Positions 1 through 64,000 of a stretch of DNA of 64,000 nucleotides are shown one piece after another (the stretch's first letter is position 1; the number at the start of each line of letters is the position of its first letter). Location of the stretch: assembly GCA_016191815.1 (NCBI GenBank), contig JACPVI010000061.1, positions 62,001-126,000 on the forward strand. Direction: 5' to 3'. Position numbers and translations under genes: made by a program. Source of the DNA: Myxococcales bacterium (GTDB taxonomy: Bacteria; Myxococcota; Myxococcia; Myxococcales; Myxococcaceae). Below the pieces are notes generated by a model. That model was not told the DNA's origin and did not search any database. It saw nothing but the letters and a program-made list of their open reading frames with translations.

Positions 1-193
1 AGGTGGCGATGACGCCGCAGTGCATGGTGCAGATGCGGCAGGTGCCCTTCACCTCCCGCTCGGCCAAGGCCTTCTTCCCGAACAGCCCCAGCCCCGCGCC
101 GCAGGCGCCCAGCCCGGCTAGTTGGGCGAGCTGGAGCGCCCTCCTCCGGCTCATCGCGGTGCCCAGGATGGCCCGGAGAGGATTGCGCCTCAT
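1..193 (-). CDS. Tat-exported molybdopterin oxidoreductase, N-terminal part (cut by window edge)
   Basis: Only the first 64 codons are present; the gene continues past the left edge. The start ATG overlaps the TGA of the NapG-like gene (ATGA), so the two are translationally coupled. The protein opens with a Tat-type signal (SRRRALQLAQL, then a hydrophobic Gly/Ala/Leu stretch). After the mature N-terminus comes CRICTMHCG, a C-x2-C-x3-C start of the [4Fe-4S] site seen in DMSO-reductase-family catalytic subunits. Next to NapG- and NapH-like proteins it is probably the periplasmic catalytic subunit fed by them. The substrate (nitrate, sulfur compound, other) cannot be told from this fragment. Confidence 0.8.
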   Translation of the reverse strand, partial: MRRNPLRAILGTAMSRRRALQLAQLAGLGACGAGLGLFGKKALAEREVKGTCRICTMHCGVIAT

Positions 194-762
194 CCCTTCA
201 CCTCCGGGGGCACGATGCGGATGGCGTGGGCCAGCTTGGGGCAGGCCTCCTCGCAGAGGCCGCAGCCCACGCACTTCTCCGGCTCGAAGAGCGGCGCCTG
301 CTGCGGGCCGACCAAGACCACCGCCGAGCCGGCGTAGGGGCAGGCGTAGAAGCAAATCCGGCAGACGCCCTGGCCCGCCCAGGGGATGCACTTCTTCCGG
401 TCCAGCACCGGCTTGCCCATCTTCACCTTGGCCTGCACCGCGGCGGGGTCTCCCGGAGTCGGCTCCAAGGCGCTGGTGGGGCAAACCTCGGTGCACTTCA
501 TGCACAGGATGCAGCCCCTCGCATCCAGCTCGAGGAAGGGCAAGTCGGCCGAGAAGAAGTCGAGCCCGCTGTGGAAGCGGATGGCCTTGGGCGGGCACAC
601 CTCGGCGCAGCGGAAGCACCTGATGCAACGGCGCTCGAAGTCGCCCAGCTTGGCGCCCGGCGGACGGATGCGCGAGGCCGCCTTGGCCAGCTTGGCCTTG
701 AGGCCGGCTGTGGCACCGGCCAGGAGGGCGAGCGCGCCGCCGATGAAGCCGCGGCGATTCAT
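190..762 (-). CDS. NapG-like ferredoxin with four [4Fe-4S] motifs
   Basis: A 190-residue exported iron-sulfur protein that passes electrons between a membrane quinol-oxidising partner and a periplasmic molybdoenzyme. It begins MNRRGFIGG with a hydrophobic stretch to about residue 29, a Tat-type signal. Four cysteine clusters follow, near residues 46-56, 84-94, 125-141 and 164-174, as in NapG/MauM-type ferredoxins; the third is interrupted (CIPWAGQGVCRIC). Its ATG overlaps the stop of the NapH-like gene, and its own stop overlaps the next start. The family assignment is firm; calling it nap proper is not, because the catalytic subunit is cut off. Confidence 0.9.
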   Translation of the reverse strand: MNRRGFIGGALALLAGATAGLKAKLAKAASRIRPPGAKLGDFERRCIRCFRCAEVCPPKAIRFHSGLDFFSADLPFLELDARGCILCMKCTEVCPTSALEPTPGDPAAVQAKVKMGKPVLDRKKCIPWAGQGVCRICFYACPYAGSAVVLVGPQQAPLFEPEKCVGCGLCEEACPKLAHAIRIVPPEVKG

Positions 763-1793
763 GCTCCGCCCTCCCCGCGGGGAAGTGGGGCCCCTCGGCC
801 CCGCTCGGGGCGAGAGGGGACGGGGCGGGCGGGGGCGCCGGCCGAAAGAGCCGCGCGGCCTACCTCGAACTTGAGCGCGCCGGTGGGGCACACCGCGATG
901 CAGCGGCCGCATCTTTCGCAGCCCGAGTCCAACCGGTCGCTCATCGGCTGCTGCCCCAGGTTGCACACCACGTCGCAGAGGGTGCAATCGGTGCAGGCCT
1001 GCTTCGCCCTCCGCACCCGGATGGGGGAGAGCGCTCCCAGGAGGGAGAACAGCGCCCCGCCCGGGCAAAGGGAGCGGCAGAAGCCCGCCCGGGAGACGAA
1101 GGTGTCGAAGAGGAAGGCCGCCAGTAGCACCAGCGCCCCACCTCCCAGCCCTCCGTAGAAGACGGCCCGGAATACCTCCCGGCCAATCAAGGAAGGCGGG
1201 TAGACGAGGCCGATGAGCTGGGTCCCGCCGAGCGCGGTGGCCAACAGCAGCGCGGCGAGGAGGAAAAGCGGCGCTCGCCGGGGCAGCCTCACCTCGGGCA
1301 GCCGAACGCCCACTCGGCGAAGGAGCGCCCTCGCCGCGTTGCTCGCCGCGAGCAGGGGCAGATAGGGACAGAGCCAGCCGCAGAAGAACCGCCCCAAGAG
1401 CACCACCAGGAGCAGCGTGGGGAGGACGCCGATGGCCACCTCCCAGTCGAAGGAGCGCGCGGCGAGGAGGGCGGCGGCGGCGAGCGGGTCCAGCATCTCC
1501 AGGCCGAGCAGCTCCACCGTCCAGGGAGCGCCCACCAAAGGAGGAAGCTCGAGGTGCGGAACCCGCGCGGCGAGGCCGACCCAGCGGCCGCCTCCGGTCA
1601 GGCCGGCGCTGTCCAGCTCGTTGCGCGAGAGGTGCCACAGCGGCGCCAGGAAGACCAGCGCCACCGAAAGCGAGAGAAAAAGCCGGCGGGTGCGCTGGTA
1701 GCGCCGCGCCCGCTTGAGGAACAGGTCTGCGGGCCCGATGCGCGAGAGGGCGGACTGCCTACCGGCGCGCTCCGGACGGCGGGCGCTGGCCAT
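759..1793 (-). CDS. NapH-like membrane ferredoxin (quinol dehydrogenase type)
   Basis: A 344-residue polytopic protein with about four or five membrane segments (about 38-55, 100-135, 175-192, 215-232). It has the paired family motifs CGWLCP (C138, C142) and CRSLCP (C239, C243). Two C-x2-C-x2-C-x3-C ferredoxin clusters lie at 267-277 and 292-302. This is the NapH/CcoG-like architecture: quinol oxidation at the membrane with electron delivery to the NapG-like partner. It is the first gene of the minus-strand operon. The C-terminal 35 residues after the last cluster are Pro/Arg-rich and unusual. No recognisable FNR box was found in its short upstream gap. Confidence 0.9.
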   Translation of the reverse strand: MASARRPERAGRQSALSRIGPADLFLKRARRYQRTRRLFLSLSVALVFLAPLWHLSRNELDSAGLTGGGRWVGLAARVPHLELPPLVGAPWTVELLGLEMLDPLAAAALLAARSFDWEVAIGVLPTLLLVVLLGRFFCGWLCPYLPLLAASNAARALLRRVGVRLPEVRLPRRAPLFLLAALLLATALGGTQLIGLVYPPSLIGREVFRAVFYGGLGGGALVLLAAFLFDTFVSRAGFCRSLCPGGALFSLLGALSPIRVRRAKQACTDCTLCDVVCNLGQQPMSDRLDSGCERCGRCIAVCPTGALKFEVGRAALSAGAPARPVPSRPERGRGAPLPRGEGGA

Positions 1794-1841
1794 TTCCCCT
1801 TCGATGCTAGTCGCCGCTCGGCGAGGCCGGCAAGGCGAGCG

Positions 1842-2024
1842 CTACACCTCGAGAGGAGGCTGGGGGCCGGGGACGACTCCCGCGATGTCCGGGTCCTCCT
1901 CCCCGGGCTGGCGCGGCGGCCGCTCGGACTTGAGGCGCTTGCGCTCCGCCCGCTTGGCCTCCTTCTCCTGCCGGTGCTGCAAGCGTGCCTGCTCCTTCTG
2001 TCGCTTCGTGGAACGTGGCTGCAA
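1842..2024 (-). CDS. small highly basic protein, function unknown
   Basis: A 60-residue protein made almost entirely of Lys, Arg, Gln and Glu (STKRQKEQARLQ, then KEAKRAERKRLK), ending in a Pro/Glu-rich tail. I chose the TTG start at 2024 because a GGAG lies six bases upstream, with no in-frame ATG nearby. The charge pattern suggests a single long helix that could bind nucleic acid or the ribosome; that is inference. Similar short basic helices are common in delta-proteobacterial genomes. It lies 48 bases upstream of the NapH-like gene on the same strand. Confidence 0.5.
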   Translation of the reverse strand: MQPRSTKRQKEQARLQHRQEKEAKRAERKRLKSERPPRQPGEEDPDIAGVVPGPQPPLEV

Positions 2025-2145
2025 CTTGGGCTCCGATGAAAGAGTGCGTAGGTAAAGAAATATCGGACCGGAAACCCCGAATCCAGTCAGAACGCCGGCC
2101 GCCGGCCCGCTCCGCTCCACGCCCGAGGACCCAAGGAGCGAGCCC

Positions 2146-3105
2146 TCATTCGCTGGAGAAGTCGTCCAGAGTGCTCCGGCCCGGGTCGTCCCGCCAGAGG
2201 ACCGGCGAGCCCTCCGCCTTGTGCCGGGCGCGGTAGATGAGCTCCGCCACCCGGAGAAAAGTCCGCTCATCCATCCTGGTGCGAGCGATGAGCCGGTCGA
2301 ACTCGTCCACCTCCCGCGGCGCCACGCCCACCTCGTAGAGGTTGCAGCTTTCGGAGACGATCTCGATGCAGCGGGCGATGTGCTCGTAGGGGACTCCCAG
2401 CTCCGCCTCGGCGCTCCGGCCCCTCACCAGCCCCGCGTGCGCTGGCTTTCGGGAGAGCCGCCGCGCCAGCTTCGGATTCACCGGCCAAAGCGCCAGCTCG
2501 AGCAGCGCCCGCACCTCGTGCTTGTGGAGGCTGGCGATGGGGCTCAAGTCGCTGCCCGAGCCCTTGGTGTAGTAGCCGACGAAGCCCTCGTCCAAATCAC
2601 CGGTGCCGACGAAGAGGCCCTTGCGCGCCGACGCCTCGTGGAAGAGCGCCAGGGTGCGAAGCCTGGTCTTCAGATTCCCCTCCGCGGTGGAGCTCGCCTG
2701 GACGGGTGAGAGCAGCGCGCGGAGGGCGGCCAACGCCGGCGCCAGGTCGATGCGCCGCCGCTCGATGCCCAGCGCTTCGAGCAAGGTGGAGGCGTCATGC
2801 TCGTCCTCCGGCTCCGACTCACAGGGGAGGATGAGCCCCAGGCAACGGCCCGGGTAGGCGCGAGCGAGGATGCAGGCCACCAGCGAGCTGTCCACTCCCC
2901 CGGAGGCGCCGAAGACGGCCCGGCGGGCGCGGGCGAAGACCAGCCGCTCCCTTGTCCACTCGATGATGAGCTCCAGCGCTTCGGGGGAGTCGTAGCGGGA
3001 AAGCGAGCGGAAGCGTCGCGACAGCTCGCGGACGCGGCCGAGGTTGCGGAGCCTGGAACGCGCCAGCGCCTTGAGGCGGGAGCCGAGCCCTGCGGTTCGC
3101 TTCAA
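2146..3105 (-). CDS. nadE: NAD+ synthase (ammonia-dependent type)
   Basis: A 319-residue ATP pyrophosphatase-fold enzyme that amidates nicotinate adenine dinucleotide to NAD+. The PP-loop SGGVDSS is at residues 68-74. The NadE active-site region GTGDLDEGFVGYYTKGS, with SDLSPIASLHKHEV following, is intact. No glutaminase domain is present, so ammonia or a separate amidotransferase must supply nitrogen. The first 30 residues are Arg-rich and poorly conserved in appearance, so the true start could be slightly internal. It sits alone between two small basic-protein genes. Confidence 0.88.
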   Translation of the reverse strand: MKRTAGLGSRLKALARSRLRNLGRVRELSRRFRSLSRYDSPEALELIIEWTRERLVFARARRAVFGASGGVDSSLVACILARAYPGRCLGLILPCESEPEDEHDASTLLEALGIERRRIDLAPALAALRALLSPVQASSTAEGNLKTRLRTLALFHEASARKGLFVGTGDLDEGFVGYYTKGSGSDLSPIASLHKHEVRALLELALWPVNPKLARRLSRKPAHAGLVRGRSAEAELGVPYEHIARCIEIVSESCNLYEVGVAPREVDEFDRLIARTRMDERTFLRVAELIYRARHKAEGSPVLWRDDPGRSTLDDFSSE

Positions 3106-3111
3106 GGGGCG

Positions 3112-3414
3112 CTACTTGCCGCCCTTGTTGCCGCCGCGGCGCACGGTGGGAGCGCTCCAAAGCTCGCTGGTCCGCGAGGGCACATGGCGCTCCGGGGGAT
3201 TGAGGACCGGCCGCCGTCCGCCGCCCTTGTTGCCGCCGCTGCGCACCGAGACGCTGTCGCCGCCGCGGCGAGCCCGCCCACCGCTCTTGCTCCCGCCGGA
3301 GCGGAGCGTGCCGGCGCTCTTCCTGGTGGTGTCGGTCTTCGCTCTCGCCGGCCTCGAGCCGCCCTTGCTGCCCCCGGCCCGGGTGGTGGAATTCCTCTGG
3401 CTGACTTTGGGCAT
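3112..3414 (-). CDS. small glycine/lysine repeat protein
   Basis: A 100-residue low-complexity protein starting MPKVSQRNS behind a good GGAGAGGGGAG ribosome site. Four copies of a GG-(S/N)-K-(G/S)-G box recur (GGSKGGS, SGGSKSGG, SGGNKGGG, RGGNKGG at the very C-terminus), separated by Arg/Ser/Thr-rich linkers. The KGG core recalls the stress-induced KGG/GsiB repeat motif, but the spacing differs and I do not claim homology. It is divergent from the Crp/Fnr gene and could share the FNR-like box between them. Function unknown. Confidence 0.6.
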   Translation of the reverse strand: MPKVSQRNSTTRAGGSKGGSRPARAKTDTTRKSAGTLRSGGSKSGGRARRGGDSVSVRSGGNKGGGRRPVLNPPERHVPSRTSELWSAPTVRRGGNKGGK

Positions 3415-3523
3415 CGCTCCCCTCTCCGCTGGTGGTGCCTGGACGCTACCAACCACCGCACCGGCGGCGCAAACCGGCCCTCGAGCGCACGCCTCTCCAT
3501 CTGCCCCGCACGCTGCGCGGCTG

Positions 3524-3537
3524 TTGATGGTGGTCAA
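3524..3537. promoter_or_regulatory. FNR-type box (TTGAT-N4-GTCAA)
   Basis: TTGATGGTGGTCAA matches the FNR/Crp-class consensus TTGAT-N4-ATCAA at nine of ten defined bases. It lies in the divergent gap, 156 bases before the Crp/Fnr-family gene and 110 bases before the glycine/lysine repeat gene. This suggests autoregulation or anaerobic control, but the distances are long for direct activation. Confidence 0.5.
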
Positions 3538-3609
3538 GAACATCGGATGCTCCCCAAATGGCTCCGGCGCGCAACCTATTCGCCCAAGTCACCGAATTCA
3601 GGCCTGATA

Positions 3610-3622
3610 CGCAAAAATTGCG
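3610..3622. promoter_or_regulatory. AT-rich palindrome upstream of the regulator
   Basis: CGCAA-AAA-TTGCG is a perfect 5-base inverted repeat, 70 bases upstream of the Crp/Fnr start, in an otherwise GC-rich gap. It may be an operator or part of the promoter; nothing else identifies it. Confidence 0.3.
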
Positions 3623-3692
3623 CGGCGGAGTGGCTGCCAGGCCGGGCACAACTCGTGCTAGAACTTGTCCGTGGTCAAGCCGGGGAGGCACC

Positions 3693-4340
3693 ATGTTCGC
3701 CTCGCTGATCCCGAACTGTCGAGCCTGTCCGCTGGCGGCGACGCTGGCGGGGAGGTGTCCTTTCACGCCGATGCAGCTGCCGGCCACGGCGGTGGTGTGC
3801 GGCCAGGGGGAGTACCACCCCACCTCGTACTTCGTGCGGGAAGGGACAGTGGCCTTGTGCGCGGTGGATGCGGACGGCTCGGAGCGCAGCCTCGCCCTGC
3901 GCGGGCCGAGGTCTTTGTTGTGCCTGGAGTCGGTGCAGGGAGAATCCTCGCCCTACGAAATCCGCACCGTCACGCCGGCCAAGCTCTGCTCGATGCCGGC
4001 CCAGGCGCTGGCGGGGTGGATTGGCCCGGAGCACTCTCCCGCGCGGGTGGTGTTGGAGCTGCTCCTGGGAGAGATCGACCAGAGGCAACGGGACGTGGTG
4101 TGGCGGCGTGGGGACAGCCTCTCTCGGGTAGCGCGCTTCATCCTGGCCTGGGGGCTTCGGGCCCCGAACGGGCGGCCTTTGCAGAAGCAGTTGGTGGCCC
4201 GGATGCTGGGGATGCGCCCGGAGACTTTCTCCCGCTGTCTCAAGCGGCTGGTGACCCAGGGGCTGATCGACCGGGGCGGCGGCCTTCGGGTGATCGACGC
4301 CCAGGGGCTGGCGGCGGTGGCCTCCAGCGAGGCGGCCTAG
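3693..4340 (+). CDS. Crp/Fnr-family transcriptional regulator
   Basis: A 215-residue regulator with an N-terminal cyclic-nucleotide-binding-like beta-roll and a C-terminal winged helix (MRPETFSRCLKRLVTQGLI resembles the recognition helix ETFSRxLxxL). I chose the ATG at 3693, behind GGGGAGG. The N-terminus has C9-x2-C12-x9-C22 plus further cysteines (C36, C56, C77), reminiscent of the oxygen-sensing [4Fe-4S] FNR proteins, although the spacing differs from E. coli FNR. An FNR-type box lies upstream, and a Nap-type operon lies 2 kb away, so redox control of anaerobic respiration is plausible. Its stop overlaps the convergent response regulator by four bases. Confidence 0.88.
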   Translation: MFASLIPNCRACPLAATLAGRCPFTPMQLPATAVVCGQGEYHPTSYFVREGTVALCAVDADGSERSLALRGPRSLLCLESVQGESSPYEIRTVTPAKLCSMPAQALAGWIGPEHSPARVVLELLLGEIDQRQRDVVWRRGDSLSRVARFILAWGLRAPNGRPLQKQLVARMLGMRPETFSRCLKRLVTQGLIDRGGGLRVIDAQGLAAVASSEAA

Positions 4341-4696
4341 CTCGTACAGCGCTGCAGCTCCTCCACCAGAAGCTCGTAGCGGAGCGGCTTGCCCAGCACC
4401 CTGCGCGCGCCGAGAGCCACCGCCTGCTCGGCGGCGTGGGAGCCGACGTAGGCGGTGATGACCAGGATGGGCATCGCGGCGCGGGTCTTCTTGGCGGTGC
4501 GCATCAGCTCGAGGCCGTGGACCTTGGGCATTTCTAGATCCGTGACCAGGGCGTCGAAGTGCTCGTCCGACTTGAGCCGCTCCAGCGCCTGTTCGGGCGA
4601 GCGCAGGCCGACCGCGTCGAAGCCGTCCATCTCGAGCAAGCCGCACAGCCCGTCCACTGCGGTCTTGTCGTCGTCCACCACCAGGATGCGACTCAT
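4337..4696 (-). CDS. single-domain response regulator
   Basis: A 119-residue CheY-like receiver and nothing else. The acidic pocket (DDD at 8-10), phospho-acceptor D53, T81 and K103 are all present. There is no output domain, so it must act through protein contacts or as a phosphate sink or relay. Its ATG overlaps the stop of the upstream histidine kinase (ATGA), so the pair is co-translated and presumably cognate. Confidence 0.93.
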   Translation of the reverse strand: MSRILVVDDDKTAVDGLCGLLEMDGFDAVGLRSPEQALERLKSDEHFDALVTDLEMPKVHGLELMRTAKKTRAAMPILVITAYVGSHAAEQAVALGARRVLGKPLRYELLVEELQRCTS

Positions 4697-5682
4697 GCTC
4701 GCTCCACCGGCAACCGTACCAGGATACGCGCTCCGCCATCGTTGGGGTTGCTGGCGCTCACCTCGCCGCCGTGGGCCCTCATCACGTCGCGGACGATCGC
4801 GAAGCCTAGCCCGGAGGCCCCTCCCCGGCTCACGTAGAACGGCCTGAACACCGCGGATGGATCCTCGAGCCCCGGGCCATCGTCGGCGACCTCCAAGGTG
4901 ACGTCGGCGCCGTTGTTCCTCCCGGTCAACTTCACCTTGCCTCCCACCTTCGCCGAATCGATGGCGCTGCGGAGCAGCAGCCCCAGTGCCTGGCGGACCC
5001 GGATGGGATCCGCCCGGAGAATCATCTCCCCGGGGAGGTCCACCGAAACCTCCAGCTCCTTGGCCGCGCTGGCCGCCCGGTGCGAGGCCAGCACCTCGCG
5101 GCAGACCGCCGCCAGATCCAGCGGAGACGGCTCGAGGGAAGTCGAGGCCGACCGCCCGTAGGCCATGTACTCGCCGAGGAGCTGATCGAGCCGGGTCGTC
5201 TCGTCCTCGATGAGCCGGGCGAGCTCCTTCACCCTGGCGCTTTGGCCTTCGGGGAGGGCGGAGGAAATCTTCTCCAGCATCGCGCCCCGGAGGGCGACGC
5301 CGTGCAACGGGGCGCGGATTTCATGGGCGAGGAGCCGGCACATCGCCCCGAGCCCCGCCTCCTCCTCGGCGCGGCGAGCCTTGTGCTCCAGCTCGGCAGT
5401 CCGGCGGCGCAGCTCGTCGCGGGCTTGCTCCAGCTTCCTCCGGGAGAAGAGCACGTACCAGCCTGCCCAGAGAGCCAGCAGCGAGGAGGTCACCAGCGCT
5501 CGGGTGATGAAGGCGACGCGCAGGACCGGGTCTTCCTCCACCCTGCCAAGGTGGGAAAGCACCAGCTCGTAGGCGCCGATCACCCCGCCGGCAATCACCA
5601 CGCACCCGGCCACCAGCGGTAGCCAGCCCCACCGGTAGAAGGTCCGTAGCTTCTCTGAGCCCTGGCTGCTGTCGCGAGACAA
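4693..5682 (-). CDS. membrane sensor histidine kinase
   Basis: About 329 residues from a TTG start preceded by a GGGGGG tract six bases upstream; an alternative GTG start lies at 5811 but lacks a ribosome site. Two membrane helices (about 20-40 and 58-79) enclose only a very short loop, so no classical sensor domain is present. A coiled coil follows (about 82-112), then the HisKA motif LLAHEIRAP with H120, and an HATPase domain with DDGPGL and SGLGFAIV. It is the cognate partner of the overlapping single-domain response regulator. Confidence 0.9.
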   Translation of the reverse strand: MSRDSSQGSEKLRTFYRWGWLPLVAGCVVIAGGVIGAYELVLSHLGRVEEDPVLRVAFITRALVTSSLLALWAGWYVLFSRRKLEQARDELRRRTAELEHKARRAEEEAGLGAMCRLLAHEIRAPLHGVALRGAMLEKISSALPEGQSARVKELARLIEDETTRLDQLLGEYMAYGRSASTSLEPSPLDLAAVCREVLASHRAASAAKELEVSVDLPGEMILRADPIRVRQALGLLLRSAIDSAKVGGKVKLTGRNNGADVTLEVADDGPGLEDPSAVFRPFYVSRGGASGLGFAIVRDVMRAHGGEVSASNPNDGGARILVRLPVERA

Positions 5683-5829
5683 GCACTTCCCCCCGCAAGA
5701 ACTGCGTCCGATTGCTGCCAAAATTATCTGGATAGTCGATTGAGCAACTCCCGAGCCACTCGCCAGTGAGAAACCGAACAGATTCAGCGGATTCCAAGAC
5801 TGCCTGGGCACCGGCGGGGCGCGGGCTGA

Positions 5830-6282
5830 TCAGTCCCGCCGGCCAGGCTTGGGGGCGAGCGCGGTGGCGCGGAAGCCGGCCTCTTCGGCGCGGACGTGGG
5901 CGAGCAGCGCCTTCTCCAGCGGGCCGAAGCGGGTGGCGGCCTCGGGCCAGCTTTGCGGGGCGGCTCGTACGAAGTCATCCACCATCCGGAGCAGCTCGAG
6001 GTGTGGGGCGGCGCGCGGGGGTTTGGGGCCAGAGGGGCAGCCATCGTCCTGGCGGGGCGAGCGGCAGGTTCGGAAGGAAGGGCAGGAGAGACACTCTTCT
6101 TCCCGCAGGTGCGGCAGGAGGCGCTCGTTCAACTCGGCGACGAGCCTCTGCACCGCCCGGACGGCGCCGGGGGCGGGAGGATCCTTTCTGCGCTTCACCC
6201 AGCCGGCGACGCCTTCGAGGCGATCGAGGAGCGAGAGGTGCTGCCGCCTCAGCTTGTGGATGGTGGGGAGCTCCGGCTCCAT
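5830..6282 (-). CDS. hemerythrin-like HHE-domain protein
   Basis: About 150 residues of helical protein with the metal-ligand pattern of hemerythrins: RQHLSLLDRLE, LLPHLREEE, HLELLRMVDDF and LLAHVRAEEAG, spaced as four helices of a bundle. Such proteins bind a di-iron centre and sense or carry oxygen or nitric oxide. A cysteine-rich insert (CLSCPSFRTC) between helices two and three is uncommon and could bind a metal. The start is uncertain (6282 or 6318). Confidence 0.65.
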   Translation of the reverse strand: MEPELPTIHKLRRQHLSLLDRLEGVAGWVKRRKDPPAPGAVRAVQRLVAELNERLLPHLREEECLSCPSFRTCRSPRQDDGCPSGPKPPRAAPHLELLRMVDDFVRAAPQSWPEAATRFGPLEKALLAHVRAEEAGFRATALAPKPGRRD

Positions 6283-6361
6283 GGGCCCACTGTGGAGCAA
6301 CCGGCCGGCCGGCGGCAAGGGCGGAGAACGGTTGGCCGGGTTTGCGGGGGCGCGGGGTCCG

Positions 6362-6374
6362 TTGGTATGACCAA
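6362..6374. promoter_or_regulatory. inverted repeat upstream of the antitoxin
   Basis: TTGGT-ATG-ACCAA is a perfect 5-base palindrome ending four bases before the antitoxin start codon. This is where ribbon-helix-helix antitoxins usually bind to repress their own operon. Confidence 0.45.
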
Positions 6375-6377
6375 AGT

Positions 6378-6656
6378 ATGGCTACCAAGAAACTGGCGAT
6401 CAGTCTCCCGGAGGAGCTGTTCGATCAGGTCGAGCGAGCACGCCTGGAGAGGGAGTTGACCCGAAGCGCGGTCATCCAGACCAGCCTGCGTGCGTGGCTC
6501 AAGGACGAGGCGGCGGCGAAGCGCCTCCGGCGTCACCTGGACGCATACCGGCGGAAGCCGGAGACCGATGCCGAGGTCGCAGAGGCAAGCGCAATTTCTC
6601 GCGCGTCCTGGTCGGCGTCTTTGGGCCGCCAGAGGCGAAAGCGACCGCGCCGATGA
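6378..6656 (+). CDS. ribbon-helix-helix (MazE/CopG-type) antitoxin
   Basis: A 92-residue protein beginning MATKKLAISLPEELFDQVE, a classic ribbon-helix-helix strand and helix, with LTRSAVIQTSLRAWL as the second helix. The basic C-terminal tail would bind the toxin. It precedes a MazF-type toxin with a four-base ATGA overlap, and a palindrome sits immediately upstream, as expected for an autoregulated toxin-antitoxin operon. Confidence 0.85.
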   Translation: MATKKLAISLPEELFDQVERARLERELTRSAVIQTSLRAWLKDEAAAKRLRRHLDAYRRKPETDAEVAEASAISRASWSASLGRQRRKRPRR

Positions 6657-6967
6657 GAAGAAACGAGCTCTACTGGGCCAACCTGGGAGGCGACGCCGGG
6701 CGCCGGCCGGTCCTGGTGGTGTCGCGCACCGAGGTGAACGCGGTGCGCCGAAAGGTGATCGTGGCCGAAGTCACCACCCGCGCCCGAGGCACCACGGCGG
6801 AGATAAGGCTCGGTCGGGCCGAGGGGCTGCCGCGCGCCTCGGTGGTCAATCTCGAGAACCTCCACACCATCCCCAAGCAGTGGCTCGATCGGCGCATCGG
6901 CGCGCTGCGCCGAGCCACAATCGCGCGCGTCGATGACGCCCTGCGCTTCGCGCTGGAGCTTCCCTAA
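6653..6967 (+). CDS. mazF: MazF/PemK-family mRNA interferase toxin
   Basis: A 104-residue SH3-like-barrel endoribonuclease that would cleave mRNA when free of its antitoxin. It starts MRRNELYWANLG and has the family features RRPVLVVSR, the strand IVAEVTTRARG, SVVNLENLHTIPK and a C-terminal helix. Full length for the family, no lesion seen. Translationally coupled to the antitoxin upstream. Confidence 0.9.
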   Translation: MRRNELYWANLGGDAGRRPVLVVSRTEVNAVRRKVIVAEVTTRARGTTAEIRLGRAEGLPRASVVNLENLHTIPKQWLDRRIGALRRATIARVDDALRFALELP

Positions 6968-7076
6968 CGAAGCCTCGCGCTTTTGCGCTCGGCCTCAGAC
7001 CGACCAGTGACGAAGCCGGGAGCGGGTTCGGCTTCGGGAACGGGAGGAGGTTCCGCTCCGCCACCGGAGCTCGCGG

Positions 7077-8384
7077 TCAATCCGGGCGCAGTGCGCACAG
7101 GGCGGAGTCTTCCCCTCGAGTCGAGAGCTCAGCCAGCTCTCGTTCCCGGGCGGCGAGCCGGGCGTCGCGAGCTGCTCCGGCCTCCTTTGCAGTGCGCAGG
7201 CCCTTGTCCAGCACCGCACTCACCGCCACCCGGAGCTTGGTGGCCTTGAAGAAGTGGTGACCGTGCCGGCGCAGGGCGCGTTGGCTGATCTCGATCCCCA
7301 GCCCCGGGCCCCGCGGGACTTCCAGCTCCCCGCGCTGGTGGAGAAAAGGTTGCGAGAGGATGCCGTCGCGAACCTCGGGCAGCCACGGCGAGTCGTAGGG
7401 GTACTCGAGCATCGTCTCGTCGCGGAAAGGCGAGGCGGCGAAGAGCTGGAGGTTGATCGCCAGCCCGACTCCGTTGGTCCAGGTGTGCGGCGTGTACCGA
7501 GCGCCGGCCGCCTTCACTTTCTGGATGATCTGCCAGGTCTCGGCTACGCCTCCGCAGAAGACGGCGTCGGGCTGGTAGAGATCGTAGCAGCCCTTCTCCA
7601 GCATCACCCCGAACTCGGGAAGGCCGTGGCTGTTCAGCTCGCCCCCGGCGAGGTCCACCTCGGTGGCGGCGCGCAGGCGGGAGAGCCCCTGGTAGTCGTC
7701 CATCGGCAGCGGCTCCTCCACCCAGGAGAAGCCGGCCTCCTCGGCCGCCTTGCAAAAAGCCAGCGCGCGCTGGAAGTCCCACCGCGGGGCGTTCGCCACT
7801 ACCGCCACCCGCCAGCCCTGGTTGGCGTCGACTCCCAGGATGGGCCGGCTGCCCACCCCCGCGCGAGTCTTTCGGATCTGCTCCACGTCTTCTTCCAGGG
7901 TGGCGGCGTGGACTCGGAGCTTCACCGCCTCGAAGCCCTCGGAGAGGCGCGCCTCCACTTCCTTCACCCGCTCCGGGCCGGTCCTCATCTGACCGGTGGA
8001 GGCGTACAGCTTCACCTTGCCGCCGCTGCCTCCAAGAAGCTCCCACAAGGCCTTGCCCCGGGACTTGCCGACGATGTCCCAGCAGGCGGGCTCGATCCAT
8101 CCGGCCTTCTGGCCGAGGTAACCCATCTCGCGGATCCGCTGGCGGATGGAGGAGATGTCGTCGGCGCGCTCGCCCAAGAAATAGGGCCCGAGCAGGCTGC
8201 CCAGACCCTGCCGCTCCCTGGCGATGGACGGCCCGGCGCTGTGGCCTTCCAGCCCGGAGGCGGTGCGCAACCGGATGAGCGTGAAGCGGTTCTCCGTCTG
8301 CGGAAAACCGGGGATCCACGCCGGATAGAAGGTGCCGCGCACCGGGATGGCCACGTGCCAGAGGTCAATCTGGGTGATTCGCAT
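7077..8384 (-). CDS. mandelate racemase/muconate lactonizing (enolase) superfamily enzyme
   Basis: A 435-residue enzyme with the capping domain (1-120) and a TIM-barrel. Conserved elements are visible in order: the lysine strand AVKLRVHA, DANQGW for the first metal ligand, WVEEPLP for the second, GGELNS for the third, and TPHTWTNGVGLA carrying the likely general-base histidine. This places it near the mandelate-racemase branch acting on acid sugars or related carboxylates; substrate unknown. The C-terminal 50 residues after the barrel (Arg/Ala/Glu-rich helix) are extra for the family. Divergent from the SCP2 gene. Confidence 0.88.
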   Translation of the reverse strand: MRITQIDLWHVAIPVRGTFYPAWIPGFPQTENRFTLIRLRTASGLEGHSAGPSIARERQGLGSLLGPYFLGERADDISSIRQRIREMGYLGQKAGWIEPACWDIVGKSRGKALWELLGGSGGKVKLYASTGQMRTGPERVKEVEARLSEGFEAVKLRVHAATLEEDVEQIRKTRAGVGSRPILGVDANQGWRVAVVANAPRWDFQRALAFCKAAEEAGFSWVEEPLPMDDYQGLSRLRAATEVDLAGGELNSHGLPEFGVMLEKGCYDLYQPDAVFCGGVAETWQIIQKVKAAGARYTPHTWTNGVGLAINLQLFAASPFRDETMLEYPYDSPWLPEVRDGILSQPFLHQRGELEVPRGPGLGIEISQRALRRHGHHFFKATKLRVAVSAVLDKGLRTAKEAGAARDARLAARERELAELSTRGEDSALCALRPD

Positions 8385-8480
8385 CGCTTGGCCTCGAAAA
8401 ACGCCTCGGCCGGTTTGATCCCCGGCTCGGTTCGCGAGTAGTGTGCCCGCCTCCTCGCCAACCTACCAAGGAGGGAAGCA

Positions 8481-8843
8481 ATGTCAGAGCGAGCAGCAGC
8501 AGAGAAGATCACCCCCGAAATCTTCTTCGATGAAGTCGTTCCCAAGATCCTCAGCGCGACCAATGAGCAGCGCAAGCAGCTCAAGGGCACCTGCGAGGTG
8601 ACCTTGTTTGGCGAGAAGCGCAGCGCCTGGACGGTCGACCTGGGCAAGGGCACCGTGCAGCAGGGCACTACCGACTCGCCCGACGCCTACCTGGAGATGG
8701 ACCGCCAGGACTTCACCGCGATGATGATGAACCGGCTGGACCTCCACGAGGCGGTCAGCAAGGGCCGGGTGCGCTTCTCCGGCAACCCGCCCATCCTGGC
8801 GCACTTCGCCGCCATCCTCGAGCCCAGGTCGATGGAGTACTAG
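8481..8843 (+). CDS. SCP2 sterol-carrier domain protein
   Basis: A 120-residue single-domain protein with an SCP2-like lipid-binding fold: helix FFDEVVPKILS, a beta sheet (CEVTLFG, SAWTVDLGKG) and the typical segment DAYLEMDRQDFTAMM followed by GRVRFSGNPPILAHFA. It probably binds a hydrophobic ligand such as fatty acid. It is preceded by a good AAGGAGGG site. It lies 56 bases before the first of two paralogous alanine-rich genes, so the three may form a lipid-related operon (inference). Confidence 0.85.
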   Translation: MSERAAAEKITPEIFFDEVVPKILSATNEQRKQLKGTCEVTLFGEKRSAWTVDLGKGTVQQGTTDSPDAYLEMDRQDFTAMMMNRLDLHEAVSKGRVRFSGNPPILAHFAAILEPRSMEY

Positions 8844-8899
8844 GCCCGAGCCCGGACAGATTTCCACCCAATCCTCACCAAGAAAAAGGGAGCACTTTC

Positions 8900-9808
8900 A
8901 TGCCAGGCACTATTCGAGGCACCACCCCCACTACCAATTTCGACCGGATTTCGGAGCGGATGGACAAGACCGCCGACGCTCTGAAGGACCTCGCCAAGAC
9001 CGAGCTGAACGAGGCCGGCCGCAGCACCGCCCGCGCGGGCACTCACGCGGCCGAGGCCGCTTCTCACTTGGCCGGCGCGGCCGCCAACGCGGTGTTCGCC
9101 ACCGCCAAGGTGGTCGAGGGCGTGGCCCTCAACGCCGAGGCCGGCGTGCACCTCGCCAACGCCGGGATGTTCGCCGGCGTGGGCGGCGCGGCCTGGGTCT
9201 CCGAGGAGGTCCGCTCCGGCGGCCGCTACGTGGCGAAGAACGCCTCCAGCGGCTTTGCGAAGATCGCCAACTTCTTCTCCCGGATCATCGGCGACGGCAA
9301 GACCGTGACCGTCCGCGAGCTGGAAGGCGACCCGAACGCCAAGCGCTTCTCCGACAAGATGTTCGACAAGGCGGGCAAGCAGCTCGTCCTCTCGTCCGAG
9401 GCGGCCGGGCTGGCCTGGAATTCCTACATCCAGGCGGTCTCGCACATGGCCGGGGCGGCGACCAACGTGGCGTTCGCGGCTGGCCACACCGCGGCGGTGG
9501 CGGGCAACCTCGCGGCAGCGGCGGCCCACACCGGCTCGGCGGCGGTGGTGAAGATGTCGGAGTACGGCGTCCGGCTCGGCTCGGTGGCGGTGCAGGCCGC
9601 GGAGCAAGGCATGGTGGGCGCCCGCGAGATGGCCATCCTCAGCGCGAAGTTCTCGGCCGGCGTGGCCAACATCCTCGCCAACCCCGACCAGGGGAAGGTG
9701 GAGGTGCTGGTGCAGAACCGGCTCAACGAGTTCAACGCCGAGCTCAAGGCGCTGGCGCAGAAGAACCCGCAGCTCTCGCAGCTCACCGCCCAGGTGCAGA
9801 ACGGCTAA
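8900..9808 (+). CDS. alanine-rich helical protein, copy 1 of a tandem pair
   Basis: A 302-residue protein with no recognised domain and no signal peptide. It is a string of Ala-rich amphipathic helices (AAEAASHLAGAAAN, TAAVAGNLAAAAAH) around a conserved core, GRYVAKNAS, then FSDKMFDKAGKQ, then GVRLGSVAVQAAEQGMVGARE. The same core occurs in the gene directly downstream, so the two arose by tandem duplication. The helical, phasin- or apolipoprotein-like composition next to an SCP2 protein suggests a lipid or granule surface, which is inference only. Confidence 0.8.
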   Translation: MPGTIRGTTPTTNFDRISERMDKTADALKDLAKTELNEAGRSTARAGTHAAEAASHLAGAAANAVFATAKVVEGVALNAEAGVHLANAGMFAGVGGAAWVSEEVRSGGRYVAKNASSGFAKIANFFSRIIGDGKTVTVRELEGDPNAKRFSDKMFDKAGKQLVLSSEAAGLAWNSYIQAVSHMAGAATNVAFAAGHTAAVAGNLAAAAAHTGSAAVVKMSEYGVRLGSVAVQAAEQGMVGAREMAILSAKFSAGVANILANPDQGKVEVLVQNRLNEFNAELKALAQKNPQLSQLTAQVQNG

Positions 9809-9829
9809 CCCCTCCCCGTCCCTGCCCCT

Positions 9830-9866
9830 TCTCCCCTTGGCGGGAGAGGGTCGGGGTGAGGGTGGC
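9830..9866. repeat. REP-like GC-rich palindromic element
   Basis: A hairpin TCTCCC-CTTGGC-GGGAGA is followed by GGGTCGGGGTGAGGG. This is the widespread intergenic REP-type element of GC-rich proteobacteria. It sits just after the stop of the first alanine-rich gene and may act as an imperfect transcription terminator or attenuator between the paralogues. Confidence 0.55.
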
Positions 9867-9970
9867 GGTGTCTAACCTGGCGGGGACACCCCGTGTGTCC
9901 CCGCCTCGCAGTCGTCGGCGCCCGGGCGTCGCCGGAAGGTGGCGCGCGGGCTCCTCTCGCGGGAGGCCGC

Positions 9971-10873
9971 ATGCCCGGTTCGGTCAAAGGCCCTGGTGAG
10001 CCGCGGACGAATTTCGACCGGCTCTCGGAGACTTTGGAAAAGAATGCCGACGGCCTGGACGAGGCAGCGCGGAAGTCTGCCTCCGAGGCGTTGCGCCACG
10101 GGGAAGCAGCGCTGGGCCACGCCTCGGACGCCTTCGACAATCTAGCGGCGGCGGGCGCCAACGCGGTGGGCGCCACCAACAAGCTGCTCGAGGGGACCGG
10201 CCACGCCGCGGAGGCGGCGGGGCATGCGGTGGCGGGGGTGGCCTACGGGGCGGCGGGGGCGATGGGCTGGACGGCGGAGGGAATCCTCATCGGGGCGCGC
10301 TACGTGGCGAAGAACGTGGCCAAGGGCTTCGCCCACCTGGCCAACCTCTTCGCCGGGAGGCACGGGCCGCAGGTGACGGTGGTGGAGATTCAGGGCGACC
10401 CCGCCGGCAAGCGCTTCTCGGAGAAGATGTTCGACAAGGCCGGGAAGCAGTTCGAGCTTTCGGGCAAGCAGCTTGGGCAGGCGTGGAACGCCTACGTGGA
10501 GGCGATCGACAAGGCGAGCGCGGCGGGAGAGAACCTTCTCCTGGCGGCCGGACACGTCGCGGGAGTGGCTGGCCACCTGGCGCAGGCGGCGGGCAAGTCC
10601 GGACTGGCGGGGGCGGAGGAGCTGGGCGCTTTCGGAGTACGGCTTTCGGCGGCGGCGGTGCAGGCGGCGGAGCAGGGAGTGGTGGGAGCCCGCGAGCTGG
10701 CCATCCTGGGAGCGAAGTTCTCCGCCGCGACGGCGAACCTGCTCGCCAACCCCGGCGATGGGAAGGTGGAAGTGAAGGTGGGCAAGCAGCTTGAGTCGTT
10801 CCGCTCGGAGCTGCGCGGCCTGTCGGAGAGGCATCCCGGACTGGCGCCGCTGGTGGCCGAGCTGGCCGCCTAG
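9971..10873 (+). CDS. alanine-rich helical protein, copy 2 of a tandem pair
   Basis: A 300-residue paralogue of the gene before it, starting at an ATG behind GGGAGG. Shared blocks in the same order include TNFDRxSE, GARYVAKNV, GDPAGKRFSEKMFDKAGKQ, VAGVAGHLA and QAAEQGVVGARELAILGAKFSA. The N-terminal third has diverged most. No membrane segment or signal peptide is evident. Function unknown; the two copies are separated by 162 bases holding a REP-like element. Confidence 0.8.
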   Translation: MPGSVKGPGEPRTNFDRLSETLEKNADGLDEAARKSASEALRHGEAALGHASDAFDNLAAAGANAVGATNKLLEGTGHAAEAAGHAVAGVAYGAAGAMGWTAEGILIGARYVAKNVAKGFAHLANLFAGRHGPQVTVVEIQGDPAGKRFSEKMFDKAGKQFELSGKQLGQAWNAYVEAIDKASAAGENLLLAAGHVAGVAGHLAQAAGKSGLAGAEELGAFGVRLSAAAVQAAEQGVVGARELAILGAKFSAATANLLANPGDGKVEVKVGKQLESFRSELRGLSERHPGLAPLVAELAA

Positions 10874-10925
10874 GAGCGAGGCCCCCAAGTCGGCTGTGGC
10901 CCCAGTTGCCCCTTCCGGGGGCTCG

Positions 10926-10944
10926 TCTTACCATCGAGGTAAGA
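10926..10944. promoter_or_regulatory. 7-base palindrome overlapping an AbrB antitoxin start
   Basis: TCTTACC-ATCGA-GGTAAGA is a perfect inverted repeat whose last base is the A of the antitoxin start codon. It is a natural operator for an AbrB/MazE-type antitoxin and survives although the downstream toxin is deleted. Confidence 0.55.
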
Positions 10945-11093
10945 TGGATTCCGAAACCAAGCTGACGAGCAAGGGCCAGGTGGTCATCCCCAAGGCGGTG
11001 CGGGAGCGGTTGAGGTGGAAGCCCGGCACGCGGCTTCGGGTGGAGACTTTGGAAGAGGGGGCGGTGGTGCTGCGCCGCCGCGGCCGTCGTTGA
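10944..11093 (+). CDS. AbrB-type antitoxin, truncated (VapB-like)
   Basis: 49 residues with the swapped-hairpin DNA-binding signature (KLTSKGQVVIPKAVRERL, then PGTRLRVE). It ends abruptly in an Arg-rich stretch and lacks the roughly 25-30-residue toxin-binding tail that VapB antitoxins carry. The next bases encode remnants of a PIN toxin in another frame, so the pair has been collapsed by an internal deletion. DNA binding could still work. Confidence 0.7.
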   Translation: MDSETKLTSKGQVVIPKAVRERLRWKPGTRLRVETLEEGAVVLRRRGRR

Positions 11094-11271
11094 TTCCTGG
11101 GCCGCTCTGGCGCTGGAGGCGGCGCGGCAAAAGGCCCGCTACGCGATTTCCTACGCGGACGCCTTCGTGGTCGCAACCGCTCGGCAAGAGAAGGCGGTGG
11201 TACTCACCGGCGATCCGGAGATTCTCGCCCTACCTCGCGAGGTGGTGCGGGTCATTCGGCTGGAGCGCTGA
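11080..11271 (+). pseudogene. VapC PIN-domain toxin remnant
   Basis: In the frame one base off the antitoxin, AVVDSWAALALE looks like the first strand of a VapC (with the first catalytic Asp) joined directly to the C-terminal half, ISYADAFVVATA then VVLTGDPEI. Around 70 central residues, including the helices and the second acidic residue, are missing. There is no good start codon. I read this as an inactivated toxin left by a deletion spanning the end of vapB and most of vapC. Confidence 0.65.
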
Positions 11272-11331
11272 GGAAACCTGGTCAACTGCCGTTCGGGGGC
11301 AATCCGGGAAGCTCTCCCCGTCGAGAGCGCG

Positions 11332-11349
11332 CAGATCTTCGAGGATCTG
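11332..11349. terminator. hairpin between converging units
   Basis: CAGATC-TTCGAG-GATCTG is a perfect 6-base stem in the gap between the VapC remnant (plus) and the GMC oxidoreductase end (minus). No T-run follows on either strand, so a terminator role is only possible. Confidence 0.3.
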
Positions 11350-11368
11350 CCGCACCGGTCTGTAGCAG

Positions 11369-12901
11369 TCAGGAGCGAGCGAGGGCCCGGCCCACCTGGA
11401 GCCCCAGGGCATAGATGGAGAGCTGCGGCGGTCCGCCGATCGAAGTGGGGAAGAGCGAGCCGTCGGCCACGAAGAGGCCCTCCAGGTGGTGGTGCCGGCC
11501 TTCGCTGTCCACCGCCGCCACCTTCGGGTCGTCGCCCATCGGCACCGAGGACATCGGGTGCACCGCCACCACGTCGATGCCGCCCTTCTCGATGGGATGC
11601 TGCCGCAGCTCGTCGACGCTCTCTCCACGCTCGTAGCTCCTCGGCGGGAAGGTGGGCACGAGCACTCTCCTCGCGCCGGCGGCGAAGAGCAGCTTGGCGC
11701 AGGCCCACAGGCCGTACGCCAGCTCGCGGCGGTCGCCCTCCTCCGGCCAGTAGTCGATGGAGAGCCCCAACTCCCCCTCCGGCCGCACCCTCCCTGCAGT
11801 GAGGTCGTGGATCATCGCGGTGAACACGCCCAGGTGCGGGTAGCGGCGCATCACCTCGCGATGGGCGGCGCCGTGGCCGGGCACCATGGTGGCGGCGCCC
11901 ACCGGATGAGCAAAGGCGGGGAGAATCCAGCTCCGGTGGCCGCCCTCCTCCTCGAGCTGCAACAACTCGGTGCACTCGTAGGACTGGGGGATGCCTTCCC
12001 AGGCGCGCACCTCCTCTTCGAAGTCCCCCGCCGCCACTACCGCGGGGTGGATGCGGAGCGTGTCTCCGGTTTCGCCTCCCGGGTCCGGCACCCCCGAGCG
12101 GAGGAGCATCGCCGCCGTCCCGGTGGCGGAGGCCGAAAGGCACACCCGCTTGGCCTCGACGTGCACCTCTCCTACCGGCCTTTGGGAGCGCGGATCCACC
12201 GCGACCGCTTGGACGCCGCGCACCTTTCCTCCCTGGTGCTGCACCCTCACCGCCTGGCAGCAGGAGAGCACCTGCGCGCCCGCGGCCAGCGCCCTCGGGA
12301 GCAGCACCCTCGCGGCGTTGTTCTTCGCATCGTAGGCGCAGCCCACCTCGCAAAAGCCGCTTCCGATGCAGCCGGTGCGGTTGTGGGACAGCCCTCCGCC
12401 CTTCCAGCCCAGCGCGCGGCAGCCCTCGCGCAGGAGCTGGTTGTGCCGGCTCCAGCTCTCCTCCGGGACTGGGGAGACTCGCAAGAGCGACTCCACCTCC
12501 GAGTAGAGCGATTCCCACCTTTCCGGCGGCAGGTGACGAAGCCCGCGCTCCCTCTGCCATCGCGAGCGGATGGCCTCCGGCACCCGCTTGCAGAGGTTCA
12601 AGTTGTGCAGAGTGGAGCCTCCCACCCCGCGCCCCTGGTGCACCTTCACCGCGCGGTCTCGCGTGGAGCGGCCGCCGCTCTCCCAAAAGAGGCGGGGGAA
12701 CATCTCCTCCTCCCGCTGGCTCATCTGCGAGGAGGAGAGAAGCTCGCCCGCCTCCAGCACCAATACCTCTCGCCCCGCTTCGGCCGCCACCATCGCCGCC
12801 GTCATTCCTCCGGCCCCCGAGCCCACCACGCACACCTCTGCGGAAAGCCGCAGCGGCAGCGAGAGCCGGGAGGCGTCGAACACCACTCCCGCGCCGCTCA
12901 T
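11369..12901 (-). CDS. GMC-family FAD-dependent oxidoreductase
   Basis: A 510-residue flavoprotein of the glucose-methanol-choline family. The FAD Rossmann motif VVGSGAGGMTAA is near residue 26, the GMC signature RGVGGSTLHN follows, and the cysteine segment CIGSGFCEVGCAYDAKNN matches the long-chain alcohol oxidase or sterol-dehydrogenase-like branch. The active-site region HPMSSVPMG and the closing GGPPQLSIYALG are present. No signal peptide of its own; its ATG overlaps the stop of the upstream gene, whose C-terminal part resembles the Tat-exported small subunit that escorts such enzymes. Substrate unknown. Confidence 0.9.
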   Translation of the reverse strand: MSGAGVVFDASRLSLPLRLSAEVCVVGSGAGGMTAAMVAAEAGREVLVLEAGELLSSSQMSQREEEMFPRLFWESGGRSTRDRAVKVHQGRGVGGSTLHNLNLCKRVPEAIRSRWQRERGLRHLPPERWESLYSEVESLLRVSPVPEESWSRHNQLLREGCRALGWKGGGLSHNRTGCIGSGFCEVGCAYDAKNNAARVLLPRALAAGAQVLSCCQAVRVQHQGGKVRGVQAVAVDPRSQRPVGEVHVEAKRVCLSASATGTAAMLLRSGVPDPGGETGDTLRIHPAVVAAGDFEEEVRAWEGIPQSYECTELLQLEEEGGHRSWILPAFAHPVGAATMVPGHGAAHREVMRRYPHLGVFTAMIHDLTAGRVRPEGELGLSIDYWPEEGDRRELAYGLWACAKLLFAAGARRVLVPTFPPRSYERGESVDELRQHPIEKGGIDVVAVHPMSSVPMGDDPKVAAVDSEGRHHHLEGLFVADGSLFPTSIGGPPQLSIYALGLQVGRALARS

Positions 12902-14502
12902 CGGGCCGCTCCCTTGGGCTCTTGGCCTGCCCCAGCGCGGAATGAGTCGTACGGCGTCAATTGGTGCGGCACCGCAGCCGGTCCCCACGGGCCTGGATAT
13001 CCCAGCTCTTCCCACGTCGAGGAGACCTGGTAGTGCCCCATCAGGCAGAGGTCTCGCAGCCCGCGGTAGGACATCGCCAGAAGCCCGCCGCGGGCGAAAA
13101 GGCCCGAGAGGAAAGCCTCCCGCGCCGCCGGCGAGAGAGAGGTGAAGCGCGCTAGCCGAAGCCCGAGCGGGGTGGTGCCGTGCTCCACGAGCCACAGCAG
13201 CGCGTGCACCTCCCTCACGGTGGACGGGGGCAGCGTGGCCAGGTAGCGGTCGACGTTGGCCGCCACCGCGAGCGGAGAGGGGCCGCGCTTCCCCTGAGCG
13301 ATGAGCGCCTCCGCCGCCGCGGCCAACACCAGCGCCTCCCGCGGGGAGAGCACCTGGCCGCTCCACCCCGCCACCTCCGGGTAGCCGGTGAGGCGGCGGT
13401 AGGCGATGGCCGCCACCGCCGCGGCGGCGCCCCCGGCAATCAGCCTCCGGCGGCCCATCCCCCAGGGACGGGTGGCCCGATCGAGCCTCCGCGAAAGCTC
13501 CACCGGCAGCCGCTCGCGCCAGCCCTCCGCCCTTGGAAGCGGCCCCTTCCGCGCGGTCAGCCAGAAGAGCGCGCGGCGAGGCCGGCGCCTGGAAGAGGCG
13601 TCCGCCAGGAGCGCGGCCATCGCCTTGCCAGTGTAGATGGGCTCGAGGCTGATGCCCTCGCCCGCCAATAGCTCGCAGGCCGCCAAGGACTGGGCGGTGG
13701 CGACACCGTAGGCCGGCCCGAGCTGCGCGCGGTCGATGCAGATGGGCGCGGGCTCTGCGCCGCTGATGCCCCGCTCCGAAAGCCACCTCTGCACCGCAGC
13801 CACCCTCCTGGCGAGCATCCTCCTCGAGGTGAACACCCGCTCCACCGTGGCCACCGCCCGCACTTCGCAGCGAAGGCCTCCGAGGCCCAGCCCCACCGAA
13901 AGCCCGGCGGCGGTTCCTCCGGTGCCCAGGGCCACGTAGACGCAGTCCGGCTCCGGCAGCTCTCCACCTCGCACTTGCGCCGCCAGCTCCAATCCGGCGC
14001 GGACCAACCCCGCCATCGACACCGGAAGGGTGGCTCCGGGCGGGATGACCGGCGGCCCCGACTGCAGCGCCTCGATGAGCAGCCCCGGGCGCGAGAGCGC
14101 CAGCGCCGCCCGCGAGCGGTGAAAGCGAAGCTCGGTAGGCCCCGAGGCGGTGAAGGCCAGGTTGTCCAGCACGCCTTGGCTCAACGGCTCCCAGAAGCAG
14201 TGGGCCCACAGGCGCTTTCCCAGAAGCTTCGCCGCCTCGGTGAGCGCCACCAAGTGCCCAGAGCCGATCGCTCCCAGCGAGGCCCAGCCCTCCGCGCTCC
14301 GGTAGGGCTCGGAGGCGAGCAGGAAGTCCAGCTTGCGCACCTTGCTCCCGCCGGGGGGAGGCTCTAGCAAGTCGTCGCGCTTGATGCCCAGGTACTCCAG
14401 CCCCAGGGTTCGCGCGAGCGCGGGAAGGGAGGAGATCGGCGAGGGACCCCTCGCCCATCCAAGCCTCGGCAAACCTTCCAGGGTGGCGGCGGCGCCTTCC
14501 AA
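12898..14502 (-). CDS. fusion: PLP-dependent ACC deaminase/D-Cys desulfhydrase-like enzyme plus Tat-type GMC small subunit
   Basis: An unbroken 534-codon frame with two unrelated parts. Residues 1-348 are a fold-type-II PLP enzyme like ACC deaminase or D-cysteine desulfhydrase: KRDDLLEPPPGGSKVRKL with the PLP lysine K54, then a glycine-rich phosphate loop ALGTGGTAAGLS. Residues 349-534 begin MGRRRLIAGG plus a hydrophobic stretch, a Tat signal, and resemble the gluconate-2-dehydrogenase subunit-3 group that partners GMC oxidoreductases. An internal ATG at 13458 could start the second part separately; that would be needed for export. The upstream start is a TTG without a clear ribosome site. 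Confidence 0.75.
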   Translation of the reverse strand: MEGAAATLEGLPRLGWARGPSPISSLPALARTLGLEYLGIKRDDLLEPPPGGSKVRKLDFLLASEPYRSAEGWASLGAIGSGHLVALTEAAKLLGKRLWAHCFWEPLSQGVLDNLAFTASGPTELRFHRSRAALALSRPGLLIEALQSGPPVIPPGATLPVSMAGLVRAGLELAAQVRGGELPEPDCVYVALGTGGTAAGLSVGLGLGGLRCEVRAVATVERVFTSRRMLARRVAAVQRWLSERGISGAEPAPICIDRAQLGPAYGVATAQSLAACELLAGEGISLEPIYTGKAMAALLADASSRRRPRRALFWLTARKGPLPRAEGWRERLPVELSRRLDRATRPWGMGRRRLIAGGAAAAVAAIAYRRLTGYPEVAGWSGQVLSPREALVLAAAAEALIAQGKRGPSPLAVAANVDRYLATLPPSTVREVHALLWLVEHGTTPLGLRLARFTSLSPAAREAFLSGLFARGGLLAMSYRGLRDLCLMGHYQVSSTWEELGYPGPWGPAAVPHQLTPYDSFRAGAGQEPKGAAR

Positions 14503-14614
14503 TTCCGCCGCAGGTTACCGCGGCGGTGTCCCTTGCTGGACGCCAAAGGCTCGCCGCTCGCCCTCTGCCCGCCTGGCGTGCTATCGGTCGCCCAACCCAA
14601 CCAAGGAGCAGAAC

Positions 14615-15286
14615 ATGGCCTCCACCTCCAGCAAGCGCGTGGGCGTGGTCCTCGCCGGGTGCGGTTTCCTCGACGGGGCGGAAATCCACGAGGCGACCCT
14701 CACCCTCCTCTCGCTCGACCGGCGCGGCGCCACCGCAGTACCGATGGCGCCGGACATCGAGCAGCTGCACGTGGTCAACCACGCCGCCGGGGAGCCCTCG
14801 GCGGGCGAACGGCGAAACGTGCTCCGCGAGGCGGCCCGCATCAGCCGCGGCGAAATCCAGGACCTCTCCCAAGCCCATGCCCGGGAGCTGGACGCGCTCG
14901 TCTTCCCCGGCGGCTACGGGGCGGCGAAGAACCTCTGCACCTTCGCGGTGGACGGGGTGGCCCTAAAGGTGAATCCCGAGGTGGAGCGGCTGGTGAAGGA
15001 GATGCGCGCCGCCCAGAAGCCGATGGGCTTCATCTGCATCGCCCCGGTGATCGCCGCCAAGCTGCTGGGAGCCGAACACCCCGAGCTGACCATCGGCGTC
15101 GACCCGGACACCGCCCAGGCCCTGCAGGCCCTGGGCGCCAAGCACCTGGAGCGCAAGGTGGACGACATCGCGGTGGACCGGAAGCTCAAGCTGGTCTCCA
15201 CCCCCGCCTACATGCTCGGCCCCTCCATCGCCCCGGTGGCGGCAGGCATCGACAAGCTCGTCTCCGCATTGCTGGAGATGGCCTAG
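14615..15286 (+). CDS. elbB: ElbB-type glyoxalase (DJ-1/PfpI family)
   Basis: A 223-residue class-I glutamine-amidotransferase-like protein of the ElbB branch: GVVLAGCGFLDGAEIHEA, LVFPGGYGAAKNL, and the catalytic-cysteine nucleophile elbow MGFICIAPV. ElbB homologues have glyoxalase activity and were linked to isoprenoid synthesis in E. coli. The ATG at 14615 follows AAGGAG. Full length. Converges on the glycine-rich lipoprotein gene with a 4-base gap and no terminator. Confidence 0.9.
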   Translation: MASTSSKRVGVVLAGCGFLDGAEIHEATLTLLSLDRRGATAVPMAPDIEQLHVVNHAAGEPSAGERRNVLREAARISRGEIQDLSQAHARELDALVFPGGYGAAKNLCTFAVDGVALKVNPEVERLVKEMRAAQKPMGFICIAPVIAAKLLGAEHPELTIGVDPDTAQALQALGAKHLERKVDDIAVDRKLKLVSTPAYMLGPSIAPVAAGIDKLVSALLEMA

Positions 15287-15290
15287 AGCG

Positions 15291-17057
15291 TCACTGGCAG
15301 CCGATCAGCTGATCCGCCCGGGAGCTTCGGTCCTCCCCGCGGCTGCCGCTGCTCGCGCCCCCGGCCCCGCCGAGCCCGAGCTGGAAGGTGACCTGGCGAA
15401 GCGCGGGGCTCCCCGGCGAGCAGAACAAGCCCACCGAAGGCCCTCCGGCGCCGCCGCCCCCGTGCCCGCCGCGGCCGCCGGCGCCGCCGCTGCCGCCTTG
15501 CCCTCCTCCGCCGCCCTCCCCGCCCGCCGGCCCGAGCTTGGCCGCGCCTCCGCTCCCTCCCGCACCCCCTCGTCCTCCCTGGCCCCCGCGCCCGCCGGCT
15601 CCCCCCGCCCCGCCGTTGCTCGTCTTCACCACCACCTCCTCGAAGCTGGGGCTGGCCGACAGCACCAGCACCCCGATGGAGGCGCCGCCGCCTTCTCCCC
15701 CCGCTCCGCCTTCGCCACCGCACCCGCCCGCCCCGCCCCCGCCTCCCGAAGCGCCGTTGACCGACTCGTCGGGGTTGCCCGCGCAGCCGAGGATGCTGCG
15801 GAACGTCCCTCCGCCTCCGCCTCCTCCGCCGCCCTGCCCAAAGCCGCCCTTGAGGCCCACCTTCCCGCTCGCCGGAGCCCACTTCTCCCCCACCACTTTT
15901 CCGGGGCCGCTTCCCCCGCCGCCGCCCGTTCCGGGGCCGGCGTTGGAGCCGGATTGGCCGTCCGCTCCCTCTCCTCCCCAGGTCCAGGAGGCACACGACT
16001 GCCCGGAGCAACTGGAGCAATACACCGGGGCTCCGCCCTGGCCGCCGGAAGGGCCGGCTTCGGCGCTCTCGCCGTTCTCGCCCCCAAACCGCGCGGAGGG
16101 AAGGTACCCGCCCGCGCCCCCGTCGCCTCCGTTGGCGCCAGCGCAGGAAGCCTGGACTCCGCCCCTGCCGCCCACCGCCGGATTGCTCCCGACGGTTCCA
16201 GCCATTCCCGGTCCGCCGTCGGGGCCGTCTGCTCCGCTCGCCCCGTCGCTTCCATTTTGCCCGGCGGCGCCCGCTCCGGCCGAAAGCACTGCGTGCCGGA
16301 CCGAGACCGCGGCGCCCTTCACCGTCAAGGCCACCGAGGGCGCGCCCGGAGCCACGGCATCGGCCGCAGAGAGGGTCAGCCGCTCGAGCAGGGCGGATTG
16401 CGCGAAGTCGGAGAGGATGGTGCCTGCGGCCGAGGCCCGGATGGCGGTGAGAGCCGGGTTCGGCTCGCGCGACCAGCCGCGCGAGGCCGCATATCCGCCG
16501 TAGAGCGAGACGGACTTCTGGATGGTCAAGTCCTCGGAGTAGATGCCCTGAGAGAGGTACACCTCCCGCGTGCCCCGCTCGGAGGCGCGCTGGAGGCCTG
16601 CCGCAATCGTCCGCACCGGCTGGGCCATCGTCCCTTGGAAGGCGTCATTGCCGGCTGCCGCGTCCACGAACACCGCCGCCTTCGCGTCGCCGTCGACGCC
16701 GTCGCAGTTGGAGTCGAAGAACGAGTCGTCCGGAAAGTCGGCGAGGTCCGTCACCGTGCAGCTGCCGCAGCGGTTGGGGACCGACGCGTCCGGCTCTCCC
16801 GCCCCACAGGCCTGGCCGCTCGGGCAGCCTCCGCAGTCCGCCAGCGCACCGCATCCGTCATCCGCTGTCCCGCAAGCCCCTTCGGGGCAAAGGCGCGGCA
16901 CGCAGGCGTCGGCGGAGAGGCAAAGCCCGCTCACGCAGCGCTGCCCGCTTTGGCAGCCTCCGTCCGCCTCGCAAGCGAAGAGCGCATCCGGCACTCGAGC
17001 GCAGACGCACCCCCAGAGGCAGACTGCTCCGGCGGGGAGCAAGAGGGCGGCCCTCAT
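15291..17057 (-). CDS. glycine-rich extracellular lipoprotein with Cys-rich and beta-helix-like parts
   Basis: A 588-residue exported protein. The N-terminus LLLPAGAVCLWGC is a signal peptide, probably a lipoprotein one. A Cys-rich segment (about 25-105) follows, then DGVDGDAKAAVFVDAAAG and a PbH1-like stretch (TIAAGLQRASERGTREVYLSQGIYS type), then a Gly/Ala/Ser-rich half with runs such as GGAGGAGG. This layout is typical of myxobacterial surface proteins. It overlaps by four bases the end of the upstream membrane-protein gene and is the last gene of the kinase operon. Coding for the Gly tracts is highly repetitive DNA. Confidence 0.85.
   Translation of the reverse strand: MRAALLLPAGAVCLWGCVCARVPDALFACEADGGCQSGQRCVSGLCLSADACVPRLCPEGACGTADDGCGALADCGGCPSGQACGAGEPDASVPNRCGSCTVTDLADFPDDSFFDSNCDGVDGDAKAAVFVDAAAGNDAFQGTMAQPVRTIAAGLQRASERGTREVYLSQGIYSEDLTIQKSVSLYGGYAASRGWSREPNPALTAIRASAAGTILSDFAQSALLERLTLSAADAVAPGAPSVALTVKGAAVSVRHAVLSAGAGAAGQNGSDGASGADGPDGGPGMAGTVGSNPAVGGRGGVQASCAGANGGDGGAGGYLPSARFGGENGESAEAGPSGGQGGAPVYCSSCSGQSCASWTWGGEGADGQSGSNAGPGTGGGGGSGPGKVVGEKWAPASGKVGLKGGFGQGGGGGGGGGTFRSILGCAGNPDESVNGASGGGGGAGGCGGEGGAGGEGGGASIGVLVLSASPSFEEVVVKTSNGGAGGAGGRGGQGGRGGAGGSGGAAKLGPAGGEGGGGGQGGSGGAGGRGGHGGGGAGGPSVGLFCSPGSPALRQVTFQLGLGGAGGASSGSRGEDRSSRADQLIGCQ
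15400..16250. repeat. low-complexity Gly-coding tract
   Basis: Imperfect GGN-triplet repeats (CCG/CCC/GCC on the plus strand) encode the glycine-rich half of the lipoprotein. Long open frames on all six strands here are by-products of this composition, and the tract is prone to length change. Confidence 0.6.
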
Positions 17058-17872
17058 CGGGAGACTCCGCTCCGGTGCCACAGATAGACCGCTCCCCCCG
17101 CCAAGAGCGCGGACGCCCCGGCGCAGACTGCGGCGAGGGTGAAGCTCCGGTTGGCGTCGGAGGCGAGCGAGCTGGCCTGGGAATAGGAGAGCGGCGAGGC
17201 CTGCTCGGCGCCCACCGGGTAGGTCACCTCCAGCCGCGCCCGCTGGGAGCTGCCGGCCAAGGCGAAGGCCACCGCCGCCGCCGCGGCTGCCGCGGCGCCG
17301 CCGCTCGTGGCAAAGGCCGCATGGCGCTCCCAACTCGAGGAGCCAGGCACGGGGAGAGCCGGTGGCGCGGCCTTCGGGGACAGAAGGGCCGGCGGCACGT
17401 CGGAGGCGGGGGCGGTGCCCCAAGCCTCCTTCAACCTGGCCGCCAAAGGCCTCACCGCGCTCGCGAGCTGGGCGGTGTCCTTCGCGGGGAGGACCAGGCT
17501 CTCCTCGTCCAGCTCCAGGCCGTCGTCGGTGGCGAGCACCCGGAGGCGAAGGGCGAGGTCCGGAAGCACCTCCCCGATGTCCACCGAGACGAGGACGTAC
17601 GCCCCGAGCGCGGCGCCCAGGCGGATGAGACAGACGTCTCGCCCGCGGCACTCCTGCGGGTCCCCGTGCCCTTCGGCGGAGAGCTTGGCCAGCGCCTCCT
17701 CGGGGTTGTAGGCCACCTTGATGCCCGCGTCGGCCAGGGTGTGAGAGATGGCCATCGCCAGCATCGCCGAGCGCTCGGGGGAGACTCCGGTTTGGCGAGA
17801 AACCAGCACCACCGCCGCTCTCGGCGGAGATGGGGCCTGGGCGAGCAGCGCGGCGAGCAGAGCCGGCAGCAT
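17054..17872 (-). CDS. exported membrane-anchored protein of unknown function
   Basis: A 272-residue protein with an N-terminal signal (MLPALLAALLAQA), a soluble domain to about residue 145 and two membrane segments near 195-212 and 248-265. The soluble part (VSRQTGVSPERSAMLA, then CLIRLGAALGAYVLVSVD) resembles myxobacterial proteins that build a small periplasmic alpha/beta domain. It lies 33 bases after the Ser/Thr kinase and overlaps the Gly-rich lipoprotein, so the three form one operon. No assigned role. Confidence 0.75.
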   Translation of the reverse strand: MLPALLAALLAQAPSPPRAAVVLVSRQTGVSPERSAMLAMAISHTLADAGIKVAYNPEEALAKLSAEGHGDPQECRGRDVCLIRLGAALGAYVLVSVDIGEVLPDLALRLRVLATDDGLELDEESLVLPAKDTAQLASAVRPLAARLKEAWGTAPASDVPPALLSPKAAPPALPVPGSSSWERHAAFATSGGAAAAAAAAVAFALAGSSQRARLEVTYPVGAEQASPLSYSQASSLASDANRSFTLAAVCAGASALLAGGAVYLWHRSGVSR

Positions 17873-17905
17873 CCGCTCATCGTGGCACGGCGCGGCGGTT
17901 GGGAG

Positions 17906-19426
17906 CTACCGTTTGCGGAGGTAGTTTCGCTCCCAGGTGTCGAGCGATTCGGCCAGCGACTTGCGCTCCCGGGCGTCCTTCGCCTTCTGCAGCCTCTGCC
18001 GGGCGGTGCGGAGCAGGAGCGCCGCGGTGGGGTCGGGCTCCTCGTCCTTCGGGGTGGCGCGGCGGAGCTTCCGCTCGAGCTGGGAGATGCGCGCGGCGAG
18101 CTGCGCCTGGCTTGGCACCGGCGCCGTTTTGGCCCTGGGGAGGAGGCGCACCTCCGGCGGAGAGATTTCCACCGGCGGCTCGGCTGGCTGGGGCGGCGAG
18201 GCCTCCGCTACTGGAGCCGGAGGGGCGGGCGTGGCCGCCACTGGCGGCGGAGGGACAGGCGGGGGAGACGACTCGGTCCGAAGCGCGAAGTAGCTGCCGG
18301 TGGCGATGGCCAACAGGAGCAACCCTCCCGCCCCAGCGAGCTGAGGCAAGCTCCAGGCGCGGCTCTTCCTTGGGGGCGGCGGCGGTGGAGCGGCCTTCTC
18401 TTCTTTCGGCTCCCGGGGACGCCGGGGCAGCACGGCGAGCTGGGTGACTGCCTGGGCGAGGTGCCGGGAGATGCGGCGGAGCTCTCCGCGAACCGCCTCC
18501 GCGGTGGCGGGACGCTCTTGTGGGTCCTTCGCCATCAGCCGCAGCACCAGCTCCTCCAGCTCGTGGGGGATTCCCGGCGCCAGGGTGGAGGGCCTGGGCG
18601 GCGGCTGCTGCACGTGGGCGGTCATCAGCTCCACCGCGCTGGGTGCGGAGAAGGGCAGCTGCCCGGTGAGCATCTGGAAGGAGAGGACGCCGAGGGCGTA
18701 GAGGTCCGACTGGGCGGTGGTGGGCTCGCCCTTGGCCTGCTCCGGCGCCATGTAGTCGGGCGTGCCCATCACGTGCAGCTCCTGGGTGGAGCGCTTGTCC
18801 AGGGGCCTGGTCCCGACCTGCTTGGCCATCCCGAAGTCGAGCAGCTTGACGTACCTCGAGCCGTCCGCCTGCCGCACCAGGTGGACGTTGCTCGCCTTGA
18901 TGTCCCGGTGGACGACGCCGGCGGTGTGCGCCGCGGAGAGGCCGGCGAGGATTTCCTCCAACAGCTCCACCGCGAAGTCCGGGGAGAGGGCGCCCTCTGT
19001 TTCGATCAGCTCCTCGAGGGAGCGGCCCTCGAGAAACTCCATCACGATGTAGTGGCGCCGGTCGGAGGGCACCTGGCCGATTCCGAAGATGTCCACGATG
19101 GAGCGGTGGCCGATGGCGTTCACCACCCGGGCCTCGTCGAGCAGCCTCCGCACCTGCTGGAGGTCGGTGGCGAACTCGTGGCGGAGCACCTTGATCGCCA
19201 CCCGCTTGCCGATCACCGGCTGCACTGCCTCGTAGACGATGCCCAGCCCGCCGTGGCCCACCCGCCGCTTCACCTGGTACTCGCCCAGCTTCTTGCCGAC
19301 CAGGTCCTCCCCGATGTCCTCCACCGGGCAGCCGTTGGGACAGGCCGGGGCGCCCGGAGCGAGCTCCTCTCCGCATCGGTAGCAGCGGCGGGCGAGTTCC
19401 AGCGGTTCGGCCACGTCGAGCCCCAA
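17906..19426 (-). CDS. membrane Ser/Thr protein kinase with zinc ribbon
   Basis: 506 residues. An N-terminal zinc-ribbon-like CYRCGE...CPNGC motif (about 15-33) is followed by an intact Hanks-type kinase: glycine loop GHGGLGIVYEA, VAIKVL, HRDIKASN, LLDFGMA, TPDYMAPE. After the kinase comes a Pro-rich linker, one membrane helix (about 363-380) and a proline-rich then coiled-coil extracytoplasmic tail (LERKLRRA, LQKAKDARE). Such kinases sense envelope signals and phosphorylate cytoplasmic proteins. It heads the operon with the two downstream envelope proteins, which could be sensors or targets. Confidence 0.92.
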   Translation of the reverse strand: MGLDVAEPLELARRCYRCGEELAPGAPACPNGCPVEDIGEDLVGKKLGEYQVKRRVGHGGLGIVYEAVQPVIGKRVAIKVLRHEFATDLQQVRRLLDEARVVNAIGHRSIVDIFGIGQVPSDRRHYIVMEFLEGRSLEELIETEGALSPDFAVELLEEILAGLSAAHTAGVVHRDIKASNVHLVRQADGSRYVKLLDFGMAKQVGTRPLDKRSTQELHVMGTPDYMAPEQAKGEPTTAQSDLYALGVLSFQMLTGQLPFSAPSAVELMTAHVQQPPPRPSTLAPGIPHELEELVLRLMAKDPQERPATAEAVRGELRRISRHLAQAVTQLAVLPRRPREPKEEKAAPPPPPPRKSRAWSLPQLAGAGGLLLLAIATGSYFALRTESSPPPVPPPPVAATPAPPAPVAEASPPQPAEPPVEISPPEVRLLPRAKTAPVPSQAQLAARISQLERKLRRATPKDEEPDPTAALLLRTARQRLQKAKDARERKSLAESLDTWERNYLRKR

Positions 19427-19477
19427 GTTATCGCGAGGGGCGTGCCGCTGGGAATTCCCTCCGCCTTTGGGGAAGGG

Positions 19478-20782
19478 TCAGCTTGAAGATTCCGCCAGCG
19501 GTCCCAGCTCGCGGTAGATGGCGCGGAAGTCGCCCTTGGCGGCGAGCGTCTTCAAGTTCTGCGAGAGGCCTCCGGTGGAGCGGAAGAACATCACCGCCTC
19601 GGCGGGCGGCCGGAGCTTGAGGAAGCTGGCGGCGTTCTGCCTGAAGAGCTGCTTCGTGTCGCGACTGATTTGGCAGCTCGCGTAGTCGTACTCGCCGGAG
19701 CGCATCGGCCGGCCGGCGATCTGCAGCACCTCGCGGATGAGCGGCGCCGCCTCCTCGTCGGGAAGCTCGATGGAGAAGCCGACCTCGCGGCAGACCGCAA
19801 GGACATCGATGGGCTGCTGGCGGAGAGCCTTTAGGAACATCCTCCGGTGTGCCGCGGCGAAGGTGGGGGAGAAGCGCTTCACCGAGCCGAAGTCGAGCAC
19901 TCCCAGCCGGCCGTCGGGCATCACCACGAAGTTCCCCGGGTGGGGGTCGGCGTGCATCTCCCCGGTGAGGAGGAAGGGGCCGTAGGTGGCGCGGATGAGC
20001 AGCCGGGAGATGCGGAAGCGCTCCGGGGCGGAGGGCTCGGCGGCCACGAAGTCGCGCAGCGTCTTGCCGGGCAGGTACTCGAGGGTGAGCACCCGCTCCC
20101 CGGTGCGCTCCTCGAAAACCTCCGGCACCTTGAGGTCCGGAAGCGCCGAGGCGGCGAGGGCGAAGGCGCGGGCCAGGGCGGCCTCGCGGCGGTAGTCCAC
20201 CTCCAGGGCCATCTCGTCGCGCAGCTCCTGGAAGTAGGCCCGGCCATCCAGCGCCCGCGAGGTCCGGGAGAGTGCCTTTACCAAGAAGCCGAGGTTGTCC
20301 AAGTCGGAGGTGAGCGCGGCGGCGATGCCGGGGTACTGCACCTTCACCGCCACCTCTCGCCCGCCGTGGAGGTGGGCCTTGTGTACCTGGCCCAGCGAGG
20401 CGGCGGCGAGAGGTTCCGGCTCGAAGTCGCGGAAGAGGCGCTCCGGGGGCGCGCCCAGGTCCTCCTCCACCATCCGGCGGACCTGCTCGTAGGGCATGGA
20501 GGGCGCCTGGTTCTGCAGCTTGGCCAGGATGGCGCGCACCTCGGGGGTGAGCAGCTCGGGGTCCATGCTCACCGCCTGGCCGAGCTTCATCGCCGCGCCC
20601 TTCAAGTCGCCCAGGGTGGCGACGATCTTCTCCGCGGCGCCCTTGTTGAGCATCGAGGGGTCGGCCCCGGCGAGCCGCTTCACCCCGCGGGAGAGGACGC
20701 CGCTGCCGAGCTGGGCGGAGAGGCTGGCCAGCTTCCGGAAGCGGGCGAACCTGCCCTGGGGTGGGCCCTTGGGGTCGGCCAT
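19478..20782 (-). CDS. ABC1/UbiB-family atypical kinase
   Basis: 434 residues with the family hallmarks: the KxGQ motif AMKLGQAVSMD, AAASLGQVHKA (Ala-rich loop in place of a Gly loop), VAVKVQYPG, HADPHPGNF and LDFGSVKR. No C-terminal membrane helices. UbiB-like proteins bind ATP and lipids and support ubiquinone or membrane-lipid handling. It lies 51 bases upstream of the zinc-ribbon kinase on the same strand. Confidence 0.9.
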   Translation of the reverse strand: MADPKGPPQGRFARFRKLASLSAQLGSGVLSRGVKRLAGADPSMLNKGAAEKIVATLGDLKGAAMKLGQAVSMDPELLTPEVRAILAKLQNQAPSMPYEQVRRMVEEDLGAPPERLFRDFEPEPLAAASLGQVHKAHLHGGREVAVKVQYPGIAAALTSDLDNLGFLVKALSRTSRALDGRAYFQELRDEMALEVDYRREAALARAFALAASALPDLKVPEVFEERTGERVLTLEYLPGKTLRDFVAAEPSAPERFRISRLLIRATYGPFLLTGEMHADPHPGNFVVMPDGRLGVLDFGSVKRFSPTFAAAHRRMFLKALRQQPIDVLAVCREVGFSIELPDEEAAPLIREVLQIAGRPMRSGEYDYASCQISRDTKQLFRQNAASFLKLRPPAEAVMFFRSTGGLSQNLKTLAAKGDFRAIYRELGPLAESSS

Positions 20783-20882
20783 GGCCCACGACTATGCCCG
20801 GTTCGCGGCGGCCTGGGTGAGCGTTCGCCCCATCGCGCGGCAGGCGGCGCGGACGGGGCCATTCACTTCACAGCAAAGGCCC

Positions 20883-22595
20883 TCAGAAGCCGTCGAGCGA
20901 GCCTCCCAGGCTGGCCCAGCCGCCCCAGCCGCCGCTCGGCTCCATCTGCCAGAGGTGCCAGAGCGCCCCGTCGCCGCCGCGGGCGAAGGCCTCCAGCCGC
21001 CCGTCCGAATTCCTCCCCACCGCCGGCGGAGAGGTGATGAAACCGCCCAGGCTGTACAGCTCTCCGAAACCGCTCCCGGGCCAGTGTTGCCAGGCGTGCA
21101 ACAGCGAGCCGTCCTCGCCCCGGACGAACACCTCCAGCCGCCCATCCGCGTTCTGCGCCGCCACCGCAAGGCTCGCCACCTTCCGTGAGCCGATCGCCTC
21201 CCAGCCGGTCCAGCCCCAATCCGCCTGGGTGCGCACGTACAGCCGCCCGTCGGTGCCCAAGTGGAAGGCAGAGAGACTCCCCGCCCCGTCCAGCGCCGCG
21301 GAGGGAGCCGAGGCCAACACCCCCCCTAAGCTCCTCCACTCGCTCCAGCCGCCAGATGGCTCGAGCTGCCAGCTGTGCCACATCCCATCGTCCAGCCCGC
21401 GGACGAACACCTCCAGCCGCCCATCCTGGTTTCGCGCCACCGCCGGCGGATGGAGAGTGTGCGCCCCCATGAAACGCCAGCCGCTCCAGCCGCCGTTGGG
21501 CTCCACCTGCCACTGGTGGAAGAGCGCTCCCTCGGCGGTGCGGGCGAAAACCTCCAGCCGCCCGTCCTGGTTCTGCCCCAACGCCAGCTCACCGGTGAGC
21601 TCTTCGCCCCCCAGCGCCAAGAAGTCCCCCGACCAGCCACCGGATGGCGCGAGCTGGAAGCGGGTGTAGAGCGCGCCGTCGTGGCCCACATGGAGGGCCT
21701 CCAGCCGCCCGTCCTGGTTCCGCCCCGCGGTGGGCTGAGCGGGAAGCGCCCCTCCATGGTATCCCCACTCGCCCCACCCTCCGCTCGGCTCCTCCTGCCA
21801 GGTGTGGCGAAGCGAGCCGTCCTCGAAGCGGGCGAACACCTCCATTCGCCCGTCGGAGTTTTGCGCCACCCTCCCGCCCTGCAGCTCCCATCCGTCCGCC
21901 GGCGCGGGCGCGTACCAATAGTCGTAGCCGAAGGCGTTGAGGAGGTAATTCACTCCGGCCTGGTAGGCGCTCCTCGTCGCCGAGTGGCTGCAGCTCGTGT
22001 AGCCCGGCGCGCAGCCGTTGTAGCACCAGGCCATCGCGGTGATGAACGACTCGTACTCGGAGGTGCCGGGGAGGGCGCGGTTGATGAAGTCCAGCACCTC
22101 CTCACGGCTGCCGAACCGCGGCGTGTTGGGGCAGACCCGCACCTTCTCGATGATGATCTCCACTCCCGCCCGGGTGTTGCCCGCCACCCTCACCACGTCC
22201 TGGCCGTGGGCGGCCAATGTCTGCCAATAGGTTCCGCTGTCCAGCTGGAACATCCCCAGCCCGCCCTGCTGCCAGGAGCAGGGCCCGTCCGCCGAACCGG
22301 CCAGCACCGGGCCTCCGCAATCGGGAGAGTGCGGGCCCTGGCAGCTCCAGGTGGCCTCCGCCCAGCACTGGGCCAGGCCGCTCTCGTGGTGGGCGATGCC
22401 CGCCACCAACAGCGCGTTGGTGATGCCCCGCGAGAGGGCGGCGCGCTTGATGATGGCGGAGCGCTCGCGCTTTTGCGAAACCGAGAGCGACGATTCGGCG
22501 GTGGACTGCTCATCCGATACGGACCGAAGCTCCGACTCGCCGCAGCCGGCGAGGAAGAGTACACCGCCCAGCACCCATCGATTGTGCGCGCGCAT
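20883..22595 (-). CDS. lipoprotein: lysozyme-like domain plus seven-repeat beta-propeller lectin
   Basis: A 570-residue lipoprotein (lipobox LAGC). Residues about 45-215 resemble a lytic-transglycosylase/lysozyme domain (GIAHHESGLAQC, GGLGMFQLDSGTYW), with several cysteines fit for disulfides. From about 230 there are seven repeats of roughly 48 residues, each built on a pattern like NxDGRLEVFAR, DGALxHxWQ, PSGGWSxW. Seven such repeats fit a seven-bladed propeller of the PLL/tectonin type, which binds sugars such as fucose. Likely an outer-membrane or secreted peptidoglycan hydrolase with a targeting lectin, suited to predation (inference). Confidence 0.8.
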   Translation of the reverse strand: MRAHNRWVLGGVLFLAGCGESELRSVSDEQSTAESSLSVSQKRERSAIIKRAALSRGITNALLVAGIAHHESGLAQCWAEATWSCQGPHSPDCGGPVLAGSADGPCSWQQGGLGMFQLDSGTYWQTLAAHGQDVVRVAGNTRAGVEIIIEKVRVCPNTPRFGSREEVLDFINRALPGTSEYESFITAMAWCYNGCAPGYTSCSHSATRSAYQAGVNYLLNAFGYDYWYAPAPADGWELQGGRVAQNSDGRMEVFARFEDGSLRHTWQEEPSGGWGEWGYHGGALPAQPTAGRNQDGRLEALHVGHDGALYTRFQLAPSGGWSGDFLALGGEELTGELALGQNQDGRLEVFARTAEGALFHQWQVEPNGGWSGWRFMGAHTLHPPAVARNQDGRLEVFVRGLDDGMWHSWQLEPSGGWSEWRSLGGVLASAPSAALDGAGSLSAFHLGTDGRLYVRTQADWGWTGWEAIGSRKVASLAVAAQNADGRLEVFVRGEDGSLLHAWQHWPGSGFGELYSLGGFITSPPAVGRNSDGRLEAFARGGDGALWHLWQMEPSGGWGGWASLGGSLDGF

Positions 22596-22696
22596 GGCCG
22601 GCCCGGCCAAAGCAACCCGGATGCCACCAGCCCAAACCCGCGTTCCCAGGGGGCCATCGCACCTGCTCGACTCCGCCGCCGGAGCCAAGCCGCTCC

Positions 22697-22702
22697 ATCA
22701 TA
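22697..22702 (-). promoter_or_regulatory. possible -10 element of the lysozyme-lectin gene
   Basis: On the minus strand the sequence reads TATGAT, five of six bases of the sigma-70 -10 consensus, inside the only AT-rich patch of this gap (22697-22725), about 100 bases before the start. The -35 is not convincing. Confidence 0.3.
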
Positions 22703-22882
22703 AAGAAAAGATTTTTTGCGAAATGTTGGCGCCGCCGTCGGGAAGCTCGTCACTCGCGGCAGCCGTCCGAGTTCAGGACAATTCCAGTCGCATTCATATG
22801 TTTTTCGAACGGCCGGACCTGGTGCAGTTCGTCTGCGAAGCGGCGGTTGACCTCGGCGCCAGTCCGGGCTGTCTTGCCGCCC

Positions 22883-24334
22883 ATGGAACGGCTGGTGCGC
22901 ATCGCGGAGGCCTTGGGCCGCTTCTCGGCGCGTTATGTTCCGTCGGCGTTCAGCATCGCGATCTTGCTGACCGTCTTCACCTTCGTGCTCGCGGTGAGCT
23001 GGGGAGGCGCGTCGGTCTCGGGTGCCCTCAAGGGCTGGGGAGACGGCTTCTGGGAGCTGCTCACCTTCTCCATGCAGATGGCGCTGGTGATGTTCACCGG
23101 GTACCTCTTGGCGCTCTCCCGGCCGGTGAAGCGGCTGCTCGAGTGGGTGGCCAGCCTGGCGAAGACTCCGCGCTTCGCGGTGCTGCTCATGGCCTTCGCC
23201 TCGATGGCGCTGGCCTACCTCAACTGGGGGCTGTCCATCGTCGCCTCGGCGATGCTGGTGCGCTACGTGGCCAGGCGCCAGCCGGAGGTGGACTACCGGC
23301 TCTTAGTGGCCTGCGCCTATTTCGGGCTGGGGGCCACCTGGCACTCCGGGCTTTCGGCCTCGGCGCCGCTCCTGGTGGCCACGCCCAAGCACTTCTTGGA
23401 AGCGAAGATGGGCGTGGTCCCCATCGACCAGACGCTCTTTTCGGCCTTCAACCTCGTCTTGGTGGCGGTGGTGGTGGTGGCGCTCACCGCGCTCGCCTGG
23501 GCGATGCACCCGCCCAAGGAGCGCTCGGTGCGGATCGACCCCTCGCTGCTTGCGAAGCTCGAGTCCGCCGAGGCTCCGGAGCCGCCCAAGGTGCGGACGG
23601 TGGCCGGCTGGCTGGACAACGCGTGGCTGTTGAACGCGCTCTTCGGCCTGGGCGCCCTCTCGTGGCTGCTCCGGCACCTCACCGTCTCGGCGATGGCCCC
23701 GGAGCAGGCGGCCGAGCTTTCCGCAGCGTGGGATGCCTCGCGGCTCTCGGACTACTTTCGGCTGTTGGCCTTCGAGGGAGTCCCTTCGCTGCTCCAGGGC
23801 GGCTGGCGGCACATCAACATCAACACCGTGAACTTCCTTTTCCTGGCGGCGGCGGTGGTGCTGCACCGGACTCCTTCGGCGCTGATCAAGGCCTCGGAGG
23901 AGGCGGCCTCGGTCCTCTCCGGCATCGTCTTGCAGTTCCCGCTCTATGCGGGCATCTACGGCATCTTCAAGTCCACCGGGCTCACCGAGAAGATTGGCCA
24001 GCTCTTCGTCTCCCTGTGCACCGCGAAGAGCTTCCCGGCGGTGGTGTACTGGTACAGCGGAGTGGTGAACTACTTCGTCCCCAGCGGGGGCTCGAAGTGG
24101 GCCATCGAGGCGCCCTATCTGCTCGAGGCGGCCAAAGGGCTGGGGGTGCCTCCCCAGAAAGTGGTGCTCGCCTACGCCTGGGGTGACATGGCCACCGACC
24201 TCATCCAGCCCTTCTGGGCGCTGCCGCTCCTGTCGGTGGCGAAGCTCGAGTTCAAGGACATCCTGGGCTTTCTGCTGCTCACCTTCCTGGTCTACGTGCC
24301 GCTGGTGAGCCTGGCCTTCCTGCTCTTCGGCTGA
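22883..24334 (+). CDS. atoE: short-chain fatty acid transporter (AtoE family)
   Basis: A 483-residue polytopic protein with about a dozen membrane segments and the AtoE signatures: YVPSAFSIAILLTVFTF at the N-terminus, NWGLS in the middle, and GIYGIF, YSGVVNYFVPSGGSKWAIEAPYL near the end. Members import short-chain fatty acids such as acetoacetate or butyrate. An in-frame TTG at 22847 would lengthen it by 12 residues. It lies 5 bases before the Sel1-repeat gene. Confidence 0.88.
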   Translation: MERLVRIAEALGRFSARYVPSAFSIAILLTVFTFVLAVSWGGASVSGALKGWGDGFWELLTFSMQMALVMFTGYLLALSRPVKRLLEWVASLAKTPRFAVLLMAFASMALAYLNWGLSIVASAMLVRYVARRQPEVDYRLLVACAYFGLGATWHSGLSASAPLLVATPKHFLEAKMGVVPIDQTLFSAFNLVLVAVVVVALTALAWAMHPPKERSVRIDPSLLAKLESAEAPEPPKVRTVAGWLDNAWLLNALFGLGALSWLLRHLTVSAMAPEQAAELSAAWDASRLSDYFRLLAFEGVPSLLQGGWRHININTVNFLFLAAAVVLHRTPSALIKASEEAASVLSGIVLQFPLYAGIYGIFKSTGLTEKIGQLFVSLCTAKSFPAVVYWYSGVVNYFVPSGGSKWAIEAPYLLEAAKGLGVPPQKVVLAYAWGDMATDLIQPFWALPLLSVAKLEFKDILGFLLLTFLVYVPLVSLAFLLFG

Positions 24335-24339
24335 GGGCG

Positions 24340-25065
24340 ATGATGCCCACCGCGCTGATCATCGCCATCCTCCTCGGCCTGCTCTATTCGAAGGGCCTCG
24401 GCGTCCCGCTGGACGAGCGCAAGGCCGCCACGCTCTTCAAGAGAGCGTGCCTCTCCACTCCAGGGCACCCGATGGACCCTGACGGCTGCGCCAACCTGGG
24501 CGCCTTCTTCCAGCGGGGAAAAGGCGGCCTCGCCCGCGATGACTCCCGGGCGGTGGCGCTCTTTTCCCGTGCCTGCGACCGGGGCTCGGCCACCGGCTGC
24601 GCCAACCTCGGCTTCATGCTGGCCACCGGCCGCGGCGCCCTCCCGGACGATGCCCGGGCGCTCGAGCTGTACCGGAAGTCCTGCGAGGCCGGCGCGGCGA
24701 TCGGCTGCTCCAACTTGGGCAGCCGCTACGACAAGGGCGACGGAGTCCCGAAGGACCAAACCCGTGCGGTCGAGCTGTTCCGAAAATCCTGCCGGGGGGG
24801 CTCGCCGACCGGCTGCTCCAACTTGGGCCTCAAGCACGAGCTCGGCGAGGGAGTCCAGAAGGACCTCGGCCAGGCCGCCGAGCTGTACCGAAGGGCTTGC
24901 GAGGGAGATTCGCCTCTGGGCTGCTCCAACTTGGGCTTTTTGTACCTCCGCGGGCGCGGAGTGCCCGCCGACCGAGCGAAGGCCAAACTGCTGCTCGACC
25001 GAGGGTGCCAAGGGGGAGACGAGTGGGCTTGCGGGCGGCTCTCGGAGCTTTCCAACCTCCGATGA
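24340..25065 (+). CDS. Sel1-repeat, Cys-rich protein
   Basis: A 241-residue solenoid of about six 36-residue Sel1-like repeats, each with GCxNLGxxYxxGxGV and a trailing Cys-containing helix (CANLGFM, CSNLGSRYD, CSNLGLKHE). Pairs of cysteines per repeat suggest disulfide-locked repeats, as in Hcp-type periplasmic proteins. A short hydrophobic N-terminal segment (MMPTALIIAILLGLLYS) may be a signal or anchor. Such proteins are protein-binding scaffolds; partner unknown. Confidence 0.85.
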   Translation: MMPTALIIAILLGLLYSKGLGVPLDERKAATLFKRACLSTPGHPMDPDGCANLGAFFQRGKGGLARDDSRAVALFSRACDRGSATGCANLGFMLATGRGALPDDARALELYRKSCEAGAAIGCSNLGSRYDKGDGVPKDQTRAVELFRKSCRGGSPTGCSNLGLKHELGEGVQKDLGQAAELYRRACEGDSPLGCSNLGFLYLRGRGVPADRAKAKLLLDRGCQGGDEWACGRLSELSNLR

Positions 25066-25146
25066 AGGGCTCGCCTGACGCGGCGAGTCGTGCTAGGCAG
25101 GCCAACCCCTCGTACCCCCGGCGTCGAACGAGCGAGAGGAGCTGCG

Positions 25147-27651
<2,505 letters not shown>

Positions 27652-27694
27652 CCGGTGCGCGGGCGCATCGCGCGTTGAAGGCGGTGCAGAGACC

Positions 27695-28672
27695 ATGTCC
27701 GCCGCCGGCATGTCCATTCTCCGGCTGACCTTCCTGGGGACCTCCGCCGCGCAGCCCACCGTTCAGCGGAACCTCTCCGGGCTGGCGGTGAAAGCCGACG
27801 TGGACCTCTTGCTCATCGACTGCGGCGAGGGCTCGCAGCGGCAGATGATCCGCTACGGCACCGGCTTCACGGTGGACGCGGTGTTCTTCACCCACTTCCA
27901 CGCCGACCACTACCTGGGGATCATCGGATTTCTGCGCACGCTGGGGATGATGGGGCGGACGCACAAGCTCTTGCTCTACGGGCCGCCGCCGGCGCGGAGG
28001 CTGCTCAACGCCGCCTTGCACCTGGGCATCGAGAAGCTGCACGTCCCGGTGGAAATCCACGAGCTGGCCGGCGGCGACGAGGTGCGGCGGAGCGGCTATT
28101 CCATCCGCGCGGTGGCGGCGGACCATCGGGTGAACGCCTTGGCCTACGCCATCGCCGAGGACACCCGTCCTGGCCGCTTCAACCTCGAGGCCGCCCGCCA
28201 GCTCGGGGTGCCGGAGGGCCCCGACTTCGGGCGATTGCAGCGCGGCGAGGCGGTCACCACTCCCTCGGGGAAGCTGGTCCGGCCGGACCAGGTGCTGGGG
28301 CCGCCAAGGGCGGGCCGGAAGATGCTGGTGTCCGGCGACACCCGGCCCTGCCCCACGGTGGTGGAGGCGGCGAAGGGGGCCGACCTGCTCATCCACGAGT
28401 CGACCTTCTCCGACGACGAAATCGAGCGGGCGCTGGAAACCAGGCACTGCACCGCCAGGGAGGCGGGACGGGTGGCGCGCGAGGCGGGAGCAAGACGGCT
28501 GATCCTCACCCACGTCTCCTCCCGCCACGACGTGGACTTTTCCTTGTTGCTCTCCCAGGCCCGCTCGGAGTTCAAGGGGCCTTTGGAGGTGGCCTACGAC
28601 GGGCTGACCATCGACCTTCCGCTTCGCGAGGAGCAGGAGCCAACCGAAGCTCTGCGGCCGGCCCCTCGCTAG
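27695..28672 (+). CDS. rnz: ribonuclease Z (tRNA 3' endonuclease)
   Basis: A 325-residue metallo-beta-lactamase-fold enzyme that trims tRNA 3' trailers. The metal site HFHADH, the upstream GTSAAQPTVQRN, the flexible exosite arm (PVEIHELAGGDEVRRSGY region), the GDTRPC segment and the HVSSRH motif are all present. Start could be 27695 or 27710. Pro-rich tail of about 20 residues. Confidence 0.93.
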   Translation: MSAAGMSILRLTFLGTSAAQPTVQRNLSGLAVKADVDLLLIDCGEGSQRQMIRYGTGFTVDAVFFTHFHADHYLGIIGFLRTLGMMGRTHKLLLYGPPPARRLLNAALHLGIEKLHVPVEIHELAGGDEVRRSGYSIRAVAADHRVNALAYAIAEDTRPGRFNLEAARQLGVPEGPDFGRLQRGEAVTTPSGKLVRPDQVLGPPRAGRKMLVSGDTRPCPTVVEAAKGADLLIHESTFSDDEIERALETRHCTAREAGRVAREAGARRLILTHVSSRHDVDFSLLLSQARSEFKGPLEVAYDGLTIDLPLREEQEPTEALRPAPR

Positions 28673-28708
28673 GCGGACGGCACGGCCCGACTGGCCTATA
28701 AGCGCCCC

Positions 28709-30526
28709 ATGGCAATGAGCTCTCGCGCGCTGCTCTTGGCGCTCTGGCTGCCCGCGCTCGGCCAGGCCTCGGCGGCCACCAAGCGGGTGGTGGTCCTCTA
28801 CTTCGACAACAACACCAACCGCCGCGACTACGACGTCCTGCAGAAGGGCCTGGCGGACATGCTGGTGACCGACCTGGCCGCGGTGGAGGCGCTCCAGGTG
28901 GTGGAGCGCGAGAAGCTGCAGGCGCTGATCGACGAGCTGAAGCTCCAGCGCACCAGCTACTTCGACCCGAAGACCGCCCAGAAGCTGGGCAAGCTCGCCG
29001 GGGCCGAGTTCGCGGTCACCGGGGCGCTGGCCGAGCTGGAGCCCAAGCTGCGCATCGACATCCGCCTCATCGAGGTGGTGACCGCCAACCTGATTCTCGC
29101 CGACAAGGTGACCGGCTCCCGGGACGCCTTCTTCGACTTGCAGCAGGAGCTGGTGGACCGCTTCGTCCAGGGCCTCAACGTGAAGCTCAAGGCCTCCGCC
29201 CGGGCGCGGAGCGGGATGACCGACGTGGACACCCTGCTCAAGTACTCCCGCGGGGTGGACGCCGCGGACCGGGGCGACCTCCAAGGCGCTTCCAACGCCC
29301 TGGCCGAGGTGGTGCGCGATTCCCCGGACTTCAGGCTCGCCCAGAGCAAGTACGCGGTGCTGCTCAAGCGCCTGGAGGAGGCCGGAAAGAAGCGCACCGG
29401 GATTCTCGGCGGGCTGGAGGCCGAGCTGCTCAAGGCCGCGGAGGCGAGGACCAAGGGCGACCTCCTCCAGCTCTTGCCCCCGGGACCTCCCGGGGAGAAC
29501 GAGAATTCCTTCAACCAGCGCTACCACTCGCGGCGGGACGCTTTGGCCCTGCACCTGGGCTACCGGATCCTCAAGGCCAACCTCTTCCTCCACAAGCTCG
29601 GCCAAAGGATGCCGATGCCCGGCAATGCGCCCAACCTGGTATCGGTCCTCCCGCCTGCGGAGCTGGCCGAGGCGCAGCAGCTGATGTCCGCCTACTACTC
29701 GGCGTCGGAGCAGCTCGCGGCCGAGCTGGAGCGGCTGGCGGAACGCGAGTCGCGAGTGATTTTCAAGGACAACCTCCACGGCGCGGTGAGCGACGAGGAC
29801 AAGGAACGGCTCAACGACCTGCAGCTGGGGTACGGCGCTTACTGCTACGCCGAGACGCTCACCCAGCTCCACAGCGAGCTGGGACGCTTCGCCATCGCCG
29901 GCGAGATGAACAACGGCCCCACCCGCTTCACTGCCCGGCCGTCGCTCACCCAGCTCGACAAGTCGCTGCTCAAGTCGGCGCTTTCGCACCTGGACAGCGC
30001 GGTGAGGCTCTCGAAGCGGGAGCGGCCGGAGAAGCGTGATGATGCGACGGTCGCCGCCCTGGACGACTACGCCGAGAGCCTCCTCTTCCTCGGCCGGAAG
30101 GAAGAGGCGGTGGGCAAGTGGCAGCAGGTGCTCGATGGCTTCCCCACCCACCGGCGGTACAAGGAAGTGGAGAAGAAGGTGCAGGACGTGCTCTGCGCCT
30201 CCCCGGAGTGCCGGCAGTTCGAGTCCTCGCTCAAGGCCTGCGACGCCAACCTCATGATGAAGGTGCACCTGGAGCTCCCGAGGGTGGCCCGGGTCGGCGG
30301 GAGCGAAGGCCTCAAGCGAGTGGCCGATTCTCTCAAGGCCAACTGCACCCAGCTCCAGCCGCACATGACCTACAACATCAGCCAGATGAGCGGCCTTCAG
30401 GGAGTGGCGATGCAAGCCCTCGCCCTGGGCGACTGCAAGCTGTTCCGCGAGACGGAAGCCTTCATCAAGGAGAAAGCAGGCGAGATTTACACCTCCACCT
30501 TCAGCATGTGGAGCGCCTGCCGCTGA
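28709..30526 (+). CDS. CsgG/TolB-N-like exported protein with helical tail
   Basis: 605 residues. A signal peptide ends at ASAA (about residue 22). Residues 25-165 match the CsgG-like fold: VVLYFDNNTN, VVEREKLQALIDELKLQ, AKLAGAEFAVTGALAE (LGKLAGAEF). The rest is helical, with TPR-like stretches such as LDDYAESLLFLGRKEEAVGKWQQVL. Two Cys pairs near the C-terminus fit a periplasmic location. Probably a periplasmic assembly or scaffold protein; exact role unknown. Confidence 0.8.
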   Translation: MAMSSRALLLALWLPALGQASAATKRVVVLYFDNNTNRRDYDVLQKGLADMLVTDLAAVEALQVVEREKLQALIDELKLQRTSYFDPKTAQKLGKLAGAEFAVTGALAELEPKLRIDIRLIEVVTANLILADKVTGSRDAFFDLQQELVDRFVQGLNVKLKASARARSGMTDVDTLLKYSRGVDAADRGDLQGASNALAEVVRDSPDFRLAQSKYAVLLKRLEEAGKKRTGILGGLEAELLKAAEARTKGDLLQLLPPGPPGENENSFNQRYHSRRDALALHLGYRILKANLFLHKLGQRMPMPGNAPNLVSVLPPAELAEAQQLMSAYYSASEQLAAELERLAERESRVIFKDNLHGAVSDEDKERLNDLQLGYGAYCYAETLTQLHSELGRFAIAGEMNNGPTRFTARPSLTQLDKSLLKSALSHLDSAVRLSKRERPEKRDDATVAALDDYAESLLFLGRKEEAVGKWQQVLDGFPTHRRYKEVEKKVQDVLCASPECRQFESSLKACDANLMMKVHLELPRVARVGGSEGLKRVADSLKANCTQLQPHMTYNISQMSGLQGVAMQALALGDCKLFRETEAFIKEKAGEIYTSTFSMWSACR

Positions 30527-30535
30527 CTGCCGCGA

Positions 30536-32476
30536 ATGAGCCAGTCCATCCAAAGGACTTTCTGCAACCGCGATTGCCCTGACGCCTGCGGACTTCTCGC
30601 CACCGTGGAGGACGGCCGGGTGACTCGCCTCCAGGGCGACCCCGAGCACCCGGTGACCCGCGGCTTTCTCTGCTACCGGACCCAGAAGTTCCTCTCCACC
30701 CAGTACTCGCTCCAGCGCCTCACCTCGCCGCTCCTCCGCCGCGGGGGAGAGCTCCGGCCCGTCTCCTGGGACGAGGCGCTGGACTTCGCCGCCGAGCGGC
30801 TGTTGACCATCCGCAAGGAGTCCGGACCCGCCGCCATCCTCCACTACCGGAGCGGCGGCTCCTTGGGCCTGCTCAAGTGCCTCTCGGATTACTTCTTCCA
30901 ACTCTTCGGCCCGACCGCCACCAAGCGCGGAGACATCTGCTCCGGGGCGGGAGACGCGGCCCAGTTGCTCGACTTCGGGCTGAACGACTCGAGCGACCTC
31001 TTCGAGCTGTACTGCTCCCGGCACATCCTCCTCTGGGGGAAGAACGCCTTCGTCTGTAGCCCGCACACCTTCGCCGTGCTCCGTCAGGCGCGCGGGCGCG
31101 GCGCCCGCCTGGTGCTCATCGACCCGGTGCACCACCGCACCGCCAGCGCCTGCGAGGCCCACTACCAACCGAGGCCTGGAGGCGACTTCGCACTGGCGAT
31201 GGCCGTGGCCCGAGTGCTCTTCGAGCGCGGCTGGACTTCTCCCGAAGCCGAGGGCTACTGCGAGCACCTGGAAGACTTTCGAAGGCTCGCCTTCGCTCGG
31301 GGCGTCGAGGAGTGGTGCCGCGAGGCGGACCTGCCGCGCGCCGCGGCGGAGGACTTGGCGCGGCGGCTGGGCCCGGAGAAGCCGGCCGCCATCCTGGTCG
31401 GCTGGGGAATGGCGCGGAGGACCTACGGGGGCGCCATCGTCCGGGCTCTGGACGCGCTCGGGGCCATCACCGGAAACTTGGGACTGAGCGGCGGCGGAGT
31501 GTCCTTCTACTTTCGGCGGCGGAGCGCCTTCGACCTTTCCTTCCTCGGGGGGGCAAAGCCGCCGCGCACCATCGACGAGGTGAGCTTCGGCCGGGACCTG
31601 CTCTTAGCCGAACCTCCCGTCCGCGCAGTCTGGGTGACTTGCGGAAACCCGGTGGCGATGCTTCCCGAGTCCGAGCGCGTCGCCCAGGCGCTCCGCGCGC
31701 GAGCGTTGGTGGTGGTGGTGGACTCCTTCCTCACCGACACCGCCCGCTGCGCCAGCCTGGTGTTGCCCACCACCACCTTGCTCGAAGCGGACGACTTGCT
31801 CGGCGCCTACGGACACCACTACCTCGGCGCCTCCCGCCCAGCGGTTCCTCCGCCCGAGGGAGTGAAGTCAGACCTGGAAATCATCCAGGCCCTCGCCTCC
31901 CGCGTCGGGCTGGGGGAGGCGATGGCCGGAAGCGCCCGCGAGTGGAAACGGCGGCTCATCGAGCCGCTCTCGAGGCACGGCGTTTCCCTGGAGGACTTGG
32001 AGCGCGGCCCGGTGCGAAACCCCGCCGCCCCCAAGGTGCTCTTCGCCGGCCGGAAGTTCCCCACTCCTTCCGGGAAAGTCCGGCTCCTCACCGAGGCCCC
32101 GCCGCGGCAGCCCGAGAGTGAGCCCGACTTTCCGCTGTGGCTGATGGCCCTCTCCACCGAAGAGTCTCAGTCCTCGCAGTGGGCGGAGCCGGCGGAGGGG
32201 CCCGCCCCGGTGACAGTCCACCCCGATTCCTCTAGCGGCCTCGCGGACGGTGAGTTGGCTGTCCTCGAGTCGGCGCTCGGCGCGCTGGAGGTGGTGGTGC
32301 GTCACGACGCGCGCCAGCGGCGAGACGTGGCCCTCATCCCCAAGGGCGGCCATCTCTCTGGCGGGCGGTGCGCCAACGCCCTGGTGCGGGCGGCGGCCAC
32401 CGACCTCGGCGAGGGCGGGGCGCTCTACGAGGAGCGGGTGCGCCTCGTCCCAGGCCGCCTCTCCCCTCGCAGATGA
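30536..32476 (+). CDS. molybdopterin oxidoreductase (DMSO-reductase family)
   Basis: A 646-residue catalytic subunit. The [4Fe-4S] motif is CNRDCPDACG ... GFLCYR near the start (C-x3-C-x3-C-x27-C type). Further family elements: PVSWDEALDFAAERL, GDICSGAGDAA where a Cys/Ser may lie near the metal, NPVAMLPES, TARCASLVLPTTTLLEADDL. No signal peptide, so cytoplasmic. No linked electron-transfer subunit, cytochrome or formate gene is nearby. Begins 9 bases after the CsgG-like gene ends. Substrate unknown. Confidence 0.88.
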   Translation: MSQSIQRTFCNRDCPDACGLLATVEDGRVTRLQGDPEHPVTRGFLCYRTQKFLSTQYSLQRLTSPLLRRGGELRPVSWDEALDFAAERLLTIRKESGPAAILHYRSGGSLGLLKCLSDYFFQLFGPTATKRGDICSGAGDAAQLLDFGLNDSSDLFELYCSRHILLWGKNAFVCSPHTFAVLRQARGRGARLVLIDPVHHRTASACEAHYQPRPGGDFALAMAVARVLFERGWTSPEAEGYCEHLEDFRRLAFARGVEEWCREADLPRAAAEDLARRLGPEKPAAILVGWGMARRTYGGAIVRALDALGAITGNLGLSGGGVSFYFRRRSAFDLSFLGGAKPPRTIDEVSFGRDLLLAEPPVRAVWVTCGNPVAMLPESERVAQALRARALVVVVDSFLTDTARCASLVLPTTTLLEADDLLGAYGHHYLGASRPAVPPPEGVKSDLEIIQALASRVGLGEAMAGSAREWKRRLIEPLSRHGVSLEDLERGPVRNPAAPKVLFAGRKFPTPSGKVRLLTEAPPRQPESEPDFPLWLMALSTEESQSSQWAEPAEGPAPVTVHPDSSSGLADGELAVLESALGALEVVVRHDARQRRDVALIPKGGHLSGGRCANALVRAAATDLGEGGALYEERVRLVPGRLSPRR

Positions 32477-32512
32477 GCAGCCAGGCTCGGGGTTTGTACC
32501 GTCGAGCGTCAC

Positions 32513-32532
32513 CTGGCCGTTTCGCCGGCCAG
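32513..32532. terminator. GC-rich hairpin
   Basis: CTGGCCG-TTTCGC-CGGCCAG forms a perfect 7-base stem 36 bases after the stop of the molybdopterin oxidoreductase. It is followed by TGTTGACTTG rather than a T-run, so termination would be weak; TTGACT next to it could be a -35 for the GDSL gene. Confidence 0.4.
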
Positions 32533-32577
32533 TGTTGACTTGAAAATCAATCCGCCCTCCATCTAGGTTGCGCGCCC

Positions 32578-34002
32578 ATGCGGCGGATCAGCTATTGGCT
32601 TGCGCTTGGGGTGCTCGGCTGTGGACCTTCTGGGCCGAGCCCCAAGGAGGGCTCGAGCTTCGGCCACTTCGAGGTGCGGGCGGAGAGTGCGGAGCTGGGG
32701 TCCTTGGCCGAGCCCCTGGCGGTCTCGGTGGGAGGCATCTTTGCCTACCGGGTGACGCGCGAGGACTCGCGCACGGTGCGCTTCTTCGTCCAGGGCGCGC
32801 CGGAGCCGGGGGCGCAAGAGGTTTGGGCCTCCTCGCGGCGCGGGGGGAAGGTTTCGCTCGGGCAGCTCCACTACCGCCCACCGGCGCACCCGGTGTTCCA
32901 AAGGATGGTGGCCTTCGGAGCCAGCCTCACCATGGGCACCCAGGACGGGAGCATCAGCATCCACTCCCAGACGTACGGGCCGGCGGCGCAGCTGGCGCGG
33001 GCGGCGGGGGCTTACCTTTCGCTCCCCCTGGTGAAGGAGGGCTTCTTGCCCTCGCTCACCCACGAGGACTTCGACCTGGCCACCTGCCGTTTCAAGGACT
33101 CGGACGTCTTCTCGCTCCTGGCCAAGCGCGCCTCCAGCGAGCTGCTCCCCAAGCTTCGGGACAGCGAGGGGGCGGTGCACATCTCCTACGCGCGGGTGGA
33201 CCCGGGACTCGAGGTGCGGAACGTGGCGATCGGCGGTTTCCGGGTTGAGCACGTGCTCAAGGGCCCCGGCCAGCTCTTCGCCACCGGTCTGGAGCACTTC
33301 GTGTGGAACCCGATGGCCACCACCGAGGAGCTGCTCTACGAGCCCGAGGAGAAGATGATCGACCGGGTGGAGGCGATGCGGCCGACGCTCATCGTCAGCA
33401 CCGACCTGTTCGGGAACGACTACAACAACGTGCAGCTTGGCGCCGAGGGGGTGCCCGACCTCTCCGCGCTCACCCCGATGGAGAGCTTCCGCGCCTCGCT
33501 GGCCGAGGTGCTGGCCCGCCTGGAAGGCACCGGCGCCGAGGTGTTCCTCGCCACCGGCCCCGACGCCACGGTGTTGCCGCAGTACGACGAGAAGGTGCAG
33601 AAGCTCCGCGAGGCGGGCTACTCGGAAGCCGAGGCCACCTCCTGGCGCGAGGCCATCCGCCGGCGGATCGGGGAGTACAACGCCGAGCTGCTCGCGCAGG
33701 TGGAGGGGCGACCGCGCTTCCACGTGGTGGACCTCCACGCCAAGGTGGCGGAGGTCTTGGCCAGCGGGCTGGAGGTGGGCGAGACGCGGCTCTCCTCGCG
33801 GCCGTTGGGAGGGCTGCTCTCGCTGGATGGGATGCACTTTACGGACACCGGCTACGCGGCGCTGGCCAACGAATTCGTCCGGGCCATCAACCAGTCGGTG
33901 GGCAGCCAGGTGCCGGAGATAGACCTGGCTGCGGTGCTGGCGGAGGACGCCAACTCGGTGGAGCGGCTGCGCGAGGCCGGCTTCAGCTGCGCCGGGCAGT
34001 GA
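32578..34002 (+). CDS. SGNH/GDSL-type hydrolase lipoprotein
   Basis: 474 residues with a lipoprotein signal (LGVLGC). The SGNH catalytic blocks are present in order: GASLTMGTQDGS with the nucleophilic Ser in place of GDSL, FGNDYNN (block III Asn), and DGMHFTDTGY (catalytic Asp and His). The large insert between blocks I and III (about 190 residues) is longer than usual. Likely an outer-membrane esterase or acyl hydrolase. Confidence 0.88.
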   Translation: MRRISYWLALGVLGCGPSGPSPKEGSSFGHFEVRAESAELGSLAEPLAVSVGGIFAYRVTREDSRTVRFFVQGAPEPGAQEVWASSRRGGKVSLGQLHYRPPAHPVFQRMVAFGASLTMGTQDGSISIHSQTYGPAAQLARAAGAYLSLPLVKEGFLPSLTHEDFDLATCRFKDSDVFSLLAKRASSELLPKLRDSEGAVHISYARVDPGLEVRNVAIGGFRVEHVLKGPGQLFATGLEHFVWNPMATTEELLYEPEEKMIDRVEAMRPTLIVSTDLFGNDYNNVQLGAEGVPDLSALTPMESFRASLAEVLARLEGTGAEVFLATGPDATVLPQYDEKVQKLREAGYSEAEATSWREAIRRRIGEYNAELLAQVEGRPRFHVVDLHAKVAEVLASGLEVGETRLSSRPLGGLLSLDGMHFTDTGYAALANEFVRAINQSVGSQVPEIDLAAVLAEDANSVERLREAGFSCAGQ

Positions 34003-34081
34003 CGGCAGGGGCTCGCTACTTCTGGCCGGGCTGATCCGCGTGTTCGATCTGCCGCAGCCGGCCCTCGTGGTCCCGCACCAT

Positions 34082-34342
34082 CTAGGCCACTCGGCCCATC
34101 AGGAGTGCCTCCACTCGGTCGAGCCGCCCGTTGGTGCCATGCAGCCGGCTGTTGGTCGCATCAATCCGGGAGTTGGTCGCGTCCAGGCGCAGGTTGACTT
34201 CGCGGAACCCCTTGCGCATCTCGTCGCGAAGCTCATCGAGGCCCGCGCGCAGGCCGTCCACGTTTCCGCGCATGAAGTCCACCGACTCCAGCACCCGGAG
34301 CAGGAGGTCCCGGTCGCCGTTCTTTCCGTTCTTCTTCGGCAT
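34082..34342 (-). CDS. small coiled-coil protein with heptad repeats
   Basis: 86 residues. After a basic start (MPKKNGKNGDR), the sequence is almost all helix: LLLRVLESVDFMRGNVDGLRAG, then LRLDATNSRIDATNSRLHGTNGRLDRVEAL, a three- to four-fold DATNSR(I/L) repeat. This pattern resembles trimeric coiled coils and phage or transposon-associated accessory proteins. Its ribosome site is weak; coding is plausible but not certain. Confidence 0.5.
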   Translation of the reverse strand: MPKKNGKNGDRDLLLRVLESVDFMRGNVDGLRAGLDELRDEMRKGFREVNLRLDATNSRIDATNSRLHGTNGRLDRVEALLMGRVA

Positions 34343-34408
34343 CGCTGCCACAAGTATAGGCCGCGCGCTCTCCGGGCCAGAAACTGCGGGAGCGTGTAGG
34401 GTGCGCCC

Positions 34409-34905
34409 GTGCGTCGCGCCCTGCTCCTCGCCGCCTTCGCCCTCGCCTGCGGGCCCTCCTACCGGCCGGCCCCCACCCAGGTGAAGACCTCCCGGCTGGA
34501 GGAGAAGTCCGGCCCGTACTTCGGCTGGCCCTGGCCCGACGACCGGCGCCTCTCCGAGGGCGCGGTGCCCATCCGCCGCTTCCCCAACCCGGGCAGCTCC
34601 ATGGCGCCGCGCCCGCTGAGGCCGTCGCTCACTACCAGCCTCTGCTCTCCTTTCTCGATGAGCAGCGCCTCCCCCGCGAGAAGGTGGCCGGCGCGGCCGT
34701 CTTCACCACCCAGCCCGCCCTGGACGAGCTGATCGCCCTGCGCGATTGGCTGCGCCAGCGGCCGGATCCCACCATCGAAAACCTCGCCTACAAGGGCGCC
34801 GCGGCGAGCTTCTACCTCTTCGAGGGCACCTACCGGGTCCCCAACCTCCAGCACGTCAACGCTCACGTCGTCGAAATGACCCTCGATCAAGGCGAGAATG
34901 TTTAG
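34409..34905 (+). pseudogene. remnant of a lipase-like myxobacterial lipoprotein
   Basis: The first part, MRRALLLAAFALACGPSY with a lipobox and FGWPWPDDRRL, EGAVPIRRFPNPGSS, is a typical start of large myxobacterial lipase-like lipoproteins. Then the frame changes near 34600 and a second stretch (AHYQPLLSFLDEQ, VAGAAVFTTQ, ALRDWLRQRPDP, FEGTYRVPN) corresponds to the later part of the same family. The central 150 or more residues and the C-terminal catalytic region are missing. I interpret this as an inactivated gene with an internal deletion and a truncation. Confidence 0.6.
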
Positions 34906-35687
34906 GGCTGCTCGAGCTCGGACTGCACCCGCTCCCAGGCCTCGAGGATTTGGCGGGTGCGCCGCTCCGCCAGCTCCCGGAATTCCGCGGCGAGGTGGGC
35001 CACCTTGTCGGGGTGGTACTGCGCCACCAGGGCGCGGAAAGCCCGCTTCGCCTCCGGCATCGAGGCTCCCCGGCGTATTCCCAGCAGCGCCCAGGCATCC
35101 CTCCCGTCCTGGCGCACTCCCTTCGGAGGTGGCGCCTCTCGCCTGGGCGCGTCCTCCGCCCACCGCTTCCGCCGGCCCGGCCGCTCCGAGGGGTCCGGCT
35201 CGGGAACCTCCGGGCAAAGGCGCGAGAGCGCGAGCTGGAGGAAATAGGCGTCCTCGTGCGGGAGGCCGTGCTTGGGCACCACCGCGCGCACCACCCCCCG
35301 CTCGAGGAAGAGGTAGCCGCCAGCGGCGGCATAGGCGCGCCGGCGGTCCTTCGGGAAGAGGGCGTCGGCCAAGTCCCCCATCGGGTCCCGCCACATTCCC
35401 TCCACTTTGCCCTCGTCGGCGACCAGGAGCTGGTCCACCACCTCCCCGAAGGAGCGCTCCAGCTCCAAGAAGGGCGCGCGCCTCTCCGGCAGGCGCATGT
35501 GGGGGCCGTGGCGCACCGCGGTCACCATGAGGGGCCCGCTCGCCGTGCCCACTCGCTCGAACAGCTTCCGCTTCACCGAGCGGTCGGAGAAATAGAGGAC
35601 CTCTATCAAGCGCGCCTCGGGCCGATGAGAGCACAAACGCAGTTCGCCCTCGACAGGCCGGCGGCCGCGCGGTTGATTCGCGCGCAT
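34902..35687 (-). CDS. DnaJ-domain protein
   Basis: A 261-residue protein with a J domain at the C-terminus (AWALLGIRRGASMPEAKRAFRALVAQYHPDKV, HPD intact) and an uncharacterised N-terminal alpha/beta part (LMVTAVRHGPHMRL, GGYLFLERGVVRAVVPKHG). J domains stimulate Hsp70 ATPase, so it is probably a specialised co-chaperone. The ATG at 35687 overlaps the start codon of the divergent M1 gene in the shared bases CATG; an alternative TTG at 35609 with GAGG upstream would leave room for promoters. Confidence 0.8.
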   Translation of the reverse strand: MRANQPRGRRPVEGELRLCSHRPEARLIEVLYFSDRSVKRKLFERVGTASGPLMVTAVRHGPHMRLPERRAPFLELERSFGEVVDQLLVADEGKVEGMWRDPMGDLADALFPKDRRRAYAAAGGYLFLERGVVRAVVPKHGLPHEDAYFLQLALSRLCPEVPEPDPSERPGRRKRWAEDAPRREAPPPKGVRQDGRDAWALLGIRRGASMPEAKRAFRALVAQYHPDKVAHLAAEFRELAERRTRQILEAWERVQSELEQP

Positions 35688-38277
35688 GAAAGAGCACTGT
35701 GGCGGCCTGGGGCGAGCGGGAGAAGCGCGGGCCTTCGCCTTTCCGAGCGCCCGCGAGAACTACGCCGCCGATCGGCCGATCCGGGCCGAACACTTGAGAC
35801 TGGAAGTGGCGCTGGACTTCGAGGCGCGGGAGGTCACCGGCACCTGTTCCACCCGCCTCAGGGCGGTGCGGGAAGTGGGGTCGTTGAGCTTCGACGCGGT
35901 CGGGCTGGAAGTGGAGTGGGCCACGGTGGACGACGCCCGGGTCGACTTCACCAACTCCGGCCGCCACCTCAGGCTGCAGCTCTCCCGGCCGCTTTCTCCC
36001 GAAGAGTCCGCGGAGGTAGCCATCCGCTACCGCTGCCAGCCCAGCCGGGGCCTCTACTTCTTCGGACCCGACCAGGGGTATCCGGACCGCCCGCTCCAGG
36101 CCTGGACCCAGGGGCAGGACGAGGACTCGCGCTGCTGGTTTCCCTGCCTGGATGCACCCGCCCAGCGCGCCACCTCCGAGGTGATCGCCACCTTCCCCGC
36201 GGAGATGACCGCCCTCTCCAACGGAGAGCTGGTCTCGGACAAGGTGCAGGGCGGGCTTCGCACCATGCACTTTCGGCTGGGGGTGCCGCACCCACCTTAT
36301 CTGGTGACGCTGGCGGTGGGCGAGCTCGAGGAGGCGAGCGACAAGTCCGGGCAGACCCGGCTCCGCTACCTCTTCCCCCCGGGGCGAAGGGAAGACGCCC
36401 TGCGCTGCGTGGGCCGCACCCCGGAGATGGTGGCCGCCTTCGAGGAGCTGACCGCTCAGGCCTACCCCTTCGGCACCTACTCGCAGGTGTTCGTCACCGA
36501 GTTCATCTTCGGAGGGATGGAGAACACCTCCGCCACCACCTTGACCGAGCTCTTGCTCCACGACGAGCGGGCGCACCGGGATTTCACCGCCGAGGACATC
36601 GTCTCCCACGAGCTGGCCCACCAGTGGTTCGGCGACTTGCTGACTTGCCGAGACTGGGCGCACGGCTGGCTCAACGAAGGCTTCGCCACCTACCTCGAGG
36701 TGCTCTGGCGAGAGAAGTCCCAAGGGGTGGACGAGGCCGACCAGCACCGCCGCGACTGCCTCCGCTTCTACCTGGAGGAGTCCGGCCAGAGATACGTGCG
36801 GCCCATCGTCACCCGGCGCTTCGATGAGCCGATCGACCTCTTCGACCGACACCTCTACGACAAGGGCGCGCTGGTGCTGCACGAGCTTCGGCGCCGGCTG
36901 GGGGACCCGCTCTTCTTCAAGGCCCTCCGGCGCTACGTGGAGCTGCACCGCGGCCGCTCGGTGGAGACGGTGGACTTCGCCCGCACGGTGGAGGAGACCA
37001 CCGGCCGGAACCTGGACGGCTTCTTCGACCAGTATGTCTTCGCCCCTGGGCACCCCGAGCTGAAGGCCGAGGTCCGCTTCGAGCCGGAGGAAAAGAGGGT
37101 CCGCCTGCGTGTTCGACAGACGCAGAAGACCGCCGAGGGCGGCTGGCCCATCTTCCGGCTGCCCATCGACGTCCAGCTCTGGGAGGGGAGGAGGTCGACC
37201 GCCCACCACCTCGAGCTGGTCGACCAGGACCAAGTCTTCTACCTGCCCGCCTCCCGCGAGCCCACCCAGCTCCTGGTGGATCCGCGGCGCGACGTCTTGG
37301 GAACCCTGGAGGTGGACAAGCCGCTGTCCTGCTGGCTCGAGGAGCTGAAGGAGGCGCCCTACGCCCTCTCCCGGAGCGAGGCGGCGATGGCGCTCGCCAG
37401 GGACGGCTCCTCCCGCGCGGTGGAGGCTTTGGCCACCTCGCTGGCGAAGGACGGCTTCTGGGCCACCCAGGCCGCCTGCGCCAAGGCGCTGGGCAAGGTG
37501 CGCACTCCAGCCGCCAAGCGCGCGCTGCTCTCCCACCTCAGCCTCTCCCACCCCAAGGCGCGGCGGGCGGTGATGGCCGCCCTGGGCGAATTCAAGAGGG
37601 ACGAGGAGGTGGCCAAATCGCTCTCCGAAGTCTGCCGCAGAGGAGACGAGAGCGGCTTCGTGGAGGGAGAGGCGGCGCGCTCCCTGGGAAAGGTGAGGGC
37701 CAAGAGCGCGCTGGGGCTGTTGGAAGAGGTGTCTCGCCGGCGCTCCTTCCAGGACGCGGTGGCGGCGGGGGCCATCGATGGAATGGCGGAGACGATGGAG
37801 CCGGAGGCGTTCGCGCGCCTCGAGCCCATGACGCGCTACGGGCAGCCGCCTTACGTGCGGCGGGCGGCGGTGCTGGCTCTTGGGAAGCTGGCCGAGCCGG
37901 CGCAGAAGAAGCGCGAGGCCTTGGAGGCGCTCAAGGAGTTGCTGAGGGACGCGCAGCTCAGGGTGCAGCTCGCCGCGGTGGACGCAGCCGAGGCCCTGGG
38001 GGACCGGAGGATGGTGGAGGCCCTGGAGTCGACTCCCTTTTCCGACGGCCGCACCCGAAGGGCCGCGCGCGAGGCGGCGCGGGCGCTCTGCGAGGGCGAG
38101 CCCCAGCGGAAGGAGCTGTCCGCCCTCCGAGAGGAGCTGGACAAGCTCAAAGAGGAGACGCGCGCGCTCAAGGAGAGGCTGGAGGGGCTATCCACCCCAA
38201 AGGCGGCTCGGGCCCGAAAACCGCCGGCGGCCAAGCGGCGCGCCGTCAGCGGGCGAGCTTCCCGACGACCACGGTGA
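35686..38277 (+). CDS. M1-family zinc aminopeptidase with HEAT-repeat tail
   Basis: 863 residues. The N-terminal beta domain leads to the exopeptidase motif GGMENTSAT, the zinc site HELAHQWFGDLL (H308) and the third ligand in NEGFATYLE. The C-terminal part from about residue 560 is a series of helical HEAT-like repeats (LATSLAKDGFWATQAACAKALGKV type), and the last 60 residues form a coiled coil and a basic tail. No signal peptide, so probably cytoplasmic peptide hydrolysis. It overlaps the convergent phosphatase by 32 bases. The HEAT tail suggests regulation or assembly. Confidence 0.88.
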   Translation: MKEHCGGLGRAGEARAFAFPSARENYAADRPIRAEHLRLEVALDFEAREVTGTCSTRLRAVREVGSLSFDAVGLEVEWATVDDARVDFTNSGRHLRLQLSRPLSPEESAEVAIRYRCQPSRGLYFFGPDQGYPDRPLQAWTQGQDEDSRCWFPCLDAPAQRATSEVIATFPAEMTALSNGELVSDKVQGGLRTMHFRLGVPHPPYLVTLAVGELEEASDKSGQTRLRYLFPPGRREDALRCVGRTPEMVAAFEELTAQAYPFGTYSQVFVTEFIFGGMENTSATTLTELLLHDERAHRDFTAEDIVSHELAHQWFGDLLTCRDWAHGWLNEGFATYLEVLWREKSQGVDEADQHRRDCLRFYLEESGQRYVRPIVTRRFDEPIDLFDRHLYDKGALVLHELRRRLGDPLFFKALRRYVELHRGRSVETVDFARTVEETTGRNLDGFFDQYVFAPGHPELKAEVRFEPEEKRVRLRVRQTQKTAEGGWPIFRLPIDVQLWEGRRSTAHHLELVDQDQVFYLPASREPTQLLVDPRRDVLGTLEVDKPLSCWLEELKEAPYALSRSEAAMALARDGSSRAVEALATSLAKDGFWATQAACAKALGKVRTPAAKRALLSHLSLSHPKARRAVMAALGEFKRDEEVAKSLSEVCRRGDESGFVEGEAARSLGKVRAKSALGLLEEVSRRRSFQDAVAAGAIDGMAETMEPEAFARLEPMTRYGQPPYVRRAAVLALGKLAEPAQKKREALEALKELLRDAQLRVQLAAVDAAEALGDRRMVEALESTPFSDGRTRRAAREAARALCEGEPQRKELSALREELDKLKEETRALKERLEGLSTPKAARARKPPAAKRRAVSGRASRRPR

Positions 38278-39382
38278 CGTCGTCCTTGCTGCGCTCCGCG
38301 CCGCAGAAGGCAGCCGCCGCGGTCAGGATGGTGTCGCGGATTTCCCCCGCCGGACGGGAGGCGTTCGCAAGGACCACCTCCCCCAGCCGCCTGCCTCCCC
38401 AGGCGGTGCGGCCGGCGTTCTCCCTCTCGATGAGCCCGTCGGTGAACCACACCAGCACGTCCTGCGGCCGCAGCCCGCATCGCTCCACGGCCACCTCCAG
38501 CTCCGCCTCCAGGCCGAGCAACGGCCCGGTGGCGGAGAGCAACTGGGTACGGGGTCCACCGGCGGCCTGCCGGCAGAGGATGGGACGCGGGTGGGCGGCG
38601 TTGGCGAAGGCCAACTCCCTGGTGCGTTCATCGAAGAGCGAGGCGAAGAGCGTCATCGGCTGGCGCCGCGCTTCCCACACCACGTGGTTCAGCGTCCGCA
38701 CCAGGGTGACCAGGGACAGCCTGGCGCCGTGGGTGGCCACCAGGGTGTCGCAGCAGGACTTCACCGCGGCGGTGAGCATCGCGGTGGGCATCCCGTGGCC
38801 GGTGACGTCGCCGATCACCACCAGGGTCTTGCTCTTGCCGACCTTGAAGTAGTTCCAGAAGTCCCCTCCGCAGGCGCTCACCGGCTCGTAGAAAGCGGCC
38901 AGCTGCAACGGCCCGCACTCGATCGGCTGCGAGGGCCCCACCATCCTCCCCTGGAGCTGGCGGGCGTCCTCGACTTCGCGGCGGAGCTGCTGCGCGTCGT
39001 TGGATTCGGCGGCCGCCGAACGGGAGTGCACCAGGATGGTGACCTCGGGCAGCATCACCTGGTCGCCCGGACCCAGGGCGCAGCGGGTGACCGCCTGCCC
39101 GTTCACCTGGGTGCCGTTCCTCGAGGCCAGGTCCTCGACCCACACCTTGCCGTCGATCACCTCGAACTTCACGTGGACGCGAGAGAGCTTCGGCTCCTGG
39201 AGGATGAGCCCCGCGGGCGGCCCCCGGCCAATCACCACCGCTTGCCCCGGACGGAGCGGAGCGCCCTGGGCGCCACCTCGATGGTGGATGAGCAGCGTGA
39301 AGGGCGCCGACGGATCAACGAGGTCCCCGCGCTGCAGTCCCCCGCCCAAGGTAACGTCGTCCGGCTCGTCCACGGGGCTCAT
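38246..39382 (-). CDS. FHA-domain SpoIIE-like (PP2C-type) phosphatase
   Basis: About 378 residues. The N-terminal FHA domain (about 35-110; VIGRGPPAGLIL, LSRVHVKFEV, DLASRNGTQVNG) binds phosphothreonine. The C-terminal SpoIIE/PP2C phosphatase has the metal-binding GGDFWNYF, VVIGDVTGHGMPTAML and LVWFTDGLIERE motifs. It would read a kinase-phosphorylated partner and dephosphorylate a target. It lies 45 bases after the beta-helix lipoprotein on the same strand. Confidence 0.9.
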   Translation of the reverse strand: MSPVDEPDDVTLGGGLQRGDLVDPSAPFTLLIHHRGGAQGAPLRPGQAVVIGRGPPAGLILQEPKLSRVHVKFEVIDGKVWVEDLASRNGTQVNGQAVTRCALGPGDQVMLPEVTILVHSRSAAAESNDAQQLRREVEDARQLQGRMVGPSQPIECGPLQLAAFYEPVSACGGDFWNYFKVGKSKTLVVIGDVTGHGMPTAMLTAAVKSCCDTLVATHGARLSLVTLVRTLNHVVWEARRQPMTLFASLFDERTRELAFANAAHPRPILCRQAAGGPRTQLLSATGPLLGLEAELEVAVERCGLRPQDVLVWFTDGLIERENAGRTAWGGRRLGEVVLANASRPAGEIRDTILTAAAAFCGAERSKDDVTVVVGKLAR

Positions 39383-39427
39383 CTTACCGACTTGTCTGAG
39401 CGTCACGGAGCGGGGAATGGCGCATCA

Positions 39428-41767
39428 CTACTGGAGGAGGGTGGGCAAGGGCACGACCCCGGTGCCCACCCGGGCCTGGTTGTCGGCGAACTTGGTGTCC
39501 GCGGTCACCAGCACCTCCAAGGGGCCGACCTGCTCCGGCAGCGCCGGCACCTCGCTCAACACTGAGCCGTCCTGGGCGTGGAGCGCCACCGCATTGGACT
39601 CCAGAGTGGAGGCCTGCACGGTGGCCGCCGAGCCGGACACCGCAAGGCCGATGCCGGGGCTGCCGCTGATCAACACCCGCGCGAGGTCCGCTCGGGCGCT
39701 TAGCAGCACCGCCACCCCCAACCCGAAGGCTTGATCGGCCGCCCGTGGCAGCGTCTCGGCGATGGCGGTGTCGGCGACCAGCGCGCTGCTCCCCACCTGG
39801 CCGACGAGCAGGGCCACGTCGCGGTTGCGGGACAGCAAGCTTCGGGTCAGCTCCAGCCGCCCGCCCTGCTGCACGTTGATCGCCCGCCCGGCGTTCCCGT
39901 TCCCGTCGGGCTGGGTGTCGCGGACCACCGAAGCGCTGACCCGCACCAGCGTTCCGGCCTCGGCGACCCGGATGCCCAGCTCGCGGTTCCGGACCAGCGC
40001 GCTCAAGCTGAGCTGGAGGGTGCCGGCTCCCGCGATGTCGGCCGCCCGCCCGAAGCTCCCGTCGGCGTAGCCGCGGCCTCCGGAAATGACGCTGGAGAGG
40101 ACCGAACAGCTCCCGGCGGCTTTCCCGTCGATGGACCGCCCCATCAAAACCCCGCTGCCGGCGCTGCGCACGATGGCGCTGCGGAGGACTTCCACGACCC
40201 CCTCCGAGCCCACCTGGACTCCGTGCCCCACCCTCGGAGCTCCCTTCCGCTCGGTGTCGGCGATCACCGAGTCGGCGATGAGGCTGGAGGCGCCCAGGGT
40301 CTGCACGCCCACCGCCGGAGCCCCCACCACCGCCGAGCGCAACAGCTCGAGTGTTCCGCCTTCCTGCACCGCCACCGCCGCGTTGGGATAGCCGTTGGGG
40401 AACACCTGGACTCCTTTGAGGACCGAATCGGAGACCTTCGCGGTCGCCGGGGCGATGGCCACCGCGAGGCCGGTCCCGCCGCTGCCGAGCAGGAAACTGC
40501 GCCGGATCTCCGCCGAGGCGTTGCCGTGCACCGAGACGCTCCAGCCGAAGTACTCCACGTAGGAGGGGTTGCGCGGGTCGGTCACCCCCGGGGTCCGGAT
40601 GCGGGTGTCGCGGACGGCGGTGTCCTCGACCAGCGCGGTGGACTTTAGCGCCCCTTGCGCCTCCACCAGGAGGCCCGACTCGCGGTTTCCCAAAAGCGCG
40701 CTGCGGCGCAAGGTGAGCTTCGCGCCGCTCACCACCACCACCCCGTTCCCGTTGGAGCCGTCGCTCCGGGGGCTGGTCTGCCGCACCACCACTCCCTCCA
40801 GGAGGCCGGTGGTCCCCTCCTGGAGCACCACGCCGGCCCGCCGGTTCCGGGCAAGAGCGGTGGAGCTGACCTCCAGGCTCGCTCCTTTTTCTCCGTACAG
40901 TCCCAGGCCCCAGTTTCCCGCCGGGTCCACCCCGTCGCGCACCACCGAGTCGCGGAGCACCAGGTGCGCACCCGCCCCGACCCGGACGCCGCTAATCTGG
41001 TTCGACTCCAGCACCACCTCGGAAAGCTCCAGCTCGGTGCTCGAGCGCAGGTTGGCGCCGTTGAAGTGCCCTTTGAGGGTGAAGCCCCTGAGCAGTGCCT
41101 TTCCGGCCGAGATGTTGACTCCGGGGCTCCCGGTGCCTGCCGCTCCCAAAAGCACGACCTGCGCGGCGCAGCGGCCGATGAGCGAGACCGCCCGGCTCAC
41201 CTCCAGGCTCTCGGTGTAGCTGCCCGCCTCGACCGCCACCACCGCTCCGGCCGGCGCGGCGGCCAGCGCGGCGGCCAGCGCGGCGGAGATGCTCTGGAAG
41301 TGGGTGGCGTCGAGCTGGGTGGGCGCGTAGCTGTCATCGACGAAGTGGGTCGCCGAGGCCGGAGGGAAGGCGGCGGCGCAGTCGCCCACCGGCTGGCACT
41401 GGGTCTGCCCAAGCGCCTCTCGGGTGGCGCCCTCGCACACCGCGGACGGCAAGACGTCGACGCAGCCCCAGCCCGACGGGTCCGGCGAGAAGCCTGCAGG
41501 GCAGGGGAGGTCCGGCACCTTGCGGCAGCTCTGAGAGCCGATCACCGGCATCGTGCCGGCCGGGCACTCCCCCTCGGGCAGCACCGCGTCGCAAGCGCGG
41601 CCGCCGTTCGCAGGCGACCAGCCGGCGGCGCAATCGACGGAGCGCTCGGCGCGGACCTTGGCGAATACCTCGAGCTCGATTCCGCCGGCGGGGCCTCGGC
41701 CGCACGCGGAGGCGAGCGCAAACAGCGCGAGGCCCATGGCTGCGGCTTTGCGGAGCGAAGCGGGCAT
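39428..41767 (-). CDS. parallel beta-helix lipoprotein
   Basis: 779 residues with a lipoprotein signal (LFALASAC) and a Cys-rich region (about 45-140) before a long right-handed parallel beta-helix (from about 195). PbH1 repeats recur as SSTALARNRRAGVVL, RSALLGNRESGLLV, ADSVIADTERKG and similar. This fold is used for surface polysaccharide binding or adhesion. Its gene is divergent from the CHASE2 cyclase and co-directional with the FHA phosphatase downstream. Confidence 0.85.
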   Translation of the reverse strand: MPASLRKAAAMGLALFALASACGRGPAGGIELEVFAKVRAERSVDCAAGWSPANGGRACDAVLPEGECPAGTMPVIGSQSCRKVPDLPCPAGFSPDPSGWGCVDVLPSAVCEGATREALGQTQCQPVGDCAAAFPPASATHFVDDSYAPTQLDATHFQSISAALAAALAAAPAGAVVAVEAGSYTESLEVSRAVSLIGRCAAQVVLLGAAGTGSPGVNISAGKALLRGFTLKGHFNGANLRSSTELELSEVVLESNQISGVRVGAGAHLVLRDSVVRDGVDPAGNWGLGLYGEKGASLEVSSTALARNRRAGVVLQEGTTGLLEGVVVRQTSPRSDGSNGNGVVVVSGAKLTLRRSALLGNRESGLLVEAQGALKSTALVEDTAVRDTRIRTPGVTDPRNPSYVEYFGWSVSVHGNASAEIRRSFLLGSGGTGLAVAIAPATAKVSDSVLKGVQVFPNGYPNAAVAVQEGGTLELLRSAVVGAPAVGVQTLGASSLIADSVIADTERKGAPRVGHGVQVGSEGVVEVLRSAIVRSAGSGVLMGRSIDGKAAGSCSVLSSVISGGRGYADGSFGRAADIAGAGTLQLSLSALVRNRELGIRVAEAGTLVRVSASVVRDTQPDGNGNAGRAINVQQGGRLELTRSLLSRNRDVALLVGQVGSSALVADTAIAETLPRAADQAFGLGVAVLLSARADLARVLISGSPGIGLAVSGSAATVQASTLESNAVALHAQDGSVLSEVPALPEQVGPLEVLVTADTKFADNQARVGTGVVPLPTLLQ

Positions 41768-41872
41768 CGGTCCAAAGCTACCACCGCTCTTGCGGCCGCT
41801 CGCGCGGCGCTCACTTTTCGGTCGACGTTTCGGCGGAAGTGGGGTGTCCTCCCGAGCGAGCGGGGGAGGCCC

Positions 41873-44368
41873 GTGAAGAAGAAGCTGGCGCTGATTCGAC
41901 TTCGCTTCGCCCGGAGCTGGAAGGTGATGGTCGGGGTGTCCCTGGTGGGCACCGCCATCGCAGTCGGCGGCTGGGAGCTGGACCTGCTCGGGATGCGCGG
42001 CGCCGAGCTGGGCGCGTACGACGACGGGCTCAACGCCTTCACCAACAAGTCCTGGTTCCCCTGGGGCCAGGCTGGGCGCTCGAAGGACATCGTCATCCTC
42101 GCCATCGATGACAAGACTTTCGAGCAGGTGTCCCTGAACGAGAGCTACAAGCTCAACTACGGCTCCTGGCCCTACTCGCGGAACGTCTGGGCCCACGCCT
42201 TCACCCACCTGGTGGACGAGGGCGCGAAGATGGTGGTCTTCGACGCCGTCATCGACGAGCCGCACACCGACCCCTCCGGCGACCTGGCGATGGCCCAGGT
42301 GATCGGCGAGAAGAAGGTGCCCTTCTACCTGGGCTTCTCATGGCGCCCGAAGGCCAGGTCGCTGCCCAAGGTGGAGCCGAAGAACCGCCTCCCCGAGCCG
42401 CCGGTTTTGGGCGCTCCGCCGGGTCCGAAGGCCGCCGAGCCGGCCAAGAAGGAGAATGGCAAGGGCCAGTCCGAGCGCGGCGAGACCAAGGCGGCCAAGG
42501 CGGCGCCCAAGCCGGCGGAGGAGGAGTTCCCCTCGGAAGAGTTCCCCTCCGCCGAAGCGCCCGCCACGGAGGAGAAGCCCAAGGAGGCGGACGACAAGCT
42601 CCTCCAGGTGGCCCAGGCGTTGTCCTTCCCGGTGCTCCCCCAGGGGGGCCTCTCGCTCACGCAGATCGAGCCCACCGAGCTGGTGGACGACGAGGGAAAG
42701 CCGACCGGCAAGCAGGAGCCGCAGCACCCCATTCCTCCCTTGGAGCCGCTCTTGGGGGTGACTCCCGGCTTCGGGGCGGTGACCCTGGAGGACGACGACG
42801 ACGGGAAGATGCGGCGGACCCGCTTCGCCTACACCGACGGCAACAACACCTACGCCACCATGGCGCTCTCGGTGGTGGCCGACTTCGTCAAGGCCGAGCG
42901 GGTGGTGATCGAGCCGGGCAAGCTCACCATCGGCAGCCACCTGGTGCCGATCAACCGGGACGGGAGTGCGGAGATCAACTACGGCGGCAAGCTGGACGCG
43001 CGCTTCAAGACGGTGAGCCTGATCAATGTCCTCGACGACTTCGCCAACAAGCAGTCCGGCCAGCCGCGCAAGGAGGCGATGAAGGACGTCTTCAAGGACA
43101 AGATCGTCCTCATCGCGGGCTTCGCGGTAGGCACCGCCGACGTGAAGCCCACGCCGTTCAGCAACAACTCGCCGGGAGTGGTGAAGCACGCCGCGGAGAT
43201 CGACAACCTCCTCCACGGCGCCTTCATCACCGAGGCGCCGTACTGGATGTCGGTGCTCCTGGCGTTCCTCACCGCCTTCTTCTCGGTGATGCTGATCACC
43301 GTGGTCCGCTCCACCCTCTTGGAGATCGGCTGGCCGCTGTTGCTCTTCTTCGGCTTCTTCGTCGTCACCGGCTCCTTCCTGGTGATCACCAAGACCCACG
43401 TCCTCTCCGCGATGCCGGCGATGGCGGGCGAGCTGGCCTCGGTGGCGGCGGTGGCCTTCAACCACCTCTTCGCCCGGAAAGACCGCGAGCACTTGAGGGA
43501 GATGTTCCAGGCCTACATGGAGAAGGACCTGGTCGAGCAGATGGTGGAGCAGCGGGAGCTGCCGAGGCTGGACGGCGAGAACTTCGAGGTGACCGCCTTC
43601 TTCTCCGACATCAAGGGCTTCTCCACCATCTCCGAGCAGCTGAAAGCCGACCCGCGCCAGCTGATGAAGCTGCTCAACCGCTACCTGAGCCGGGTGACCC
43701 CGGTGCTCAAGTCGCACGCCGGCTGCATCGACAAGTACATCGGCGATGCGGTGGTCTGCCTCTTCGGGGCGCCCATCCGCAACCAGACCCACGCGGTGGA
43801 CGCCTGCCGGTCGGCGCTGGCGGTCCAGCGGGAGCTCGCGAAGCTCCGCGAGGAGCTGAAGGCGGAGGGGCTCCCCGAGCTGTACACCCGCATCGGCCTG
43901 AACACCGACGTGATGCTGGTCGGCAACATCGGCAGCAAGGACTTGTTGGACTACACCGCGCTGGGCGACGGGATGAACCTCGCCTCCAGGCTGGAGGGCG
44001 CCAACAAGGGCTACGGCACGCTGATCATGATCGGCCCGCGCACCTTCGAGCTGGCCAAGGACGCCATCGAGGCCAGGGAGCTGGACTGGGTGCGGGTGGC
44101 GGGGAAGTCGGAGGCGGTGGCGGTCTACGAGGTGCTCTCCCTCAAGGGCCAGCTTCCCGAGGCCAAGCACCAGCTCCGCGAGCTGTACTCCCAGGCCCTG
44201 GCGCTCTACCGGAAGGCCCGCTTCCGCGAGGCCCTGGGGGTCTTGGCCGAAGCCCACAAGCTGGACCCCAAGGATGGACCCACCCTCGCCTTGGGCACCC
44301 GCTGCAAGAACTACCTGCAGAACCCACCTCCACCGCCGTTCGACGGGGTGATATCGCTCGATAAGTAA
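41873..44368 (+). CDS. CHASE2-domain class III adenylate/guanylate cyclase
   Basis: 831 residues from a GTG behind GGGGGAGG. An N-terminal membrane anchor (about 18-36) leads to a CHASE2 extracytoplasmic sensor (DIVILAIDD, GSWPYSRNVWA, VVFDAVIDE), with a Lys/Glu/Pro-rich insert of about 75 residues after it. Two to three membrane helices (about 460-525) follow, then a cyclase domain with the metal Asp in FFSDIKGFS (D579), DKYIGDAVVCLFG and DYTALGDGMNLASR. A TPR-like tail ends the protein. It turns an envelope signal into cyclic nucleotide and heads a four-gene operon. Confidence 0.9.
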   Translation: MKKKLALIRLRFARSWKVMVGVSLVGTAIAVGGWELDLLGMRGAELGAYDDGLNAFTNKSWFPWGQAGRSKDIVILAIDDKTFEQVSLNESYKLNYGSWPYSRNVWAHAFTHLVDEGAKMVVFDAVIDEPHTDPSGDLAMAQVIGEKKVPFYLGFSWRPKARSLPKVEPKNRLPEPPVLGAPPGPKAAEPAKKENGKGQSERGETKAAKAAPKPAEEEFPSEEFPSAEAPATEEKPKEADDKLLQVAQALSFPVLPQGGLSLTQIEPTELVDDEGKPTGKQEPQHPIPPLEPLLGVTPGFGAVTLEDDDDGKMRRTRFAYTDGNNTYATMALSVVADFVKAERVVIEPGKLTIGSHLVPINRDGSAEINYGGKLDARFKTVSLINVLDDFANKQSGQPRKEAMKDVFKDKIVLIAGFAVGTADVKPTPFSNNSPGVVKHAAEIDNLLHGAFITEAPYWMSVLLAFLTAFFSVMLITVVRSTLLEIGWPLLLFFGFFVVTGSFLVITKTHVLSAMPAMAGELASVAAVAFNHLFARKDREHLREMFQAYMEKDLVEQMVEQRELPRLDGENFEVTAFFSDIKGFSTISEQLKADPRQLMKLLNRYLSRVTPVLKSHAGCIDKYIGDAVVCLFGAPIRNQTHAVDACRSALAVQRELAKLREELKAEGLPELYTRIGLNTDVMLVGNIGSKDLLDYTALGDGMNLASRLEGANKGYGTLIMIGPRTFELAKDAIEARELDWVRVAGKSEAVAVYEVLSLKGQLPEAKHQLRELYSQALALYRKARFREALGVLAEAHKLDPKDGPTLALGTRCKNYLQNPPPPPFDGVISLDK

Positions 44369-44393
44369 GTCGCACCCACGTGAGGAGAGAGGC

Positions 44394-44918
44394 ATGAGAC
44401 GGAAGAGTTGGCTCTTGGCGCTGGCCGCGGCCGTCGCCGCCGCAGGCACCGCCCTGGCCGTCAAGCCGGGCGGCGTCCTGTACATCAAGGCGAAGGGCAC
44501 CAAGCTGATGGAGAGCTCCTCGCCCACCGCCAAGCCGGTGGGACTGCTCCAGCCGGGGCAGGAGGTGACCTGGGACGGCTCGGACCCCTCCAACAAGCAG
44601 TGGCACCGGGTGAAGTTCCAGGGAAAGAGCGGAGTGGTGTTCCAGTCCAACCTCTCTCCCACCAAGCCGCAGATGGAGCTGCTCTCCAAGGGCGGCGGGG
44701 CCGAGGTGGACCCCCAGGCCTTCGCCAGCTCCGGCGCGGCCACCAAGGCGCTCTCCGAGGCGGCGGTGGCCTACGGCAAGGAAGTCAAGGGCGAGGACGC
44801 GGTGAAGCAGCTCCTGGTGGTGGAGGCGATCAGCCAGCAGATCAAGCAGGAGGAGATCAACGACCGCAACAGGAAGGTCGGGCTGTTCACCGTGGCCAAC
44901 GAGGGAGGCGCCAAATGA
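44394..44918 (+). CDS. exported SH3-like protein
   Basis: A 174-residue protein with a signal peptide (WLLALAAAVAAAGTALA) and a bacterial SH3-like domain (YIKAKGTKLMESSSPTAKPVGLLQPGQEVTW, WHRVKFQGKSGVV). Such domains bind peptidoglycan or peptide ligands. The C-terminal half is helical. It starts 25 bases after the cyclase and its stop overlaps the protease start (ATGA). Confidence 0.8.
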   Translation: MRRKSWLLALAAAVAAAGTALAVKPGGVLYIKAKGTKLMESSSPTAKPVGLLQPGQEVTWDGSDPSNKQWHRVKFQGKSGVVFQSNLSPTKPQMELLSKGGGAEVDPQAFASSGAATKALSEAAVAYGKEVKGEDAVKQLLVVEAISQQIKQEEINDRNRKVGLFTVANEGGAK

Positions 44919-46012
44919 TGACGCGTGCGCTTTCGCTGGTCTGCGTGGGCTTCGGCGCCGGGGCCCTCATCTTGCCCTGCGGCGGAAAGGTGAACGTGAA
45001 CGTCGCGCCGCCCAGCATGGGAGAGGCCCAAGCCCTGGCCGAGAAGGTCAAGGAGCTGGACGCGAAGAGGAAGAAGTGCGGCGAGCTCAAGCAGAAGAAG
45101 GTCGCCTACGACGAGGAGTACGCCATCGGCGGCGCGGTAGCCCTGGCTTGGGTGGGCAAGGGCGGCGGCCTGTTCGTGGACCTGCCGAAGAATGCCACCG
45201 CGGAGAGCCTGAGGGACGGCCTCAAGGTGCAGGTGCCCTCCGGCGACCGGCGCGAGCTGCACAAGTATGTGAACCAGGTGGGAAAGAACCTGGGCGCGCT
45301 CTCCTCCCGCCCGGCGCTCAAGTGGAGCTTCGGGGTGCTGAGCGACGACAGGGCGATGAACGCCTTCTCCGCTCCCGGCGGCTACGTGCTGGTCACCAGG
45401 GCGGTGCTCCAGAACGTGGAGAACGAGGCGCAGCTCGCCGGCGTCCTGGCGCACGAGATCGGCCACATCACCGAGCGGCACGCCCTCAAGCTGTACTCCG
45501 GCGTGAAGGCGAACCAGTGCGACGCGGCGGTGCTGGCCGAGGCGGGGAAGGCGGTGGCCGGCACGGTGGTGCACATCGACATCCAATCGGTGAACAGCAT
45601 GCTCGGCTCCCCCGCCGGGCTTCTGGACCTCGACGGGCTGGCCCGCCAGGCCGCCGACAAGGCCGGAAAGATGATGGCCGGCTTCACCGACAAGATCATC
45701 GAGGACATCACCTCCAACGGCTTCGCCCACGACGACGAGTACGCGGCGGACCGGGTGGCGATGGAGCTTTTGGTGGCCGCCGGGTACAACCCCGAGGAAT
45801 ACGTGAAGTTCCTCGGGAAGCTGCCCGAGGCCCAAGGCCTCTGGGCGCACCACCCCAAGAACGCCGACCGGCAGAAGGCCTGCAGGCGCTGGAGAGACGG
45901 CGTCAAGCCCTCTTCGGCGGAAGCGGGCTTCTCGCCCTACGCCGACTGGCCGTTCGAGAAGTATCCGGCGGTGGCGTTCAGGGACGAGCTGAAGGCCGTG
46001 AGGAAGAAGTAG
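44915..46012 (+). CDS. M48-family metalloprotease (exported)
   Basis: 365 residues with a signal peptide (ALILPC lipobox-like). The zinc site HEIGHITERH (H180, H184) and the third ligand in DDEYAADR are intact, and the beta-strand motif AFSAPGGYVLVTRAVL marks the M48 peptidase fold. It resembles BepA/LoiP-type periplasmic quality-control proteases. Its ATG overlaps the SH3 gene stop, and the next gene starts 3 bases after its stop. Confidence 0.9.
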   Translation: MMTRALSLVCVGFGAGALILPCGGKVNVNVAPPSMGEAQALAEKVKELDAKRKKCGELKQKKVAYDEEYAIGGAVALAWVGKGGGLFVDLPKNATAESLRDGLKVQVPSGDRRELHKYVNQVGKNLGALSSRPALKWSFGVLSDDRAMNAFSAPGGYVLVTRAVLQNVENEAQLAGVLAHEIGHITERHALKLYSGVKANQCDAAVLAEAGKAVAGTVVHIDIQSVNSMLGSPAGLLDLDGLARQAADKAGKMMAGFTDKIIEDITSNGFAHDDEYAADRVAMELLVAAGYNPEEYVKFLGKLPEAQGLWAHHPKNADRQKACRRWRDGVKPSSAEAGFSPYADWPFEKYPAVAFRDELKAVRKK

Positions 46013-46015
46013 GCC

Positions 46016-47059
46016 ATGCGGGGCGGCAGCGGGTGCTCGCTCCTCCTGCTCGCCGCCCTCGCCGGCTGCGCGCCGAAGAATTGGGCTCCCAAGCCGAAGC
46101 CGCTGCCCGAGCCCTCCGCGGCAGAGCTTCGTTCCGCCTCGGAGAGAATCAACCGCCTTCACCGCGAGCTGGCCCGCTGTGAGTCGCTCCGGCGGCGACC
46201 GATTCCCTTCGAAGAGGAGCGGCTCATCGGCGAGAAGCGGGCCATCGATTGCGCGCGGGAAAACGGCGGCTTCTGGGTGGACGTCCCGGACGGCCTCTCA
46301 CTCCAGGAGTCGATGGCGCTGCCTTCGCCGCCGGACACCGCGGCAAACCGGCTTCAGCGCTACGTCAACCTGGTGGGGATGAACCTGGGCGCCCAGTCGC
46401 CCCGGCCGACGTTGCCCTGGACCTTCGGAGTCCTCAGATCCGACGAGGCTCGCCTCTGCGTCGGCGCGGGAGGCCTGGTCCTTGTCACCGCCGGCCTCTT
46501 GCGGCTGCTCGAGAACGAGGCGGAGCTCGCCGGAGTGTTGGGAAACGGCATCGGGCAGGTCGTGCTCAAGAGCCATCTCGAAGTGGCGTCGAAGACTCGG
46601 GAAGAACGGTGCCGTCTCGAGCTGATGAGCGAGGCGGGCCGCAAGCTGAACCCGGAGGTGACGCTACAGCTCGCCACGCCCCACGACGAGCGGCAGGCAG
46701 AGACGCTTCGCGCGGCACGCAAGATGTCCGACGAGCTGATGCTCCAGGTGGCGGAGCAGTCCATCGCCGAGTCTGTCGCTTCGCAGCTCGACTGGGAGGG
46801 AGCGGATCGCCTCTCGGCCGAGCTGCTCATCTCCGCCGGGTACGACCCCGGCGAGTACCTGAAGCTTCTCGGCCGGCTGCCGGAGGACAAGGGGCCTGGG
46901 ACGGGCATTCCCCCGAACGCGGGCCGGCAGGCGGCGCTCAGCCGATGGCTCGCCGGGCTCCGCCCCTCCGCCGCGGGCTTCAGCCCCTACGCCGACTGGC
47001 CCTTCCGCCGCTACAAGCGGCCACCGCTCGGCGCCGAGCTGGCCGTGCTCCGGCGTTGA
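46016..47059 (+). CDS. catalytically dead M48 paralogue (lipoprotein)
   Basis: 347 residues with a lipobox (LAALAGC) and a clear match to the preceding M48 protease in the same order: YVNLVGMNLGAQS, WTFGVL, LVLVTAGLLR, LENEAELAGVL, SAELLISAGYDPGEYLKLLGRLPED, FSPYADWPF. The zinc motif is lost: HEIGH reads NGIGQ (positions 177-181), and the third glutamate position is Trp. It cannot be a zinc protease. It probably regulates or inhibits its active neighbour or acts as a decoy or sensor (inference). Confidence 0.85.
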   Translation: MRGGSGCSLLLLAALAGCAPKNWAPKPKPLPEPSAAELRSASERINRLHRELARCESLRRRPIPFEEERLIGEKRAIDCARENGGFWVDVPDGLSLQESMALPSPPDTAANRLQRYVNLVGMNLGAQSPRPTLPWTFGVLRSDEARLCVGAGGLVLVTAGLLRLLENEAELAGVLGNGIGQVVLKSHLEVASKTREERCRLELMSEAGRKLNPEVTLQLATPHDERQAETLRAARKMSDELMLQVAEQSIAESVASQLDWEGADRLSAELLISAGYDPGEYLKLLGRLPEDKGPGTGIPPNAGRQAALSRWLAGLRPSAAGFSPYADWPFRRYKRPPLGAELAVLRR

Positions 47060-47079
47060 TTATGCCTTGTCGGCATAAT
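47059..47079. promoter_or_regulatory. 8-base palindrome before the ATPase
   Basis: ATTATGCC-TTGTC-GGCATAAT is a perfect inverted repeat starting at the stop codon of the M48 paralogue, 24 bases upstream of the ATPase remnant start. A related half-site ATAATA lies at 47090-47095. No T-run follows, so an operator is more likely than a terminator. Similar palindromes flank DUF234-type ATPase genes. Confidence 0.55.
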
Positions 47080-47102
47080 GCTCCGAGAACATAATAGCTC
47101 GT

Positions 47103-48310
47103 GTGGAGCTCCCGTTTCTCGACCGCAGGCGGGAAGTCGTCCGGCTGCGGAGGGCCCTCGGCCGGGGCGGACTGCTCTGCCTCTATGGCCGCCGCCGGCT
47201 CGGCAAGTCGAGGCTGATTCGCGAGCTTTTGGCCAATCGCCCGGCGGTCTACTTCGTCGGGGACGACCGGGACGCACCGCTCCAGCGGGAGGCCGTCGCT
47301 CGCCGCTGCAAGGGCTGGTCGACTCTGACCGCCGGCGCGCGCTCCTGCTGTGCGGCTCGTCCCAGCGGACGATGCAGGGCCTGGTCCTGGATGCCACTTC
47401 GCCGCTCTACGGCCGCGCTCAGGAGATCCTGAAGCTCGAGCCTCTCGGGCTCCGCTCGCTGGCTGAAGCCTTCCACGCCGCTCGACCGATGGAGGCGATC
47501 GACCGCTGGGCGGTGTGGGGCGGCGTCCCCCGGTATTGGGAGCTGGCGCTCGACTACCGCACTCAGCGCAGTGCGGTCCGCGCGCTGGTGCTGGACCCGC
47601 AGGGCCCGCTCCATCGCGAGCCGGAGCGGCTCATCCTCGACGAGCTGGAGGCGGCGACTCGCGCGGCGTCCATCCTCTCGCTCATCGGCCAGGGCTGCCA
47701 TCGGCTCGCCGAGATCGGGGCGCGGCTGGGCCAGCCGGCAACGTCGCTGTCGCGGCCGCTGGCGCGGCTGGTGGAGCTCGGGTTCGTGGTGCGCGAGACG
47801 CCGTTCGGCGCGTCGCACCGGGACGTGAAGCGCTCCTTCTATCGCCTCGCCGAGCCGTTGCTTCGGTTCTGCTACACCTTCGTGGAACCCAACCGCTCGC
47901 GGCTCGCCGCCGGCCAGCTCAGCCAAGTCGAGGCCGAGCTGCGCGCGGCTTGGCCGCGCTACCTCGGGGGCATCTGGGAAGACCTCGCGCGCGGGAGCGT
48001 GGCCCAGATGCGCATCGCCGGCGTCCGATTTGGACCTGCCTCGCGCTGGTGGGGGAAGGGCCTCGACGGCTTGGAGCTCGAGCTGGACTTGGTCGCCGAG
48101 CGGGACGGGCGAGTGCTGGTCGGCGAGGTGAAGTCGAAGCTGGGCGCCTCGGAGATCCCCCGCCGGCTGGAGGAGCTCCGGCGGAAGGCCGAGCGATTCC
48201 CGCTTCTCGCCGGCCGGCAGCTCACCTTGAGGCTCTGGGCGCTCGATGGCCCGAACCTGGCGGAGGTGGTGAGCGCTCGAGACGTCCTCGAGTCTGCCGC
48301 GGACCAATGA
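47103..48310 (+). pseudogene. DUF234/archaeal-type AAA ATPase, internally deleted
   Basis: The N-terminus in one frame carries FLDRRREVVRL and the Walker A LYGRRRLGKSRL, ending near DDRDAPLQREAVA. The remainder is in another frame, from LLLCGSSQRTMQGL through SPLYGR, winged-helix (LARLVELGFVVRE), and a C-terminal nuclease-like domain (VLVGEVKSK, an ExK motif). Between them about 80 residues including Walker B are gone, together with the frame change near 47290-47330. The intact family member would be about 460-480 residues. Likely inactive. Confidence 0.65.
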
Positions 48311-48331
48311 GGGCGCGGCCGGCCTCGCTGG

Positions 48332-49336
48332 TCAGCGCACCACCGCCTGGGCCAGCGCGCGGTGCACTTCCTGGAGCGCCTTCCGCGCCTGGAGCAGCTC
48401 CGAGCGCTCCCGGGTGAGGTCCGCGACCTGGCGGGCCAGGGTGTCGCGCTCTCCGCGGAGCGCATCGGCCGAGCGGCGGAGCCCGTCGGCGTCGCGGTGC
48501 GCCTGCTCCAGCTCGGAGGCCAGCCGCTCCTCCTCGGCGAGGCTCTCCGCGAGCGCCTGGTCCCGCTTCCCGATCTCCGCCTTGAGCGCATCCTGCTCCT
48601 TGGCGGCCGCGTCCAGGCTGCGCCGGGACTCCTGGAGCGCCAAGAGGGCCTCGTCCCGCTCACCCTCCAACGACTCCAGCTCCCGCTCCAGCTCCAAGAG
48701 CAGCTTGGCCCTGGCCTCCATCTCCGCGGAGAGCCTTTTGGCCTCGTCCATCCGAAGCCTCGCCTCCTCGGTGGCGCGCTCGGACTGTCGGCGGGCCGAT
48801 TCCAGATCCTGGGTGAGGGAGAGGTTGAGCGCCTTGAGCTTGGAAAGCTCCGCCTGCAAGGAAGAGATGCGCTCCACCGCGAGCACCCCGGCCTCGGCCA
48901 CGGTGGGCGGCAAGGGCTCGGGGCGAGGGTTTTCCTTCACCGCCGCCAGCCGCTCGCGCAGCTTCTCCCTCCGCTCGCGGGCGTCCTGGGCCGGGTCGGC
49001 CAAAGGCGCGGGCGTCTGCACCTCCACCATGGGGGAGGGAGGCTCCGCGGTGGCTCTGGGCGGCCCTTCAAAGAGGGCGCGCTTTACTGCCTCCACCGCC
49101 GGAAGCTTGGGGGAGCGGGAGCGCTCGGCCCGCGCCTTCACCTCGACTGCCAGCACCGCCTCCGGCTCGGGCTGCGGAGCGCGGAGCACCGCCTCCTCCT
49201 TTGGAGCCGGCGGCGCGGCGGAGGCGGGCTCGCTCCCTTGCAGCTCGGCCTGGGCAGAGGCGGCCTCGGGGAAGATCGCCCCGAGCCTCAGGCGGGGCTT
49301 GGCCCGGGAAACGTTCTGGTCGAATGCCTTCTTCAT
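48332..49336 (-). CDS. pomX: PomX: coiled-coil activator of the PomZ ATPase
   Basis: 334 residues. The N-terminus MKKAFDQNVSRAKPRLRLG has Lys13 and Arg15, the two residues reported as essential in Myxococcus xanthus PomX for stimulating PomZ ATPase; this also fixes the start at 49336 (behind GAGGTGCAC). Residues about 25-150 are Ala/Pro/Glu-rich and disordered; from about 155 to the end the chain is one long coiled coil. In M. xanthus PomX scaffolds the nucleoid-bound cluster that positions FtsZ. It ends a pomY-pomZ-pomX operon. Confidence 0.88.
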   Translation of the reverse strand: MKKAFDQNVSRAKPRLRLGAIFPEAASAQAELQGSEPASAAPPAPKEEAVLRAPQPEPEAVLAVEVKARAERSRSPKLPAVEAVKRALFEGPPRATAEPPSPMVEVQTPAPLADPAQDARERREKLRERLAAVKENPRPEPLPPTVAEAGVLAVERISSLQAELSKLKALNLSLTQDLESARRQSERATEEARLRMDEAKRLSAEMEARAKLLLELERELESLEGERDEALLALQESRRSLDAAAKEQDALKAEIGKRDQALAESLAEEERLASELEQAHRDADGLRRSADALRGERDTLARQVADLTRERSELLQARKALQEVHRALAQAVVR

Positions 49337-49357
49337 GTGCACCTCGGTATGCGCGGC

Positions 49358-50308
49358 CTAGCCCGCGCGCATCTTCTGTGCGCCCTCTCGCGCCGAAACC
49401 AGCCGGGAGAGCACCAAGTCGATGAGCGCCTGGACGTCCTGGGCACCCTTGCAGTCGCGGTCGGCCACGAAGACCGGCACCCCCTCGCTGGAGGCCTGAG
49501 CGAACTTGGTGCACTGCCGGACCACCTTGGGCAAGAGGTAATCCGGGTAGTGCTCCTTCAGCGCCTCCAGCGCCTCCTTGGCCAGCTTGAAGGTGGCGTT
49601 GAAGGAGTTCACCACGATGAAGACGTGGTCCAGCACGTGGCCGAGGTCGTCCTCCAAGGACTGCACCGTCTCGAAGAGCAGCTTGAGCCCGTGGAAGGAG
49701 AGGAAGTCGGCCAGCACCGGGACGAGGAGGTCGTCCGAGGCCATCAGGGCGTTCAGGTTCAACAGCCCGAAGGAGGGCGGCGCGTCGAAGACCACCAGGT
49801 CGTACCGGCCCTCCACCTCCCGAAGCGCGTTCTTCAGCTTGAACTCCCTCCCCGCCATCGGCATCAGCGAGAGGTCCATAGTGCTCATCGAGAGATTGGA
49901 GGGGATGAAGTCCAGGTTGGGGAGCGGTGTCTTCTGGATGACCTGGGAGACGGGGACTTTCCGCACCAGCACGTCGAGCAGGGTGCGCTCGAACTCCTCG
50001 CCCTCGTAGCCCAGGCACTTGGTGGCGTGGCCCTGGCTGTCCAGGTCCACCACCAGGACTTGGTAGCCCATCTCCGCCAGCCGGTAGGCATAGGAGGTGG
50101 AGAGGGAAGTCTTCCCGGTGCCGCCCTTGAAGTTGAGGAAGAGCTGCTTTCGGTTTCCCACCGAGGGTGGGTGCTGGGCCAGCTTGTCCCGCAGCTCCCA
50201 CACCTCTTCGGCGGAATAGCTCTGCTTGTCCATCGCCGCGGCGAGGGCCTTGGCCGGCACCTTCAACATCTCGGCGGCCAACCTCGCGCTGTAGACGGGA
50301 GGGTTCAT
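49358..50308 (-). CDS. pomZ: PomZ: ParA/MinD-type ATPase for division-site positioning
   Basis: 316 residues with a deviant Walker A FKGGTGKTSL. Starting from the second of two adjacent ATGs (MNPPVY), Gly62, Lys66 and Asp90 fall at the positions mutated in M. xanthus PomZ studies (G62, K66, D90). VVFDAPPS is the Walker B-like strand. The N-terminal 50 residues resemble the small helical domain of ParA-type proteins. PomZ binds DNA as an ATP dimer and carries the PomX/PomY cluster to midcell. Ribosome site GAGAGGTGA. Confidence 0.9.
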   Translation of the reverse strand: MNPPVYSARLAAEMLKVPAKALAAAMDKQSYSAEEVWELRDKLAQHPPSVGNRKQLFLNFKGGTGKTSLSTSYAYRLAEMGYQVLVVDLDSQGHATKCLGYEGEEFERTLLDVLVRKVPVSQVIQKTPLPNLDFIPSNLSMSTMDLSLMPMAGREFKLKNALREVEGRYDLVVFDAPPSFGLLNLNALMASDDLLVPVLADFLSFHGLKLLFETVQSLEDDLGHVLDHVFIVVNSFNATFKLAKEALEALKEHYPDYLLPKVVRQCTKFAQASSEGVPVFVADRDCKGAQDVQALIDLVLSRLVSAREGAQKMRAG

Positions 50309-50318
50309 CATTCACCTC

Positions 50319-51755
50319 TCAGGCGGCGAAGAGCTTCGCCCCGCGCCGCACCACCTGGCCCCGGGCCAAAAGTAGCTCGCAGGCCTCGCGCACCGCGGCC
50401 GGCTCCACCCCCGCGGCCGCCTCCAGCTCGGGAAAGCTGCGCCCGCGGATGGCGGTGCGGATTTCCACCAGGAGCTTCGCGCACAGCTCCTCGGAGACGA
50501 GCCTCGGCGGGGCCTGGGGCTCGGCGGCGGGTGGGGTGGGCAGCGGCTGCGGCGGCAAGAGCGGCAAGGAGGAGAGCCTCCGCACCTCTCGCCTCCTCTG
50601 GGCTTCGTCCATCTCCACCACCGGCGAGAGGTCCTCCCCCAGCAGCCGGGAGAGGCTCTGTGCCCCCGCCTGGCGCACCCTCTTCTCCGGATCCCTGAGC
50701 GCCGAGAACAGGCACTCCTTCGCCTGCTCCGCGCCGGAGGCCCCCAACACCAGCGCGGCCAGCCGGCGGACCTCCGGGTCCTGGTCGGCGATGGCCTCCG
50801 CTCCCAGCTTGCGCGCCGCCTCTCCGGAGAGGGAGAGCGCCAGCAGCGAAGCCCTCCGCCTCACCGCGCGGTCGGGGTCCTTCATCGCCGCGGCGAGGTG
50901 CGGCCCGGCCCTTTGGGGGTCGATGGCGAGCAGCGCCTTGAGCGCGGCCATCCGCACCCCGGGCAGCCTGGACTGGAGCAGGGGCGCCACCACCGGCGCC
51001 CCTTCCTCCTTGGCGAAGTGGGCGAAGCTCGAGAGCAGGGCCACCTGCACCTGCGGCTCCGCCTCCGCGTGGAGGGCGGTGGCCAAAGCCGGCGCCGCCG
51101 CCGGATGGCCGAGCGCGGTGAGCCGCTCCGCCGCCCGGACGCGCGCGGACGGCTCCAGGGCGGAGAGCTCTCTCACCGAGAAGCCGAACAGCGTCTCCTC
51201 GGTGCGGCCGATGAAACCCTCGCCCCCGGACAGCTCCTCGAGCTGGCGCGCGGAGACGCCGAGCCGGCCCTCGGCCATGAGCCGCTCGGCGTGGTGGGCC
51301 ACCCCCGAGGAGCTGGAAGCCGCGGCCACCGCGAGCGCGGGCGCGTCTTGCTTGGCCGACGCCTGCTCTCGCTTGGCCAAGGCTTCGCTGCGCAGCTCGG
51401 CGATGAAGCGGGCCAGGTCGAACTGCTCCTCTGCGGAGCGCGCCTGGCCGGCGTCGTGGATGCGGGCCGCCTCCAGAAGCTTTCCGATGAGCTCGGCCCG
51501 CTCGGCGCGCAAGGCCTCGTTCATCCGCCTCAGCTCCTCCCGCTCAGCGTGGGCGCGGCCGGAGCGCACCTCCAGCTCCGCCACTTGCCGCCGAAGCTCT
51601 ATCTCCCGCTGCGCCGCCTGGGCCAGCTCGAGCCGCAGCCGCTCGCCCTCCGCCTTCGCCGCGCCGAGGTCGTTGGCGAGCTGCTCCGAGCGCGCCTCGA
51701 AGTACACGATCTTCTCGAGCGCGCTCCTAAGGAGCGCTTCCGGCCGTTCTTCCAT
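50319..51755 (-). CDS. pomY: PomY-like: coiled coil plus HEAT repeats
   Basis: 478 residues. The N-terminus is a coiled coil (about 1-110; EALLRSALEKIVYFEARSEQ, LRRMNEALRAERAEL). HEAT-like repeats follow (about 185-380; VRAAERLTALGHPAAAPALATALH, VRMAALKALLAIDP). PomY in M. xanthus has the same two parts and then a long Pro-rich C-terminus; here only a short Pro-rich linker (LPPQPLPTPPAAEP) leads to a helical, winged-helix-like C-terminal domain. It is therefore shorter than the 682-residue M. xanthus protein. First gene of the operon, divergent from the pseudokinase. Confidence 0.8.
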   Translation of the reverse strand: MEERPEALLRSALEKIVYFEARSEQLANDLGAAKAEGERLRLELAQAAQREIELRRQVAELEVRSGRAHAEREELRRMNEALRAERAELIGKLLEAARIHDAGQARSAEEQFDLARFIAELRSEALAKREQASAKQDAPALAVAAASSSSGVAHHAERLMAEGRLGVSARQLEELSGGEGFIGRTEETLFGFSVRELSALEPSARVRAAERLTALGHPAAAPALATALHAEAEPQVQVALLSSFAHFAKEEGAPVVAPLLQSRLPGVRMAALKALLAIDPQRAGPHLAAAMKDPDRAVRRRASLLALSLSGEAARKLGAEAIADQDPEVRRLAALVLGASGAEQAKECLFSALRDPEKRVRQAGAQSLSRLLGEDLSPVVEMDEAQRRREVRRLSSLPLLPPQPLPTPPAAEPQAPPRLVSEELCAKLLVEIRTAIRGRSFPELEAAAGVEPAAVREACELLLARGQVVRRGAKLFAA

Positions 51756-51985
51756 CAAGGCCTTCGACACCCTCCCGGATTCAGTCGAAGCGTACAGCCC
51801 TGTAGCGGCTTGTCGCCTTTTTGGCCGCCCCACTCTAGTCCCCCCACGGCGTGCCCGTAAACCATCGAAACTTATGGGCTTATCCCTATGCTTTCCGATT
51901 GAGGCCCGGAGACGCTCCGCGGCCGATTTTTCGGCCTCGGCGGCGTTTTGGCGCTCGAGGAGGTAGCCTCGGGGCGGGTGGAGGG
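51756..51985. other. divergent promoter region between pomY and the pseudokinase
   Basis: 230 bases with no coding evidence. It is less GC-rich in places (AAACTTATGGGCTTATCCC) and should hold the promoters of the pom operon and of the pseudokinase. No clear palindrome was seen. Confidence 0.5.
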
Positions 51986-54085
51986 ATGTCCCCGGAGCCA
52001 TTCGGCGAGTATCGGCTGTTGGAGAAAGTGGCGGAGAGCGCCACCGGCGAGCTGTTCCGGGCGGTGCGCGCGGGGGCACCCGAGCCGCTTGCGCTGGAGC
52101 GAATGCACCCGGAGCTGAGCCGCGACGCCGGATTCCGGGAGGTGTTTCTCTCGGACGCGGAAGTGGCGAAGGGCCTCTCTCACGAGTGCATCGCAAGCGT
52201 GGCAGCTATCGGCGAGCGGAATGGGAGGCTGTTCCTCGCGCGGCCGTGGGTGGAAGGAGTGAGCCTGGAGGAGTTGCTCCCGCGGGCCATCGAGGAGAAG
52301 CTCGCTCCCTTCTCCGCCGGCCTCGCCGCGCGCTTGGTGCTCCCAGTCTCTCGCGCGCTCCGGCACGCGCACTCCCAGAAGGTGCTGCACCGGGGAGTGT
52401 CCCTCTCCAACGTGCTGGTGTCGTTCGACGGAGAGGTGAAGCTCGCTGGCTTCGGAATGGCCCGGGCCAGGCTCCGGGTGGCGGGCGCCGCGAGGCCATT
52501 CCTCTCGCCGGAGCAGGCCCGCGGCCGCGAGGTGGACGCCCGGAGCGACGTCTTCGCCGCTGGCGCCACGCTCTACGCGCTCGCCTGCGGCCGGCTTCCG
52601 GTGCAAGGGGACGAGGGCGATCGGCTCTCCCGCATCGCCACCGGAGAGCTGGACCCGCCGCGCGAGGCCAACCCTTCCATCGACCCTCAACTGGAAGGAG
52701 TCCTGCAGCGCGCGCTCGCCCTCTCACCCGATGGCCGCCCTTCCTCGGAGGAGCTGACCTCCGCGCTGGAAGAGCTCGCCAGGCGCGAACAAGCCGACGG
52801 GCCGGCCAAGGTGGTTTCCCAGCTCTTCCCCGACCGGAAGCGGCCGAGGCGAGGGCAAGCAGCGCAGGCGATCGCGAGCGCTCCGGCCCAAAGCCCTCGA
52901 GCCGACCGCCCGCGGGCCGGGCCATTTCGGATTTGGCCCTGGGCATTGCTTGGGGCGGCCGGGCTTGTCGCCGGCGGCTACTGGCTCGAGCGGCCAGAGC
53001 CCACCTACTCGCTCCTGGTCACCTCCGAGCCGGCCGGAGCGCAGGTGCTGGTGGACGGCAAGCTTCGAACGGGGGCGACGCCGCTCACCCTGCAAGGGCT
53101 CTCCGCGGACCGGCATCGGCGAATCGAGTTGGTGGCCAGCGGCTACCTTCCTTTCTCGCGGGAGCTGGAGCCGTCGATGAAGCACCTCCACGCGCGGCTG
53201 GAGGCGCGAGGGTCGCCGGCCGAGGCGAAGGAGCCGGCGGCGATGGCGCCGATCCCCTCCGCGGAGGGCGTCGCCTTCGATGCCGAGGCGCCTCCGGTGA
53301 AGGTGACGCTCTCGTCCCGGCGCCACTCGGTGCACATCCCCTCGTCGCGCGCGCTGCGGATTCCGCTCAATCTGCTCTCGCACTACACGGTCTCCGCCTC
53401 GGGCTCGGCGACGCTGGATCTGGTGGATCCGGCGCTGGCGGCTCAGCAGTCTGGCCGCGGGCGTTCGCCGCCTTTCGACCAAGACTCGCGGAAGCGGAGC
53501 GGCGCCTGGCGGCCGGAGGCTCCGCGCCCGCCGGGGCTCATCTCCATCCTGCGGCCCGAGGCGAGGCGCATCTTTTACATGCTCGAGCAGCCGCCGGCCC
53601 ACGGAGGCGAATCGTTCGGCCAGCTCGGCGGTTCAGCGGTGAAAGTCGGCCGCGCCACCCTCCTCTATGCATTCCTGCTCACCGACCGCGCGCAGCAATA
53701 CAACGCGGGCACCTTCCAGGTGGCGGTGGTGTCCGAGGACGGGAAAGAGGTCTACCTGCTCGACGCTCGAGAGCATGCGGTGTACGTCGCCCCGGAAGAC
53801 CGCTTCCTCATCCGGCGGCTGGATCCGGAAGCCTCCTATCGAATCGGGCTGTCGTCCGACGGCGCCGCGGCGGTGGCGGCGGTCTTCACTCCCGACGGCT
53901 CGCGCCCGCTTTGGCTGGATGGGTCTCCCACCGCCGAAACGCAACACCTGCTCGGCACCGGGAGGCACACCCTCTCGGGGGCGAAGTCCCTCTGGCTGAC
54001 CTTGCCGCTGCTCGGCCAGGAGGAAAACTCCGCCGCGGGCATCGAGCTGGAGGTCGCGCGCCTCGCGTCGCAGCCGCCCCGCTGA
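51986..54085 (+). CDS. pseudokinase with PEGA domain (membrane anchored)
   Basis: 699 residues, start behind GGAGGG. The N-terminal 290 residues have the Hanks-kinase fold but have lost the catalytic residues: the glycine loop reads VAESATGE, the VAIK lysine is Glu (LALERM), the catalytic loop is HRGVSLSN (Asp lost) and DFG is GFG. A membrane helix (about 310-328) and a PEGA domain (SEPAGAQVLVDGKLRTGATPL) follow, then a beta-rich extracytoplasmic region. It probably senses envelope state and signals by binding. It is divergent from the pomY gene. Confidence 0.88.
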   Translation: MSPEPFGEYRLLEKVAESATGELFRAVRAGAPEPLALERMHPELSRDAGFREVFLSDAEVAKGLSHECIASVAAIGERNGRLFLARPWVEGVSLEELLPRAIEEKLAPFSAGLAARLVLPVSRALRHAHSQKVLHRGVSLSNVLVSFDGEVKLAGFGMARARLRVAGAARPFLSPEQARGREVDARSDVFAAGATLYALACGRLPVQGDEGDRLSRIATGELDPPREANPSIDPQLEGVLQRALALSPDGRPSSEELTSALEELARREQADGPAKVVSQLFPDRKRPRRGQAAQAIASAPAQSPRADRPRAGPFRIWPWALLGAAGLVAGGYWLERPEPTYSLLVTSEPAGAQVLVDGKLRTGATPLTLQGLSADRHRRIELVASGYLPFSRELEPSMKHLHARLEARGSPAEAKEPAAMAPIPSAEGVAFDAEAPPVKVTLSSRRHSVHIPSSRALRIPLNLLSHYTVSASGSATLDLVDPALAAQQSGRGRSPPFDQDSRKRSGAWRPEAPRPPGLISILRPEARRIFYMLEQPPAHGGESFGQLGGSAVKVGRATLLYAFLLTDRAQQYNAGTFQVAVVSEDGKEVYLLDAREHAVYVAPEDRFLIRRLDPEASYRIGLSSDGAAAVAAVFTPDGSRPLWLDGSPTAETQHLLGTGRHTLSGAKSLWLTLPLLGQEENSAAGIELEVARLASQPPR

Positions 54086-54178
54086 GCCGCCGCCGTGGGG
54101 ATGAGCGCTCCTTCTTTTTTCTTGACCGTCCGTGCACGCGATCCCATCGTGAGCAGGAGCACGAAAGCGAGGCGCAGC

Positions 54179-54700
54179 ATGACGAGGCGGACCGCGGTTG
54201 TCGCGTTGCTTGGGCTGGGTTTGCTGAGCTCGGCCTGCCTGGCGCTATCGGCAGCGAGCAAGCCTCCGACGAAGGAGGAGGTCCTCAACGGCGACTACGG
54301 CCCTGCTCCGACCCCAGAAGAAGCCAAACAAATCATCAACCGTTACGTCGACGAGCACTTGACCCATCCAGAAAGCGGGAAGGTCAGAAACATCAGAGGT
54401 CCAGAGAAGGCCTATCTCGCGTACGCCGACTCGCCTCTTGGCAAGAACAATCTGGCCCGCCTGCGCCAAGAGTTTGGCAAGCCGGAGGTGTACGCATTCT
54501 ACGGTTACCGCGTTTGCTTCGAGGTGGATGGCAGGAACGACTTCGGCGCCTACACGGGGTACATGCTGACCGGGCTGTTCATCAAGGACGGCGCCTACCA
54601 TTGGTCGGTGATCGACGACCCGCCCTATCGCTACCCTGCCGCCAAGTATTGCGGGGCCTATGAAAAAGGCCACCCGCTCAGAGCGTCCGCGGAGCCGTAG
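54179..54700 (+). CDS. lipoprotein of unknown function, lower GC
   Basis: A 173-residue lipoprotein (LLSSAC lipobox) with no recognised domain; VYAFYGYRVCFEVDGRN and YTGYMLTGLFIKDG look like a small beta sheet. Its codons are less GC-rich than those of neighbours (runs such as GAAGCCAAACAAATCATC), a sign of recent acquisition. The ATG at 54179 lies 94 bases after the pseudokinase stop. It overlaps the convergent HAD gene by 23 bases. Confidence 0.7.
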   Translation: MTRRTAVVALLGLGLLSSACLALSAASKPPTKEEVLNGDYGPAPTPEEAKQIINRYVDEHLTHPESGKVRNIRGPEKAYLAYADSPLGKNNLARLRQEFGKPEVYAFYGYRVCFEVDGRNDFGAYTGYMLTGLFIKDGAYHWSVIDDPPYRYPAAKYCGAYEKGHPLRASAEP

Positions 54701-55304
54701 GGGGCAGCTCCAATCCGAGGGCGCGGAGCTGCGCGCAGAGCTCGGCCGGCTCGCGGAAGAGCCGCCCGTGGATTCCCACCCGGCACGCCGCCTCGACGTA
54801 ATCAGGGAGGTCGTCGAAGAACACCGCCTCCACCGGCGCGGCGCGAGAGAGCTCCAGCGCCCTCAGGTAGATGGCCGGCTCGGGCTTGATGAGCCCCAGC
54901 TCGTAGGAGAGAAGCAGGTGGTCGAACCTCTCCAGCAACGGCAGCTTGGGGCGAAGGTATTCCCAGTGGAGGTCGTTGGTGTTGGAGAGGAGCAGCAGCT
55001 TCACCCGGCCGATCAGCGCCTCCACGCAGGGCAAGAGCGGCCGGTTGACGGTGAAGTGGCAGCTCCACAGCTCGAGGAACTCCTCCCGAGGGATGTCCGC
55101 CCCCAGCCTCCGGCACAGCTCGGCGCGGAGGCCTTCTCCCCGGATGAGCCCCCGATGGACCTTCTCCCAGAGGGGCCGGTCGAGCCGCGCCTCCAGCTCC
55201 GATGTCGAGAGGCTGCACCGCGCCGCCATCCGCCGCACCAGATGAGCGTTGTCGTGCAAGGCCAGGACGTTGCCCAAATCGAAGATGACCGCCTTGATGC
55301 TCAC
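54678..55304 (-). CDS. HAD-superfamily hydrolase
   Basis: A 208-residue haloacid-dehalogenase-type phosphatase: nucleophile motif FDLGNVLALHD (the usual DxD is replaced by DLG, so activity should be checked), helical cap, LLLSNTND motif II, KPEPAIYLRAL motif III lysine and VFFDDLPDYV motif IV. Subfamily IA-like. Five bases separate it from the PLD gene upstream. Confidence 0.85.
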   Translation of the reverse strand: MSIKAVIFDLGNVLALHDNAHLVRRMAARCSLSTSELEARLDRPLWEKVHRGLIRGEGLRAELCRRLGADIPREEFLELWSCHFTVNRPLLPCVEALIGRVKLLLLSNTNDLHWEYLRPKLPLLERFDHLLLSYELGLIKPEPAIYLRALELSRAAPVEAVFFDDLPDYVEAACRVGIHGRLFREPAELCAQLRALGLELPPTAPRTL

Positions 55305-55308
55305 CGGC

Positions 55309-55905
55309 TCATCCTCTCCGAAGCCGGCGCGGCCTGCCCAGCCTGATGGGTGAGCCCGGGCGGTGCGGAGTGGCCGGCCCGAGCGGATCCGGGCAGCTCT
55401 CGCGCAGGCGGCAGGGCCCGCACTCGGCGCCGGACCACACTGACTCGTACAGCGCGGCCACCTGGTCGATGAGCGCGAAGTCCTCGGTGACCAGGCCCAG
55501 CTCGAAGTTCCGCCCGTGCTCGTGCTTGGCGCCCAGCCCGGCGCCGGTGAGGTTCGCGCTGCCCAGGTACAGCCAGGCCCGGTCCACCAAGAGGCACTTG
55601 AAGTGGACCCTCGGACAAATCTTCAGCTCGAGGCCGCCGCCTACCAGCCTGCGCCGCCGGTCGAAGGCAGCGCGGAATGGCCGGCTCGGCAGCTCGGCGT
55701 GGAGCAGGCGCAGCTCCACCCCGCGGGAGGACAGCTCCGAGAACAGCTCCACCACCGGCTCGAAGCGGCCGCGGTGCTCCACCAGCATCGCCTTCACGTT
55801 GGCGGTGGCAATCCAGGCCGACTCGCGCGCGCCGGCCAACTTGTCGAGCACTACCTCCCGGTACAGCTCGGGGCCGGTGAGGAGCCGGGCCAGCACAAAG
55901 CGCAT
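55309..55905 (-). CDS. single-HKD phospholipase D-like protein
   Basis: A 198-residue protein with one PLD motif (HFKCLLVDRAWLYLGSANLTG, H-x-K-x4-D) and a C-terminal Cys/Pro-rich tail (CGPCRLRESCPDP). One HKD motif suggests a dimer-forming nuclease-type member. Divergent from the B3/B4 gene across 64 bases. Confidence 0.75.
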   Translation of the reverse strand: MRFVLARLLTGPELYREVVLDKLAGARESAWIATANVKAMLVEHRGRFEPVVELFSELSSRGVELRLLHAELPSRPFRAAFDRRRRLVGGGLELKICPRVHFKCLLVDRAWLYLGSANLTGAGLGAKHEHGRNFELGLVTEDFALIDQVAALYESVWSGAECGPCRLRESCPDPLGPATPHRPGSPIRLGRPRRLRRG

Positions 55906-55969
55906 CGACCGCGAAGGTACCTCCCGGGCGGCCGTGTCCCAAGGAGAGTTCCTCCTCTATACAGGGCCG

Positions 55970-56611
55970 ATGCTGACCATCGAGCCCCATCCGCTCCTGG
56001 ACGCCCAGGCCTTCACCACCACCTTTGCCCGGCCCCTCGCAGAGATCTCGAGCGGCGAAGGACTTATCCGGCTGCTCTCGCCCTCGGCCGAGGCGCCGCT
56101 TCGCTCCGACGAGGCGGTGCGGGCGGCGGTGCGGGACCTCCTTAGGCACGGAGGGTACAAGCCCACCGGCAGGGGGAAACCCGCGTCGGAGTATTTGATC
56201 CGCGCGGCCTCCGAGGGCGCCCTGAGCCCCATCAACCTGGCGGTGGACGCCTGCAACGCGGTGTCGCTGCACAGCGGGCTGCCAATCAGCGTGGTGGACC
56301 TGGACCGGTCGGTCCCGCCTTTTCGGATCGCCATCGCCGCCGAGGGAGCGCGGTACGTCTTCAACGCCTCGGGGCAAGAGATGGAGCTCGCCGGCCTCAT
56401 CTGCCTCTTCGACGGCTTGGGGCCCTGCGCCAATGCAGTGAAGGACTCGCAGCGCACCAAGACTCATGCGGGCACCACCAGGACCCTCTCGGTGGTCTGG
56501 GGCGCGAAGTCGCTCTTGGACCGCACCAGCCGCGCGCTGGCCTGGTACCGCGCGCTGCTCGCCGAGGCAGGGGCCACCACCGCCGCGCCATGGCGGGACG
56601 CGCCCCCGTAA
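55970..56611 (+). CDS. B3/B4 tRNA-editing-like domain protein
   Basis: A 213-residue stand-alone B3/B4 domain as in the PheRS beta-subunit editing module: GGYKPTGRGKPASEYL, INLAVDACNAVSLHSGLPISVVDLD and DGLGPCANAVKDSQRTKTH. Family members clear mischarged tRNA or act in amino acid metabolism. Single gene, ATG at 55970. Confidence 0.8.
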   Translation: MLTIEPHPLLDAQAFTTTFARPLAEISSGEGLIRLLSPSAEAPLRSDEAVRAAVRDLLRHGGYKPTGRGKPASEYLIRAASEGALSPINLAVDACNAVSLHSGLPISVVDLDRSVPPFRIAIAAEGARYVFNASGQEMELAGLICLFDGLGPCANAVKDSQRTKTHAGTTRTLSVVWGAKSLLDRTSRALAWYRALLAEAGATTAAPWRDAPP

Positions 56612-56638
56612 CGGCGGCGGCCCGTCGCCGGGCGGCTC

Positions 56639-57142
56639 CTAGTGCGCCGCCGCGGCTGCCGGCGCGGTCGAGGCAGTGGCAACGGCCTGCGCGAATCGCC
56701 GCTCGGCACCTGCCTTGAAACGGCGAAGCCCACCCTGCAAGTCGGAAAGCACCAGCGGGCCCATCATCCAAATCGTCAGCGCCCCGAGCCAGCCCCACTT
56801 GAAGATGACCTTGACCTGCAGGTGGATGTGAGTGTGACCGGCGTCGATCGACCTGAAGTGGAACTGCTGCTCGTAGTCCTTGTAGTCGCCTTCCACCAGC
56901 CTCTTGATCGACACCCGGCAGTGCTCGAGGGCCGCCAGCTCGAGGATGCAGCTGAAGCTCACGCCCATGCAGCGGTAGACCATCCGGAATCGCGAGCCGC
57001 GCTGCTTGGGCGGGGGGGTGACCGCGGAGAACTCCTTGATCCGCCCCCCGGGAATCCACTCGCCGATGGATGACTGGTCACAGTAGTAGGCAAACGCCGC
57101 CTCCACGGGCACGTCCACCTCGATTTCAGTCGTGAAGTCCAC
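56639..57142 (-). CDS. SRPBCC/START-like protein
   Basis: A 167-residue helix-grip protein (DFTTEIEVDVPVEAAFAYYCDQSSIGEWIPGG start, FRMVYRC strand, HIHLQVKVIFKWGW near the end). It binds a hydrophobic ligand. The C-terminal Ala-rich tail is disordered. It lies downstream of the molybdopterin oxidoreductase, with the palindrome CGGTT-GCGT-AACCG in the gap. Confidence 0.75.
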   Translation of the reverse strand: MDFTTEIEVDVPVEAAFAYYCDQSSIGEWIPGGRIKEFSAVTPPPKQRGSRFRMVYRCMGVSFSCILELAALEHCRVSIKRLVEGDYKDYEQQFHFRSIDAGHTHIHLQVKVIFKWGWLGALTIWMMGPLVLSDLQGGLRRFKAGAERRFAQAVATASTAPAAAAAH

Positions 57143-57181
57143 GGTCGCCTCCCCAAAAGTCGCCAGGCGCCCAGCCGGCGC

Positions 57182-57195
57182 CGGTTGCGTAACCG
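57182..57195. promoter_or_regulatory. short palindrome before the SRPBCC gene
   Basis: CGGTT-GCGT-AACCG, a 5-base inverted repeat 40-53 bases upstream of the SRPBCC start on the minus strand; possible operator. Confidence 0.25.
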
Positions 57196-57211
57196 TTAGG
57201 GTAGCCGAGTA

Positions 57212-59278
57212 TCAGCCCTTTGTGCTCGTCAGGGCTCCGGAACCGGCCGGGCTTCGCCCGGGAGGCGCCGCTGGCTCGAGGCTCAAGGGCACGCCGACGT
57301 GGAGCACCATCCCGGTCAGCGGGTCAATGCCCTCTCGTGGGCTGGTGAGCTGCTGGACGTTGGTGCCAGCATGCCCATGGGGGATGGAGACCGCGCCCCG
57401 CCGGATGTCCTCGTCCACGAGGGCGACGCCGAGCAGCGAGCCGTGCGGGCTCGCGACCCGCACCACCTCGCCCCCTCGGATACCGGCTTCGGCGGCGTCG
57501 GCGGGGTGAATGTGGACCAGCGGCTGGTCGCGGCGAGGACCTTCCGGATCCACGAACAGCGAGTTCGTGTGGCCGGGCTGGCGCCGGTTCTGCAGCACGA
57601 GCCCCGAGGGTGGCCGGATCGCCTGCAACTGCTCCACCAGCGGCCGGGGCGCGAGTCGCCAACGCCCTTCCGGCAAGAGGTACCGGTGAACCCAGTCGTA
57701 ATCGGCGCCCGAGAGGATCACCGGCCCCTGCGCCGCGCGTACGCCCTCGAACGGCACCCGCGAAAGGCCCGTCATCGCGCCGAGCAGGTCGTCATCGGTC
57801 GCCTGGTCCGGGTCCAGCCCGCGGGGCATCGGGTCCATTCCCATCAGCCGACCGAGATGGCCGAAGCTCCACCAGGTCGCGCGCCGCTGCCCGCGTGGCG
57901 GCACCACCGCGCGGGTATGCTGGGTGAACACCGCGGGCTGTGCTGCCGCGGTCACGGTGATCAGGTCCGCCCTCTCGAACGGGTCCACCGAGGGGAGAAG
58001 GTGGGTGGCACACTCGGTGGTCGCCGTCGGCAGGATGTCCCATACCGCCAGCACCTCCAGCGATTTCAGGGCCCGGGAGACGCGGCCTGGCTGGGGAATA
58101 GCGACGGCGGGGTTGCCCCCCAATACAAGCAGCGCCCGCAGGTTCCCTGCCTCGATCTCGTCCGCGAGCGCCGCGCACGGGTACTGGTCCCAGCGCCGGG
58201 GAAGCTCGGGGCGGCTGCGCGGCCCTGGCCCCGGCTCCCCCTTCGAGGGGGGCCTGGTCGCGTCGAGGGGCGTAAGCCAGCCCGGGTGGAACCACCGTCC
58301 CCCGCCTGCGCTCGTCGACCCGGTCACGATTTCCAGCGACCACTTCAGCCACTCGGTGACGTTCGCAGCGGCGGCCATGGTGGTGCCGGTGCCGGTCTCG
58401 ATCACCACGTGGCGATGGCGCCGGATCGCCGCGAGGAAGTCCGTGAGGTCCGAGGGCGGAAGCCCGGTGATCTCCGCGGCCTCCTCCAGGCCGAATCGTT
58501 CGACCGAGCGAGCGAGCTGCTCCACCCCGGCCGCGTGCGCCTCGAGGTAGGCGAGGTCGGATCCGTCGCGCAGCACTTCGCGGAGGAGATAGGCGAGGAG
58601 GGCGTAGTCCGTTCCGGCGCGGGGCGCGAGATGGCGGCTGGCGAGCTGGGCGGTCTGGGTCCGCTGGGTGTCGATCACCCAGACCTCTCCCCGGCGCCGA
58701 ACGGCGTCGATCCGGCGCACCGGATCGGGGAGTTGGTTGAAGTGCCCGTGGGAGACCACCGGGTTGGTGCCCCAGTACACGAGGAGCGAGACGGCCTCGT
58801 GGTCGACGCAGGGAAAGAGCACGGGGCGGCCGCACATCAGCTCGGGGACCAGGAGCTTGTTCGGCATGTCGATGGTCGCGGTGCTGTACTTGCTCTTCGT
58901 CCTCAGCAAGCGAAGGAACATCGCCGGCACCAGCAGCGAGCCCGAGTCGTAGAAGCTCGCCGTGCCCTGGTAGAGGCCGATGGCGTCGGGCCCGTGCACG
59001 CGCAGGATGGAGGAGAGGCGCGAGGCGAGGTGGTCCAGGAGCCCATCCCACGGAACGCGCGCCAGCCGGCCGTCTCGCCGGAGCATCGGGTAGTCGAGTC
59101 GGTCGGGCCGGTCGTGCAGCTGAGCGGCCGCCTCTCCCTTGCGGCAGAGGTAGCCGCGGGAGATGGGGTGCGCGGGGTCCCCGGAGACCTCGAGCACCGT
59201 ATCGCCCTCGGTGGTGACCAGGGTGCCGCAGGCGGCGGTGCACAGGCGGCAGAAGCTGCGGTGGACGGTCGCCGTCAC
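57212..59278 (-). CDS. molybdopterin oxidoreductase (second full-length copy)
   Basis: A 688-residue DMSO-reductase-family protein from a GTG behind GGAGGGAG. The [4Fe-4S] motif CRLCTAACG ... GYLCRKG is at the N-terminus; PMLRRDGRLARVPWDG, TASFYDSGS, SAGGGRWF, LGGNPAVAIPQP and ATECATHLLPSVDPFERADL follow, with the C-terminal molybdopterin dinucleotide domain GLVLQNRRQPGHTNSLF. No signal peptide. Unlike the copy at 30.5 kb, no ferredoxin partner is adjacent; it is divergent from the giant kinase. Confidence 0.88.
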   Translation of the reverse strand: MTATVHRSFCRLCTAACGTLVTTEGDTVLEVSGDPAHPISRGYLCRKGEAAAQLHDRPDRLDYPMLRRDGRLARVPWDGLLDHLASRLSSILRVHGPDAIGLYQGTASFYDSGSLLVPAMFLRLLRTKSKYSTATIDMPNKLLVPELMCGRPVLFPCVDHEAVSLLVYWGTNPVVSHGHFNQLPDPVRRIDAVRRRGEVWVIDTQRTQTAQLASRHLAPRAGTDYALLAYLLREVLRDGSDLAYLEAHAAGVEQLARSVERFGLEEAAEITGLPPSDLTDFLAAIRRHRHVVIETGTGTTMAAAANVTEWLKWSLEIVTGSTSAGGGRWFHPGWLTPLDATRPPSKGEPGPGPRSRPELPRRWDQYPCAALADEIEAGNLRALLVLGGNPAVAIPQPGRVSRALKSLEVLAVWDILPTATTECATHLLPSVDPFERADLITVTAAAQPAVFTQHTRAVVPPRGQRRATWWSFGHLGRLMGMDPMPRGLDPDQATDDDLLGAMTGLSRVPFEGVRAAQGPVILSGADYDWVHRYLLPEGRWRLAPRPLVEQLQAIRPPSGLVLQNRRQPGHTNSLFVDPEGPRRDQPLVHIHPADAAEAGIRGGEVVRVASPHGSLLGVALVDEDIRRGAVSIPHGHAGTNVQQLTSPREGIDPLTGMVLHVGVPLSLEPAAPPGRSPAGSGALTSTKG

Positions 59279-59325
59279 GAGCTCCCTCCAGTTCGCTTGA
59301 GCCCTCTCATCCGGACCAGAGATCG

Positions 59326-61965
59326 ATGCTACCATCCGCGCGCATGGGGCTTTCGGCTTCCGAAGCTCTGGAGGCGGCCCTGCAGTCGCGGGAGCCAATC
59401 GGGGGGCGCTATCTGCTCCACGAGCGGCTCGGCGCGGGCGCAGTGGGTGTGGTCTTCCGCGGGACCGACTGTCAGCGCGGAGGGGAGCAGGTCGCGGTCA
59501 AGCTGATCGATCTGAGGGCCTTCGACGCACCCGACGACTACGCCCTCCAGTTCCGGCGCCATTCGCGGTCGCTGGCCGGTCTGTCGCACCCGAACGTGGT
59601 CCGAACCTTGGATTTCGGGAAGTCGGGGCACCTGCTGTGGCAGGTGATGGAGCACTTTCCCTCGATGCCGCTGCGCAGGCTCCTCTTGGAGCGGGGGGCG
59701 CTGGAGATACCCCTCGCGGTGGCCATCATGAAGGAAACGGCCAGCGCGCTGGAGCACGTCCACGGCTTCGGGCTGGTCCACGGCGACCTCTGCCCGAACA
59801 ACATCCTGGTGCGCCTAGAGGGCGCCACGCCGCGGGTCGCCCTCATCGATTTCGGGCTGGTCTCGCCGGATCAGCTGGTCCTTTCCCACTCCTCCGCGGA
59901 AGTGGCGGCGACGGCCTACTACGTCGCGCCGGAACAGATCGCGGGGGTGGGGCTGGGCCTGGACGGGCGCGCCGACCTCTACTCGGTGGGGGCCACCTTC
60001 TTCGAGCTCTTGACCGGCGAGCGCCCCTTCACCGGGGAGAGCCTGAGCGCGATTCTCCACAGGCATTTGGTGGAGCGCCCCTCGCCACCCTCCACCCGGC
60101 GCTCCGGTGTGCCGGTCAGCCTCGACACGGTGGTACTCAAGCTGCTGGCCAAGGATCGCGAAGAGCGCTACCAGTCGGCCTCCGGCCTGCTGCACGACCT
60201 CGCGCAGATCTCCAGGGCCCTGGAAACCGGCGAGGACGGGCCGATTGAGATCGGTACCCGGGACTTCCGCCGCGATCTCAGCGCCCTCAACGAGTTCCAC
60301 GGGCGCCTGACCGAGGGGCAGCTCCTTCGCACGAGGCTCAACGAGGCAGCTCACGGGCGGGGAAGCTGCTGCCTGCTGCTGGGCGCCCCCGGAATCGGAA
60401 AGACCGCGCTCGCGAGGGACATCGCCGAGCAGGCGGTGAGGCAGAACGGCCTGTACCTCGTCGGCAAGTGCGACCCCCTCCTCCAAGAGCAGCCGCTGGC
60501 TCCGTTGCAGGCGGCGTTGGGCACGCTCTTTCGCTCCCTGCTCTCACGCCAGAAGGAGGACGCGCAGCGAATCCTCCGCAGGCTGCACGAGCAGGTCGGC
60601 GAGATGGGGCAAGCCCTGGCCGCGTTGATCCCCTCGGCTGGCCCAATCTTCCCCGGCTCCGCCGAGGTTTCGGCGCTCGCCTCCGCAGGCGCCCAGAGCA
60701 CCCGGCTCTTCCTGGCGCTGGCGAAGGCGCTCCGGGCCGTGGGCGAGGAAGGCCGACCGCTGCTTCTGGTTCTCGACGACGCGCAGTGGGCAGACTCCAC
60801 CACCGCCGAGTTCCTGCCCCACCTCCAGCGAATCACCTCGGACGCCCATCTCCTCGCGCTGGTGACCGCCCGGAGCGAGGGCAGCGATCCCGAGGGGCCG
60901 CTCGCCAAAGCCATTCAGTTCGCCGAGACCGGCGGGAGCCGCGCCGAGGTCCTCCGCCTCGAAGCTAGGGCGGGCTCGCTGCAGGACCAGGTCGAGGTGG
61001 CCCACCACTACACCCACTCCCGCGACGACGAGCGCGCGGTCGAGCACGCCTGGCTCGCCGGGGAGGCCTGTCTCAGGACCTACGCCAGCCGGCAGGCGGT
61101 GCACTACTTCGAGGTCGCGCGGACCCGGTCAAAGAAGGGGCTCTCCCTCGCCGCCGCCGAGAGCCTGGGCGACGCCTACGCGGCCGCCGGCGAGCTGGCC
61201 AAGGCGGAGCGGCAGCACGAGCAAGTGCTGGCGCAGCTCTCCGCACTGCTGGACCGCTCGCGGGTGATCGACAAGATCTGCAACCTGCTCGACCGCCAGG
61301 GGCGGTTCTACGACGCCGGGCGCCGCGGCCACGATGCGCTCGAGGACCTGGGCGTGCGCCTGCCGAGGACGCGCCTCGGGGTGCTGGTGGGCATCGTGTG
61401 GTGGTTCGTCGCGGCCTTCTTCGGCGACTGGTTCAGGTTCCTGGTCCCGCGCATCCGTCGCCACCGCGAGAAGTGGCTGTTGGTCGGGCGCCACCTGGTC
61501 CGCCAGACCCACTCGATGTTCCTCATCAACATCTGGCGGAGCATGTACTTCCACCTGCGCGCGCTGGCCCTGCTCCAGCGCCTCGGTCCGAGCCGCGAGC
61601 TGGCTCGGGTGATGGCGGAGCACGCCTACCTGATGTGCACCGTCATGCGACTCGATGGCCGGGCGAGGCGTTTCGGGAGAACCGCCGTGGGCATGGCCCG
61701 CTCATTGGGGGATCGCGCGATGGAGGTGTACACGCGGGTGATCGAGGCGATGGCCCACTACTTCCTGGGGGAGCTGGACCATACCCTCGAGCTACTCGAC
61801 GGCTTCAACAGGGCGAATCAGGGGGTGGGGGACCTGTTCTGCCAAAACTGGCCGATCTTCACTTCGGATGGATCCACCAGCTTCGCGGCGAGCTCAGCCA
61901 GGCGCGGCCGTACGTGGAGATGGTGGTGGCGAACGCCACGCTCATCGGCGACAACACGGGGCTGA
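59326..61965 (+). CDS. giant Ser/Thr kinase-ATPase, N-terminal part before a frameshift
   Basis: 879 residues. An active-looking kinase domain (RLGAGAVGVVFRG, VAVKLID, HGDLCPNN in place of HRD, LIDFGLVS, YYVAPEQ) is followed by an AAA/STAND ATPase (Walker A GAPGIGKT, K359; Walker B LLLVLDDAQW) and TPR-like helices. The frame breaks at about 61850, after FCQNWP, where it would otherwise run on in the next reading frame. This fits family members in which kinase, ATPase, TPR, GAF and cyclase form one protein. Start 59326 or 59344. Confidence 0.85.
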   Translation: MLPSARMGLSASEALEAALQSREPIGGRYLLHERLGAGAVGVVFRGTDCQRGGEQVAVKLIDLRAFDAPDDYALQFRRHSRSLAGLSHPNVVRTLDFGKSGHLLWQVMEHFPSMPLRRLLLERGALEIPLAVAIMKETASALEHVHGFGLVHGDLCPNNILVRLEGATPRVALIDFGLVSPDQLVLSHSSAEVAATAYYVAPEQIAGVGLGLDGRADLYSVGATFFELLTGERPFTGESLSAILHRHLVERPSPPSTRRSGVPVSLDTVVLKLLAKDREERYQSASGLLHDLAQISRALETGEDGPIEIGTRDFRRDLSALNEFHGRLTEGQLLRTRLNEAAHGRGSCCLLLGAPGIGKTALARDIAEQAVRQNGLYLVGKCDPLLQEQPLAPLQAALGTLFRSLLSRQKEDAQRILRRLHEQVGEMGQALAALIPSAGPIFPGSAEVSALASAGAQSTRLFLALAKALRAVGEEGRPLLLVLDDAQWADSTTAEFLPHLQRITSDAHLLALVTARSEGSDPEGPLAKAIQFAETGGSRAEVLRLEARAGSLQDQVEVAHHYTHSRDDERAVEHAWLAGEACLRTYASRQAVHYFEVARTRSKKGLSLAAAESLGDAYAAAGELAKAERQHEQVLAQLSALLDRSRVIDKICNLLDRQGRFYDAGRRGHDALEDLGVRLPRTRLGVLVGIVWWFVAAFFGDWFRFLVPRIRRHREKWLLVGRHLVRQTHSMFLINIWRSMYFHLRALALLQRLGPSRELARVMAEHAYLMCTVMRLDGRARRFGRTAVGMARSLGDRAMEVYTRVIEAMAHYFLGELDHTLELLDGFNRANQGVGDLFCQNWPIFTSDGSTSFAASSARRGRTWRWWWRTPRSSATTRG

Positions 61966-64000
61966 ACTCGGCGAAGTACCTGGATGCGCGGATCCGGGCC
62001 GCCCAGGGTGACGAGGCGGGTGCGGAGCGAGCCGCCCAGGCCGCGCTGACCCTGACCGCAGCCGACATGATGAACCACGCGGGTGCCTGGAGCAGCAGTG
62101 GAATGACGAAGCTCTTCCGGGGCGACCTGGAGGGCGCCACCGGGTGCTTCCGGAGGGCCCTGAGCGTGGCCTGGAAGAACTCCATCACCCAGGAGTACTG
62201 GGTGGTGGCGATTCCGGCCCTCGCCGAGGCGGCGGTGCTCCAGTGTCGCTCCTTGGGCGCCTCGAACCGAGCGGCCTTGGCTCGCGCGCTTCGCCTGTGC
62301 CGGTTCGCGCGACTCGTGCCGCTCGTCTATCCGGTCTACGGGCCGATGGCACACCGCGTCTCGGCGATGGCCTACGCCCTCAAGGGAGACCTGCGCCGCT
62401 CCCGGCGCCACCTGGAGCGGGCGACGGCCGAGGCCGCCCGGCTGAGAATGCAGCTCGAGGTGGCCAGGATCCACCAGGTCCGGGGTGACCTGCTGCCGGC
62501 GAGCGATCCCCGCCGCCAGATGTACTACGAGCTGGCTGGGGCGAACTATCGCCGGCTGGGGGCGCTGGCCCTGCTCAGGAGCCTCCCCGCGGAGCACCAA
62601 GAGGTCGACGAGCCCTCTGGCTCGAGCAGCCTCAGCGGAGGGGACGGTGAGTTGCAGACCCCGGGCAGACCTCCCTCCAAGTCGGACCGTAGGAGCGAGC
62701 TTTCGCTCGATTGGCTGGTGCAGATCGCCCAGGAGATCGGGAAGCTCGGGGAGCCGACGAAGCTCCAGGAGGAGATTCTCCGCGTGGCGACGGAGCAGAC
62801 CGGCGCCCAATCGGGCTGCATCTTCCTCTACAATCCTGAGAAGGAGCCTGACCCGGGGCTGCCCAGGGGACTGACGCGGGTGGCGAGCTACGTGCAGGGC
62901 GAGGCGGCCTCGCTCCTGCCGAGCACCAGCGTCCTGGAGCAGGTGCTCCGGACGCGCGACCGCGTCATCGTGGGCGACGCCCAGGAGGATCTCTCCGGAG
63001 CGCGCAGCGTGATGCTCAGCAAGAAGCGCTCGCTTCTTTGCGCCCCCATGGTGGTGGGCAGGCGGATGGTGGGGCTGCTCTACCTCGAGAACAACCTTCT
63101 CTCCCGGGTCTTCTCCGCCCGAGACCTGGAGGCGGTGGGCATTCTCTCGGCGCAGGCGGTGATCGCGCTGGAGAACTCCTCCTATCTGGCCAAGGCCCGC
63201 GAGGCACACCGCAGCGAGTACGCGCTGCGGCGGCTGTTCCAGAGCTACGTGCCGCCAGCGGTGGTGCACGAGGTGCTAAGGCGCAACCACGAGGGCATGC
63301 TCAAGGGTGAGCGGCGGGTGCTCACGGCCCTCTTCGCTGACATTCGCGGGTTCACCGGCCTCTCGGAGGAGCTCGATCCCGAGCAGCTACTGGTCCAGCT
63401 CAACGAGCTGTTCGCCGCGATCAGCGAGGTCATCAATGATTGCCACGGCATCGTGGACAAGTTTATCGGCGACGCGGTGATGGCCCTGTTCGGCGTGCCC
63501 AACTCCCGGGGGAACGACGCACTCAACGCGGTGACCGCGGCGGTGCGGATCCAGCAGGCGGTCCGCAAGATCAACGCCCGGAGCGCCACCGCCGGCCGGC
63601 GGCCGGTGGCCCTGGGGATCGGCGTCAACAGCGGCGAGGCGGTGGTGGGGAACGTGGGCTCCCAGCAGCGGATGGAGTACACCGCCGTGGGCGACACCAT
63701 CAATCTGGCCTCCGGCGTGGAAGCCACCACCTCCACCTACCGCACCGGCATCCTCATCACCGAGCACACCCGCGTCCATCTGGGTGAGGCGTTCGGCGTG
63801 CGGCAGCTCGAGAGCATCCGGGTCGGGGGGCGAGCCAGGCCGGTCAGGCTCTACGAGGTCCTCGGAAGGAGCGAGCAGATGGACCCGGATCAGGCGGCGC
63901 TGCTCGAGACGTTTCAGAGGGGGCTTGGCGCATACGAGCAGGGGGAGTGGCTAAAGGCGGAGTCGGCCTTCGGCGAGGTGATCCGCGCATGCCCGCAAGA
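61851..64000 (+). CDS. giant kinase C-terminal part: TPR-GAF-adenylate cyclase (runs off edge)
   Basis: The continuation of the same gene in the frame one base earlier, open to the window end. It begins ADLHFGWIHQLRGELSQAR, carries helical repeats, a GAF domain (about 62720-63190; LDWLVQIAQEIGKL, GCIFLYN, VVGRRMVGLLYLEN), and a class III cyclase (ALFADIRGFTGLS, DKFIGDAVMALFGVP, YTAVGDTINLAS). Joining the two parts needs one extra G or C near TGGCCGATC. The cyclase residues are intact. A TPR-like helix starts at the end. Either a sequencing error or real inactivation. Confidence 0.75.

Follow-up and report, generated by a model that had tools for sequence, protein, structure and literature searches.

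Why should a membrane receptor with a cyclase output be encoded directly ahead of an exported SH3b protein and two M48 proteins, one of them catalytically dead? The window analyzed here, a 64,000-nucleotide stretch of a Myxococcales genome, contains such a unit on its plus strand, and the initial annotation had read it as a four-gene functional module. The layout that it described was correct in coordinates, strand and gaps, the last being 25, -4, and 3 bases when read directly from the window sequence. The identities that it had assigned (CHASE2 cyclase, exported SH3 protein, intact M48 protease, dead M48 protein) agree with Pfam matches, AlphaFold models, and active-site residues. Third-codon GC content is 0.96, 0.94, 0.94, and 0.87 for genes 1 to 4, a strong bias in all four.

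The first gene (41873-44368, + strand) encodes a CHASE2 receptor cyclase of 831 aa, with a GTG start preceded by GGGGGAGG. Pfam places CHASE2 (PF05226, E = 5.2e-37) at residues 40-468 and a class III cyclase domain (Guanylate_cyc, PF00211, E = 1.4e-16) at residues 572-748. An N-terminal transmembrane segment precedes CHASE2 and hydrophobic stretches at residues 455-508 follow it, so that CHASE2 lies between membrane segments. Domain content and hydrophobicity together suggest an inner-membrane protein with CHASE2 in the periplasm and the cyclase in the cytoplasm. The class III catalytic set of two Asp, Lys and Thr for adenine, Asn, and Arg is complete (D579, K621, D625, T695, N702, and R706), is invariant in the homologue alignment (A6), and is matched in PDB relatives including 3r5g, the structure of CyaB, which is the nearest solved cyclase. 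Because the set is complete and matches CyaB, adenylate cyclase is the likelier reading, and the predicted product is likelier to be cAMP than another nucleotide. CHASE2 of this protein contains a low-complexity insert of approximately 90 residues. The idea that the insert is peculiar to this receptor found no support, as CHASE2 matches of 385-429 residues also occur in the genome's two other proteins with this domain.

The second gene (44394-44918, + strand) encodes an exported SH3b protein of 174 aa, with a signal peptide, a predicted SH3b domain at residues 28-87, and a helical C-terminus that carries a conserved SSGAATKALSE motif. Its own match to SH3_3 in Pfam falls below the cut-off (E = 0.012; 16 bits against 27). 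The AlphaFold model has a pLDDT of 77, with most of the SH3 region above 90, and its best Foldseek matches are bacterial SH3 domains (E = 2.6e-3). The predicted SH3 fold is supported by the model as well as by relatives that score above the SH3_3 threshold. Orthologues of the gene adjoin an M48 gene in most genomes of the family.

The third gene (44915-46012, + strand; Pfam PF01435, E = 8.1e-27) encodes an M48 metalloprotease whose HExxH motif and downstream Glu zinc ligand are intact (HEIGH at 180-184, with H180, E181, and H184, and E275 as the third ligand). Its lipobox-like N-terminus with C22 suggests that the protease is probably anchored as a lipoprotein. Two cysteines, C55 and C202, are retained in all 26 M48 copies that were aligned, whether live or dead, and likely form a structural disulfide. 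BepA and LoiP are M48 quality-control proteases of the Escherichia coli envelope, and NCBIfam describes the third gene product as BepA/LoiP-like, far below the cut-offs. The score against the BepA family (M48_BAM_BepA) is 78 bits for a cut-off of 570, and the protein lacks the TPR domain of BepA. The likeness lies in the M48 fold of genes 3 and 4 and in the HExxH of gene 3; among solved structures, the best relatives of both proteins are BepA (6ait) and the Geobacter-type 3c37. Unlike BepA and LoiP, the third gene is encoded with SH3 and CHASE2 partners.

The linkage of these three genes was examined in full-genome searches of 195 genomes from the window's phylum. SH3 matches were found in 91 of them and M48 matches in 107, some of the latter being of BepA type only. 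Forty loci were fetched from the family and phylum, representing about two dozen genera, and the cyclase, SH3, and M48 genes lie in that order on one strand in 38. One exception (L036) is a contig that begins inside the unit, and the other (L069) is a stray SH3 gene with a dead M48 gene. For L069 a loss of the cyclase from its genome (G146) was considered and rejected, since another contig ends in a fragment of the orthologous cyclase; the stray genes are probably a second, degenerate SH3-M48 pair. The first M48 copy keeps HExxH in all 40 loci except L069. Two of the 38 ordered loci (G011 and G016) lie outside the family but within the phylum, and their M48 proteins fall among the family's sequences in the tree, which may reflect transfer or misbinned contigs. 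Start codons of the relatives were chosen near the preceding stop, and their overlaps of -4 or -1 are therefore partly built in, while those of the window are direct observations.

Controls within the phylum point the same way. Twenty other M48 loci, mostly BepA-like, had no relative of the cyclase or of the SH3 protein within approximately 5-7 kb (0 of 20). Likewise, no SH3 or M48 relative lies within approximately 1.5 kb on each side of the genome's two other CHASE2 genes. The genome of 6.77 Mb has only three genes for CHASE2 proteins and four for M48 proteins, so a chance encounter of the two is very improbable, and its repetition still more so. Absence is also shared: eight family genomes lack the SH3 protein and a full-length M48, and in seven of these the orthologous cyclase is missing too, the best matches being at paralogue level. 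As three of these are small genomes from a single genus, the seven absences represent fewer than seven independent events. The eighth genome (G061) has kept the cyclase and lost both partners; the receptor can evidently manage without SH3 and M48 there.

The fourth gene (46016-47059, + strand) stands apart from this pattern. Its Pfam match to Peptidase_M48 (PF01435, E = 1.8e-4) scores 21.8 bits, just over the cut-off of 20.3, and H180, E181, H184, and E275 of the live enzyme are replaced by N177, G178, Q181, and W260, turning HEIGH into NGIGQ. Judged by sequence, the protein is dead, as all four catalytic and zinc-binding residues are lost. It retains a good lipobox (LAGC18) and the two family cysteines, and its AlphaFold model (pLDDT 82) finds the M48 structure 3c37 as best Foldseek match (TMt 0.68), consistent with a preserved M48 fold. 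Moreover, the gene is still coding in character, with third-position GC of 0.87 compared to 0.94 in gene 3. The window's own live M48 is its nearest row in the M48 tree, which fits a tandem duplication. Tandem dead copies occur only in the window, L045, and L061 among the 40 fetched loci; live second copies occur in L056, L065, and L043, those of L056 and L065 representing a separate duplication in the tree. A single clade of dead copies was not rejected (p = 0.36-0.47), with long branches involved. The rarity of tandem dead copies led us to reject the dead paralogue as a core, co-conserved part of the module; it is an accessory, a lineage extra outside it. The proposed four-gene module thus held for the cyclase, SH3, and M48 genes, given their order in 38 of 40 loci, their recurrence across phyla, their co-absence, and the control, and failed for the fourth gene. 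The dead protein may serve as a decoy, regulator, or scaffold. In L043 (G102), a further SH3-M48 pair follows cyclase-SH3-M48 in tandem.

The initial annotation had suggested surveying whether homologues keep this gene order across Myxococcota, and the linkage survived that survey; moreover, the trio is not special to the phylum. A query of genome contigs with the single M48 protein sequence gave no match, and an alignment-based M48 scan of the contigs was used instead. The best 80 loci were listed, and 79 were examined, as one (L072) is on the same contig as L032. Neighbors were counted if they lay on the strand of the M48 gene and no more than 1.5 kb away. Among these 79 best M48 matches, SH3 and CHASE2 genes accompany M48 in at least 29 loci, CHASE2 without SH3 in at least four, SH3 without CHASE2 in at least 27 (about a third), and neither in 19. 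The loci are the best M48 matches, and their counts hence show recurrence rather than frequency. Three of the 29 trio loci are myxobacterial records (L073-L075), and the others among the matches listed include Nitrospira (Nitrospirota), Planctomycetota, Desulfuromonadales, Neptuniibacter, Chitiniphilus, Thiobacillus, and other beta- and gammaproteobacteria. The group with CHASE2 only, among the same matches, includes three loci from Acidobacteriota and one cut by the contig start. The middle gene of the cross-phylum loci matched SH3_3 in all nine cases tested, eight of them above the cut-off and up to 39.8 bits.

Gene order and receptor output both vary among these matches. The order is SH3-M48-cyclase in Thiobacillus and relatives (L107, L142, L147, and L148, among the matches listed), and in at least eight loci (L104, L114, L119, L131, L135, L137, L143, and L145) the CHASE2 receptor beside SH3-M48 is not a cyclase. 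The C-terminal domain of these receptors, of approximately 150 residues, is apparently undescribed, has a GxQxGxWxLF motif, and matched neither a Pfam family nor the cyclase profile in the seven of eight that were scanned. A hidden cyclase in this region was rejected, with an hhalign probability of 0.5%. Furthermore, at least four Nitrospinota loci among the matches listed have an Amidase_2 gene beside SH3-M48 and no receptor, which hints at a cell-wall connection. Given the receptor-free loci and the Amidase_2 neighbors, the SH3-M48 pair has work of its own.

The statement in the initial annotation that no named system has this make-up held in the literature searched, where no description of a CHASE2-SH3-M48 trio was found. 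The ligands of CHASE2 domains are largely unknown (PMC5192318), and the trio is apparently a recurrent, undescribed partner set for this receptor domain; a pair of exported partners that is fixed across phyla offers a direct handle on what CHASE2 senses. In Sinorhizobium meliloti, the response of the CHASE2 cyclases CyaD1, CyaD2, and CyaK depends on NsrA, a protein of the outer membrane (PMC13001267). That system resembles ours as proposed here in that a CHASE2 cyclase relies on another protein of the envelope as the first point of contact with the signal. It differs in that NsrA is a predicted beta-barrel, and no protease or SH3-M48 partner is described there (PMC13001267). The BiofilmReg operon of Burkholderia contaminans encodes a CHASE2 histidine kinase, an exported LysM/FecR protein, and a response regulator (PMC5192318). 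Here too the gene for a CHASE2 receptor is accompanied by one for a small exported protein of a kind that binds the wall, but the output is a histidine kinase, the partner is LysM/FecR, and there is no M48 (PMC5192318). By analogy, these two systems appear to be the nearest functional parallels to the module. CyaA of Myxococcus xanthus is reportedly a receptor-type adenylyl cyclase, and its gene presumably lies upstream of mokA. Unlike that presumed arrangement, the window cyclase precedes SH3-M48 and then pom genes.

The linkage of cyclase, SH3, and M48 is well supported; the direction of signaling, the role of the protease (sensor, effector, or housekeeper), a physical complex, and the ligand are what we infer. 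The reading we favor, at roughly even confidence, is an unnamed and ancient envelope-to-cytoplasm module in which the CHASE2 receptor takes its state from the SH3/M48 pair in the periplasm. Both partners would be exported to the periplasm and made in a fixed unit with the receptor. The SH3 protein would most likely be the bridging ligand or adaptor, binding the cell wall or a periplasmic or outer-membrane client, and M48 would act on the SH3 protein or on the same client. M48 or the wall would determine the state of the SH3 protein; CHASE2 would read that state and switch the cyclase. The original suggestion that damage is sensed by proteolysis and reported by cyclic nucleotide fits the predicted inner-membrane receptor, the exported partners, and a protease of BepA/LoiP kind. 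Its wider form is more tentative, and we lean somewhat against it: a widespread system where the state of CHASE2 is controlled by a dedicated protease of the periplasm together with an SH3b adaptor, outputs are interchangeable (the cyclase or the domain of approximately 150 residues), and a cyclic nucleotide reports proteolysis in the envelope. If true, it would link envelope proteolysis to cyclic-nucleotide signaling via genes that stay together through reordering and output swaps.

Other accounts must be weighed against the favored one. The protease could lie downstream, with the CHASE2 cyclase sensing another cue (such as osmotic stress) and SH3 and M48 being co-expressed envelope-repair effectors with no direct control of the receptor. 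We regard this as unlikely but worth keeping in mind: at least 27 of the 79 best loci listed have SH3-M48 free of a receptor, at least four of these beside Amidase_2, and the passage of PMC10544341 that cites Kimura (2002) ties the M. xanthus cyclase CyaA to osmotic stress. However, effectors have no need to remain with a single receptor type across so deep a divergence or to stay linked after reordering, and receptor and pair are jointly absent in seven of eight genomes. A further proposal gives M48 and SH3 a role in the maturation, folding, or turnover of the CHASE2 receptor and none in signaling. Receptor-free pairs weigh against it, and so do the genome's two other CHASE2 proteins, whose genes have neither an SH3 nor an M48 relative within approximately 1.5 kb on each side. 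That proposal draws on the similarity to BepA/LoiP, though below the NCBIfam cut-off, and on the low-complexity insert in CHASE2, which could be a cleavage site; we consider it improbable. Finally, an operon of convenience, with unrelated genes co-transcribed in one lineage, is very hard to credit. As a general account it is refuted by recurrence across phyla, permuted order, the clean control, and co-absence.

Downstream of the unit, a promoter-like site at 47067 lies ahead of a DUF234/HTH ATPase-type gene (47078-48310, + strand), which separates the module from the pom genes. This gene may be frameshifted, its first part seemingly in another frame at 47103-47432. The next genes (48332-52196, - strand) encode a coiled-coil protein, a ParA ATPase, and a HEAT-repeat protein in the order of pomX, pomZ, and pomY, which are mxan_0636, mxan_0635, and mxan_0634 (PMC7993993). 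Order and domains suggest that these are Pom proteins, and in about 20 related loci pom-like genes follow the module, encoded on the other strand. By synteny with pomX, the orthologues of the module in M. xanthus DK1622 would be expected beside that gene, at about mxan_0637-0639. Close to the right-hand edge of the window is another class III cyclase domain (63135-63998, + strand), and its visible part has no CHASE2.
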